From positions 2,733,001 through 2,797,000 of the forward strand of contig NC_134679.1 in NCBI RefSeq assembly GCF_024713945.1: 64,000 nucleotides of DNA. Direction: 5' to 3'. The stretch comes from Dermatophagoides farinae. Lineage: Eukaryota; Arthropoda; Arachnida; Sarcoptiformes; Pyroglyphidae. The position numbers and the translations under genes are program-made. The notes beneath the pieces were generated by a model. It was given only the letters and a program-made list of their open reading frames with translations, was not told the origin of the DNA and did not search any database. Positions 1 through 64,000 of this stretch are shown piece by piece. Position 1 is the first letter of the stretch. Each line of letters begins with the position of its first letter.

Positions 1-341
1 CAAACAATGTCGATGGCTAAATATCTAACCTAGTAAGTGATAAATCATCAAAGGAAAATGAATAATGAATGCATTGCCTGACTTCTTTAAGATGGATTTA
101 TCAATAATTCCAAATTAAACCGATTTTCAATGGATCATGGATCATTTATCCCAAAAATTTGGTGACGAATAGGGTATGCACAATCCCGTTTGTTCACCAG
201 TCGCCTCATAATTTAAATTCTTGTCTAAAATTCTAAAATCACAAATCAAAAAATTGACTGATTGATTGATTATTTAAATTGGAGAAACAATTAAATGAAA
301 AAAATGTTGTGTCGACAAATTTCCAACAATCAACATCATAA

Positions 342-551
342 GCGATTCCAGAAAAAAGAAGTACAGTTGATTCTGTTGAATCAATATTCAAACAATTGGA
401 ATATATAAAACAACTTTCAGAAGAAATACTGGAAATCTTAGAAAAAGATTATTCGTTGGCGAAGCAAAAATATCCAAAGGATGATGATCCTTTTAAAGCT
501 GAAAGCCAAAGAAAGATAAATGAAATGACCAGTTCAAAATCGAGAAAATAA
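342..551 (+). pseudogene. Coding-like fragment cut off by satellite DNA (unknown protein)
   Basis: A 69-codon open stretch follows a TAA at 339-341 and stops at 549-551. Its middle reads like a real charged, helical protein: it contains QLEYIKQLSEEILEILEKDY and then KQKYPKDDDPFKAESQ. There is no ATG at its start, so it would have to be an internal or last exon (an AG precedes it at 341-342) or a broken gene. Its last dozen codons lie inside the first satellite unit, so the original 3' end has probably been replaced by the repeat. I do not recognise the family. Weak alternatives are a tail exon of a gene entering from the left, or chance. Confidence 0.3.
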
Positions 552-952
552 CAAGTCCAAACTAACACGACCAGTTCAGAATCGAGAAAATAACAAGTCC
601 AAACTAACACGACCAGTTCAGAATCAAGAAAATAACAAGTCCAAACTAACACGACCAGTTCAGAATCGAGAAAATAACAAGTCCAAACTAACACGACCAG
701 TTCAGAATCGAGAAAATAACAAGTCCAAACTAACACGACCAGTTCAGAATCGAGAAAATGACAAATGTCCAAACTAACACGACCAGTTCAGAATCAAGAA
801 AATGACAAATGTCCCAACTAACACGACCTGTTGAGAATCGAGAAAATGACAAATGTCCAAACTAACACGACCAGTTCAGAATCGAGAAAATAACATGTCC
901 AACCTAACACGACCTGTTCAGAATTGGGAAAGTAATCAATAAAGCATTGTCA
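527..952. repeat. Satellite/minisatellite array, 42-44 bp unit
   Basis: About ten head-to-tail units begin at 527, 569, 611, 653, 695, 737, 781, 825, 869 and 911. The first five steps are exactly 42 bp; units starting at 737, 781 and 825 are 44 bp because of a 2-bp insertion (ATGACAAATG instead of ATAACAAG). Each unit starts near GACCAGTTCAGAATCGAG. Because 42 is a multiple of three, the minus strand stays open as a 14-residue periodic peptide (YFLDSELVVLVWTC); I regard this as a by-product of the period. Confidence 0.93.
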
Positions 953-1048
953 ACCAATTCTGAACTGGTCGTGTTAGGTTGGATTTGCCATTTTCTCGAT
1001 TCTGAACTGGTCGTGTTAGTTTGGACATTTGTCATTTTCTCGATTCTA
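953..1048. repeat. Inverted copies of the satellite unit (foldback)
   Basis: Two further units of the same satellite lie here in the opposite orientation, starting with AATTCTGAACTGGTCGTG and repeated about 44 bp later. They are separated from the direct array by about 30 bp of unrelated sequence (GGGAAAGTAATCAATAAAGC). The direct and inverted copies can pair to form a large hairpin, as in foldback elements or a rearranged satellite. Confidence 0.85.
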
Positions 1049-1214
1049 GTAAATCTTTGAAAGAACAACTCTTTTGCTATGCACTGGTGAAATATGTGTG
1101 TATGTATTTTTGATTTAAATGAAATAAAAAGATTAAATGTACGTATACGTATTTAACCCATTCACGACCAAGCGTCACACATGTGTGAGGCTCAAATTTT
1201 CCACCATCTCAAAT

Positions 1215-1285
1215 ACATTTATCGAGAGCCACAAATAATCTTTTAAAGAGCCGCAGGTTGGCCGTTGGTTGCGGTTGGTTGGTTG
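1215..1285. mobile_element. Possible degenerate hAT-type transposon end
   Basis: The segment has GAGAGCCAC, then CTTTTAAAGAGCCGCAGG TTGGCC, followed by TTGG repeats. Paired GAGCC / GAGCCGCAGGTTG words are typical of hAT-superfamily terminal regions as I remember them. No transposase ORF and no clear target-site duplication were seen, so at most it is a remnant. Confidence 0.3.
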
Positions 1286-1679
1286 GTTATAGTGATTTAG
1301 AATCAAAAATGACACAAAAATCTTAATGCACTTCAGAATAGAGATTGAAAAATTCTTAAAACAATTTCCTTTGTTGAACGATCATGGCAATAGTTTTACT
1401 TGGATTGAATGATTGGTAATGTTATTAATTTCATGAATCTGAAATTTTCAACGCATTTTATAATCAATTTATAGAAAGTCCAAATAAAATCTAAAATAAC
1501 CAAAATAGAGTCGAGGTGACATTACTGATTCGAATGACGTTGATGATTTGATGATCATTAGAAAAAATTTAAATTGATTGATACAAGCTTTTGGAAATTT
1601 TTTCGGTCATAAATTGCTGCACAGACTTTATGAACGATCGCAGTTTTTTGCCAGTTGTTTTTTAGCGCGCTTCAAATTA

Positions 1680-1810
1680 ACAATCAAGATTTTTAACGCT
1701 TCAAATTTTTTTTAAGCAATCATTTTTTGAAAATTCCTTAATTTTTTTAAGGCCTCGCGTTTTTCAAGTTGACTTTGCACAAGGCCTCGCGATTTTCCGG
1801 GCCGGCCCTG
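1680..1810. mobile_element. Possible solitary hAT-like terminus with a GC-rich end
   Basis: AAGGCCTCGCG occurs twice (1749-1759 and 1781-1791), and the segment ends in CCGGGCCGGCCCTG (1797-1810), a sharp GC island in AT-rich DNA. Read on the minus strand it begins CAGGGCCGGCCC, which resembles a common hAT terminal inverted repeat. The 8 bp outside would be CTTATGCT. The opposite end was not found. Superfamily assignment is from memory and needs a repeat-library search. Confidence 0.4.
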
Positions 1811-4763
1811 CTTATGCTTATGGATCGATCACATTTATTTTCTGACCTCATTTACGGAATATTTCTTTGGATAATAATGATGATGATGATGATGATGATA
1901 ATGGTTGTATTCCTAATAGTGGTTGGTGTTTCTAGGGTGGTTGAAGGGGTCTCTCTCTCTGTGTGTGTGTGCGTGTGTGGCGGAATGCTGACATATTTTT
2001 CTATTCCGATTCTATTTCCGTATAACCATACCATAACGTTGTCGGCAAGTGGAAAAAAAACGAAAGAAAGAACCAAGACGACGACAACAAAAAATAAAAT
2101 TCCAAATACCAAGTATTTGGATGAAAAGTATTTTTTCCATTCTTATCATTCCGTCATCTATGGCAACCATTTCTACCAGTCCATTAAAAATTCAATGGAA
2201 ATTTCTTCATTTTCTTCATAGATCTAATCGAATATTTTCACCACCGTGGTAGTCGTTTCTGTCATTTATGTTTGTCAAGGTGAAATGTTTTCACCAAAAC
2301 TACCATCGTATTGATCACAAAATAAGCTTGCAAATTTAAACGTTATATGTATGTTGAATTATGTTAAATTTCTTCAGTTAGATTTTCGTTTGTCTTGTAT
2401 TCACATTGAATCTGTTATGTTAAACAAAAAAAAAATTTCATAGTTTTAAGTTTTTTTTTGCTGGTTGACATTGTTTATCCGGTTAGAATTATTGAAAATT
2501 TTCAATTTTTTTTCTCATAAATCTTAATCTTATCAATACAAAATTTTGTAGTATCAAATAATTCGTAAAGGTATGTGTTATCAATTCTATTTTCAATTTT
2601 TTACCCATACATTATTATAACATTTCCAAAATTAAACCTGTATATATATATGAATCGATAATCATGTTGATAACCTTCAACGATGTGATGGAAGAAATTC
2701 ACGTGTTTGATTCACACAAAAAAAATACACGTATCCACGTATGGATTGGAAAATTTAATGTCGCCAACTTTTTTTTTCTAGTTTCAATATATATTCAATA
2801 AAAATTTAACCATTTATATGTCGAATCGGTTTAATCATCAATAATAATGATAAGATTGATGGATATCCATTATTGAATATCATTTCTGGCTTCAAATAAA
2901 TTTTCATTACTGTCATTCATATCAATATTTACAGCTATCTATCTATCTATCTATTTATCGTAACAATATTTGTGGATTTTTTTTTCTATTTGCCGGGTTA
3001 GTATTCGTTTTGGAGAAAAAAGTAGAAAGAAAAAAAATGGCAAAAACCATTCAGTAAGTAAAGCTAAAAAATTTTTTCATCATCATTATTATTATCAGAT
3101 AAATTGATCAATAAATCGATTGATTCGATATCGATTCATATTCATCATTCAATGGGATTCAACCTTATTCATTTATTCATTCATGCATTAATTCATTTAT
3201 ATATAGTAGTGGTTTATATTGTGGTGGCGTCATAACGTCATTAATGATTAACCCCGATTTGAGCAGATGAGTGGGGATGAGTTGCATTTTGATATTCAGT
3301 TGAATAAATGTAGTCATCGAATACGCTACAATATATATATAAAAAAAAATTTAAACTAAAAAGAAAAAAATCTTAGAATACGAATCATGTTGTTGTGAAG
3401 TTTCATTGCAATGGAAAAAAAATCTAGTAGAACAAGAAAAAAAAACACTACAATTTTAGTGCAAATTGAATCGATTGTGTGCGTGTTTTTTTTCCTGTGT
3501 ATTTGAATCTTTTTTTTGTCTACCTGGTTGTTTTTCATATTAATACATAACAATTGCAAAAAAATTACCTACAAGCGACCTACCACACACACACACACAC
3601 ACACACAAAAAGTATGTGAAATGCAAATGTAAATTTTTTTTTCTTTTTGACTAAAAACATTCATTGTAATCAACAACAAACTCAATTTAAATAACTTTTG
3701 AATTTTGAATTTTTTTTTTCTTTCTGTTGGTTGTTAAATGTCGTTCATTCATTCGTTCGAAATATGAGAATATATCATCCAATAGAATGGAAAGAAAAAT
3801 TTTCACCGGTTCATTTGGACATGGTTTCATTTCATTTATTTTCCTTCTTTTGCTCTTTCAAGTATATATGGTAGATTTAATTTCTATTTTCTTGAGGTCC
3901 AGGTAGTCAAAATAATTCATATATAATTGTTCTATGATAATGCTATGTTTAGGTAACAAAAAAATAAAATAAATTGATAGTAATTTTCCAAGTAGTTTTT
4001 CTCATTGGTTTTTTTTATTATTATTTCAATGATAATACATTTCAACCAAAATGGATGCTATAAATATGTTCCAGGTATATATATCATAATAATAATCATT
4101 CATGAGATGAATATTGAATGAAGAATGAGAATGATAACTTGTTATAAGTAGATATAATAATGAAAAATTTGAAAACAAAACTTCATTCTTCAGTTTCATT
4201 CGGTTTTGGTTGTTTGTTTATTTGGTGACATGATGTTCATGGTGGTCATTTGTGTAACGTCTATATAATGTCTGTCAAATGATGATATCTTTGTTTCTGA
4301 TATTCAAAAAAAAATTCATGTGGTTTAGATGGCCATACACACGCACACACATAGAAAACAAACAATTTTTATCATATTAAAAATTATCATCATTTTTTTC
4401 GAATCAAAAACAGAAAAAACAACAACAATGAAAATTTGTTCCATTGTTTACATCAATTTCAATAGCTTAATTGCTTTCAAGATTACTGTAAAAAAATAAT
4501 GATCCTTGTTTTTTTTTAAAATCCTTTGATTTTTTATTGTTGTTTATTATTTCGTGGGACATTCATTAATATTGTAATCTCATGTTGACAAGAATTATAT
4601 GTCGTAAATGATTGAAACTAACAAACAAAAAAAAGATCAACAAGTAAATCATATATATGTTTTTCTGAATTCCAACAATATTAATAAAGATATAATCATA
4701 TTCATGATCAAAAAATAATGAAAAATTGTTTGACTAATTTTTTTTGTTTTCGTTTTTTTTCAG
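1811..4763. other. Non-coding, AT-rich region upstream of the RRM-CCCH gene
   Basis: Only low-complexity sequence is visible: (GAT)n near 1876-1900, (TG)n near 1960-1980, (CA)n at 3583-3607, TATA-like AT runs near 3330 and 4075. Open frames here are short or built of microsatellite codons. Part of it is probably the first intron of the downstream gene, because an acceptor lies at 4763. A strong donor-like site, CA followed by GTAAGTA, is at 3055, but I cannot prove it is the partner. Confidence 0.5.
3583..3607. repeat. (CA)n microsatellite
   Basis: An uninterrupted CA run of about 25 bp in the presumed first intron of the RRM-CCCH gene. Confidence 0.9.
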
Positions 4764-5000
4764 GTCCCTTTCCACATACATCATCATCTGAACATTACAT
4801 TGGTTTGTCCAACAATTATTCTCATGTCGGCTCATTGCCATTATCTCATCCTAAATCTGATTATAATGGACATTCATTGAAAAATATTCTTTCACTCGTG
4901 TCTAAATCTAGTAAATTGGGCTTGTGCAATCCATTTTAAACAATCATATCCAAGATTTGGGAAAATTTTTTGGAAAATTTCAACAATAACAACAAAAAAT
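4764..5000 (+). other. 5' UTR part of the first recognisable exon of the RRM-CCCH gene
   Basis: A textbook acceptor (T-rich tract, then TTTTCAG ending at 4763) opens this exon. In the frame of the downstream ATG there is a TGA at 4878-4880 and no ATG before 5001, so the stretch is leader rather than coding. The leader ends in CAACAATAACAACAAAAAAT directly before the ATG. An unrelated 59-codon frame inside it stops at 4937-4939. Confidence 0.6.
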
Positions 5001-8000
5001 ATGCCGTCTGATGTTCACATCGAGCAACAGCAATCATTATCTCAATTTAAACATTTATCATCACCACCATCGCCATCTTCTTCGTCGTCGTCGTCTACAA
5101 CGACTACAACATCCGTTAAGGAACGACGTTCAATGTCCGAACAAACAGATATAAATATTTCAGGATGTACTATGATTGATGGTCAACCGGAATCCATATA
5201 TATGCAACGATATAAAGCATTGCGTGATGCTGGATTCGATGAAACAACTGCCAATAAATATTCACCATTATATTCATCGGTGAATGAAGTTATTGATGCC
5301 ATATTGTCACAATCTTTGAATGATAATTTAACAACCAATGGAGGTCGAACAATAATGGCAAAAAAAGGAATAGATAATAATTCATATTCAACAGCTATCT
5401 ATTGTAATGGAAATAATAAATCATCAACAATCATGAACTATAATGATACATCTGCTATAAATGCTGCTGAATTATTATCCGAATTAACTGATTCAATATC
5501 GATGAACAAAACAAATAATAATAATAATAATAATCTAATAATGGAATGTATTCACGGTCAATCACCGTCATCAACATCATCAAAAAGTTTTCTTTATATG
5601 TCTAATGGCGATAGTAATGGATCCGTTATCAATTCAAATGATTTGATATCATGTTCATCGAATGAATCATTTCATAATCATTCGCATATTAATGCTGATG
5701 GCAATTATTTATCTTTATCCAATTGTATTGGCAATAGTCACCGAAATTCATTAATGAAGAATACCATTTTTTCTTCTGAATCTTCAGAATCATCAACTGA
5801 TAATAATCGTTCAAACAGTAGTAATCTAATTGTTACCATGCTAAAAGATGGTTTGTTAGAGGATTCAAGCGATGAAATTACATTGGAAGATGATGTTGGA
5901 TTATTGGCCGATGGTCAAAATGGTAATGGTTCATCATCATCACCATCGACATCATCATCACTTTCATCAGGTATATCATCGTCATTCTTTATGGATACAT
6001 CATCATCCTCACCATCATCATTTTCATCGCTTTCATCATCGATATCGATTTCGCCTCCATCGAATCAATCGATTGTGGCCAATTTTGAACAACAACAACA
6101 ACGACAATCGACCAACAATAACAACGGCAACCATCATCAAACATTGACCAACGACAATGGTACTTTGATTAGTTTGTTTTTATCAAAACAGCAACAGCAA
6201 AAATCATCGAACAACAACAACAATGTCCAAAATAATGGAAAAATCAAATCAACTTCGGCCAAGACCATAACGACAATGATGATGAATGATTCAAACGATA
6301 TAATAATATCTAATGGCTATAACAATAATAATAATAATCGTATGCATAATGGCATTAATAAAAATAATAATAATAACGAAACCAATGATCTCAATTGTGA
6401 AACTTTTTCTTTTTCATTGGACAATCTGTCCACATCTTCTTCTTCATCGACATCATCATCATTATCATCGAATACAACTACTATGGAATCTAATCAACAA
6501 AAAAATGGTGAACAAACATTTGATGGTTTGTTGGAAAATCATCATCATTCGATGATCATTGGTAATAATAAGCTTTCATTTAATTCAAATAATCGATTAT
6601 CGATGAAGCTTTATGGAAACGGAAATGATAGTGCAGAAAATAGCCATCATCATCATCATCATCATTATCAACAAAATAACAATAACAAGTTATTACACCC
6701 GGTGAACGGTAACAACAGTGATAGTGTGCCAGTGGTTGAACCAAATTCTTTCAATGATACGGGTCATATTTCCGGTGTAGATGGTGGCCATCATTATAGA
6801 CATAATCTACATTTTCCATCCACCACCATGATAGACAAATTCAATGTTGATAGCGGTTGTACTGATCTATTATTTGATAATCATGATCAACAAAATCCTA
6901 AAACGACAAATGGCCTCATGATGAAAAGCTGTCAACCGATTACAGTTGCTGCTGGTTATCGAAATTCGGATGATACCCTCAATGATTTATTAGGCTATCT
7001 CAATTTACAACAACAATTGTTTACGAATAATCAACCACAACAACAACAACAACAACAACATTTACAATATGGTAACAATTTTGATCATAGAAATTGTTCA
7101 ATGTTGGCCACGGTGACAACACCAACATCATCATCACCGTCGTCTTCTTCGTTGTCATCAAATTCATTGTCAACGACGAATAATAACAATAATGACGTAA
7201 TATCATCATCATCACAATCATCATCATTCGATGAGAATGGTGTCAATCTGAAAAACACCGTCTCTGATATTTTTAATAATGTTGAGAATAATACAGCAAC
7301 CACTATTGTTGGTGTGTTGAATGAAATAAATAATCACTATCATCATCATCAGAATAACAATTGTAATAACAAAAACAATTACAACAACAACAACAATTCG
7401 AACAATCTAAATCTATTTTCATCATCAACACCATCGTCATCACCACCAGTGTCGATAAATACAACATCAACATCATTGTTAATCGATACATTGAATACAA
7501 TGAATGATTCAATATTCAATCAAGCTTGCTCAAGCGAATCGGTAACTAACCTAGAGCAACATCATCAATTGAATCAAAATTGTTCACCGAATAATTATCA
7601 TCAACATCATCATCATCATCATCAACACCATTCGCAGCAACAGTATCATACATTTTTGACAACCGCTCCAAATCATCATGCAAATCATCAGCAACAACAG
7701 CAGCAGCCAAGAACATTTGCTGATATTGCGGCATCATCATTAAATGGTCACCATAGTAATGGTGTTCATAATAATAATGGCAATAATGTCCTTAACAGTA
7801 GTGGTTCTGGTTCAAATAATATCGATCTAGTAGATTCTTCATCATTTCTTAGTATATTAGATTCACCAACTCATAAATCATTGAATTGTTCCAACAATGG
7901 TAACAATGGAACATCGAATGGTTATTTTAATGCTTTCACATCATCTTCAAATATACCGGTGGCTAATACTATACAATCATTCTATGATCAATTCAATACG

Positions 8001-8828
8001 GAACAGAATGGATTGAATAAAAAATTCTATCGTAAACAACAACAGACACAGGCATTGAATTTTCGTCCAATAGGTGCATCACCATTATCGCCTTCAATGA
8101 ATGTCAACGACGCTAATAAATTATTGAAATCGGGACAAATAAAAGAATCGCAATTGGGATTTATTCGATCATCAAATGGATCATTGACCATAACGGATTG
8201 TGGTGGTCATATTGGGATTGGCGATAATGGTTTCGAATCAAATGGTATCACAATGAATGAAAATAATACACAATCGCCCAACCGTCCAACTAATCTGATG
8301 GGCTATAAAGGTCTTTGGGTTTGTAACGTATCACCTGAAGTTGGTTTACATTACTTAAAACGTCGATTCCGCCGTTATGGACATTTTACTGGTATTCAAA
8401 CATTCGAACGACGAGCTACAAATGGTACAAACATTGTATTCGTTCATTATGATAATCCTAATTCTCCGGTCGAAGCTATCGCTGCATTACATAACTATAA
8501 TGGACAAGATTTGTGTGCCGATCCTAATGAACCATTAAAGCTACGTTTTGCTCCAAGCATGGAACAATCACGTGCCGGTCAATTACCAACATTAGAACAA
8601 GCGCGTAAAATTGTTGAAAAAAGTGGTGAATGTTTTAATTGGCGTTTATCATCTGGCTGTCATCGTGGTCAACGATGCCATCTTAAACATGTTTCCATTA
8701 ATAAAGAAATTGATTCACAGCCATGGGTATGTTTGTGTGTGACTGAATGATGATCAATTTTGTCTAAATATTTTTTTTTCATTCTATCACAGGTGAAAGC
8801 ATTGAAGAAAAAAATTAACGAAACATAA
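5001..8828 (+). CDS. RRM plus CCCH zinc-finger protein with UBA-like N-terminal segment and long low-complexity region
   Basis: Coding exons are 5001-8726 and 8793-8828. The intron (donor GTATGT, acceptor TATCACAG) is 66 nt and in phase 0, giving 1253 residues ending VKALKKKINET. Residues 68-105 (YKALRDAGFDETTANKYSPL...) look like a UBA/CUE-type three-helix segment. Residues about 110-1080 are low complexity: Ser, Asn, Gln and His runs. An RRM-like fold follows at about 1104-1185 (GLWVCNVSP as the RNP2-type strand; TNIVFVHYD as the RNP1-type strand). The zinc finger is a perfect C-x8-C-x5-C-x3-H at 1211, 1220, 1226 and 1230. The protein very likely binds RNA and, with its prion-like middle, may join RNP condensates (inference). 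I do not recognise the exact orthologue. If the intron is retained, the protein ends seven residues after Trp1242. Confidence 0.88.
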
Positions 8829-11580
8829 TTAATTTGTCAACTATATAACTCATTTCAACACAGCAATTTTTACCAACCATCACAGAAATATTCATTCAGA
8901 AGGATAATAATAATGATTTTATTTTTTATTCGAAAACGACTATCGATTGACAATCGACTGAAAACAAAACAAAACAAAAAAAACAGATCGTTGATTGAAT
9001 TTTACTATCAATTTTTTTCTGATTTTATCATTTCCATGTTTTTTCCTCTCAATTCTTATATATCGGCTTTATTATTATTATTATTACAAATTTTTTCTGC
9101 TTGTCTGTTGATCTTGTTTTTTTTCAATCTCACTCACACTCTTTCTTTTCATATATTTATTTATTCATCATCAAATCTAAATGTAATGAATGAATGATAT
9201 TCATCTTTGAAATGTATGGAAAATTCTATTTTGTTTGTTTTTTTTTCTTATTTTTGTGCTTTTCAAATTTTGTCCTGATTAACAACAAAACAGGATAGGC
9301 AATTCACACACACACACACACACACACAAATAAACACACAACAAATGCAAATCAATTTCATTGGCATACCTCGCCTACATGATAGTGAAAAAAAAAATTC
9401 GTCCACACCCACACACCCAAATATAATTTTTCATTCAAATTGATTCAACATGATGATACCATTTTTTTTTTTTTTGTTGATAATGAATGAATGTGACTGT
9501 AAACACACAGACTATTATAGTTATTTAATCCAATCCAATATACATACATATTATTATATTTCTAATGTCTGTGTGGTCCTGATTTGGATCTCTGAATATA
9601 TTTTTCTTTTCATGTTTCTTTTAGGGTCAAAACTTCTTTATTTCATCTTCTTATTCTTTTTTTTTCTTCTTACAATCAAAAATTATCATCATTTATTATG
9701 AATGTATGATGAACGTCTCTCATTATTTTTTTCAACACACTTACACACGCTATTTATCTGGTCCTTTTATGAAATTTTTTTTTTGCCCCACTCTTACTTC
9801 ATCATCATCATCAAACAACATTAATTTTTGATAATCAAAATGATGAAATAAGTCTTATGATGGTGGTGATTATGATGATATAATCATAATAATAATTTGT
9901 TTATTCGAATATAATTAATCCAAATTCATTTCAAATTTTTTTTTCAAGTCTCATCCTTTTTTTCACACACACACACACACACACAGACATTGCACAAATT
10001 ATGATTTTCGCCTTGTTTTTTTTTACTGACTTACCTGAATTTAGTGTCATTAGCATTTTTTTTTCATTTTTTTTATTATTATTTCTTAATAGCACATAAT
10101 TGATTCGTCGTTGAACTTTTTTTATGATGTTTATTTTGCACATAAACCACACTCACACCTACACAACACACTCATATTCTTAATAGAGCCATAATAAAGG
10201 ATTACACACACACACGTGATGTCGTAATCAATCAATCAATTTTTACTTACTAATAATCGAATTAATGTGTCTCTCAATGGACAATTTTTTTTTCTTCTCA
10301 TTAACATTTTGGATTTATATCGAATACAACAGACACACACACACGTGAATACATGATGATATCAAACACGCATACCCATATCTCACATTTTTTTTTCGTC
10401 CGATTGATTGAATTTTTTTTTTTTTGCTACGCTGTTCACATGATAATGATGATGATGTAAAATGGGTATTAGCTCATGGCAAGAAATTTTTTTTTCTCTC
10501 ACGATCAACACAACACCCACCTTCCCCTTCCAAACCATTCATGCTTTCAACACATTTTTTTTCTGTTCAATTTTTTTTTTTTGAATTCTTCAATCACATT
10601 TTTTTCATTTGTTTTATTTTCTTCAGTTATTTTTTTTTTTTGCTTGCTGGGCGTTTTTTTTGGATTTTTTTGTGAATTTATTCATTTTTTTTTCATCATT
10701 CATTGCCACTTTTTTGGTTCTCCAATTTCTTCCTTGTTCATTGGATCTTTTCCAGAAATGGATTGTCATTCATTTATTCTTTTGATTTTTTTTTTGATAA
10801 AAATTTTGATTTTTTTCCCATTTTTTTCTGTTTTATCATTCATTTCAATTTTTTTCTTGCTTTGTCTGTTCTTGTTCTCTACCTGTTTTAATTCTAATAT
10901 AATATATAAACAGTGGAAAACAACCGATTGTATAATTTATTTACATTTTTAATTCAACCAAAAAAAAAAATTATTATACAACATGATGTGGATAGCTTGG
11001 GCCATCTTTTGTGAATTTTGTGCAAAACGAAAATTTTATTTTTTTTGTGTTCCCCACACACACTCATAAATATATTTCAAATGTCTGAAGATTTGATTAT
11101 TTTTTTTTTTTTGATTTGATTTGGATCTTTTTTTTCACTTTCTCTTTCAATTTTTTTTTCATCATATTGTTCTCACATTGAATTCAATTTTGTCTCTTTT
11201 TTTTCTTGTCTGCCTTTTTTTTTTTTTTTTTTTTTGATAGATTGATTAATTTGATCTACAAACAATCTACTACTACTACTACTACTACTAATCTCATGTG
11301 TTTAATTATTATCTGAATTCTGAAAAATTAAATAAATTCTTTCACTCTTTTCTCTCTCTTTCTCTCATTTTTACCATTTGATGATTATGATTAATATAAT
11401 TGTTATTAATTGATTTAAAATTGAATAAAAATTTTATCACTTGAAATAATAATAACATTCGTTTTTCATTTTATTTTTTGAAACGTTTTGGTTTTTTTTA
11501 TTTCAATTGGAATGATACAATAAATAGAAATTAAAATCGATTGATTATAATCAGTTTATTGAAATTAATCAATCCACACA
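8829..11580. other. 3' UTR and intergenic low-complexity DNA
   Basis: No gene is visible. The 3' UTR of the RRM-CCCH gene must begin here; one possible poly(A) signal is AATAAA at 9329-9334. The rest holds (CA)n at 9305-9328 and 9964-9985, many T-runs of 8-17 and a (CTA)n tract at 11268-11290. Several Phe-rich open frames between 10.4 and 10.9 kb are translations of T-runs. Confidence 0.6.
11268..11290. repeat. (CTA)n trinucleotide repeat
   Basis: About eight perfect CTA units lie between the RRM-CCCH gene and the small secreted genes. Confidence 0.9.
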
Positions 11581-11624
11581 TTTATTGTCTTTATTTAACC
11601 TTTCAGGAAAAATCTTTTTGACAT

Positions 11625-11986
11625 TCAATATCCCAGATAATGTTTGCATTCCGCATTAGGTCGTCGACCGCAAGTAGGAACTGGTTTTGTAAAAAGGAAC
11701 ATTTCTATCCATTCTAAAACACATGATGCATCTAATGATTTTCTCATGCAGTCGACGTATTTAATTGCACCAGTACCAAATTTTACAGTAAATTTTGCAA
11801 TATCGCTTATCCATGTAAAAATACTTTCAGAATCTGGACATTCGGGCATTGATGGCATTTCAGATTGGGCATGAGACATTGTAACCACCGCCATGGTCAA
11901 AGCCAATATTACGACTACGAAACCTATTAAAAAAAGTTTCAATTAATTTGAATTTTTTTTTGAAATGAACAAGTTATACCTTTCAT
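11625..11986 (-). CDS. Small secreted Cys-containing protein, copy 1 (101 residues)
   Basis: Exon 1 codes only ATGAAAG (11986-11980); a 56-nt intron (donor GTATAA, acceptor TTAATAG) follows; exon 2 runs 11923-11625. Splicing replaces the unspliced start and gives MKGFVVVILALTMAVVTMSHA, a clean signal peptide with cleavage expected after Ala21. The mature part is about 80 residues with five cysteines, including C-x8-C (DCMRKSLDASC), and ends ECKHYLGY. There is a TATA box 74 bp upstream of the ATG, and AATAAA signals on this strand lie at 11590-11595, 11581-11586 and 11555-11560. I recognise no family. It looks like an extracellular or gut/salivary effector-type protein, but function is unknown. 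It probably shares ancestry with copy 2, given identical gene structure and a similar Cys pattern. Confidence 0.75.
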
Positions 11987-12059
11987 TTTGATGGATTTTG
12001 ACGTTTGTTATAACTAGACAATCGAATTGAATGATTTTTAGTAATGGAATGGTCATGGT

Positions 12060-12066
12060 TTTTATA
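12060..12066 (-). promoter_or_regulatory. TATA box of secreted gene copy 1
   Basis: TATAAAA on the minus strand, with its near end 74 bp upstream of the start codon at 11986. A start of transcription about 30 bp downstream would leave a leader of roughly 45-50 nt. Confidence 0.6.
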
Positions 12067-12367
12067 GTCAATCCGACAATTCAAAATTGTCCATAAATGA
12101 TCATTGATCCATCATTATTAATCAAAAAAAATAATTAACTCTCTAATCTAATCAACAAAGGAAACATTGTATTGTCGTAGGAAGTCCAATTTTCCTGACA
12201 AGAGTTATATTTTTAGTAGCGATGTATTTTTTCTATTGTTGCTAACGGGAAAAAAAATTAAAATTTTGATATTTTTCATTAGAATTATGTTCAAATTATC
12301 ATCAAAAATTTTTTTAATTATTTCTTCCAAAAGTTTTCAATTCAATTTCTTTACATTCACAATAATT

Positions 12368-12671
12368 CTATTCAATTATTGCACATTGAGCAAAACTTAA
12401 TTCAGCACATTTCAAAGTTTTAAAACATTTCAATGGATTCGTTAGAAGAAGACATTTGTATGCAAGATCCAAACATTGATCACTTAAATGAACGGCTAAA
12501 CATTTGAAAAAATTGGCCACAACTTCAATTGGACTTGGTATAGCATTAATGGTGCCTGACCATGGCATTATTAATGCCAACATCAAAAACATCAAAACGG
12601 TCAAATCTATGAAAAAAAACGATGATGATTAGTGAATTATATATAAGATAAAATATTCTCTTACTTTTCAT
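12368..12671 (-). CDS. Small secreted Cys-rich protein, copy 2 (81 residues)
   Basis: Exon 1 codes only ATGAAAA (12671-12665); a 58-nt intron (donor GTAAGA, acceptor TTTCATAG) follows; exon 2 runs 12606-12368. The spliced start MKNLTVLMFLMLALIMPW is a signal peptide, probably cut after NA at residue 24. The mature chain is about 57 residues with six cysteines: C-x8-C-x6-C-x8-C-x5-C-x7-C. It ends SFAQCAIIE at a TAG. A TATA box lies 87 bp upstream. The start of copy 1 is 381 bp beyond its stop, on the same strand. The first C-x8-C and the TNPLKC / TKPVPTC segment align with copy 1, suggesting an old tandem duplication. Function unknown. Confidence 0.75.
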
Positions 12672-12757
12672 TTTGAAGTTTTTCAAAGATGAATCTTTTC
12701 AGAATTTTTTCAGGATCGCTAAATAAAAATTAAAAATATCACCAATTGTTTGTGTGT

Positions 12758-12764
12758 TTTTATA
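12758..12764 (-). promoter_or_regulatory. TATA box of secreted gene copy 2
   Basis: TATAAAA on the minus strand (context TTGGTATAAAAACAC). Its near end is 87 bp upstream of the ATG at 12671, matching the arrangement of copy 1. Confidence 0.6.
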
Positions 12765-14012
12765 CCAATATTTTCAATGATAATTCAAATCTGGATCAAT
12801 GTGATGACATTGAATTCAAAACAACAACCGGAAAAACCATGTCAAAGATTAGTTACCAAATAGATATTGGTGATGACCATTGAATGGATGACACTGAATT
12901 AGGTAATCCAATACTACTAGATAATGTTACTTCTCCACATTTTAATGTCCATTGTTTGACCATACAAACAAAAAAAAACCAATCACATTTTTCATGGTTA
13001 CATCATTCGTTAACATAAGAGGTAACGTTTCATTGATAATTGAACATTGGCTGTTATTATGTATGTCATCATGATGGACATTAACGATATCAAAAATATA
13101 ATTCAGTCCTTGGCACGTCCAAATAAATAACCAAGAAAATAACTAACGTTACATGACATTTATACAAAACAAACCACGAAAATAAATAAATTTTATCGTT
13201 TTCCTTGAAATTTTCAAAAACAAATTGCAGATGGCAGCTCTGATTGTTTGTTATAAAAAAGAACAAAACTTGCATTTTCATTTCTTCATGTCAAAGCGTT
13301 TGCACGAAATTTCAAACTTTTTTTTTCCAAACACACACGCCCATTGTTTTTTTCAATCATCGATTATATCCTAAATTCTTTTGAACGTAATCAATAATTC
13401 ATAATTTGCAAACAAAAGATGATTATAATAGATGAACTGAAAAAAATAACCTGCAACTATAAATTTTACTATACTATAACGCTAAAAAAAGGTATAAAAA
13501 ACGTAATTTTGAATCAAAACTCAGATTTTACTTTTTTTTATTGTCGTAGGGTCGCCCATAGAACAATCACATACTTGACAAAGGAAATTTTTGTTTGTTT
13601 GTCATGGCCTATCATTTATTTCCATTGGACACAAATTTTTTGATTGGTTTAACTGAAAAATTCGTTTTTTATGGCTACCAATATAATCAGTTTATTTTTG
13701 TTTTTTTTATCGTTTCCGTTATTTGTTTTCGGCCATCATCATTTTCAAGGATGAAATCGTCATCACCGGCTTATAATGATAATGATAATAGCGGTCCTGA
13801 TGATGACCTTTTTTCAAACATATTTGCTTTTCATGCTTTCGGTGATTATCATTCAAATTATCATTTTATCGTTGAATTTTCAATGAAAAAAAAATTAAAT
13901 TTTGATCGATTCCATTTCTGTTCATTTAATTCAACCAGATTTGAAGATTGAAAGCAAAGTTTTTTTCTGTGTTTATCGTATTTCTTTTATTTTTTGGCTT
14001 ATTAAATTAAAT

Positions 14013-14013
<1 letters not shown>

Positions 14014-14065
<52 letters not shown>

Positions 14066-14068
14066 ACA
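14014..14068. repeat. (CA)n microsatellite, the longest in the window
   Basis: A nearly perfect dinucleotide run of about 55 bp with one G interruption at 14061. Further CA tracts follow at 14187-14204. Confidence 0.95.
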
Positions 14069-15809
14069 AAACGCAAAAAAACCTTAAATTATAATCGATA
14101 CATTTTTCTCTTTGCCAAAAATATCGCATTTTTCGCAATCCATTTACTCATATACATTCCATTGGTTTATGGAGAATTACCCACATACACACACACACAC
14201 ACACAGAATATTAGTGTTCCAAACTTTGTAGATGAGCTTTTTTTTGTACATCACCCATACATAATATCACAGTATGATGATCAGTAAATTAGTTTTCCAC
14301 ATACACACACACGCTGAAAAACGCGGGCACAAATACGGACACGGATACAATGATCATGTATTATCGTTGTACATTTGTAACTAAAGCAATGCAACAACAT
14401 CATTATTACATTAATTATGATTTACACATTGTCAGATTTTTTTTTCTCTGTTCATTCATTATGTGTGTGTAGTGAGTGTGTGTATCTACAGAATTCTACA
14501 GAATGCTCGCAAAGTTCAGGTTTTTTTATTTATTCTTTTCATCATCCATTCCATATGAATTGATCATTTTTCAATAGATGAATGAAAATAACTTTCAAGT
14601 CAATTATTCTTTTTTTTGTTTTCATTGAGTAATAATTTTTTCTTTTACTAGTTTTTTTTTTTGTTTCTTGTGATAAAATTCAACTCGTATTCATTAATCG
14701 TATATTGATGATTTATTTTCTGTGCTGAAACAATGTTTAGCTGAAACAAAACAAAAAAAAAATGAATTACAAAAAGAAATTCATCATCAAAGAATAGAGG
14801 TAAAGGCCATGAACAAAAAAAATTTCACTGAATAAAAATTATTCTTGCTATAATCGTTGAAATTTCATCAATTTTCAGTAATCGATAACAAACTGTTTTA
14901 GAAAAAATTGTTTATAAAATCGAGTCACATGGTGATGACATTATTTGCACATACATTATTGTTGTTATTGATCCGGATATTTAGTCGATAGTGGTAGATG
15001 AGAATTTATTTATGAATAAAATCAACAAAACAAAACGCCCACACACACATACACACACACTCACAGAAAAAAAATATTTACTATAACAACCATCAGCACT
15101 AATAATAATCAAATTATATCATCATTATCGACACCATAATCAATTGATTTTTTTCTCTTTATCACATTCAAATCCATCTGTATTGTGTGTTGTTTTTTTT
15201 ATATGATGATATTTTTGTAATGAAAAATTGATGGCCTTACAACAATATAGTCATTATTTCCATTACCAAAATCCACAACAACACAATGATGATGATGAAT
15301 AAAATAAAATTTCACAGAATCACTGAAACAAAACAATAATGGCATTGAAATGAAGCGAATATAAAATAAATTCATACATCGACACGGATGCAGAAATTTT
15401 CAAAATACAAGCTATCATAATAATTAACTTGATACTAATATTTTTGTTTGTTAAAATGAATATAAAATAGAATCACTGACCTAAATGTTTCCATGATTCA
15501 TGCATTTTGTGTGTGTGTGTGTGCGTAATTTTCTCATTTTCAATCATTCCATTCCATATACATTTCACACAATTTACTTAGTACATCATTTTACATTTGA
15601 TGATAAAAATTCATCAGAATGAAAAAAAATCCGGTCTTGATGTTCCAAAATCTCAAATACATTTACATTTATCGTGAAAATATGGGCATTAGTTTTGTTT
15701 TTCATTTGTTGTGTTTTTTTTTTGTTTTTTGTTTTGTGTTTTGTTGGCAATGTGTGGATAATGATGATTATAACTTACTTTCGATCATTTTAATGGTCGA
15801 TTTGTTATG

Positions 15810-15835
15810 ATGATGATGATGATCATCATCATCAT
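15810..15835. repeat. Perfect 26-bp palindrome made of ATG/CAT repeats
   Basis: ATGATGATGATGA is followed directly by its reverse complement, with no loop. It could extrude as a cruciform. It probably arose by junction of two oppositely oriented trinucleotide tracts. Confidence 0.85.
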
Positions 15836-18800
15836 GTTTGACTTATATAACAGTTATTGTCTCATTCGAATTTTTTTTTCTTTCTTGTTTCACCAAGAAT
15901 ATTTTGATATATTTAATAATGGTGATGATGATGATGATAATTCCTATGGCTTTTAGTTCATTGAATCATTGAGATAGTGAATATGAATATCGTATTTATT
16001 GTTAGTTGTTTCTTGTGTTTGGTTTTTTCCTTATTTTTTTTTGTTTCTTTCTTCATTGCCTCTTCCTTTATTTCGTCATAATGATGATGATGATGATGAA
16101 GATATAATTCTTGTGGAATCCATTACACTGTATTTGTCTTCATCTGTATTTTATTTCAGGATCTAATAAAAAAATTTTTTTTGTTGTTGTTGTAAATATA
16201 TTTATATAAAAATTACGTGAATTGTTTGGATAAAAAACATTAATGTTATATATATATAAATTTTGGCAGTACATATGATATAGTCATTGAACAAATTAAC
16301 CAATGAACATCTTCGTACACACATATAAGCCGAACAAACAAATGAAATGAAATGAATATAAAAATCATTGACCACCAAGATCTTTTGGCTTGCCTATATA
16401 TATACATTATTATTTCGTCAGAGAGGTAGAAACAGATTGACTTTGTATTTTATTTTTTTTATATCAATTTGATCCGGAGAAACGTGATCAGTAATCATTG
16501 TGTTTTCTTTCGATCTTTACTTGTTTGTGGTGTGTGTGTGTTAAAGTCATCAAGATGAAAAAGAGAAAAATTTGCACTCAAAGTCTACTGAACCATTGAT
16601 GATGATGATTATTATTATTTGTTGGAGGGAAAACTAACCAAAGAAAAAAAAATTTAATATCATTAAATGAAAAAAAAGTAAAGAAAAAATAAAACTCTTG
16701 TGTGAAAGCTTTCTGGTGTGGAAGAAAAATTAATTTCACATCGATATCAACACCAATGAACAACAACAACAACAACAAAAATTAAATAAATGATGATGGG
16801 AATAGTGAAAGAGTTCTTCAATTTATTCAGTCTATTCTTTAGACAACTTTTTGTTGTTGCTGTTGTTGTCTTTTGATCATTGTAATCGTCGCCGTTTTGT
16901 TGTTGTTTGTATTGTATTGACAACATCAACGGAATTTTCTTTTACTCATTTTTTTTCTCCACACAGTATCTCAACACTACAAAGTCAATATCATCTTACA
17001 ATCTCTATATCCTGATTCTGTTATCCTGTTATTAAAGTGCCAGAAACAATAATAATCCCTATTAAATTTTTCAGCCCTTCAATCTTTCAAACACTTTTTC
17101 TTATTCTTGTTTTTATCATTGAAATTTTCTTTATTTTGTTTCTGATAGTTAAAGTAGTGTGTAACCGTTATATAACTATTATAGTTAGGTTGAATTGTTG
17201 TTTGACACATAAACATCATGACAACGGCGACCATCAGTGGGAAATATTGTTTTTATTGTAAGAATAGATAATAATTGTGGCAGAGACCATAAGATGATGA
17301 ATTGATAGAAAGAGAGAGAGAGAGAAAGAAAAAGGATTGATCCTTTTTTAAAAAAAAAATCTCACACTAATTCATATGATATTATTATTGGTATCTGGAT
17401 CGATGAAACATATTTACTTATATTATATAGTGGTATATTAATGTGTGTGTAGATTTGTTACAATGTACATCATCAATGTAATCATGTCATTCGGATTCTT
17501 GTCATTCTGGTTTATATATACAACCAAAATATTGTATTTTTATGTGTGTATAACACATTGATGATGATTTTTTTTTCGGGTGACACATGTTAATCTTTTT
17601 GTTCTTGTTCTTTCTTGAACCATAAGTTTTTCTTCCGACCAATCATATATATCCTAATCGTGCAAAAAAAATTGAATTGAAAGAATGAGATTTTCTTTTT
17701 TTAACGAAATTTCACATTTTTTCCAATTAAATTGGAAGCTGTTACATAAAATTTTTTTTGAGTGATAAAAAAACGTTTTTTTTTTCTTTTCATACTCCAC
17801 TTTCATACACATCACATTGGATGATGATACATTTTCCGGAAAATCCTGGTCAACAACGAAAACAATTATTTAAAGATTTTGGTTATAGCAAATGTTTTTT
17901 TTTTGCAGAGTAAACGCACAAGAAAAATAGTGATTCTGTTCACGAGAATTGACGTGAACAAATTTACTGTAAAAAAAACACTGTACACACAATTTTTTTG
18001 TCTCTGTTCTTCTCTGTATCAACAACAGAACATGGTGTGAAAAAAAAAAAAAATGAAAATCGCCATCATCTTGATCATGATGATCATGTTGAATCGATCA
18101 ATATGAAAAGGAAATATATGGTTTTCCCCCCCCCAAAAAAAATTGCACAATCCTATTTGTTGATGAAAAAAAATTGAAATAAAAGTATTCTTTCCAAATA
18201 GAAAACAAAAATAAAAAATTTAATATCCTGAGGAAATATTAAATGATAACTATGAAATGAAAAAAAAATGATTCGGACGAATGAATCTATCATATAATGT
18301 TCTATTGGCAACCGCAAAAAAGTAATTCGTTTGTGTTGTAAAAAAAAAATTGGATCGTAAATGCCCAATTATAACGGTTTTTAATCTAATCAAACTCATT
18401 ATCATTGATGTGAGGCAAAAAAAACGTTTAAAATTGAATTGTGAATTTATGAAAAAAAAATTTATACAGCTCTTTAGTCATTTAGAATTGAAGGTACGAA
18501 TTTTGGACAGGCAACAACTATTTGATAACAATCTTGTGTTATCAAATATGAAGAATTAGTTTTTCTTTTGACAAAATAATGATAAAAATCGCTAAGATCA
18601 AAAATTGTCGTCTGTATTAAATATTATCAAAAGATAAAATTGATTACATTAACAAAGATGCTTCCCGTTTCTGTAGTTGCATTCATTCATCATCATATAG
18701 TGAAACTTAACCGGCAATATTTAAGATATGTGACATCAAATGATTTATGTCTATGTTTATGTGTGAGTATGTGTGTGTGTGAAGTTTGAGACTGTAAATC

Positions 18801-19179
18801 ATGGTCCAAATAACCCGTATATAACAACAATAATAACCAAAAGATAAGTTAAAAAACAAAGAGTTTTATATTCTTATATCTACTAGGCTTTTTTTCTATA
18901 TTCACATTGGTCATATATATTGTAGAATGAAAATGATGATTAATTATACATAATGTAAATGTATACAAGTGAAAATTCGTCATCATTTCATAAATAAAAA
19001 GAATTCTATAATGTAATCATATCAAAGTACGTCATAACATTCCATCATTCTATCATGAATGATGATGAGCTTAATAATAACAATGAAAAAAAACAAAAGA
19101 AATATCAAGAAATAAAAATACGAAAAGAAATCTTGCAGAAGAAAAGAAAAACTTAATTAAGTATATTTTAGTCCTAACA

Positions 19180-19200
19180 AACACACACACACACACACAC
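19180..19200. repeat. (CA)n microsatellite
   Basis: Uninterrupted CA run in the gene-poor region. Confidence 0.85.
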
Positions 19201-20177
19201 CCAAACAAAAAGATAATATGAACAAATTAAAAGAAGACAAGTAGAGACAACAACAACAACAAAAACAACAAAAAACTTTGAGATGCCATGAAAGAAAAAG
19301 GTGAAGACAATCTGCTACTGTGTATGCATACACATGTGTGTGTGTGTGTGTTAATTTTGATTCTTTTTATTTTTCTTTCTAGTTCTATATCATATCGGTT
19401 GTTTGTTTTTTTTATTCATTTTTTTTTAGTTACTTTGGTCATTCATAGTTGTATTTTAAGATCAGATCTTTGATTTTCCATAACGACTATAGTGGAATTT
19501 GCTTGTGTTTGATCAATCAATTTTTTCATGACTAGATCATATATAAAAATCCTTGTAGAATATGATAATCTTCATAACCAAACAGAATACAAAAGGAAAA
19601 ACCACAAAAAAAAAGTTTTCCTTGAACAATAAAATCGATAATAATAATAATGATGATGATGATGAAATTTTTCAAAACATATTGATGATCTAAACTTAAA
19701 TAAGCAACCGACATTTTACACAAATAAAACTTTGGTTAACTTATTTTGAAAAAAAAATTCTCGATTATTATGAAATTAAAAATTGAAAAATTTTCGTGCA
19801 AGAAAAAAAATCCATTCAAACAACCACAAACCAAATTTTTGCACCATTAAACATCAAATTATCTAATTCTTTTAAAAATGGCAATAACACGCTTAGATTT
19901 TTATTCACCCATTTTTTTTTGTTTTGTTTTGTTCATTTTTATTTTAGTTTGAACAATTTTCTCATTTGCATGTGTTCTTTTTTCTAAAACTTTATTCTTT
20001 TCAAAAACTTTTTTGTTTAATGTTTTCGTAATTATTTTCATTCGATTTTCTTTTCTTTGTTTATTCAGTGTTTGTTTTTTCCGAATTCCATTTGGAATTT
20101 TGTTTTTTTTGTAGTTGTTTATTCATTTAGAATTTTTTTTTCTTTTTGATAGATCAATAATATAGTTTTTGGAATCA

Positions 20178-20200
20178 ATGATGATGATGATGATGATGAT
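20178..20200. repeat. (GAT)n trinucleotide repeat
   Basis: Seven to eight perfect units. Similar tracts occur at about 1876-1899, 23382-23404, 25899-25925, 31199-31223, 43999-44024 and 56706-56728; the same trinucleotide class supplies His, Ser and Asp runs in the coding exons. Confidence 0.85.
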
Positions 20201-23200
20201 TATACTGATCCATGACGGTTAATGATAATAGAAAATTTAATGGTGAAGGTTGATGCATCCACAAATAAAAAATCCATTAGGCAATAAACCAATTCGTGGA
20301 TTTAGTAAATTGTTTTTTTTTTTGCATTTGAAAAAAAGAATTCCCAAGAAAACTCTGTTTTTGTCAAAATTACGAAATGAATTTTTTTTTTTTTTGATTG
20401 AATGAAAAGCATGAAAATTTTATATATATAATTCATGAGTCATTCGGTTAATTATTTCTATTGAAAAATTAATACATTTCCAATTATCGAGATTTAATCA
20501 TTATTTATGCAAAGAAACAAAAAAGATAAACTCGTTCGATAAAATAGGAAAATGCCCACAAGTTTATTATTAACAATTATTATCATTAGAAAAAATTATT
20601 ATTTCATCTGTAAATGAAAATCTATTTGAACGAAAAAAAAAATCAAACAAACAAATTGCATTCACTGTCAATGCCAGCCATACTTTGTGCATGGAATGTA
20701 TCATTTCCATGAATTCAAATGTCTACTACTTTTTCAAACAATCAAAACACGCTAAATGAACAGCAATGCAAAAAAAAGGATAAAATGGTTCCAATGACAA
20801 AAAAAAAGAATTGCCGATCCCAAAGTAGCCGAAAAAAAGCAAAAAAATCTTTGAATCCATGGAACAACAATTTTAGGGTTGCCATAAGCTTCTTTACGCA
20901 TTTTTCATGCTCACACACAAGCAAGCATTTGAAAATGGAAATATTCCAATCATGCTCGATACAGAATAAAGATTCCTATGAACCAAATGCGACCACTCTA
21001 TACCAACAGTGTTCACTATTTTTTTTTCAATGATTTTTGTTGTCGTTGTTGTTGTTGTTGATGATGTTGTTGTTATGAAATTGCGCGCGTTCTAATCATT
21101 CTGAATTTTGCAACGAATCCTGACACACACACACACACCGAAAGACTACATCTCTCATCTTTACAATTTGTTGTTGTTAGTGAATTTGAAACTATGATGA
21201 ATTTTTTTTTTTTGGTTGTAAATTCTCATCATTAGGGTAAATTATTTTTTCCCATTTTTTTTTGTTTTGTTTTCGTTGGTTCATGTCTCTCAGTGATTGT
21301 TGTTGTTCATGTTGTTAATATTTGTAAATAAACAACCAAATTTTTATGTTCATCGTTCATGTCTTTTGTGTCTTGTGTCGTATACTTGTATTTTTTTTCT
21401 ATTTTGTTTCATTTCCCAATCGTTTGTTTATTGTTAATTAAATCATTTGACACTTGTGATCCAAACTGAATGAACACACACACGCACACACAAACATAAT
21501 AGTGAAAACGACATCGACAAGATCAAATTCTTGAATCTAAATTCTATTAGCCGACATATTAATTTGTAATTTGTTGTTGTTGTTGTTGTTATTTTCATCT
21601 ATTTATCTGTATGGTATGTGTATATGTGATCGATAATTTTGGATTCTTTTCTCATTTTGCTGTAATTTCTGTTTTTGTGTGTGTGTTTGTGTTTGAATTC
21701 CCAATTGGTTGTCGATGGCTATTGCTAGCTCTGATGTTTGTCGTATGCCTTTAGTAATTTGTATGGTGATATTATGGTGTGAAGGGTGAATTTCAATATT
21801 CGTCCAATATTATTTCAAACTTGTGTGAAGAAGAATTTATTTAGTGTAATTGATAATGAAATAATAAGAAAATTTAATTTGAAAAAATTCGATTTATTCC
21901 TCATTTAATCCATATATATATGAAAACAAGGAATTTTCTGATGATTACGATCATTGTATTTAATCGATGGTGATTTTTTTTTTTGAAAAATCGAAATCGA
22001 TTATTGATTACATTCGTTTCTCATCATTAGCCATCGATGTCAACGACCTAAATTGTGACTAAATTTATGTGACAGAAATAACAAAAAAAAAACGTTGAAA
22101 AATTGAAAAAATTACCAATCCGATCACCGTCATCGTCATTTCCGGCAACAGTAATTAGTATGTTTTTGTATTTGCAAAAAAAATTTCTGATTTCAGTATT
22201 AAATTATGTAAATAAATTCAATTTATATTTATATATTAACGATGAATTTGATGAATTCAATTATGCAATCTACTGATTGCCGGCATACTTTAGTTTAGAT
22301 TGCCGAAATGCATTTGAAAGTTTAAATGAATGATTCAAAAAAAAGAATTTTTTAACGAATAACAAAAAAGTTTTTTTTGATCCATTTAAAAACATAAAAA
22401 AAATGACAAAAAAAAGAAAATAGAAAAAATCGACTTCACACTAATCGTTTAAACAAAAATTTCCGTCGATTTTACAATATATTTTTCTGTTATTGTTTCT
22501 AAAGTTTTTCATTTTTTTTTCTTGAAACATTCTGAATAAAAATCAAAATGAAAGAAAAGAAAACGTCATCATCATTTGTGAGTTTATATTTGATGATGAT
22601 GATGAAGAGAGAGGAGGAAAAAAAATTCCATGAAAAAAAATACAAAGAACAAATGAAAATGTCTTTTTTTTGGAAATGCAAGAAAGAGAGAGAAAAAACA
22701 TTCATTCATTCGTTTACAAAATAGTTACAACAAATATCATCAAAATGGAACGCATAAAATTCAAAAAAAAAACAATGAAAATAAAAAAAAGTACAAAAGT
22801 TTCATTCTATACATTGATGTATGGTATGGTATGTACTTTTGGATCAGTTATTGTCCGGTTTGATGTTGCCGAAACATGAATTTGGTTCTATGTATATGGT
22901 ATTTTGGATTTGAATTCTTTTTTGCCATTTTATTTTATTTTATTTCATTTTTGTTGAAAGCAAAAAAAAAAAATTCACGAAAAGATATACATAGAATGTG
23001 TGTGTGTGTGTGTGTTTGTATGTGTTTATTGGATTCGCAGATCACAGTTCATCATTGAAACAACTGCGAGTGTTAGTGTAACTCTTCTTTTTTTTCGATT
23101 ATTTCGATCTTTTACCATTGTCTTATCTTTATAGTGACATTTTAAAACTTTTTTTCTTTCTACAAAGTCTCACATTGCAACTGTTAAACATTGTTCTAGT

Positions 23201-26200
23201 TACAAATTTTTTTATTCTTTCTTTTTTTTTTTTTTGGTCTTTATTCACAGTGAATGTAATGAGAATTTTTTTTCCTGTTTTCATCAGGAGAATGCAATAA
23301 AAATAAGTAATATGAAAGTGAAAATGAATATAAAAAAAAAGATATAGAAGAGAACAAAAAAAGTTAAGACATTAAAAACAAGTGATGATGATGATGATGA
23401 TGATCATATCATAATAGTAGTGTTGGAAGAATAAAAAAAAAGTACCACCCGAAATCGACCGAAAGTTTGAAGTGTATATATTACTTGATGTGTGTATGTG
23501 TGTGATCAATGTGGATATAAATTTTCAGAATATAAAAGAAAAAATCGTCACCATCCATTCATTGTATCAACGGTGTATGTAAATCATCATCATGTCAATC
23601 ATTTATGTTATTCAACAAAAAAAGAAATTTTCATCTAGACGTAAGAGAACAAAAAATGCATTTATTTTGTTCACACATATCTATGGTATGAAATGATCGT
23701 TTGAATGAATAATGATCATCATCATTATCATTATATATATATATTGAAGAGGATTTGTTTGATATTGAAACATGCCAAAAAAAATGAAAATGAAACAATG
23801 TCCTCAAATACATTATTATTGTTTGTTTGTTTGTCATTTTGAAGAAACAAAAAAAAAAATGAAAATTGCTAGTAAACAAAATTTAATAGTTAGGTACATT
23901 GGTCCACATTTTGGTTATATAATATCCAAAACGACAAATTACATTTGGCATCGACCATCATTATATATCATGCATAGGAAAATTATGGATCTCTATCCGT
24001 AAAATGTAATCAATTTTATTTCATTTCAATTCACTGTTTTTTTTTGAATTATAGTTAAAAAAAACAGCGTAAAATCCCAACAACCAAACGTGATTATATA
24101 ATAAATGATGATGATTGGCCAAAAGAATTTTCAGTCACTGTCTCTATAGGGATTCGGTGATTAAAAAAAAAAAATTCCGCCTAATACACCCATGACTGTC
24201 CATGTGTGTGTGTGTTTGTGTGTGATGAAACGTGGCCTTTTATTATATTTTAGTTTGTGCGTGCCTTTTTTATCAAATACCGTTATATGATGAAGTTCCT
24301 AGGCAAAGTTAGCGACAAGTTTCTGCCCATCTTTCAATTTTGTCATTTAGCTTCGGTTCATTACGGAAATTACAAATATACCAGTTAATTATTATCAATG
24401 CTTTAACTTTATGTATGAAAAGTGACTGAATTCATCATTTTTCTATTAAATACCGATAATTATTATCATTATCCACATTGTAAACCAGTTCAGCAATACT
24501 GTCGTCGTAGTCACTGGAATGAGAAAAAAAAACCTAAAAGTTTGACAAATCGTCGTTGTCGATTTAATTTGAATTTTGAAGTACAAATTAATGGGAGAAA
24601 CAAAAATCATTCATTTTTGGATGAATGATCATTGAAATTTTATAAAAATTCTAAACAAAATTCAAATAAAAGAATCTCATCAAGTTTAGATTTTCCATTC
24701 AGAATTTGTTGTCATTGTTGTTTATGGTTTCATACATATGCATTTACTTTTCAAGTTTCTTCAATACAAATGAAATTTAAATATTTTAATGGATTGTCCT
24801 TTATTACTATTGCTTACAACAATGATGATGATCATCAACATTATCTTCAGAAAAGTTCATCTCTGATTACGAATTTGTATTCGTATTTTTCTTCTTCTTT
24901 TTTTTGATTTCTCTACAATTCCAATCTGTCTTGAGAAAAAAAAGATTTGATTTATCCATTTAAAAGGGGACTTTTTTCGTTTTTTTTGAAATAAAAGTGC
25001 CGTAGAAATAAAAGTAATACACCCATCAACACACCATCACAATGTAATTTAATCGAATAGATGATTTTTTTTACCATTCATTCTGATAATCAGAATTTAT
25101 CGGTTCACTAGAGTCATTTGTTCTCTTCGTTTCTTTCCATTTGGTTCTTTTATTGAGGATTTCCATTTTTTTTACCCGATTTCACTTTTCGGCAGCAATA
25201 TGAAGATATATTCATCTTAATTCACCATATAATATCATCATGAACAGAATTTTACACTATGAATTTGATTTCATTTTTATTTCATTACAAATGTGTGGAA
25301 TAAAAAAATTGAATAAATATAGCAGCAAAGTGAATGAAAGAAAAAAAAATTTTATTTTCAAAAAAGAACGAAAAAGAAGATGCGAAAATTGATTATGGTT
25401 TTCAATTGCAAATTCAAATTTTTTTTTTGTATATACACCGACACGCACATTTCTATGAATTTGTTATGCTTGCTGGTTGTTTTTTTTCCAACAATTCCTC
25501 TTGTGATTTTATCTAAAAGTAAAATCAAAAAAAGAAAAAAACGAGTTGAAAATTTAAATTACACAAATGCCATATGAAATGGCATGAGAATGATAATTGA
25601 TAAAATTATCAATTTATTCGTAGGTCTATATCAAAATTTTATTCTACATTTCCATATCATCATTTAAAAATTAGTATTGAAGATGAAGAAAAAGTCAAAA
25701 AAAAATAGTATTTTCTGTAAGGCTCTTATTTCAAAAATGAAATGTTTTCATGTATTCATTTTGTTTTATATAACATGTGGGTGTATGTTTCATCCAAATG
25801 AATTCCAATCATTTAAGCTTCTTTATATGTATGAAAAACAAGATAATATTGATCATTTGAAGAACCAAACATGAATGATACAATTTTTACATTTGATATT
25901 ATGATGATGATGATGATGATGATGATAGAAAAGTACAACAACAAAACATGATTTGACATGACATTCTTCATCTTCATCATTTTTGTTTTATTTTTATCAA
26001 AAACAAAAATGGACCAATCATGTATTCGTTATAAAAGATTTGTCGTTTTATGTGTGTATATATGGGGAAAAAAAATTTGGACCAACCATCACACACACAT
26101 ACAAATAAACAACAAAAAGTGATGGTTGTTGTTGATGAAAAATGGAAGCATTTATTTCTATTTATTTTTTTCCCAATTTTTTTTTCTTTATGTCTATATC

Positions 26201-28350
26201 TTTTTTTTTGCTTGTTATATGTTTTTTTTCTTGGTTTGTTTCTCTCTCTCTAGATTCCAACAACTCGAATGATGTGTCACATCGTTTTTTTTACAGCAAC
26301 AACACTACACCATTCATTTGGTTCGTTTATTTTTTTTCTTTCAATTTTCTCGTTTGTGTTTTTCTTCCAATGATTTTTGTTGTCGCTGCTGAAGAATGCT
26401 TGCTTGTTGTTGTTGTTGTTGTTGTTACATGTTTCAATAGTTGATTGTTATTCTGCCTGATTGCTTGGTTAGTGTCTGTTCTTTTTTCTCTTAGATTTTT
26501 TTTTTTTAGATTCGGTCCGTGTCGACAAAACCATCATTAGTTATTATCAGTAAATTGAAATTAAAATGAATAGCTTCTTGAATCAGATTAATTTCATCTT
26601 CAATTCGATTTTTCTGTTTTGTTAGTGCATGTGCTACTTTTTCGTTGTTATTGTTATATGTTACGAAACTGTGACAAAAGTGGCAAGAAGAATGGAAAAA
26701 AAAATAAAATGAAATCCAACAAAACCAGACAGGCTACAAGAATGTTGACTAAGTTGATCCAGAGATCATGATTGGATTGAGTTTTTTTTTCATACAAAGT
26801 TACATTCTAAATTCTTCTTGGGTTTCGATTTTTTTTTGTTCACTGCTTCAAGAATTTCATTTTTTTTTTGTTGTTGTTGTTGTTACTGTTCGTAATTTTC
26901 ACAAATGATTATAGATTGTTAAAAAGCTTCGAATTGGATGGAGAAAAGATGATTTTCTGCTTTTGATGTTTTTTTTTTGTTGTCGTCCATCAACCAATTT
27001 ATCTATTTGGGTTTTTTTTTCAACTTGATTATTTGGCTTAAAAAGTCCGTTTCTGGGACTGATTTTTTTAATGGGTCAAACTTGATGGCCATTTTTTTGT
27101 TTAGCTAAATGAAATGGTCATTTATGCCAAAAAAGACGTATGATAAATTGGTGTTGTTCTGTTGTTGTTGTTGTTGTCATAGAAAAAATCGAAAAGTTTT
27201 TTCTTACAAACACAGATGCTTCTAGCGAACATATGTTATGTTAAGTTTTTTTTTATTGTTTCAAGTTTATTAAGTTTCATTACAATCATTGATATGATAT
27301 GATTTTATCATTATCATCATCATCATATGGGAAATATTATCATCATCATTATATCGCATATCTATAGATTTTCATTTCAAAAAGTTTATTTGTTTGTTTT
27401 GATCGGTTATTATTTAGCTTCAAGGTCAGTGGCGATCGCCCTTAGGGCTCTTGGATTGGTTGACTGTTCAAGTTCAAAAAATTCTAATGATTTCAAAAAA
27501 AACATGCTAGAAACTTTTCAGAATAATTCTTTTTTTTTGAAGAAAGTTTTCGGTATTCATAAGAGTATTCTTTTCGTTTTGTTGTTAATTTAACTTCGAA
27601 AATAATGAATGAGTCATGATGAGTCATGATAAGTCATCATTGATGACCACATCCGATACAAAAATGCTTATGATTTTATCGCTCGATTTTTTTTTTGAGT
27701 AATTTGATGATCTTTGAACCGTTAAAAAAAACCGGACTTCTGGTATAAGTTTTCATTTTTGAAAAAGTTCCATCATTTACTTTTTATTCCAGAGAAAATG
27801 TTGAAACTCTTGATTTATATGATTTCTTTTTAATTTTTTTTTTTACTTTTTTGTCTAGTTTTGTTCGTTTACTGATTCATTCGAAGTGCGAAAAAAAAAT
27901 CTTTCACTTTTTCATCGATCGAATTGGATTTTAATTGGAATTGGATCAAAGCGACAATCCTTGGACAATGATACGATTAAGGCAAGAAACAAATTACCCA
28001 CGATTATTGTATTTTTATTATTGTATAATTCGTCTATGAAAACATTACCAAATCCAATCATGTAATTGTGATGTTGATGTTAATCGATTCATTGGCAACA
28101 AATCATATTTCCGTTATAAACCACAAAAATTCTTATGCTCATCACATCAACAATCTTCGAACGGACATATAAGAATCAAAGCAATAATATGTTATTTCAT
28201 GATCAATATCATATTGCTGTGGTTATCATTAGTGATAATGATGATTATATTCATTATTTTAAAAATATCTACATTTTTGCTGTCAGACAACAAACAACAA
28301 AAATTTAGAATTCATCAACATCATCATAATCATCTTCATTATAGATAATA

Positions 28351-29353
28351 ATGAAACAAGAAGCAAAAACAGTAACAATTCGGCTCAAATATTCTTTATG
28401 GACATTACCATCGACATTATCAATGTCGTTATTTTTTCGTAATAATAAAGTGCCTTATAGACAACCAATCAAAGATCACGGCATTATTGATGCTTATATT
28501 CGCTATCAACATCATCAACAATACCGAGACCAGAAAATAGCAAAAAAGATGAAGAAAAATTTGTCCGGTGACCAAATGAAACAACAACAACAACAACAAG
28601 AACATCGACAAATAACGAAAAACGTAAAAGAATCGAACAAAGTGCTTTTTTCTGTTCATTTTGACCGATCTTTATTGACAAGACGGCTATTGAATGTTGT
28701 TGTGGTCATTGTTATTATTTTGTCATCATTTTTACCGAATGTCATTTTTGTTATTGTTGTTCTAGCTTTTTTTACAATGATTATGTCCGGCTTGTTATCG
28801 TTGTTAACAACAACAAAACACCATAAACAACAACAGCAACAAAATGATTATTTTCAACACATTCAATACCTTAATCATTGTGATGGTGATACATCTATAA
28901 TGTCCAAATGGAATCTTGATGTTGTCGATAATGATGGTGATTGTAGACATCTAGCAATTTTCAGTTACCTTGTCGAACCAAAAAAATGTCATTGTATTTG
29001 GATATTATTTCATCAAATTATAAATAATTATGTTCAGTGTTTTGTAAGATTTTCATCAAAAATCAACACTTTATTAGTGAATCATCAACAATTTAAGTGT
29101 ATGATTGTTATTTTTTTAATCATCAACAATTTAACATCATTAGCATTTGCTCAATTCATCAATGGTGCTCATCGACGTTTTTACAACCATCATCTTCATC
29201 GTGATGATAATAATAATGGCCATTTTAGATCATTGATTTCATCATCATCATCATCATCTTTTAATCCTTTAAATTCGGATTATATGTACGATTTATTTCC
29301 ACAAAATAATGATCAATCAGATAATATTGATGAAGACGATGACGATCAAACAG
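28351..29353 (+). CDS. Sidestep-like gene, exon 1 (N-terminal extension and signal-like segment)
   Basis: An in-frame TAG lies nine bases before the ATG, and the frame stays open for 334 codons to a donor (ACAG, then GTTAGT). It has poly-Gln, a long hydrophobic block at about residues 110-155 (VVVVIVIILSSFLPNVIFVI) and then MIVIFLIINNLTSLAFAQ starting at residue 251, a good signal peptide. If translation starts at that inner ATG (29101), the first 250 codons are leader. The end is Asp-rich (NIDEDDDDQT). Confidence 0.6.
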
Positions 29354-32300
29354 GTTAGTTTTTTCAAATAAATAAATTTTAATTAAAATAAATTTTTAAT
29401 CTTTGTTTTAAAAAAATAGGTAATGAGGAAAAATCGTTAATTATATTGTAGTTTCCATAAATGTGCATGAATGTTTTTGGTCTTCTGAATACACACATGG
29501 ACATCATTATTCATTTTGAATCGATGTCATTATATACATTGGTTATCATGCATCACATGACAACATTGAAAGATTCTTTTTTTTCGGTTTCTTGATGAAA
29601 AATGAACATCGATAACATTATCACTATCAAAATGGGTTGTGATTATAGGTCAAATTAGATTTTATCATCATCAACGATGATAATGATAATAATCACAAAG
29701 AAGACTCGTATGGAAAGGTTCATTAGTTATTTTTAAACAAAACAAAAAAACTAATGATCAGTATGTTGGACCGAATATATACTGATGAATGACATATACT
29801 CTGTCGAATAGTGAACTAACTGGATTCTGTTCGATCCACCAACACAATTCATATATTTGTTTGTGTTTCATTCATCTTTGATTTTCTCCCATCATGATCA
29901 TCAAATTCATATTCAGAACTATTCATTCATTCATTCATCTTGAATAGGCTCATTTGTTCAATAATCGGTTTCGTTACATCAAATTATTTTCATAGCTACA
30001 TTGATTTAAGCAAAACGAAAAGAGAAAAAATTCAAATAAACCAAAAAGAAAAATGTCATCAACGGACGCCTCACTCTTTGTAGAATATAGAAACTTTTTC
30101 CTTTCTATTCTCTAAACGCCGTTCGTCTGTTCATTCATTCATTTGTTCTGTTATGTTCGGTTGTTGGTCGACACAATCAATCATAATTTTTGACTGGTTC
30201 TTTTCTTTCGTGTTTTGGTTCATTTGTTGTCGATCCATCGGCCCTATGTTTGTGTGTGTGTGTGTACGTTGTCATCATCATCATCATCATCGTTAGCGGC
30301 ATTTTTTCGGATATTTCGGGATGTTTTTTTTCTACTTTTATTTTTTTTGTTATTTTCAACACACAACACTAATTGATTTATTACGACAAACACACACACA
30401 CACACACACACACTGTTGTCTTCACATATATTTAGTCTAGCCGGATTTTTTTGTGTTCATCAAGCTTCGAGGTTTTTTTTCATCACAACTACCATCATCA
30501 TCATAATCATCCGAATTTCGTTTGTCGGTAGTTGGCAACAAAATAGTCCCTTCTAGTTTTTCTTGATTATTGTGTTGAATAATCCCAATCATAATATTGG
30601 GATGAAGATTTCAATACGATATGGCTATCTTTTATGAATTCTTGTGAAACTAAAATTCCCATTTCTTTCTGTCTCTCTGGGGAATCTTCGCTTTCCATCT
30701 TATTCTGAGACTATTTTATTTTTTAAATTTGTTGCCATCACATAATTATTTACACCGACAATCATTTTTTTTTTTGGTTTAAACTTCCGTTCACGAATTT
30801 GTATCTTTCTCTCTTAGGTTTCAAAGTTCATAATGGTCGACAAATATTTATAATGAACATGCGTATTTGAAAATCTTGATAAAGTATCATTGACATCATA
30901 GGCCTCGAGTGTTTTTGCAAATTCATTTTTCCATTATGTTTTTTTTTGTCATCATTTGTCAAAAATTTGATATGATTCGATCGAAAATTATGTCTGGTAG
31001 ACCTTGATGGTTGATTCCATAATCATGAATTTGTTATTGTTGTTGTTGTGCGAAGACTGTCTATCTCCATTGGACATCTGTCATTGAATGAAATTTGACA
31101 AGCTTCTTAATATTCTCAATATGCCTAATTTAATACAATGGACTGATTGTACTTGCTTATTTTATCTAACTTGATTCTATCATATTTTACCAATGGCAAT
31201 GATGATGATGATGATGATGATGAGATAAAATTATTATTATGAATTGGTAAATCAAATCTAAAAATATATTTGGTTGAGAAAAACAAAATCAAAAAAAAAC
31301 GGAATATGGTTCTTATGAATCTTTTTTTTCGAACCAAAAAAAAACATGAAATACGAATCAATGATTTTATCACATTAATTCTAAATCTCTATATTAACAA
31401 GCGTCATAATGAATCGGATCATCATCATTATTATCGAAGATTTGGAATTAATGTGATCGATTCTTTGATTCTTTGATTCCTATATACAGTAATAGAACCA
31501 ATATCACCATTCGATGATGGTGGATGGAATTCCAGCTTGTTTTCGTTTCAATAATGTGAAAATTCTTTTTAATTTTTATCAGGAACTAAATATCTGAATG
31601 TTATTTTTTCACGGATGATTTTTTTCCAAATTTGATTTTGTTTATTTGTCATTTGTCGTTATTGTTGTTGTTATTTAATTTAATTGGAATCAAATTTAGA
31701 TTTTTTGTGTTTTTTTTTCCAATTTTGTTTGTTGACATTGATTGGTTTGTGTGTGTGTGTGTCACCAATTAATAGTATCCAAACAAACCAAAAAACAAAA
31801 TTTAAAATAATTTCAACAATTTCGAAATACAAACACAACCACAAATAATAGGTTTCATCGAAACAAAAAACTATTATATCATCGACGAAACAAAGTGAAA
31901 AATCCAGATATTATTGTCATGACCGCAGACGAAAAAAAAAGAATCCAGAAACGACCATTTTGTATTCAGTAAATCTCAGTTTATGTCATATATTGATTCT
32001 ATGTTCCAGTGTTTTCATCATCATCATCAAGAAAAATAAAACAAAAACAAAAAAAAATATTAATGGCCGATTGATGATGGAAATCGAATAACCATCGCTG
32101 ATTTCCCTTTTCAAAAAAAAACCAATCAACCATCGAACAATCCTACAATTGTGTTTATACTCATCTATCCTTTTATTTTTTTTTTTTTATTCTTTCTCAT
32201 TCTCATTTTTATTCTCATCATCAGTTTGGTTTTCTTTTTCTCGGCTTTTACGGTTATCGAATTGATGTTGGCAGTATTCGCTTACTTGGAAAGTGCTAAC

Positions 32301-35300
32301 ACTTTGTTCCATTTTTTGGATTTTTGTTGTCATTGTTTTTTTTTGTCTCCATTTTGTTCTCATGTTCGTTTTGTTTTGTTTTTTCGACTCATTGACTTTG
32401 ACTTTCAATAATCATCATTATTATTATTGTATATATTGGAAATGGAATTTATCATTCCGTTGTTCTGGTTATCGTTGTTGTTGTTGTTGTTTTTGTTTTT
32501 GATAGTTTTGATTGTCATTTCATTTTTTTTGTGTTTGTCACTTGGTTTTCTTGATTTTTGATCATCATCATCTTCAATGATTCGATTTCCTTTTGAATCG
32601 TTTTTTTCTTGGTTTTGTTTTGATTCGTCAACAACTATGGATCATCTGGCTGGAATTTTGATTTTGATTTTTTTTTACTTCAAACAATAATAAAAATTGG
32701 ATCCATTACTCAACGTGGACACTGCTGAACCAATCATCACATGTTTCAATATTTTAAAAGTATAACCAATCCGAATTCGTGTAATCTGAATTCCAATCAA
32801 ACTTCAATTGTGAAGAATTTTCGTCACTTCTGTGCCCAATATATATATTCGTTGCCGTTGTTGTTGTTTAGATGATCGTACTAGAAGAATTTCTTTAAAA
32901 AAGAAAAATTAGATGAAAAAAAGAAAGTGGAAATCGAAGAAAAAAAACAGTCATCACGATTGCAATGAAGACACACCATTTCTCATGCTGTTGTCGATTC
33001 ATATCATCTATAGAATGATAGGAACCATATATACTGAAGATACGGCTAAAACACGAAAACAAATCACACACACACACACACACACACAGTATTCACAAGC
33101 ATTTTTATTCATTTTTTCTTCTTTTTTTCTAACAAATTTTTATGCAACATGATAAATTGACAAGTGAAAGTTTTTTGACATCAAACCCATCGTTTGTTTA
33201 ACTGTATCACTAGTTTCAGGACTAGATTTGGTACAAATTTAAATATGGGAAGGGCACAAATCAAAAAAAAAAAGAAAAAAATACAATCCTTAACCGAAAA
33301 GTATAAAGCGTAGAAAAAAATGTTAAGATCAAAATATCTTGAGATGAATTTTTCTTTGAATAATCTTGCCCTTATGATATTGTTATAACAATTCCTGACC
33401 GTTTGTAGTGTGTTTTTTTTTTTTTTTTTTTTTGGATAAAGTCACCCTCATTGTTGTTCTCTTTTATATTACATGACCATACGATTGTATATATATATAA
33501 ATAAGAATGAATGAACCGGAATAGCAAGAAAAAAAACTTGTATATGCTTATAAATGATATGTCTTGAGAAAAAAAAAATTACATATTACCATATCCGAAG
33601 AATAATTTTGGTTGTTCTTTTTGTTTTTATTTTTTTTTTTTTTGCTGATGCTTTCTTTCTTCATCATTCATTCTACATTCTTGTTGTCGAATGAAAATGT
33701 TTTGTTTTTTTTTTGTTTTTTTATTATCAAAAACAAAAAAAAAATAGTCTAAATCGTTGATTTTTTGCTGTATGTTGGCATACGAATCGTTGTATTATTT
33801 CATTATTACATAACCAGAGAGACATATACAAAATGATGATGATAATAATAGTGATTCATGTGAAAAAATTTTCTACTTTCGACATAGTTTATGAATATTC
33901 TAATCTTGTTTTATTTTTTCACATTCGTGTGTGTGTATGTGTTTGTGCAAGTGTGAAATGATTTTTGAATCGTTTTTTCGTGTTTTTTTTTTTTTTTTTT
34001 TTTTTGAATGAAAAAATTCAAATAAACAAATAAAACAAAACAAAACGAAAAAAAAAATAAAAAAAACAACACCCGGCATTTTTCACAAGTTTTTGTTTTG
34101 TTTTATTTTTCATTTTCAGTTTTTTTAAATTCTTGTTTTTGTTGTATGTGCTGTTACACCATCAATTTTCATGTTGATTATCATGTATTGCAAATGATAA
34201 CAATAGCATCAATTTTCAACAATAAAAATAAATTCTTAATCTTAATCGTTTCTTTTTTTCTTTTTTTTACATTCAAATTCAACGAAAAAAAAGCATATCC
34301 AACAATACGAGCTTTAGTGGGAAAAAGTGTTGGACTTCCATGTAATATTTCACAATCGATACGTGAAGGAAATTCCATCAAACTAGTATTATGGTATAAG
34401 AATAATATACTTGGTTCACCAATCTATAGTGTTGATGCTCGTGATACACAAAATCTTAGTATAGCAAGACATTTTCTTGCCTCTTCATATCAACAACGTG
34501 CTTCATTTGAAATGAATCTTGCAACTAGAACAGCATCGTTGATTATTAATCCGGTTGAAGGTGATGATGATGGCCATTATATTTGTCGTGTTGATTATCG
34601 TTGGACACGTACGACTATCAGTAATGTACGGCTTGAAGTGATCGGTAAGTTGTTCAAATTCATTTCTATTTATTCAAATTTTCACTTAATGCTGAGAATG
34701 ATTTGAAAATCTTTCAGATTTTTGTTTTGTTTTGTTAACATTTATTGAATTAAGTTAACTATAATCCTGTATAATACTTTCTCTCTTTTTTTGATCATTT
34801 CATGATAAAAATGGATTAAATTTTCATCCATAATATTTAGATGAAATCTAAACACAGGTCGTATGTTGATCATTCATATGAAATAAACCTGAAAATAAAG
34901 CAAATTCCAACTAAAACAAAACCTCAACCATTAGAGTTTTATGTTTGTTGAATAATGAGAAATTCACTACTGACTTGCCTAGTGATTTATTTCTCCATTT
35001 ATCCAGTGCTTAACGTGTAGGAGTGAATCTCTCTATTTTTTTTTTTTTTTTTTTTTTTTTGGTTTTTACCGTTAAAACCAATGACTACAACTTTTTGGTA
35101 CATATTCATAAAGTCTTTGAGTCAATTTACCCGGAATAAAAAAAAATTACCAAACTTTTTTTTGTTCACTAGCAAGACAAATATACTTTTAATATTTTAT
35201 TATACATGGATATTTTTCTTGTTTTGTTTTTACAGTAGTATAGCCTTTTTTATGCAAGCGCCGTAAACGATGCGCTCGTCAAATACCATTAATCATAAAT

Positions 35301-36544
35301 CTCTGAAACCTTTATGTTGGCAGGCCCTACGTTTGTATTGTTTCAACACATTTCAATACAGGAAGGATATAAATAGTGCCTTATTTTTCATGTCTTATCT
35401 CTTGTTCAAAGGTGCAAATGTTTTGTATGAAATCGTAGATTTTATTTTTCGTTGTGTATACAATCAAATATTTGAATATATTTTGTTTGCATTATTTTGT
35501 GAATGTGGTAACAATATGAGCTGCCAAACTTTTACAGTGAATGTATTTGCACAATTGTTTGATGCATTGATGAGATATATTAGTAACTGTCATTATCATT
35601 TAGTACAATTAGGATTATCTATACAAAATTTTATTTCTTATTACCAAAATCATATGGATATAAATAGAAACAGAAAAAAAATCATTAGCATATCTACATG
35701 TCTTTTATACTCACTTTTGTCTTGCTAAAAAAAGGTTTTTAATGAATTTTTCCATGTTATTCATCATTTTCAATTCTATTAGATTTATCTAGAATCGTTT
35801 TTGTGCGTGGTCAGAATTTCTTCTGAATGATTCTTTTAATAGTTTTTTTATACTTCAATAGTTCATACATTCTCTTTCTTTCATTAGTGATGAATGGTTT
35901 TTTGCTTTCCTTATGTTGAGACATTTTCTACAACAATTCGATGCGGTTAGGCAATCGATCAAAAGTTTCATTATTATTTAATCAATAATTTTCAGTTTTT
36001 TTTCAATACTTGTACAAAATTTTTTTTATTTTTATTGTGGTTTCATTCATAATATCTGTATGGATGGTAACATTTTGATTTATTAAAATGTTTTGTTATG
36101 TATTCTTTACAAGTTTTTGTTGTTGTTGTTGTTGGATTTTAATGTTTTCATGATTGTTTTTATTATATTTTCATTTCAATTCTTATTCTTTTTCAATGTT
36201 TAATGATTGAAGAAGAATAAAAAAACAATTCTATTTTTAATGTTAGAATGAAATTTACTTTATTTTTTTTTGAGTAAATATAATTTTCTTTAACTTGAAA
36301 TGAAAACGTGTCGAGAAACGTTAATTTTCCTTAGATTTTTATTATTATTATTATTGCTGTTGTTGTTGTTGTTGTTGTTAAGAGTTTTTGATGTTCAAAT
36401 GGTAATAATAATCGTTACAATTTTTTGTTTGTTTGCTGTAAAAATATGGTGGTCAATAAATCTTTTTTTTTTGCTTTGTTTCACTCATCATCATCATTAT
36501 CAAAGTATAAATTTTCAGGCCAAACAGAATTGATTCTCGGTAAA

Positions 36545-36577
<33 letters not shown>

Positions 36578-39500
36578 GTGTATTGTTTTCGTGTAACCTT
36601 TATTTTAATGATAATACAATTTGCCAGAATCTTTTCCGTTTCTTTTTCTTTTCGGTTGGTATCATCAAAACAAAAAAAAAAAATGATATACGAAAACAAT
36701 CATATGAAAACATTCATGCTTACATGTAGAGAAAAAAAACAGGGAATAGTAGTAGAATCCATAATTGATATTTGACTTATGGGTTAATTCTCAAATGGTA
36801 CTATCAATTAGGAAAAGATTTCTTTCAACGTTATTCATAATGTTTTTAGTTTTATTTATTTCTATATCAATATATTTGGACCACAATACAATTCTCAATT
36901 ATTATTATAATTATGATGATGATGATGATGCTATATGTTCAGAGTGTAAATAAATCCTATTTTCATCCGATGGGAATTACTTTACTTAAAACCATTTCTA
37001 GATTTAAGCTATTAGAATTACAATAACAATATAAGATCGTTTTGTCTTGCTTGTGGAATTATAAGTGAAACTAATAAATAAATGTTATTAATAAGCTATG
37101 AATCATGTAATTGTAATCATATATATATTTTTTCCTGATCAATATTGCTGAAAAACTAATAATAATTGGAAATTGATTCTTGACCATCATACACACACAC
37201 ATGTCCATTGAGAAAAACCAATTCTTTGTCATTATCTACTAAAATGAGCGATTCTAATTTATTCCATATTTTAGTTAGTGTCTATGTTTTCTTAGTCATA
37301 TGCATGCATTAAAAAAAATCCAACTATGACAGCTTGAATTAATTCGAAAATAACTTTTAATAAAGCATTGTTTTGTGTTTTTTTTAGTGGTGGAAAATTT
37401 TTTTTTTATTCCCACTGCTACGGCTGCTACCGATTCAATGGAATTTCGGAAAAAAAGAACTGAATTTTAAATTAGAATCAATTAAAAGGAATTCTTTCGA
37501 CTATCAGAAGTTTAGCCGTACAATAATGGATTGAATGATTGCAAGAATATTCGAATCCTTTCAATATGAAATTCCTGCATTCATTCTATTTTACTAATGA
37601 TAATCATTGTGCATTGCTTTGCTACTATTTATGAAGGAATCAAAAAAGCGAGGTGAACATAATCTATGTTCAAGTTTTTATGTACACGATCAAATTTAAA
37701 TACAAAAACGATAATAAATCATTAAATTCTACGTTAAAATTGAAAGCATCAATTGTGAAAGTTTCAAAGTTTAATATGTTCTATTCTTTATTATGCTAAA
37801 TTAATTGTTAATTTTTTCTAATTTTTATCGTCTTCTTTTTTCTTATTTGTTTTTTGTTTACAGTTCCGCCATATATGATACAGATCGTTCAAAGTTATCA
37901 ATATCAACCAGAATCAATATCAATGTTGTCATCCAAAATGGGCGTTGGTCAACATGGAATGTATTTTCCAAAGAAAACAAACGTAACAATTGATTTAAAT
38001 CGAAAAAGTTTCGAAAGAAACTTTTATTACAATGTTAGATCTACATCCCCATTCACATCATCAACTTACAACGACAACAACAACAACAACAACAAAAACG
38101 CCAATGAATCACCAACACAATCATCATCTTCAATGAGACAATCCGATAGTGATGCAAATTCTGGTATACCAACATCACCAACAACAATGATAAATGATGT
38201 GACCATCATAAGACAACCAGAATCAAGCACCTTAACGCTTAACTGTGATTCGATCGGAGGTTTGTAATCTATTTGTACAGTTTGAATATTTTGAGTTTCC
38301 ATTTGGAACTTTTTTTATATTATAACCAAAGAATCATCATCGTACTTTATTTAGTTTTTTTTCAAACACTGTTTGAGTTTATTTGTATATGTGTTTAGAA
38401 TAGAAAATCAGAAGAGGATTTGCTTGTAATGGGAAATGGAATCAATTTTTTTTTTGAAAGAATATATTTATTCATTAAAAAAAATAGCATGGTAATAGTT
38501 GAATATATTTCATCGTATATGATAATCGTCTATGAAATTTTTGTGGTTATCATTGCATATCAATTCATATATTACAAATAATCTTTTTCATCTTTTTTTT
38601 TGTATATGATTCATAATGATTTGTTTCGATTTATGATTTAGTTGTCGCTTTATAACCGCACTATAGTCTATAGAACACATTGACCATTTCAATATTCATG
38701 TCATCTCTTTGCATGCATCATTCAAGTTTATTCTCTGTGTGTGTATGTGTGTATTTTTTTTATCACGCTGAAAATATTTTGTATTTGTAGTTATTTTTTT
38801 CGAGCATAAATTTTTAATCGAAAAAAAAGAATATTTTGCCATTTTGTATCCAGATTTTCTATTGCATTTATTTATTTATTTTATTTTGTTGTTTTTTCTC
38901 TTTTTTTCTTCATTGGTTTTTTTTCGCCTGTATCGTGAATCAATAATGCTGATGATGCTGAAAACAAAAATATAAAATTTGGATTCGGAACAAAAAAAAC
39001 CACCACATAAATGTAAACACATTTGTCAATAACAAACAGGCAAACCAATGTCAATGATAAAATGGTATCGTTTGGCACAATTTGAAAATGCCAATCTAAC
39101 CGATGCTCAACTTTATACGCTTCTACAATCATCCGGTATTTAATTTTTTTTTCTATTAGTAACAAAAAAAAAATTTAAAAACACAATATGTGTGTGATCA
39201 AAAAAGTGTATTCCAATTTAGATTTTGAACATGAACATTTAGCCATTTTAACAGACACATATTTGTGCTCATTTCTTTGACTAATTTATTCTCTTTCGAC
39301 TTTTTTTTATTTTGTTGTTGTTTTTTTCATTTGGAACAATGACAACAACACTGATGGGGACTCCCTACTGAACAAATAATAATAATAATAATAATGTTTG
39401 AAAACATAAAATAACAACCAATTTGTTAATGAAAATGCCAGAAGAAAAAAGTATGCAACTAATCGATGATAGTTACTATCCAATGTTGTTGGCAGCATTA

Positions 39501-42500
39501 CCATCAAACGTACCTAGATTATTGTTTACTAATAATCTGAATTTAACATCAAAAAATTCTGTTGGAACAATGCAAATGACTTTAAATTCTGCTGCTGCTG
39601 CAGCTGTTGGAATGTCAACGATGAACAAAATGAATAAAAATCCAATTCGATCAAATCATTCGACAACAACAACAACAACAAAAATGAAAGATTCGTCCAC
39701 AATGATTATGGAACCATTGTTTTTTGAAAACAATAGTAGTGCTATAATGAAAATTCCTATCGTACGTAATGAGCTTCATATTGGCAAGATTTCAATCGAC
39801 AATCATGGCCAACTATATCTTTGTAAGACGATCAATACAAATCTTACTCGATCCATTGATATTATTGTTCGATTGGAAGTTTTTGGTGAGTATTTTTTTT
39901 TTATTTCTAATATTCTCGTCGGGTTATTTTTGGCACGCCACATCATAATTTAAAATTTTTGTTGATGTGATTCATTTTCATTATTGTTCAATTTTTTTTA
40001 TCATAGGATAAATAGGAAAAGATTCCATTTATTCAATATTATTATTATTTGTTTTATTTTCTTTACACATTTGTTTGACTTTATTATATATCTAATAGCT
40101 GGTCCAAAATCGGTACAAATAGAACAACGATTGCCTGCACAGGATGGACATTTTCATAGTGTTAATAGTGATAATTCAGATAACCATCCGGATATGACCA
40201 TTAGCAATAATAATCGTACATGGCATTCAATCGAACTACTCGATCACTATCTACATCGTCATGGTTCGTTGACGGAATCCATGAAGATAGCCTCATCATC
40301 ATCATCATCATCAACGGCTGAAACAGCAGCATCATCTTCATCATCAGTAACCAATAATAATCCATGGACACACGCAAAAAAATCATTTCGTTTACGTTCT
40401 GGTTTTGAATTCGATTTCACATGCCAAACAAATGGATCATTACCTGATGCTCAAATATTCTGGTACCTACGAGATATACATACAAATCATCTTCGTAATA
40501 TTACAGAATTCAGGTTAGTTTATAGTCAATTTTTTTCAATTTTTTTTTTGTTTTCAAAAACCATAAAAAAGCTTTAAGATGTAATGGTGATGGCAAATAA
40601 ATCACCATTCTCAACTTTTACTGAATTTCGCTGATTATTTTTTTTTATTTTTTCTCTTGATTTCAATTTGTCTGTCGGCTTACATTGGTGGTACCAAAAT
40701 ATTAGTAACATGTTCCAGAATGGTCATAATACATTGAGCTATCTACGTATAGTGCCTCAATACACCGATAACAAAGCCAACTTGATTTGTCAAGCATACA
40801 ATCCAGCCATGTTACATGAACTAATATTAAACTTGAAACTATGGTCAAATCAAACGACAATGTCCGAATCATCATCATTATCGTCCGTACAGATGGAATC
40901 GTCCGCGAATCGGCCCAACTTTTCATCGACAATTTCATCATCATCTTCATTGCCTTCAATTTCGTTATCATCATCTTCTTCAGAGAATGATGATGACGGT
41001 CTCTTAAATCAGGACTATTTGAATTCCATTATAACAAATCTAATGATACACTATGACGAAGAAGAAGAACAACAACAACAATATTTTCATCATCATCATC
41101 ATCAACAACAACAACAACAACAACAACAATTTGCTACATCAAGTAAAAATCTTTTAAAACAATCATCGTACTACTTGAAACATTACCCATTTCAACTCTT
41201 TACTTCCGTTTATCTTGATGTTAATTGTAAGTTGATATTGTATACAACAAACATTTTTCAACACTTATTTATATAGATAAGATCACTTGTTTTTTCGTTG
41301 TAACGAAACATGCGACTCCATTTTTGTCTGTTTATAATGGTAGTAGTAAGAATAGAAATGTAAATATAAGATAAGAAATAATAACAGCAACCATGATGAT
41401 GATGATGATGATTAATCCTTTTGTTGTTGTTGTTGTGTTGATGTTAGTAGCCAAAGATGTTAGCCTAAAGAAGATCAAAAAAAAAAGAACAAAAAGGTCA
41501 TTTGTTGTATTATCATCAACGGTATATATATTCTTAGTATATGAATAATACATACATAGATATAGTTCCAGTAAAGATCTATATGAATTTTCAGATCTTA
41601 TAGTAAATTCTTATACGATGATAATGAAAAACGACAATACATTTGAATGCAATTAATTAAACCCTTAATAATCATGCTTATGCTTTAATGTGTGTTATTA
41701 TATACATATGAAATAAAATGCTGAGGGAATCATCATCATCATCATCATTGTACATAATGATAATAGTTGATGAAATGGTCTGGTTCAAAGAACAAAGTCA
41801 TATGCAAAGAAAATGATAAATATTCTCTTGAGATGTTTGCCGAATGAACGAATTCCATTCACGATTATTATTGTCATTATGTTTTCAATATATATGAACG
41901 TTTGTGATCTGTGTCTTTCTGTCGATGTTTAACTGTATTGTAATTGAACAAAATGAACGAGAAGAAACCCTGAGAAAAAAAAATTGAGTATTTTTTTTTG
42001 GTTCTAAAATAATGCTATTCAATTTTTCTTTCTTTTGAATGTTTTAGTTTTTTTTCCTTGGCTATAAAATCTTTGAAAAATAGGTGTTTTGTACACACAA
42101 CAACAATATTTATTAAAAGAATGAATGCCAATATTCTGTGAATGATCTAAGTATAGACACCTATATTGAAGAATATTTCTCTCCTGCAAAATGCAATAAA
42201 ATATGTGCAACGATTCTTTTAAAAACAAAACGAAAAAAAAAATCGCAGACTAAACGCAAATATTATCTAGTCGTGAATTTTCGTATTTCTCTTTTGTGCT
42301 CATATTTTTCAATTCCTCGGAAAAAATTGAATCTTCAAATTTTACAACTTTGAATGTATTTGTGATGTAATGGATGTGCATATAAATTTTTTATGTACAA
42401 ACACACACACACATACACAATTCTACGCTGGTCCAAGCAAAAGTTTTCTCATCTCCACAAATACTTTCCATACTAACTTGGCCTAGAATATCTTCTAATA

Positions 42501-45500
42501 CCTACATACCTAGCTTGTGAATGAAAATTTTTTTTTCAAATTTTACCATTGTTTTTGATGGCTGTATTATATATATAATTTAATTACTTTAAGTGCCAAT
42601 TTTGTTAATGTTGAAAACATTATGTTTTGGTTGCTTTGTTTGGACCATAATAACATAAATAAATATAAAAATAACATATTTTCGATTTAGTAAAACATTC
42701 AATTGACTATTAACTTATTGTCATCCTCGTAATTGTGGCTGACTTTGTTATATACTGATATTAATAAATCTTTGATTTTGTTCATTATTATTATTCTCAT
42801 GACTTATCGATGATATTTTTGATTCAATTTCTTTCTTTTAAATTTTTTGACCTTTTCATGAATAGACAAGCCAATCGTATTGATTAAAGTTTTAAGTGGT
42901 GAACAAATGTATCAAGAAGTATCATCATCATCCAATTCTAACATAAATAATAATTATGGTTATAATACAAACGTATCCTCATCTAATATTGGTAATAGTG
43001 GCGAGAATCAACAAAAATCATATTCAAATCATAGTGATCAGCCAACAACAACCACTACTACAATGATGGAACATTATTATCGATTCAATGAAATGTCGGA
43101 AATATTTTTCAATTGTTCAATAAATTCGAATCCTGATGCACATCGTATTGAATGGTTTATGAATGAAAAATTGATTCATACCGATATACCGAAAGGTAAA
43201 AATTTCATTTTATGTTTATTCATCGTTTTCTTGTCCAAAATAATACATTGTCCAGAATCCGATTTGATCTATATCAATTGATTTGAAAAGCTTTTCAAAA
43301 GCCAATCGAAATCAAAAAGTTTTTTTTTCTCTTTTTAATCTTATTCTTTTTTTTCTCGCTATTTTATACAGAACGATAAAAAAAAGCAAAAACGATTTCA
43401 TTTTTTTCCACCGGAATTTGTTCCATATCTTTGATCGTGGAAAATTTTTTTAGTTTTTTTTGCAGAATTTTATTTCATATATAGATACCACATTCATATT
43501 CACAATGATTTAGATTGGATAATAATTTTCTATCATGAAAGAATTTTGTCTGAGTAGAAAATATTCATTCACATATAATGAAATCATTATAAAAACCAAA
43601 AATACTAGAAATGTCGTCATCAACATAATGATGACATTTTAAAAATTCCGGTGAAATTCAATTTGATTTCAAATTTTAACAACAGCAACAACTATTGTGA
43701 TGGTGGCAATATTTAGAATATTTTTGTATGATGTGAAATTTTACTGATAACAATAATAATAATGAAGAACACATAGAATATGAGAATTGGATTTGTTTTT
43801 TTTCCTTTTCTTTCCCTTCTACGAATTATTTGCAATTTTTATTAACAACTTTTTATTCTTTAAAGATTCCTTTGATCTTTTGACAAGTTGAATTTTTTTC
43901 TCTCTTTTGCCACTACTGATTAGAATCTGAATTTCCGAATATTGTAAATCACATTATTTTTTATATATAGATAATCACTAGAATGACAAAGAAAACTAAT
44001 GATGATGATGATGATGATGATGATATGATTTGAATTCAATTTCAAATTCTGAAAATTTTATTTTGAATGAAATTTATTTTTTATCATTTCTATCCAAATG
44101 AGTTTTATCGAACAACATGATCAGAAATAATTCACAAATTTTTCTCTCAACTAATGTTGTATCTCATGTGATTAATGAAGTTTTTTCTAGTTTTTTTTTG
44201 TTGTTGTGCTATGTTCGTCTTGGATATATGTTTGGTTCATTTACATTTTCATTTGAATTTTTATCGTCTGGACATTGTCCTCCCATTCCCAATGAATCAT
44301 CCATACTATTGTTGACAGAATTTGTTTTTGATTAAAAATAATGATTATAATAACTTGAAAATTTTTATTTTTTTTCTTTGTTGATTTTTCTTTCATTCTA
44401 AAATGATGTGTATTATGTAGGAATCATTATAACAAATACGAATCGTACATTGATCATATCACCATCACAACGGCGATCATCAGGATTATATTATTGTGCA
44501 GCCACAAATATTCTTGGCAAAACTGTCAGCGATCGAGTTCAAATCGACATTCTTTGTAAGTAAAAAACTACCATTTTCGGAATATTTTTTCCATTTTTTT
44601 TCTTTTCACAATTCTAAATATTTTTCACAAGAGTATGTATGTATGTGAATTCGTGAATTTATGTATGTGTATCTGTTGGGAATACATACATTACATTTTT
44701 TTTCCATATAATATATGTTGTTCTTGTTGTTAGATGATTCTTGACTTTATAATGGCGTTACAAATCTGTGAATGAGAAGAACACATTGCATTATTACTTC
44801 TAAAAAATGAAAAGGATTTTGGTTCGTTGGAAAAAAAATCTGCTCATTCTTTTACAGTTTGATGCATAACTCTATATATATGAATAAATAAATGAATTGA
44901 ATGAAATCATCTTCATTATTTGATCGAGAATCAAACAATTCATTCACTGTGTGATCTATTAATGATTTCAAAGAACTTTTGTCCTTTATCATGAATTATT
45001 ATTTCTACTTGAATTGAATACCGATTGAACAAACTAGATGAAAGTGTGCGCAGCAATAAAAAAAATCAAACACGGAAAAAACTGATCTACAGTACATAAA
45101 AAAAAGAATGAAAATTGAAAAATTAAGAGATGAGATTACCCCCCAAAAAAAATTAGAAACAAAAGATCAAATTTGGAATATTCCAAATGGAAAAAAAGGG
45201 TAAAGTAGTAGTATATGGTACTAATCAATTCTTTTCCATTTAATAACCGTTATTAGGCATGGCAATTGTGAATTCGATTGTGATTTCACAAGAACAAGAA
45301 AAAAAATCCTTATATTCAATTTCAAAATGTACCATACATCAAAAAACAAAAACAGAAGATTCAAGAAATTAATGATTAAAATTTGATTTATGAACTTAAC
45401 GATACGATTGGATTTTATTTCATTCAATGCTATTGTTTCATCATAATCATCATTGTCTTTTTTCTTGAATTTTTCTTCTCTTGTTGTTTGATTTTTCTTT

Positions 45501-48500
45501 TTCACCGTATGTGATGTAATTATTCAAATGGCTACAAATTGTAGTTGTTTGAATTTTTTTTTCTGTTAAAAAAATTAGTTCAACTTGATTATCATAAGAA
45601 TAATAACAGTTTCATTTTTGGAGAAAAAAAAAATAAAAAAAAGTCTGTCCATTCTTAGAATTTCAACAAATTCATTCGATTCTTTTCAGACACTGTAAGT
45701 TTTTATTGATTGTGAGAAGTTGTTATCCCTAACTTGAAAAAATTTTTGTTTTCTTTATTATTTTTGTTTTTTGTTTTTTTTTGGCTCAACATTTGTTGGC
45801 CGAAATAGAATTTCAAAATGTAGATTTTTCTTTCAAGAATAAAAATGAAAAAAAAAGTTTGACCAGATACATATAGAATATTTTTTTCCGTTTTTTTCGG
45901 ACAATTCAAGCCTGAAGTTGACATTTTCATTTATACAGTGATATTTTGGTCAATGATGACGATTCGTTTGCAACCAACTACCGTCATTAATCCGAAATGT
46001 TGCTGTAATTTTTTTTCCGTATATTGAGACACTTCGAATTCCATTACCGAATTGGAGATACCAAAAAACAAAAAAATTCTATTTGAAAGTTTGTGAAAAT
46101 TTTTTTATTTTTTTTCAATTTCCAGACATGTTTCTTTTTCCATTGTTTGAACCGATTAAAATGGGTTTCGTTTGTGTGCGTGTGTGTGTGTGTGTGTGCG
46201 TGGCTTTTTCATACATCTTCACGCCTAAACCGACATTTTTTTCTAAAAAAAATTTTCACACCCACTAAATAAATGATCAAATTGTCTTCTAAGACCTTGC
46301 CGGAACTATTTTTTTTATATTACTTTAATATTACACGCGCTACAAAAAAAAATATATATAATTGACCTACATCATTCTGGTAGTTTGATAATAATAGAAA
46401 CGAATTATTTGGAATTCACGTTCGTGTTCAATGTATTTTTCCATGTGAAAAAAAATTGCTATTTTATTTTAAAATACTGTACTTATGGTATGGTTTTCAA
46501 AGGTCCAAATCATTAAAACATTACACATCCATTCACTAGAAAAAAACACATCCGTCTATCTTTATTGGATTTTAGAAATAAAATTTATTTTGTAAAATTT
46601 TTTTTTAGTTAGGCATTTTTCAAACTTATTGTTTGAAACTTTATTTTTTTTCCAGACGGTTACGGTTGATCTATCGACAAATGTTGTTTGGATATATGGA
46701 TCCAAGAAAATTGGTTTATGTTGTTGTATAAAGTGAACTTTTTTTATGATGATTATATGATCTAAACATCAAAACCTCATTGATGACTACGAATAATGAT
46801 CATCATCACTGTTAATAATAATAATATTATGGCTTTTTTTGGAAAGATTTTCTTATCGTTTTCAATCTGTATTTGTGTTTGTGATTTTTATTGTTTTCAT
46901 CATCATCATCATTATTGGTTTTAATGGTTATAATAATTTTTTTTTCACCCATAAATACATTTTTCTATTGAGATCATAACAATTATTACTATTATTATAT
47001 GATTAAATTTTAAATTTTTAAAAAATATTTTAGACTCTTTCATTCAATGCTTACCTACATATACTGTATCGTAAACACATGGTTATATCCTAAAAACCGA
47101 TGAAAATTTGTAAAAACCAAAGGTCCCTGTGTGCGTTGTGTGTGAGTGTTGGCCGTAATTTGGTTTTTGTTGTTTTTTTTTCATCCGTCAAAGTCTAATA
47201 AGATGCAATAAGATGAATAGTATCATCATCAATGATATTGAACAAATTATAACGCAATTATCGATCAATAGACAAAAGAAAGAGATTCATACTTTTTCGA
47301 TTCAGTTTTTTTTAAGGTTTAATGATGATGAAATAACGGCAACGGCAAGACGAAGATGGATGAGATGGTTTTTATTTCTAAGAATGTACACACACGCACA
47401 CACACACACCCGAACACGATAAAATCGGTATCATACACATAGTATCATAATGATAGACTGTATGTGTCTGCATTTTGCATCAATAAAACTTTTTTTTTCT
47501 CCACTACTTTCGAATAAATGAAACTTTTAGCTTGAAATAAAACAAAAAATTGGAATTATCATCAATTCTATCTAATATAGTAAAATTATTATTAACATTA
47601 TAAAGATTCAAAAATATGGTCTTTTCTGACAAGGTCTTTTTGTTTGTCTTCTTTTTTGCCTTTGGTTACGATTCTTTTTGCTTACGGAACAACAACAACA
47701 ACAACAATAACAACCAAAACAAAAACAAACAAACGATAATAATAGTGAAAAACGAAAATTGAAACAAAGATTGATCTTATCCATCCATTTGATTTGTTTT
47801 CCATTGGGCTCTTTGGAGAATTCATTCTCATATATAATCAATAAATCAGTTATAGAGAATTTTCATTGTTGAATTTTTTTTTAACCTATTGGTTGAAATG
47901 GTGAATTTTTTTTTCGTTCTTCACATTGATAGGCAACAAAACATGTAAGTTTTTTTTGTTTATATTGTTCAAGTTGATTCACGAATCTAAATAGATTTTC
48001 TGTCTAAAATCTATCCAAACTGATGTTTGGGCGTTTATTTTGCTTTTTATCATTCGTTTTTTTTCTGTTTGCTAATGTTTTGTTGGATTGGAATTTTTGT
48101 GTCAGTATTGACACGACAAAAACAAATTGTTTTTTTTTCATCCTCATCATCATCATCATTCACATTATCGTTTAGTGTCAATTAAATATCGATCCATTAT
48201 GACAATGTTTCATCCATCAACGAATGAATTTCATTTTAGTATCATTTTTACTTGAACAAAAAATCTTTTTTTTTGTTCAAGAATTTTGGAAATTGATATA
48301 ATGCTATCATCTTATTATCATTATCTAAAATGATGAAGATCATCATCATCATCAATCTAATTAGAATTTAAGGTTTTATACTGATTTTCCAATGAAAAGC
48401 AGAATCTTTGTGATCAAACATAAAATAAATTTTACCATCTTAAGATCGATGGCTAATTTTTTTTTTCAAGAGGCTTAATTCTGTTTCATCATCATCAACA

Positions 48501-51500
48501 TAGCTTATATTACATAATGATCATCATTAATTGAAAGAGATTGATGCCTTTCGGGTTTGTGATTAATAAGCCGAAATTTTTGCCCAATATATAAGTGTAT
48601 TAAGTGTATATGAGTGAAAGTGAATCTAATTTGAAAATTTTCTTACCATCATTATCAATGATGATGATGATGATGATTAGGATTATTGTCATCATCATTG
48701 GCAATATTATTCCTTTCATCCATTCATATAAAGATTTGATGTCTGTGAAAAAAAGTACAATGGTTGAAATCATATACCTATACTTTAGTTATGGATGTAA
48801 GTGAATATTATTTTCCCTCCGGGTCCATTTCTAATGTTTAAATGAAGTTTTCGCTTTTTCGTTTCTCGTATCGACCAAAATGAAATATTGAATATGCTGA
48901 TGATTTTTTTTTTATTATTCGCATCAATGGATCAGTTTTATTCTTCGTAATGAAGATGCTGATAATCATATATTCAATGAGTTTTCCTTGTAATGTTGTA
49001 AGAAATAAAATTTCCTTTTTTTACATAATTTGCATATGATGATGATTATGATGAGCATGGCAAAAGTAATTGGTCGTTTTAGGTTTTTTTTATGAAATGA
49101 CATTTCATTTGTGTGTGTGTGTGTGTGTTTGTTTGTGTTTATTTGTCATCAAATTACTCTCACATCTTATTATTGGCCAGAATCATCATTATTACTTTCA
49201 ATAAAATGCTTGTTTTGATGGGTGACACTTTCAAGTCGGTAATTTTTATTTTTATTTTCCAGAAAGCAATTTCATCACTATATCGTATCGTAATGTCGTA
49301 TTTATATTCCACTTGTTTAATTAAACTTTTTTTTTTGCTTTTTTTTCTTCATTCCCAAATGGGAATATTGCTTAGGATTTCGTTTTTTTTTTTTCGTTGT
49401 GCTTTTAATATCATTATATATTGGATACAAATTCGATTTATTCATTCGTTTTTTTTATATTGACATCATATTCGATTCGTTTCTTGTTTGAAAAAAAAAT
49501 CAATTCTAATTTCTTGTGAGAATGTAAGATTGTGTTACAGTTTCTGAACCACACAATTGTCGAATGAATGATTGTAACGGCAGAACAGAAAAGAAATTGG
49601 CCATATATTTGTCAGGTGATAAATTTTTTCTCTGTTTTGGCATCTGTCATCGTTGCAATGTCTTGTCCTGTCCTATAGGAATCGAATGTTCGTTTCGATA
49701 AATTTTTTTTCCGTGCAAACCATGTAATGTTTGAAATTCTTTATATTTTTCTTTTTCGTTCGACAAATGCATCTATTTTGAATACTGAAAAAATTGGCCT
49801 TTAATTCGTAAAGTTTTCCCATAAGCTGATTGGATTTTTTCACTTGTTTTATTTTGTAAAGTTTACGTTTATTCATTGGAAATTCTAATCGTGTTCTAAA
49901 TGGCCGATTATGATCATGATGGTCAATGGCCAAAATTTGTATCCATCTTCATGATGAGCGTGAAAAAAAACAATTTTATTTCGTGATCATGTATTAATGT
50001 TGGTGAAGAAGAAAAAACGAGCGAAAATTTATTCAAGCTCTTTTTATCGTTGTGGCTACAGTCACGTGTTGGGCCAATTTTCTAGCTACTCGTATCTCGT
50101 ATCCAATTCGGCTTGATGTTGGATCAGCTAATTTGCATAATTTTTGGTTCACGTTATCATAGTATTTTTTGAATTTTTTTTTGTCTATCAATTTTTGTTT
50201 GAAAGCACTCTTTATGTTACATGACATTCTTGATTCTGTCATTCTGACACAAAAAAGTTCTCTAGTTTGGTTGATATGCATCATTGAATCTTGTTGTTGT
50301 TGTTGTTGTTGTTTGATCATTAGGTCAACATATTCTTCCATTTTTCTGATGATGGATCGTCGTTTCATTATGGTAAATAAATCAGAATCATCACTATGAT
50401 AAAATAGTCAGTTAATGTATGTGATTGTTTCTGTGTATTTTCTCAAAAACGCAGACGGGAAAAATCTTTAAGATCAATCATAAATGATGATGATCATGAT
50501 AATGACATTATGATTGATTTGATGAACAATATTTTCAATGTTTGATACAGATGATATGATGTAACTCTTTTTTCTTCCATTCCATATATCTTTATTTTCA
50601 TTTCCGGGCACACATTCTTTATTGGCCCCTTTCTCTTTAATAATTTCATATCATTGATCGTTACGCCTTTTTGCATTTTGTTCAAAACCAATGTTTTAAT
50701 ATCCTGATTTTTTTTGTTTTGTTTATAATATCCAGTTAAGCCTCAATGTCAAGTGGAATTTGTTCAAACCTACTATCAAAATCTGGATGACTATGTACAA
50801 CTTAAATGTCATATCATAGCAAATCCAAGTGAAAATGTTCAATTCACATGGCGTTTCAATGATACTGTTTTTATTGGTGATTTCAATAGTGCCTATACTT
50901 CATCCTCATCATCATTATCGAGTGAATCTTTTGTTGAACATGTATCCAATGATATTCAAGATATATCGTCTTCATCGTCAATTGAAGATGTCATTGATCA
51001 AGAATTTATGATGAATCACGATAAAACGATCAACAGCAGCAAACGGAATAATAATCGCAGATGGAAAATACCCCGACCTAAATCTACATTGATACATACG
51101 ACCATCGATCATCAACATCTAATAACGAATGTGATTCGAATACATTTGAAAAAATGGTCAAGTTTTGGTCAATTTACATGTACAGCAAAAAATAATGTTG
51201 GTATTCAGAGTGAACCATGTCGTTGGCAATTAATACCACATCATTATCATACACATTATCGTAATAGTTATGAATCATCCATGAATATTATTCATGGTAA
51301 TCGTCATCACTTTCATCATCATCAACAGCAACAACAACAAAAATCACAATCATTGATGCAACAATTTTCATCGTCATCATCCCGATTACCGAATCAATTG
51401 AATAATTGTCATATAATTGAATCATCTAATGCTGTAGTAATCAAATGTTCAAATGGTGTCGAAGTATATGAACGAACATCCGATTCTTCAAATCAACATC

Positions 51501-54029
51501 TGGATTCTATACAAACGATGAATATGAATGATAGCCATTATCGTAGTAATCATTACCATAATCGTCATCCGAATAATAATAATATTTATGAATATTCTAA
51601 TGGTGGTCTATCTAATCAACAAGGTAAGCACAGAATTAAAATCATGAGACAGGTGATAAATGGAGGAAAATTGTACAATATACTGTCAGTTGAATAGACT
51701 GAATGTTAAAATTCATGATTATTATGCGTTTATTTTCATCTTGCTAAACGTAACATTAATTAATGTTTTTTTCTCTTTTTTATATGACGGTCAACAACAA
51801 CAACAACAACAAAACAGTTCGTCCGCTTTTAACATATCATGTACAAGTTTTTCGTCTATCAATGAACAACAACAGCATCATCCCGATTATCAAAACTTTG
51901 GCAAACGATAAAATTAATGAAAAAATAGCAAATAATAATTATGATAATGATACGCCCAACAATAATGATCATTATGATGGTGCTATAGATGGTGATGATG
52001 ATGAACATTTTGAACAATATTCACATCAAAAATCTGAACCAAAAAAATTAAAAAATCCAACCATAATGAATCAACCTGAAACAAAAAAACAAATTGCCTC
52101 AATACATGGTGGCTCATCATCTCATGGTGAATCACGAACAGAAATTACGTCGACAACAAAGACGACAATGACAAACAAACCGTTACCGATAATGGAAACG
52201 CTTAATTTCACAAATCCACTGTTTATTATTACTAATTTAACTTCATCAACATCGTATTTATTACGTATTTGGTCAAGTAAACAACATATGGATGATTCAA
52301 TGATTGAACAGGTGAACATAACGGTTCGTACGAAACCGGATGATGATGAATTTGATCAAAATCATCATCACCATCAACAACATGGTGATCGATCAAAAAT
52401 GGATCAGAAATCAGTGAAAATTTTTGATAATCTATTATCATTTATATCATTTGGACATAAAGATTTATTTATCATTTTGGTTATGATCATATTGTTCATA
52501 TTTATCATCATCACTTTGACTTATTCAATACGTTTTGCACGAAAAGTTCATCATCATAGTCATGGCAAAGGTAATTATAATAATAATTTATTTATAGTTT
52601 CAGTATAAGATAATTGATTTTTATCATTTCGTTTTTTTCATGCTCATTTTGTCGTTGTTTTTTAAACATGTATATGATTGTGTCTGTTGACGCCCTAAAT
52701 TATAATAATAGATAGACGTGATGTGAATGATAACTACAATGATAGCAATGACGACGATGACCACAATAACATTGTGAACAATAATAATAATCATAATTTG
52801 AATGTTCATCATACGAATGAAAATGAAAGATCAACACCATTATCATCGGCAATTAATGTATTTGAAACTGCCTTATGTGAAATGCGACCAGAAACACTTG
52901 AAAATGATTTAAAATGTAAAAATTCATCCACAACACCATCATCATCTTCATCGACAAATATAACGACAACAGGTGCTTCTGTAGCTATCACAAATCCATA
53001 TTCAGCCATAATGGATACATTTAAACCATATCATGTGAATATGGAAAATTTATCCAATGATCAACATTATCAATCACATCAGCCAGCTACTTCATCATCG
53101 GCTTTAATTATCAAATGTGATCTTCCAGATTCGTCAATAATTACATATCAAAATTATTTATTTCCATTGACAACATGTGAATCAACATCGGCTACAACAA
53201 CGACAACAGCAACTACGACGACGACGAATAGTATGATGGAGGATATATCTATGATGGCCACCACCAATAATGGTGCATGTATTTCAATTGATTCTGCAAA
53301 CGTTGTCAATAATAATAATAATAATAACAATGCTTTAGATACGATCGCCACAAATGTAACGAATAATAATAATTCTCACGTAAGTCAGCATATTTTTTCT
53401 TTTTATTTTGTTGTTCATTTCGATTTTCGAATGATATAAAATAAAATGAATGCTGAGAATAGAATTAGAATTTTGTTCTTATTTTGATATGGAATTTTTC
53501 TAGCCTCAATTGTTGGATTGTTTGTATTAAAATTCTCTTTTTTTTCAATATCGTATACTTATAGTCATACACATTTGAATCGACCAACCAACAGCCACAT
53601 ACGGCAAGTTTTACACGAAATGAATTCACAATGAATATGACTGAACCACCAGCAACAACAACAATGTTGGAACAACGGAATTACCATCATCTTCACGATC
53701 TGATCCATAACAACCATCATCATCATAACAATAGTAATCATCATCATCATCATCATCATCATGGACATTCGGCTGTTGTCAATGATTCTCGAATGAATAG
53801 CGGTGCTGATGATGGTGGTAATGGCGTTGATAATGAATCATTTTTACTATCGAATTCATTTCAATATCCCTTGAGTGTAAGAATCGTGCCAACCGATATT
53901 AATGATGCCAACGTTTCAAATGCTGTTGCTACTGCTGCTCAATTTGCTACCGGATCAACAACAGATATTTATGATATGAATTCAACCAATAATAATAGCA
54001 AAACGAATAAGATCCATACATTAGTATGA
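28351..54029 (+). CDS. Sidestep-like Ig-superfamily transmembrane receptor, 13 coding exons
   Basis: Joined exons: 28351-29353, 34294-34644, 37864-38259, 39040-39135, 39442-39885, 40099-40513, 40706-41226, 42866-43195, 44421-44555, 50736-51623, 51818-52570, 52712-53379, 53565-54029. They total 6465 nt, an exact multiple of three, giving 2154 residues. Intron phases are 1 except 2 after exon 6 and 0 after exon 12. Order: N-terminal extension, signal-like segment (251-270), Ig1 with VLWYKNN and HYICRVDYRWTRT (the sidestep signature), VPP linker, Ig2-Ig5, FN3, membrane span at about 1740-1764, then about 390 cytoplasmic residues ending HTLV. In Drosophila, Side is a cell-surface ligand for Beaten-path proteins in axon guidance; the same type of adhesion role is inferred. 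Which paralogue this is cannot be told. Low-complexity insertions enlarge several Ig loops. Confidence 0.87.
30390..30412. repeat. (CA)n microsatellite
   Basis: In intron 1 of the sidestep-like gene. The intron (29354 to 34293, or to 34119 if the upstream acceptor is used) is otherwise low-complexity, with further CA/TG tracts at about 31748 and 33065-33088. Confidence 0.85.
34294..34644 (+). CDS. Sidestep-like gene, exon 2 (Ig1)
   Basis: Codes YPTIRALVGKSVGLPCN, VLWYKNNILGSPIYSVDAR and DDDGHYICRVDYRW: the Cys-Trp-DxGxYxC pattern of a V-type Ig domain. Donor G|GTAAGT. The acceptor (AAAAAAAAG at 34293) is poor, whereas a strong phase-compatible acceptor, TTTTCAG ending at 34119, would add 58 codons including a signal-like core FLILIVSFFLFFTF. 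An independent start at ATG 34146 or 34194 is therefore possible. Confidence 0.8.
35036..35060. repeat. 25-base poly-T tract
   Basis: The longest T-run seen in the window, in intron 2 of the sidestep-like gene and about 210 bp upstream of the intronic ORF. It could be a simple expansion or the trace of a poly(A) tail inserted in the minus orientation. Confidence 0.8.
35270..35728 (+). CDS. Candidate orphan ORF inside intron 2 of the sidestep-like gene (152 residues)
   Basis: This frame is not made of microsatellite codons and looks GC-richer than the flanking intron. It opens with ATG six bases after an in-frame TAA and runs 152 codons to TAA. The product (LKPLCWQALRLYCFNTFQYR..., FFMSYLLFKGANVLYEIVDF, CECGNNMSCQTFTVNVFAQL) has nine cysteines and amphipathic or hydrophobic helices, with no obvious signal peptide. 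An acceptor-like TTTTTACAG ends at 35235, and AATAAA is at 36216-36221. It could be a nested gene, an exon of an alternative transcript or a decayed insertion. I do not recognise it. Confidence 0.4.
   Translation: MRSSNTINHKSLKPLCWQALRLYCFNTFQYRKDINSALFFMSYLLFKGANVLYEIVDFIFRCVYNQIFEYILFALFCECGNNMSCQTFTVNVFAQLFDALMRYISNCHYHLVQLGLSIQNFISYYQNHMDINRNRKKIISISTCLLYSLLSC
36545..36580. repeat. (TG)n microsatellite
   Basis: About 36 bp with one C interruption, in intron 2 of the sidestep-like gene. It is preceded at 36340-36379 by ATT and GTT trinucleotide runs. Confidence 0.9.
37864..38259 (+). CDS. Sidestep-like gene, exon 3 (VPP linker, first half of Ig2)
   Basis: Acceptor TTTACAG; phase 1 at both ends. 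It starts VPPYMIQIVQSYQ, the linker expected after Ig1, then a Ser/Asn-rich insertion, and ends TLTLNCDSIGG with the first Ig2 cysteine. Donor GTTTGT. Confidence 0.8.
39040..39135 (+). CDS. Sidestep-like gene, exon 4 (Ig2 core)
   Basis: A 96-nt exon, phase 1 to phase 1, coding KPMSMIKWYRLAQ with the Ig2 tryptophan. Acceptor AACAAACAG, donor GTATTT. It is too short for simple ORF detection and is supported by continuity of the Ig2 fold between exons 3 and 5. Confidence 0.7.
39442..39885 (+). CDS. Sidestep-like gene, exon 5 (second half of Ig2)
   Basis: It starts EEKSMQLIDDSYYP and ends ISIDNHGQLYLCKTINTNLT followed by the last strand IIVRLEVF. The acceptor ATGCCAG lacks a good pyrimidine tract, but it is the only AG in the open frame after a TGA at 39399. 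A stretch of roughly 80 residues rich in Ala, Thr and Ser sits in a loop. Confidence 0.7.
40099..40513 (+). CDS. Sidestep-like gene, exon 6 (first half of Ig3)
   Basis: Acceptor ATCTAATAG. It codes AGPKSVQIEQRLP, a Ser run, then FRLRSGFEFDFTCQTNG and IFWYLRD, the Ig3 cysteine and tryptophan. Donor CAG|GTTAGT in phase 2. Confidence 0.8.
40706..41226 (+). CDS. Sidestep-like gene, exon 7 (second half of Ig3)
   Basis: It starts with the base that completes a Ser codon, then NMFQNGHNTLSYLRI and NKANLICQAYNPAM (second Ig3 cysteine). A long Ser/His/Gln insertion precedes the closing strand TSVYLDVN. Donor GTAAGT, phase 1. Confidence 0.75.
42866..43195 (+). CDS. Sidestep-like gene, exon 8 (first half of Ig4)
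   Basis: After acceptor CATGAATAG it codes YKPIVLIKVLSG, an Asn/Ser/Thr insertion, then EIFFNCSINSNPDAHRIEWF with the Ig4 cysteine and tryptophan. Donor GTAAAA, phase 1. Confidence 0.8.
44421..44555 (+). CDS. Sidestep-like gene, exon 9 (second half of Ig4)
   Basis: A 135-nt exon, phase 1 to phase 1: NTNRTLIISPSQRRSSGLYY then CAATNILGKTVSDRVQIDIL, a clear Ig F-G strand pattern. Acceptor TATGTAG, donor T|GTAAGT. Confidence 0.8.
49673..49955 (-). other. Coding-like minus-strand segment downstream of the antisense gene
   Basis: On the minus strand a frame open for more than 85 codons, with IDHHDHNRPFRTRLEFPMNK and LMGKLYELKANFFSIQNRC, ends at TAG. It is Lys/Arg-rich and not repetitive. No ATG is in frame at its start. 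It could be a terminal exon entered through an acceptor after the T-tract near 49970 (CATCATGAAG), either of the antisense gene or of another transcript. Support is weak. Confidence 0.25.
50028..50033 (-). terminator. Poly(A) signal AATAAA of the antisense nested gene
   Basis: AATAAA overlaps the stop codon of the antisense gene by one base (TGAATAAA). Such compact ends are compatible with a small nested gene. Confidence 0.4.
50033..50676 (-). CDS. Candidate antisense nested gene of unknown function (162 residues, two exons)
   Basis: Exon A 50676-50549 codes MQKGVTINDMKLLKRKGPIK... and exon B 50393-50033 codes DDSDLFTIMKRRSIIRKMEE.... The 155-nt intron has donor GTATCA, acceptor TTATCATAG, and matching phases (2, then one base). 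The ATG at 50676 is the first in frame after a TGA near 50743. Exon B carries a Gln7 run, then YYDNVNQKLCKLADPTSSRI and GYEIRVARKLAQHV, ending TIKRA. The stop runs straight into a poly(A) signal, TGAATAAA. A TATA element sits at 50722-50727. The product is basic, without signal peptide or membrane span, and I recognise no family. The donor GTATCA is not ideal. The gene lies wholly in intron 9 of the receptor gene, with its promoter over the receptor's exon 10 acceptor. Confidence 0.5.
50722..50727 (-). promoter_or_regulatory. Possible TATA box of the antisense nested gene
   Basis: TATAAA on the minus strand (context ATTATAAACA), 46 bp before the ATG at 50676. It would place the transcription start close to the start codon. 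In AT-rich DNA a chance match is possible. Confidence 0.35.
50736..51623 (+). CDS. Sidestep-like gene, exon 10 (Ig5 and start of FN3)
   Basis: After acceptor ATATCCAG it codes KPQCQVEFVQTYYQN, VQLKCHIIANPSENVQFTWR and SFGQFTCTAKNNVG (Ig5), with a Ser-rich loop in between. It then codes NNCHIIESSNAVVIKCSNG, the Cys-containing opening of the FN3 domain. Donor GTAAGC, phase 1. Confidence 0.82.
51818..52570 (+). CDS. Sidestep-like gene, exon 11 (rest of FN3, membrane span)
   Basis: It starts VRPLLTYHVQVFRLS, has an Asp/His insertion, then FIITNLTSSTSYLLRIWSSK (FN3 tail) and the membrane segment LFIILVMIILFIFIIITLTY at about 52464-52523, followed by basic RFARKVHHH on the inner side. Donor GTAATT, phase 1. 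Confidence 0.82.
52712..53379 (+). CDS. Sidestep-like gene, exon 12 (cytoplasmic tail)
   Basis: It codes DRRDVNDNYNDSND, then INVFETALCEMRPETLENDL and TNPYSAIMDTFKPYHVNM between Ser/Thr/Asn runs. Donor CAC|GTAAGT in phase 0. The non-repetitive islands are candidate conserved tail motifs. Confidence 0.75.
53565..54029 (+). CDS. Sidestep-like gene, exon 13 (C terminus)
   Basis: Acceptor ACTTATAG, phase 0. It starts SYTFESTNQQPHTASF, has a His/Asn run and ends NKIHTLV before TGA. The Thr-Leu-Val end fits a class I PDZ ligand (S/T-x-V). Confidence 0.75.
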   Translation, partial: SYTFESTNQQPHTASFTRNEFTMNMTEPPATTTMLEQRNYHHLHDLIHNNHHHHNNSNHHHHHHHHGHSAVVNDSRMNSGADDGGNGVDNESFLLSNSFQYPLSVRIVPTDINDANVSNAVATAAQFATGSTTDIYDMNSTNNNSKTNKIHTLV

Positions 54030-54710
54030 GAAACAAACTGAAAAAAACTATCACATTAGAGAATGTACCTCAAGGCGTTTCAAATAGGTAAGTTGATTAA
54101 CATTCACACACACACACATACAGACATTAACAAATTCATGTATAACATTTGATCAAATTATTGGAAGAAATTCCTAGTAAATTTTTATTTTCATCTTTTA
54201 TCATCATATAGAATTCGCATTGGGAAATTGTCATCATACAATACGATATGATATCATTCTCATCATCATCAACATCGATTGGATCGATTTCAACCAGATA
54301 GTCATTAATGGACAAACAAGTCGAACATCAATGATCACCAATTTGATATTATTACTACTACGAACTCTCATTCATTCTGTTGCCGTTTTTTTCGCTACTG
54401 TGATGCATCCAACCGGAATAAAAATTCGTCCATTTGATTTTCAGACTTTTGTTTCGGATTGAGCTACACTGGACGATGAACAAAATGAAACAAAAGAAAA
54501 AAACTTTGTTCACGACAAAAGATGATGTGTGATGATTACAAAGTTTGATGATGGCATCCATGAATGGAATTGATGGGTGTGAGAAAAAAATGGTGTAGCA
54601 TTGATTTTTTTGTCTCATCAAATACATGGCTTACATGGACCGGCTAATCGATTTGATTCAACTATTATACGTTTACAATGGATTTTATTATCTCTGTGTA
54701 ACCGAATAAA
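54030..54710 (+). other. 3' UTR of the sidestep-like gene with a probable intron
   Basis: A strong donor (AATAG|GTAAGT at 54087/54088) and an acceptor (CATCATATAG ending at 54211) flank a 124-nt intron that starts 58 nt after the stop codon. The exon after it is open for over 80 codons in one frame, but this looks like chance. In another frame a short, better-looking peptide (TITLENVPQGVSN, then RIRIGKLSSYNTI across the junction) can be read. An AATAAA at 54705-54710 is a likely poly(A) signal. Confidence 0.45.
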
Positions 54711-55978
54711 AAGGAAAGAGAAAAAAAATCGATTACCATAGTTCCCAATAGTGATTCTTTTATCACTTTTTTTTGTTGTTGTTTCCAAACTATAAATTTA
54801 CGCACTTGAACGAAAAATTTGTATGAACAATGTGAAAATGAGAAAAAAAAGATAATTTTCAATTTCAATTGTAACAAAGTTTAATTCGAATAAAAATGTG
54901 GTTTCAAAATGGGGTGAGAAAAAATTGAATAGTAACCGCAAAGTTTTTTTACCATATAGATTTGGAAGTTTGAATTTTTCCTTTTTTTTCAATAAAACAG
55001 GATGAAAATTTCATTCACACATTATCACAAAGATTATGTTGATTCATTTTTTGGCTGGCAAATTCAACTAAATATTTCCACATACTTTCTCATACACAAA
55101 AATATGATTAAACCAGATAATAACTAGCCATACGGTAGACAAGACCAACGAGGAAACATGTGAGAATTCATTATGTGTAAAAAAACAAAAAAAAATAATA
55201 GAATACAACAATGATTGGTTAAATTAATTGAACCAAAAATAAAGTCATGTCATTTCAATCAATACAAACATTCAATAATAATGATAATTTGTATTTTTCC
55301 AATGAAAACAAAAAAAAAACAAAAAAAATATTTGTTTCATTATCTCTGCACAATTGTTGTATAATGAAGTGAATAAAAATAAAGAAAAAATTTGCAATTC
55401 TGTCTATTCGTACAAATTCCATATAAATTCTTTTTGTTTTTTTTTCATTCATTACACCGTAAATGAATTACTGATGGAAAAATATTCATTTACTGTCATC
55501 ATCATTATCAACGTGTCATTGCTCATTCATTCATCGTCAAGTTTCGAAACATCAGATTCGGTTTATGTCAACGAAACAAAAAACTATTTCGCTATCCTTT
55601 TCTCCATGGCAAACAATCAAACTAAAAAAAAAAAAAAAAAATGAGAAAAAGTATGAGCATAAAAAGAAATGAAAATACATAGATATCAAGAAAATTTTCA
55701 TTCATTCATTTTTTTCATGTTTAGATCAAAATGCAACTTTCTTGTTTTTTTTAAGTTCGTTCATTCATTGTCTTCTTGGAATTGTTGATGATGATGACAA
55801 TGGATGTAATTTTTTTTCTCACTTTTTTCTGATTTTCATTGTTGATGATGATGATATAACCAGAGGGAAATGATGGCAAGTCGTTTACAAACATTATCAT
55901 ATAGATTTGACTATGATTTGGAATATTTTTCATGGAATTTCTTTCTTGAAAAAATAATGTGGGTGGTGGATAAAGGAA

Positions 55979-56009
<31 letters not shown>

Positions 56010-58180
56010 GGAAATGAGTGCAAGTAAAAGAAAAAAAGGTTTGTTCATAATGTGACAACAAACAATCAGTCGTATCATATAATATAACCAAATGAAAATG
56101 TTTGCACATAAAAAATTATATTGGCTGAGAAGATATTTTAATTTTTTTTTTTGGAACAAGTTTCTTCTCTTACATTCTGTATCAATAGTGTGAGCAGCAA
56201 CAGAAATGAAAGTAAATATATCATAAGGCTTACAGCTATTCTTAGCCATTGATCTAATGTAATGCATTTGAGAATCAAGAAAAAAAATTCTTTGATGCTT
56301 CATCCATTTTAACATTTTTTTTTCATTTCATTTTGTTTTGTTTTGTTTTGTGTGAAAGGAAAAAGGCATCATTGTTGTAAATTGTGAAGGGTGAAGAAAG
56401 TCTCATCATCAAATTCAGCCACATTCTATATTTTTTCGATTTTTCAATTTCGATTGTCGTATCAGATTTTCTGGTCAATTTTTCTCCATTTTCTTTTATT
56501 TTTTTTTTTGCTTTCATTTGAAATCAGTGGAAAAAAATGAAAACAAAAAACGCACTATTTTGTTGCTTTTAGATTCATTGATTCATTTTTTTTTCTTCGA
56601 TAATGATTCCTACTGAAATGAGTTTTATTTCATATTACCAGATTGCTTATTTTGTTTTTTTTTCCAGAAAAAAAATGTCACTTACTCTATGATGACAATG
56701 ATAATGATGATGATGATGATGATGATAATCACCATCGAAATGAATTCAGATAGTCTCCCGTTGTTTATTATCACACACACACATATATACTCGAATTATA
56801 TTTTATTATTTCAAATTTAATATAATAAAAATGGAAACGCTAATCGAATTCCATTCAATTTTTGCTTATTCTGTGTGTGTGTGTGTATGTGTCGTTTCCG
56901 ACTATTGATTCACTGATGAGATCAATATTATCGCCATTTTTTTTCTTTGCTTAAAAAAATGATGGGTATATTGGTGAATTGAATTTTTTTTTTAATATTC
57001 GCATCTATCACCAATTGATAGTAATAGGATTAACAAGTTTAAATTTAAAAAAAAAATTTCAAATCAAAAATCCTTAAAAATCTATTCGATTTTGTTGTAG
57101 CTGAGGACATTGACCATTACTTGATATCATCAATGATTAGCATGGCCAAATGAAATGAAAAAAAAGATTCAAATAATATTATGGTAATCGCCACTTTAAA
57201 TATTCAAAGAAACCATACGGTCGCCGATTCCGATTGCCAATCTCTGAATCAAATGGCCGGGATCTAACAGATTGGAAATGAACATAAGTTACACAAAAGT
57301 CAAAGTCATGTGTTTGGAATCAATTTTTTTTTATTTCTTTCATTTTTATTTGCCTGATTCGTTTCGATTCCGGTGATTCAATTATTATCATTACATGAAT
57401 AAATGAATGAATAAACGCAAAAAAAGTGATGTTGAGAGAAAAAAAATGGAGAATAAAGAAGCTAATATCATCAAAAATCGATTTCCAAACATTCGATCGA
57501 TTCGATTTGAATGAATTCAGTAACATTCAATCAAATTAGGGTTTTTTTCATTCACCATTCTTTAGCTTTTTTCCTCTATCAATGATTGTAAAAAATACAA
57601 ATACATATACAGGGTTCGTGTATTATTTGTTTGTTTGTTTGTTTGTATACGATATATTATATATACATTGACAAAATTGATGCAAATAAAGATTGGTTTA
57701 TTTGTGAATGTCAATAAGATAAGATGGTTGAAATCAAGAATGAAAAACAAATTAAATGATGATGATGAAAGTGTTTTATCCACAACACGCACACACATAC
57801 ATTAAGAAAATTGAAATTCAATCATGGACATTACCGATTCATTATATTATTGTGGACTAATCTATTCAGGCTTTTGCAACAAACAAAAAAATAAAAATAC
57901 AATTAATGTTGCTATGATATAATCATTGTAATCGAAATCTCAAATCAATAAAAAATATCTACTATTCTAAATCTTTCATTTTATCATCAATTTTAATGAT
58001 TGATATAATTTCTTGACTATATCGATAATGATCAATGCGTAGTTAGTCAATAATCTGGTTTTGATGTTTCATTTGTAAATCTCATAGCGAGAAGAGTAAA
58101 TGAAATAAAAACAGTGAATGAATAAAAAATTTAATAAATACTGTAAAATGATTGATTGTTTGTTTTTGTTTGTGTTTTAT
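54711..58180. other. Intergenic region between converging genes
   Basis: No supportable gene. It contains A-runs and T-runs, a (TG)n tract at 55980-56004 and (GAT)n at 56706-56728. Open frames are short, Lys- or Phe-rich, and share no motif. An AATAAA for the minus-strand two-span gene lies at its right edge. Confidence 0.55.
55980..56004. repeat. (TG)n microsatellite
   Basis: An uninterrupted run of about 25 bp. Confidence 0.85.
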
Positions 58181-58789
58181 TTATGCAATCATTGCAATAT
58201 CCGATTTATAGTTATAATGTTGTCTATTTGGATTTCTTGCTGATGATACCGATGTTGATGGTGATATGGCCGCCGTTGTTGTTGATGTTTCATATGATGA
58301 TGAATTAAATTCATTTGTTGAACCGCTACTAAATGATGCAGTTCGTGGACTATAATGAGTTGGTGTTGATTGGCCATGAATATCGATAGCCATGGCTGTT
58401 GTATCATCAAATGTTTGTTGTCGTTCATGCCGGGTTCTGTTGTATCCATGATGATGGTGATGATTACGATGATGAGGATTGTTTGACGATGATGATGATA
58501 CACAACTGGTTTTATTGTTAGTTTTTGATGTACAGACAATACTGATTGTTGAGAATAAACCGATGACCAGAATCATCAAACCGACAACCATAATACCACA
58601 TGCAACAGCATCAACTGATGGTCCAAATGCTTCAGCAAAAAATGCACATCGTATAGTGAAACCAATGATAAACCAAATGAAACCGGCAATGGTTGTAAAA
58701 AATCCACAATAAAACATTGTTTGACGATTTTCATCATATCGTGAACAAAAACATTCACCATCACGAACGGATTTAAGACAAAGAATCAT
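58181..58789 (-). CDS. Two-span membrane protein with Ser/His/Thr-rich tail, unknown family
   Basis: A single coding exon of 202 residues. The N terminus is Cys-containing (MILCLKSVRDGECFCSRYDE). Membrane spans are predicted at about residues 25-47 (FYCGFFTTIAGFIWFIIGFT) and 60-86 (ACGIMVVGLMILVIGLFSTI), with a short loop FAEAFGPSVDAV between them. Residues 90-202 form a Ser/Asn/His/Thr-rich hydrophilic tail ending YNYKSDIAMIA, which carries the only low complexity. The start is fixed by a leader that is spliced 12 nt upstream. An AATAAA on this strand (58176-58181) overlaps the stop. The hairpin-like topology suggests a small membrane-shaping or scaffold protein, but this is only inference; I recognise no orthologue. 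Confidence 0.75.
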   Translation of the reverse strand: MILCLKSVRDGECFCSRYDENRQTMFYCGFFTTIAGFIWFIIGFTIRCAFFAEAFGPSVDAVACGIMVVGLMILVIGLFSTISIVCTSKTNNKTSCVSSSSSNNPHHRNHHHHHGYNRTRHERQQTFDDTTAMAIDIHGQSTPTHYSPRTASFSSGSTNEFNSSSYETSTTTAAISPSTSVSSARNPNRQHYNYKSDIAMIA

Positions 58790-58920
58790 TTTTTTTCTTG
58801 GCTAGAATCAAAATTAAAAAAAAATAACCTAAAATATAAATAAGAAATAATCTAATATAATATACCTTTATTTATTTTTCACGGAATGTTGTAATCTTGA
58901 ATGAAAATTAGAATGCGTAT
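58790..58920 (-). other. Spliced 5' leader of the two-span membrane protein gene
   Basis: On the minus strand a donor (AAAG|GTATAT at 58866/58865) and an acceptor (TTTGATTCTAG ending at 58802) bound a 64-nt intron in the leader. The coding exon then has only 12 nt (58801-58790) before the ATG. The upstream exon has no start codon in frame near the junction. Confidence 0.5.
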
Positions 58921-59381
58921 GAAAAAAAATTTATCACCACAGATTCAGGAATAACTTTTTTTCACAGAATTTTAAAAAAAACGATACGACGACCACCTTG
59001 GAAAAATACCACTTGCATTTTGATAGATGAAACTGGCACGCATATATACGCAGAAAAAAATTCTACAAAATCAATGTCTTCATAACGGCGCATTTTTTTT
59101 TATTTGTATATATAGTATAAAATAGTTAAAAACCTATGGGTTAATAACCCAAAAATTAAAACCTAGTCACATGTTACCTAATAATAAACCACAAACAAAT
59201 TATATTTGAAAAAAAATCGACCGTGGCGCATACTAGGAAGTATAACGATAAACAACATAATACTAGAAATATGATTATATGAAACGAATGAATGTGAAAG
59301 AAAAGGTGTGTATGCGAAATTCTCAATCATAATCTGTCTATTCACATTCATATCGTTATTGTTATTAAGAATAACACAAAT

Positions 59382-59406
59382 ACACACACACACACACACA
59401 CACACA
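59382..59406. repeat. (CA)n microsatellite
   Basis: CA run of about 25 bp in the divergent promoter region. Confidence 0.85.
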
Positions 59407-60758
59407 ACGACAATGGTTGATTATGATGATTACAACAACAACAACAAAAAAAAATATCGATCAACATACCTCTCATTTTATTTTGTTCTATCTATTCGAT
59501 TTATTTTTTTTTACTAGGTCATTCTATCATCATGTTTTCGTTCATCGACACCGACGATGAACCAACAACCATTTTTTTTTTATTATTATTACACAACTGA
59601 ATTCATAGTCGCCCAAAAAAATGTCAATTGACGAATATTTTTTTTCTCGCTCTAAACTTATTATAATGTTTGCGTGTTTCCTCTCTCTTCTTTTTTCTCT
59701 TTCTATCTGCTGTTAACATTTTTTTTTCTTCTTCGTCATTATAATAGGGTCTAGACCCAAAAAAAAAATCGATCATAATCAATGATTGTGATCATCTTGG
59801 GCTTAAAATTTTGTCATCTTTGTTGATTTTTTTTAAGCTTTCATTCTTTGAAAGATTCTTGATTTTTTTTCTGACTATTAATGATTGTCGATGAAGATGA
59901 TGATTTATGTCATACTTGAAGAAATTTTTGCAATCCATAAACTTTGGATCATTCATTTCTTTTGCTTACTTTTACATATATGTATGTGTGTATTCTATTT
60001 TGTTGCTATTATTTGATTAACTAGCTTGAATGAATGATATATAAATTTTTTTTTACATCCAAAGATGTTTGTCGTTTGTTGGAATTTTATCGTTTTTGAA
60101 AATAAAGTCAAATAAACGAATATTTTTTCTATACAATGAAAGATAAGGCTAAAAAATAGGAAAATTTCCCATTTTCATATCAAATTTCAGATTTCAAACC
60201 AAAAAATTCTTTCCCACTTTCAATGTGGAAGAAATAAGCGACAGAAAGTGAGAAAGGTTTGTCTATCTGGCATCATGATGTTTGTACGTAAATAAATTTA
60301 CATTTGGTCCAAAATGAAACCGAAATTTTATTTGAAAATCAAAATGAATTATTCACGAACTAGCTTGAAGGTGATGGTTTGAGATTTTTTTTTTTTTTTG
60401 GAATCAATCAACGATCATTATTAGTTTTTCATATATTTGTATTTTAAACGATTTTTCAGGATATATTTCAATTTTTGTTTTGCATGTTTGTTTACCATAA
60501 TAAACACACACACACGTCAACAAAATCAATGGGTTTGAATGTTGATCGCTATGACTAAAAAAATTCTTATTTCTCCTGTGGTATAATAAAAAAATGGAAA
60601 AAAACCTGTCCCTTTGTCGAAAAAAAACAAGATCCAGAAATTTACTATGCTGCCACGTGCCGTGTCATGCATAGAATTTTGTGTAAAGCTTTTTCTTTTT
60701 TGGTCTGTTACATTGAGTTTATTTGACACGGTCACACATTACCATACATGCAGGCAGG

Positions 60759-60779
60759 TGTGTGTGTGTGTGTGTGTGT
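60759..60779. repeat. (GT)n microsatellite
   Basis: GT run of about 20 bp, 440 bp upstream of the kinase start codon. Confidence 0.85.
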
Positions 60780-61217
60780 TATCAGAATATTAACTTTGTA
60801 AACATTTATCATATCACACACACATTCTGTTTTAACTGATTTGAGTTGTCAGTTGTAATAATTCTAGCCATTTAGAAAGACTATAGTCTTTATAAGAGAT
60901 TTTTTTTTGTTTTATGCTTTTTGATAGTGTTTGACATTACCTTCGGGCGAAGATTTTATTATCCTCTTATACTACGACAACATACGATAGTTGATTGCAA
61001 GCATATTTTTTGTTAGAAAGCGACAAAAATACGATACATTTCCAAGTTGTTTGTTTGTTTCTCCATGCATGGTGTAGAACCAAGTTGCAAAAAGTTTTTT
61101 CATTTCGTTCGAAGCTAATTTCGAGTTTTTTTTTCATGGCTTTCACTTGTTATATTTTCTATGTGATAGTTTTATTTTTTTTGTGATATTTTATTCGTGA
61201 TTTAACTGTGAGAAAAA

Positions 61218-64000
61218 ATGTGGAATAATTTAATACCAAATTCTTCATATTCATTACCGAATCTAGTGGATCCTTTTGTCATTGAATCGAATCGAATACG
61301 ACGACAACAACATCAAAATGATGAAAAACATAAAATGAATCGATTCCATCATGATGTTGACGTTGAAAATGATAATAATGATGATGATAAAAACATTTTG
61401 CCAGGTTATCTTCTCTATGATGATCGATTACATGAAGGCCGTTTTGGTTGTGTTCGTTTGGGCATACATCGATTGACAATGGTGAATGTTGTCGTCAAAA
61501 TAATCAACAAAAATCGATTCAAGGTAGGAATTTTTTTTTTCTTGCTGTTGCCAACATTTTTAGAAATAAGCTGTCAAACAAAAATAAAAAACAGAACAGA
61601 ATTATTGCATTATGATAACGATGAGCTCTGATTTTTTTACTTTTTGTTTTCCATAAAGGACGAATTCGATTATAGAATGATATGTGCCGAGATCGATGCA
61701 CTGAAACAATCTGAATCATCATTCGAATATTGCCAGACTTTTACAATTTGATGAAATCGGTAACAATATCTTTATCGTTCAAGAATATTGTTCACGTGGT
61801 AATCTAGATAGTTATATAGAAAAAATTTTATATGAAAATGAAATCAACCATCATCATGAAAAGAATCGACTGCTGTCTATCGGTGATGTGGTACGAATAT
61901 TCACTGATCTTGTCGAATGTTTAACATTCGTACAGGAATATTGTGGCATTTATCATGGTGCAATCAAACCAGCCAACATATTATTTGATCATAACAATCA
62001 AATCAAATTGATCGGTTTCTGTCCAACATATCTATTCGGTCAAAATAATAGACAAAAATCTGAGAATTTAGTCAAACTTCAATACACGGAATACGATGTA
62101 TACCAGCCACCCGAATGTTGGTCATCATCATCATCGAGCAATATTAAACGTTATCGTATTTATTTACCAACTTTAGACGTTTGGAGTTGTGGAATTTTAC
62201 TTTATGAAATGTTAACCAATTCAAAACCATTTACAATCAGTACATTGATGAAAAATTCACCAATTTCTAAACAAATAAAGGTAATTTGATTTTTCTCAAT
62301 GTTTTCGAAAATGCTTATTGGATAAAAAAAAATTTCATTTACTTTAATCATCTGGTCATATGTTTTGTTTTGGTTTTTTTTCTATATTGTTGTTTTATGC
62401 ATAAGCAGTCTGGTATATTTCAAAATCGAAAAGAGCTCACATTATCGTACAATGGAGACGGAGTGCTTGACCTGATTGGACAAATGCTAAAAATTAATCC
62501 AATGGAGCGTATCAGAATGGAACACATTTTGCAACATCCATGGTTAAAAAATGGCTGGTGTTCCAATACCGATATCAGTTATGACAATAGTTGCGATGAT
62601 GCAAACGCTATTGATTCAAATCTAATCGTTTCACCCGAAACGATGGCGGCTACAATTTATTTTAAAGATCGAAACAAGACGAAAAAGTTTCATGAAATTA
62701 CCAATGAAAAAATAGAACGATTGGACAATGATATATTGGATGAATGTTTACGATTACATAATAATGAAGTGAATGATGAACTTGAATTACGTTCAAATAT
62801 TCTATACAAACATTGTTATCATACTGCAACTTATTGGCTAATTCACCAGAACAGTGAATATTACCATAAGGTATTGTATATTATTGTGGCCGACCTATTT
62901 ATTTTTAGTTTTTTTCTATATTGTATATTTTTAACTATAATCTTGACTTTATTTATTTTTTTTCTCATTGTATTCAATGCAATAGCAATGTAAATTAATG
63001 ATGGTCAACAATGGAAACAACCGAACAAAATACAAAACGACAGTTCCGATCACCAATAAAAATATCGTTGTTCATAGAAATGAATTATTGGAAAATAAAA
63101 AAAGCGATCAGAATTCTGTCTATGATTCAAGATACATTTCCAATGATGGCGAAGATTTTGGGTTTTTAAACACAACGATAACCACTGATGATTATGATGA
63201 CTATGACGGCAATGAATTTCTCGATTCTGGCATACAAAAGGTTAGAATCAATGACATTGAATTTTTTTTTCATTGTTACTGAGTTTTTTTTTGTTCAACA
63301 AAATTAAATTTTAGGACTTTATGGATGGAAATATTGTTCAGAAATTAGAAAAAAGACAACAATTTTCAAAATTTCCGAACTGGTCTGTATCATCATAAAT
63401 CGAACAACAACGTCAAACAATCAAGCTCAATAATCAAATACACGGAAAATTGTCATCATGATGTTGATGTTGTTGACAATCCAATTGTATGGGAATCGAA
63501 ACGTAATAGGAAATGTTTCCAAGGAAATGTTGATGATAAAATGACATCTACTACTATAACATCAACAACAAATGAAAGCAATGATAGTTGCTGTTTATTG
63601 AATGAAGAATCCCAAAACCATATTAACGAATCTAAACGATTGAAATCGATTGCAAATAGTGACACTGTTGATGATGAAACGAATATGAAGAAAAAAAGTT
63701 TCACATTGAAACTATTATTCAGTGGATTGACAAAAAAGTTTTCGTCGAATATGTCGCATATTAATTCATTGTTGAATTTTCATAGCCAAGGCCATCGTCG
63801 GTCATTGAATCCAAATCAAAAAGAATCGTCGAGTTGTACAAATTCACCATGCAAAACTGAGATGTATCAGCTGAAACAACAACAGCACACACGAAGCTAT
63901 GATCAAATCAATATTTATGGCCATTTCAATATCGAAGATTATCATTGTCGCAAGTCACTTTTTTCTGATCATCAAGAACATTTGGTAAACGAAAATGATT
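61218..64000 (+). CDS. MELK-like pseudokinase, partial at window end, with two +1 frame breaks
   Basis: Exons: 61218-61523, 61659-62280, 62409-62870, 62986-63240 and 63315 to beyond 64000; all introns are phase 0. A TGA six bases before the ATG fixes the start. The kinase fold is complete: Gly loop EGRFGCV with the first Gly replaced by His, lysine in VVVK, helix-C Glu in AEIDALK, IFIVQEYCSRGNL, DVWSCGILLYEML, and INPMERI...HPWL. The catalytic loop reads HGAIKPAN (HRD Asp lost) and the DFG position reads GFC (Mg-binding Asp lost), so phosphotransfer is not expected. After the kinase, LDNDILDECLRLHNN...HTATYWL matches the MELK UBA-like segment. Two extra bases break the frame, near 61711-61725 and within 63349-63396; the downstream frame stays clean. 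A KA1 domain, expected in MELK, would be outside the window. A pseudogene or assembly indels are the alternatives. Confidence 0.68.

Follow-up and report, generated by a model that had tools for sequence, protein, structure and literature searches.

The Drosophila glue genes Sgs1, Sgs3, Sgs7 and Sgs8 have two coding exons separated by a short phase-1 intron within the signal peptide; in the sections of the study used here, the Sgs1 intron is given as 50-71 bases and coding exon 1 as 28 bases in Sgs1 and 19-28 bases in Sgs3 (PMC10835880). The same sections describe the Sgs7 and Sgs8 products as small and the glue genes as duplicated, with repeats nearby (PMC10835880). Mosquito genes for CPR cuticular proteins carry a TATA box and a coding exon 1 of 3-36 bases (median and mode 12); in the excerpts on which we rely, 86% of the intron-bearing genes have an intron in the signal peptide region, which results in these short first coding exons, and the short first exon is named as an obstacle to annotation (PMC2259329). 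There, 96% of the introns of RR-2 genes are in phase 0, and the mature CPR proteins are almost without cysteine (PMC2259329). The aphid bicycle genes are described, in the part of that paper at hand, as so divergent that gene structure reveals relatives where sequence fails (PMC9168663), and an extract on the mite Psoroptes ovis reports a DFP2-like multigene family of 81 genes with co-located members and unknown function (PMC6806590).

Here we describe two neighbouring genes, g1 and g2, in a window of 64,000 nucleotides (the whole stretch of DNA that was analysed) from the mite Dermatophagoides farinae. We put at about 0.75 the probability that they are part of a family that comprises at least eight genes and encodes small secreted proteins, predicted to be helical, with up to three disulfides. 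As far as the published extracts go, this family is like the glue genes in its two coding exons, short phase-1 leader intron, multiple copies and nearby repeats, and unlike them in the length of exon 1 (7 bases against 19-28); the likeness is one of gene layout, not of sequence. The glue-gene intron falls at residue 10 of the signal peptide, whereas that of the window genes, likewise in phase 1 and in the leader, falls at residue 3. With the extracted description of the CPR genes the mite family shares the TATA box and a very short coding exon 1 before a leader intron, but it is phase-1 and Cys-rich and has no R&R domain match. As is reported in part for the bicycle genes, one mite member (g3) was found through gene structure. 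Bicycle genes have many micro-exons and CYC motifs, whereas the mite genes have two coding exons and encode a six-Cys framework predicted to be helical. The DFP2-like genes, compared from their partial description and not by sequence, resemble the family in being a mite multigene group with co-located members, of 81 genes as against 8.

Gene anatomy of the window genes

The minus strand carries two complete gene models at 11625..12764, with the following parts:

12758..12764, minus strand: TATA box TATAAAA of g2, starting 93 bases 5' of the ATG
12665..12671, minus strand: coding exon 1 of g2, ATGAAAA
12607..12664, minus strand: phase-1 intron of g2, 58 bases, GTAAGA..CATAG
12368..12606, minus strand: exon 2 of g2, with the remainder of the signal peptide, a mature chain whose 6 Cys follow the family framework exactly, and TAG; best of 5076 ORFs with the g3-g8 profile
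12060..12066, minus strand: TATA box TATAAAA of g1, starting 80 bases 5' of the ATG
11980..11986, minus strand: coding exon 1 of g1, ATGAAAG (Met-Lys plus one base), of the same length in 7 of the 8 family members
11924..11979, minus strand: phase-1 intron of g1, 56 bases, GTATAA..AATAG; unspliced, it gives an in-frame stop
11625..11923, minus strand: exon 2 of g1, with the remainder of the signal peptide, a mature chain with 5 Cys, and TGA; second-best of 5076 ORFs with the g3-g8 profile
11590..11595, minus strand: AATAAA, 29 bases past the g1 stop

Both genes thus present the same order of parts, namely TATAAAA, CAAA-ATG (the context CAAAATG is common to the two), seven coding bases, a GT-AG phase-1 intron, a signal peptide and a Cys-rich mature chain, and their products would be 101 aa (g1) and 81 aa (g2) long. 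The first-pass annotation had proposed an exon 1 holding only ATGAAA plus one base, and this is what we read at 11986-11980 and 12671-12665. Its phase-1 introns of 56-58 nt, followed by a predicted signal peptide, were likewise found, and the TATAAAA that it placed 74-87 bp upstream lies at the same sites, with gaps to the ATG of 73 (g1) and 86 (g2) bases in our slightly different counting. It had also held that the start is misread without splicing; indeed, the unspliced reading terminates after 15 codons in g1 and continues for 41 codons in a different frame in g2. Secretion was judged by eye from the leader sequences, and cleavage was placed by eye after residue 21 in g1 and residue 24 in g2.

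The term micro-exon, used in the same annotation, fits only the coding part of exon 1. Since the TATA box lies 80-93 bases before the ATG, exon 1 of both genes must also hold a 5' UTR, perhaps 50-60 bases long, and the seven bases would be the short coding portion of a normal first exon rather than a micro-exon for the spliceosome.

The layout was also sought in the window and 100 kb on each side (264 kb), by scanning for an exon 1 of 4-21 bases, a short intron and a hydrophobic start under a low-complexity filter. Among the models listed, at many places, g1 and g2 are the only ones with a 7-base exon 1. TATAAA was found within 130 bases at two other places (window-relative -96177/-96174 on the plus strand and 99244 on the minus strand), where exon 1 has at least 9 bases.

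Relatives found through their gene starts

Searching the genome by tblastn with the g1 or g2 protein, as the first-pass annotation had suggested for finding further copies, gave no additional gene with matches allowed up to E 10; six more genes came instead from the start pattern and from searches led by g3. The start signature CAAAATGAAANGTRN{30,60}TTTNNNAG occurs at 4 distinct sites in the whole 62.4-Mb assembly (5 rows, against 1 for the control): g1, g2, C3:330459 and C7:101340. The last opens no credible ORF (42 aa), while at C3:330459 we read a gene, g3, with TATAAA, ATGAAAA, a 68-base intron, a leader and seven Cys. A tblastn search with g3 as query then matched g4 at 49% identity and g5, g6 and g8 at 33-35%. 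The members reached from g3 are:

C3:327186: g4, by tblastn with g3
C3:1401389: g5, by tblastn with g3
C3:1402250: g6, by tblastn with g3
C3:1402957 (ATG): g7, read in the DNA beside g6, then confirmed by search
C1:4161499-4161744, minus strand: g8, by tblastn with g3

Genome searches with g4, g5, g7 and g8 gave no ninth gene, and g1 and g2 are missing from the results of all five outside queries (these four and g3). The family therefore has at least eight genes: the pair in the window and six members in three other places, a pair at C3:0.33 Mb, a triplet at C3:1.40 Mb and a single gene on C1.

When the start pattern was relaxed to AAAATGAARNGTRN{30,60}TTTNNNAG, it matched 16 distinct sites in 17 rows, as against 23 control rows, and so was not enriched over the control. 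Four of these sites are family members (g1, g2, g3 and g6); we read all 12 others and found that, with introns of 40-109 bases, none opens an ORF of more than 52 aa. Each of the four sites that lead into a credible gene is a family member. Gene start anatomy alone had thus yielded a relative, g3, that tblastn with either window protein had missed, and we suggest such a search as a cheap aid to completing mite secretomes. Some of the allergens met by hosts and people are small proteins secreted by astigmatid mites. A family of this kind could easily be overlooked by gene finders, and families missed both by these and by similarity search would be absent from mite allergen lists.

Shared features of the eight genes

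The same first exon, expected by the first-pass annotation in any further copies, is present in seven of the eight members, with phase-1 introns of 56-74 bases. Its sequence is ATGAAAG in g1, g5 and g6, ATGAAAA in g2, g3 and g4, and ATGCGAG in g7. In g8, the sole member off contig C3, the whole leader lies in one exon, which may reflect either intron loss or a different start. TATAAA is found 80-128 bases before the ATG in six members and is absent in g7 and g8.

Homologues with a conserved Cys pattern were found within the mite's own genome. The framework C-x8-C-x6-C-x8-C-x5-C-x7-9-C is present in all members except g1 (7/8); five of them (g2, g3, g4, g5 and g7) have it exactly, with a final x7, and in g6 and g8 it ends with x8 or x9. 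A single one of 5076 background ORFs contains the framework, and this is g2 itself. A profile built from g3-g8, without the window genes, ranked the g2 ORF first (E 5.2e-6) and the g1 ORF second (E 0.0067), the next having E 0.1; the best reversed ORF scored 9.2 bits as compared with 14.6 for g1. With g2 added to the profile, the g1 ORF reached E 0.0023, and the next 0.081.

It had been proposed that g1 and g2 are paralogues in an undescribed secreted family, partly on the likeness of their mature chains. The proposal gains support from the six other members found in this genome, the common Cys framework and the profile built without the pair; the chain likeness on its own is not significant, since a score as high is reached in 848 of 5000 shuffles, so that paralogy cannot rest on the pair alone. 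That figure also fits another explanation, namely that a 7-base first exon is simply common among arthropod genes for secreted proteins and that g1 and g2 are unrelated genes, neighbours by chance. In the portion cited, mosquito cuticle genes do commonly have a signal peptide interrupted after a short first coding exon of 3-36 bases (PMC2259329), the glue-gene extract places an intron in the Drosophila signal peptide (PMC10835880), and single-protein searches never connect either window gene to the other six. We nevertheless find this explanation improbable, as the profile of those six ranks both g1 and g2, and as the relaxed start pattern, at the 12 of its 16 sites outside the family, opens no ORF above 52 aa. 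Membership in the family, which we prefer, is judged firm for g2, and for g1 there is a good case in a modest profile score (E 0.0067) taken together with gene anatomy. The link of the pair to the other six would accordingly lie in profile and anatomy, single-protein searches giving none.

Predicted structure and the variant g1

Of the six framework cysteines, the g1 protein retains C1, C2, C5 and C6 but not C3 or C4, and its C2-C5 interval is shorter by five residues. The C-x8-C noted earlier as common to both mature chains is present in each. A shared T(K/N)P..C segment had also been pointed out, and its likeness is visible, but the Cys that follows T(K/N)P falls in different columns of the family alignment (C5 in g1, C4 in g2).

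AlphaFold, run on alignments of two sequences only, predicted an all-helical fold for both proteins, with a mean pLDDT of 79.5 for g1 (the five models ranging from 79.5 down to 47.8) and 72.7 for g2 (72.7 down to 58.3). The g2 model has an extra short third helix at residues 36-42 which carries C4 and has no counterpart in g1, where it is deleted. Since g1 lacks both C3 and C4, along with five residues around the C4 helix of g2, the two cysteines may well pair with each other. The odd number of Cys in four members (g1, g3, g4 and g8) fits three disulfides less well, unless the proteins dimerise.

A leader, a helical prediction and six Cys would also suit divergent relatives of the insect odorant-binding proteins or of another known helical six-Cys carrier, and the weak matches in the fold search with g1 include honeybee ASP1 (rank 17 of 38, E 7.7). 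The C2-C3 spacing of insect odorant-binding proteins is x3, but it is x6 in all seven mite members that have C3; no member has a Pfam match below E 0.02 and the fold search returned weak rows only. We consider such an origin very unlikely.

Divergence between members

Core identity is 20% between g1 and g2 and 20-27% between either of them and the other members. Because they are no closer to each other than to the rest, g1 and g2 are, as far as their sequences tell, old neighbours and not fresh duplicates; their substitutions are saturated. Whole-gene estimates (NG86) are dN 0.153 and dS 0.311 for g5/g6, and dN 0.343 and dS 0.431 for g3/g4.

In g3/g4, 119 of 134 aligned sites match in the 5' 150 bases and 64 of 68 in the intron, compared with 155 of 228 in the mature coding part (dN 0.393, dS 0.523). 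The leader part (22 codons) has a dN of 0.193, not below its dS of 0.172. Promoter, exon 1 and intron together make up an island from about 100 bases before to 90 after the ATG (in L033 and L034), with about 90-96% identity per 50 bases; upstream it is flanked by poorly alignable DNA except for a second block near -300. The g5/g6 pair is without this contrast between 5' and coding parts (upstream 108/143, intron 53/65, coding 319/390). As dS is also high in the mature part, the g3/g4 pattern is easier to see as conversion or constraint of a 5' cassette than as positive selection alone.

The sequence shared at the 5' end of g3 and g4 also bears on whether the proposed splicing is used at all. 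Translation might instead begin elsewhere, in g2 from an in-frame ATG in exon 2 (MFLMLALIMPWSG...), which would still yield a usable leader, and in g1 from an unseen upstream exon; g8, with its whole leader in one exon, offers a parallel. On the other hand, the next in-frame ATG of g1 leaves a short leader, seven genes share a 7-base exon 1 with a GT donor after it, and the g3/g4 intron and 5' region match as if they had been kept. Moreover, in the six genes with TATAAA every ATG between the TATA and the proposed start lies at most 20 bases from the TATA, before the expected transcription start. We regard such alternative starts as quite improbable, and retain the spliced 7-base start.

A bolder and tentative reading of the g3/g4 island is that this undescribed mite secreted family, with a new helical three-disulfide scaffold, is built as a 5' cassette while the mature chain diverges. 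The cassette would comprise promoter, 7-base leader exon, intron and signal peptide, held near-identical between duplicates by gene conversion or selection. If this were true, its layout would be that of fast-diversifying effector or venom families.

The repeat array just 3' of g4 (L034 1860-2091) has inverted copies 5' of g3 (L033 701-931), up to 89% identical, and so these inverted repeats lie between the two genes.

Searches for known relatives and likely role

Searching Pfam-A with the eight members gave nothing below E 0.02. At E up to 10 six families were matched, each by one member only; PF00379 (the R&R consensus) is not among them, nor is there any chitin-binding match, and the scores of the g1, g2 and g3 matches are under the curated cut-off. 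Toxin_7 (PF05980), matched by g2 at 12.7 bits (E 0.16) where 27 bits are required, was rejected. A sequence search of the PDB returned nothing credible for the family and nothing significant for g1 and g2; matches of g3 to designed repeat proteins, with low E-values, were set aside as compositional. Fold searches gave weak rows only, with no credible match, and we noticed no description of the family in the literature. The protein family appears to be new within the libraries searched (Pfam-A and PDB), whereas the 7-base exon layout is of a known kind; the novelty lies in the family and not in the exon, as very short first coding exons have precedents among arthropod genes for secreted proteins.

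From these features we picture a TATA promoter that would start the transcript some 50-60 bases before the ATG, and a first exon that would end after the ATG, the second codon and one base. Removal of the short phase-1 intron would join exon 2 and set the frame for the full signal peptide, whereupon the protein would enter the secretory pathway and lose its leader. The mature chain may then fold into a short helical bundle in which the six cysteines (C-x8-C-x6-C-x8-C-x5-C-x7-C) pair. The family is most likely lineage-specific, its products small, helical, disulfide-bonded secreted proteins, and their likely role would be that of an extracellular protein of a gland or epithelium meeting host, microbes or mates, with quick diversification.

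The products could alternatively be structural secretions, such as glue, silk or cuticle lining, instead of defence or host-facing proteins. Two coding exons, a short phase-1 signal-peptide intron, several copies and nearby repeats recall the layout of Sgs7 and Sgs8, so far as the extract covers it (PMC10835880). Repeats adjoin both g4 and g3, and the end of g7 is near a run of Gln. However, g1 and g2 have no low-complexity part and are predicted to fold as helices, a chitin-binding Pfam match is lacking, and the glue motif IRXC[L/V]C occurs in none of the eight members (0/8). A structural role therefore strikes us as unlikely, though as a serious contender, and we favour the diversifying extracellular role.

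Other features of the window and genome

A 42-base minisatellite occupies 527-1047 of the window, with 9.6 copies at 527-935 and 2.1 more at 957-1047, and part of it reads as a repetitive minus-strand ORF. The segment 5001-8750 of the window contains an ORF of 1249 residues in which Asn, Ser and Gln abound; towards its end, inspection by eye suggests a CCCH zinc finger. Elsewhere in the genome, the Der p 2 / NPC2 lipid-binding family (PF02221) has seven exon matches (L024-L030); the exon with the best family score, L024, is similar to Der p 2 and to Der f 2, yet is neither of them.
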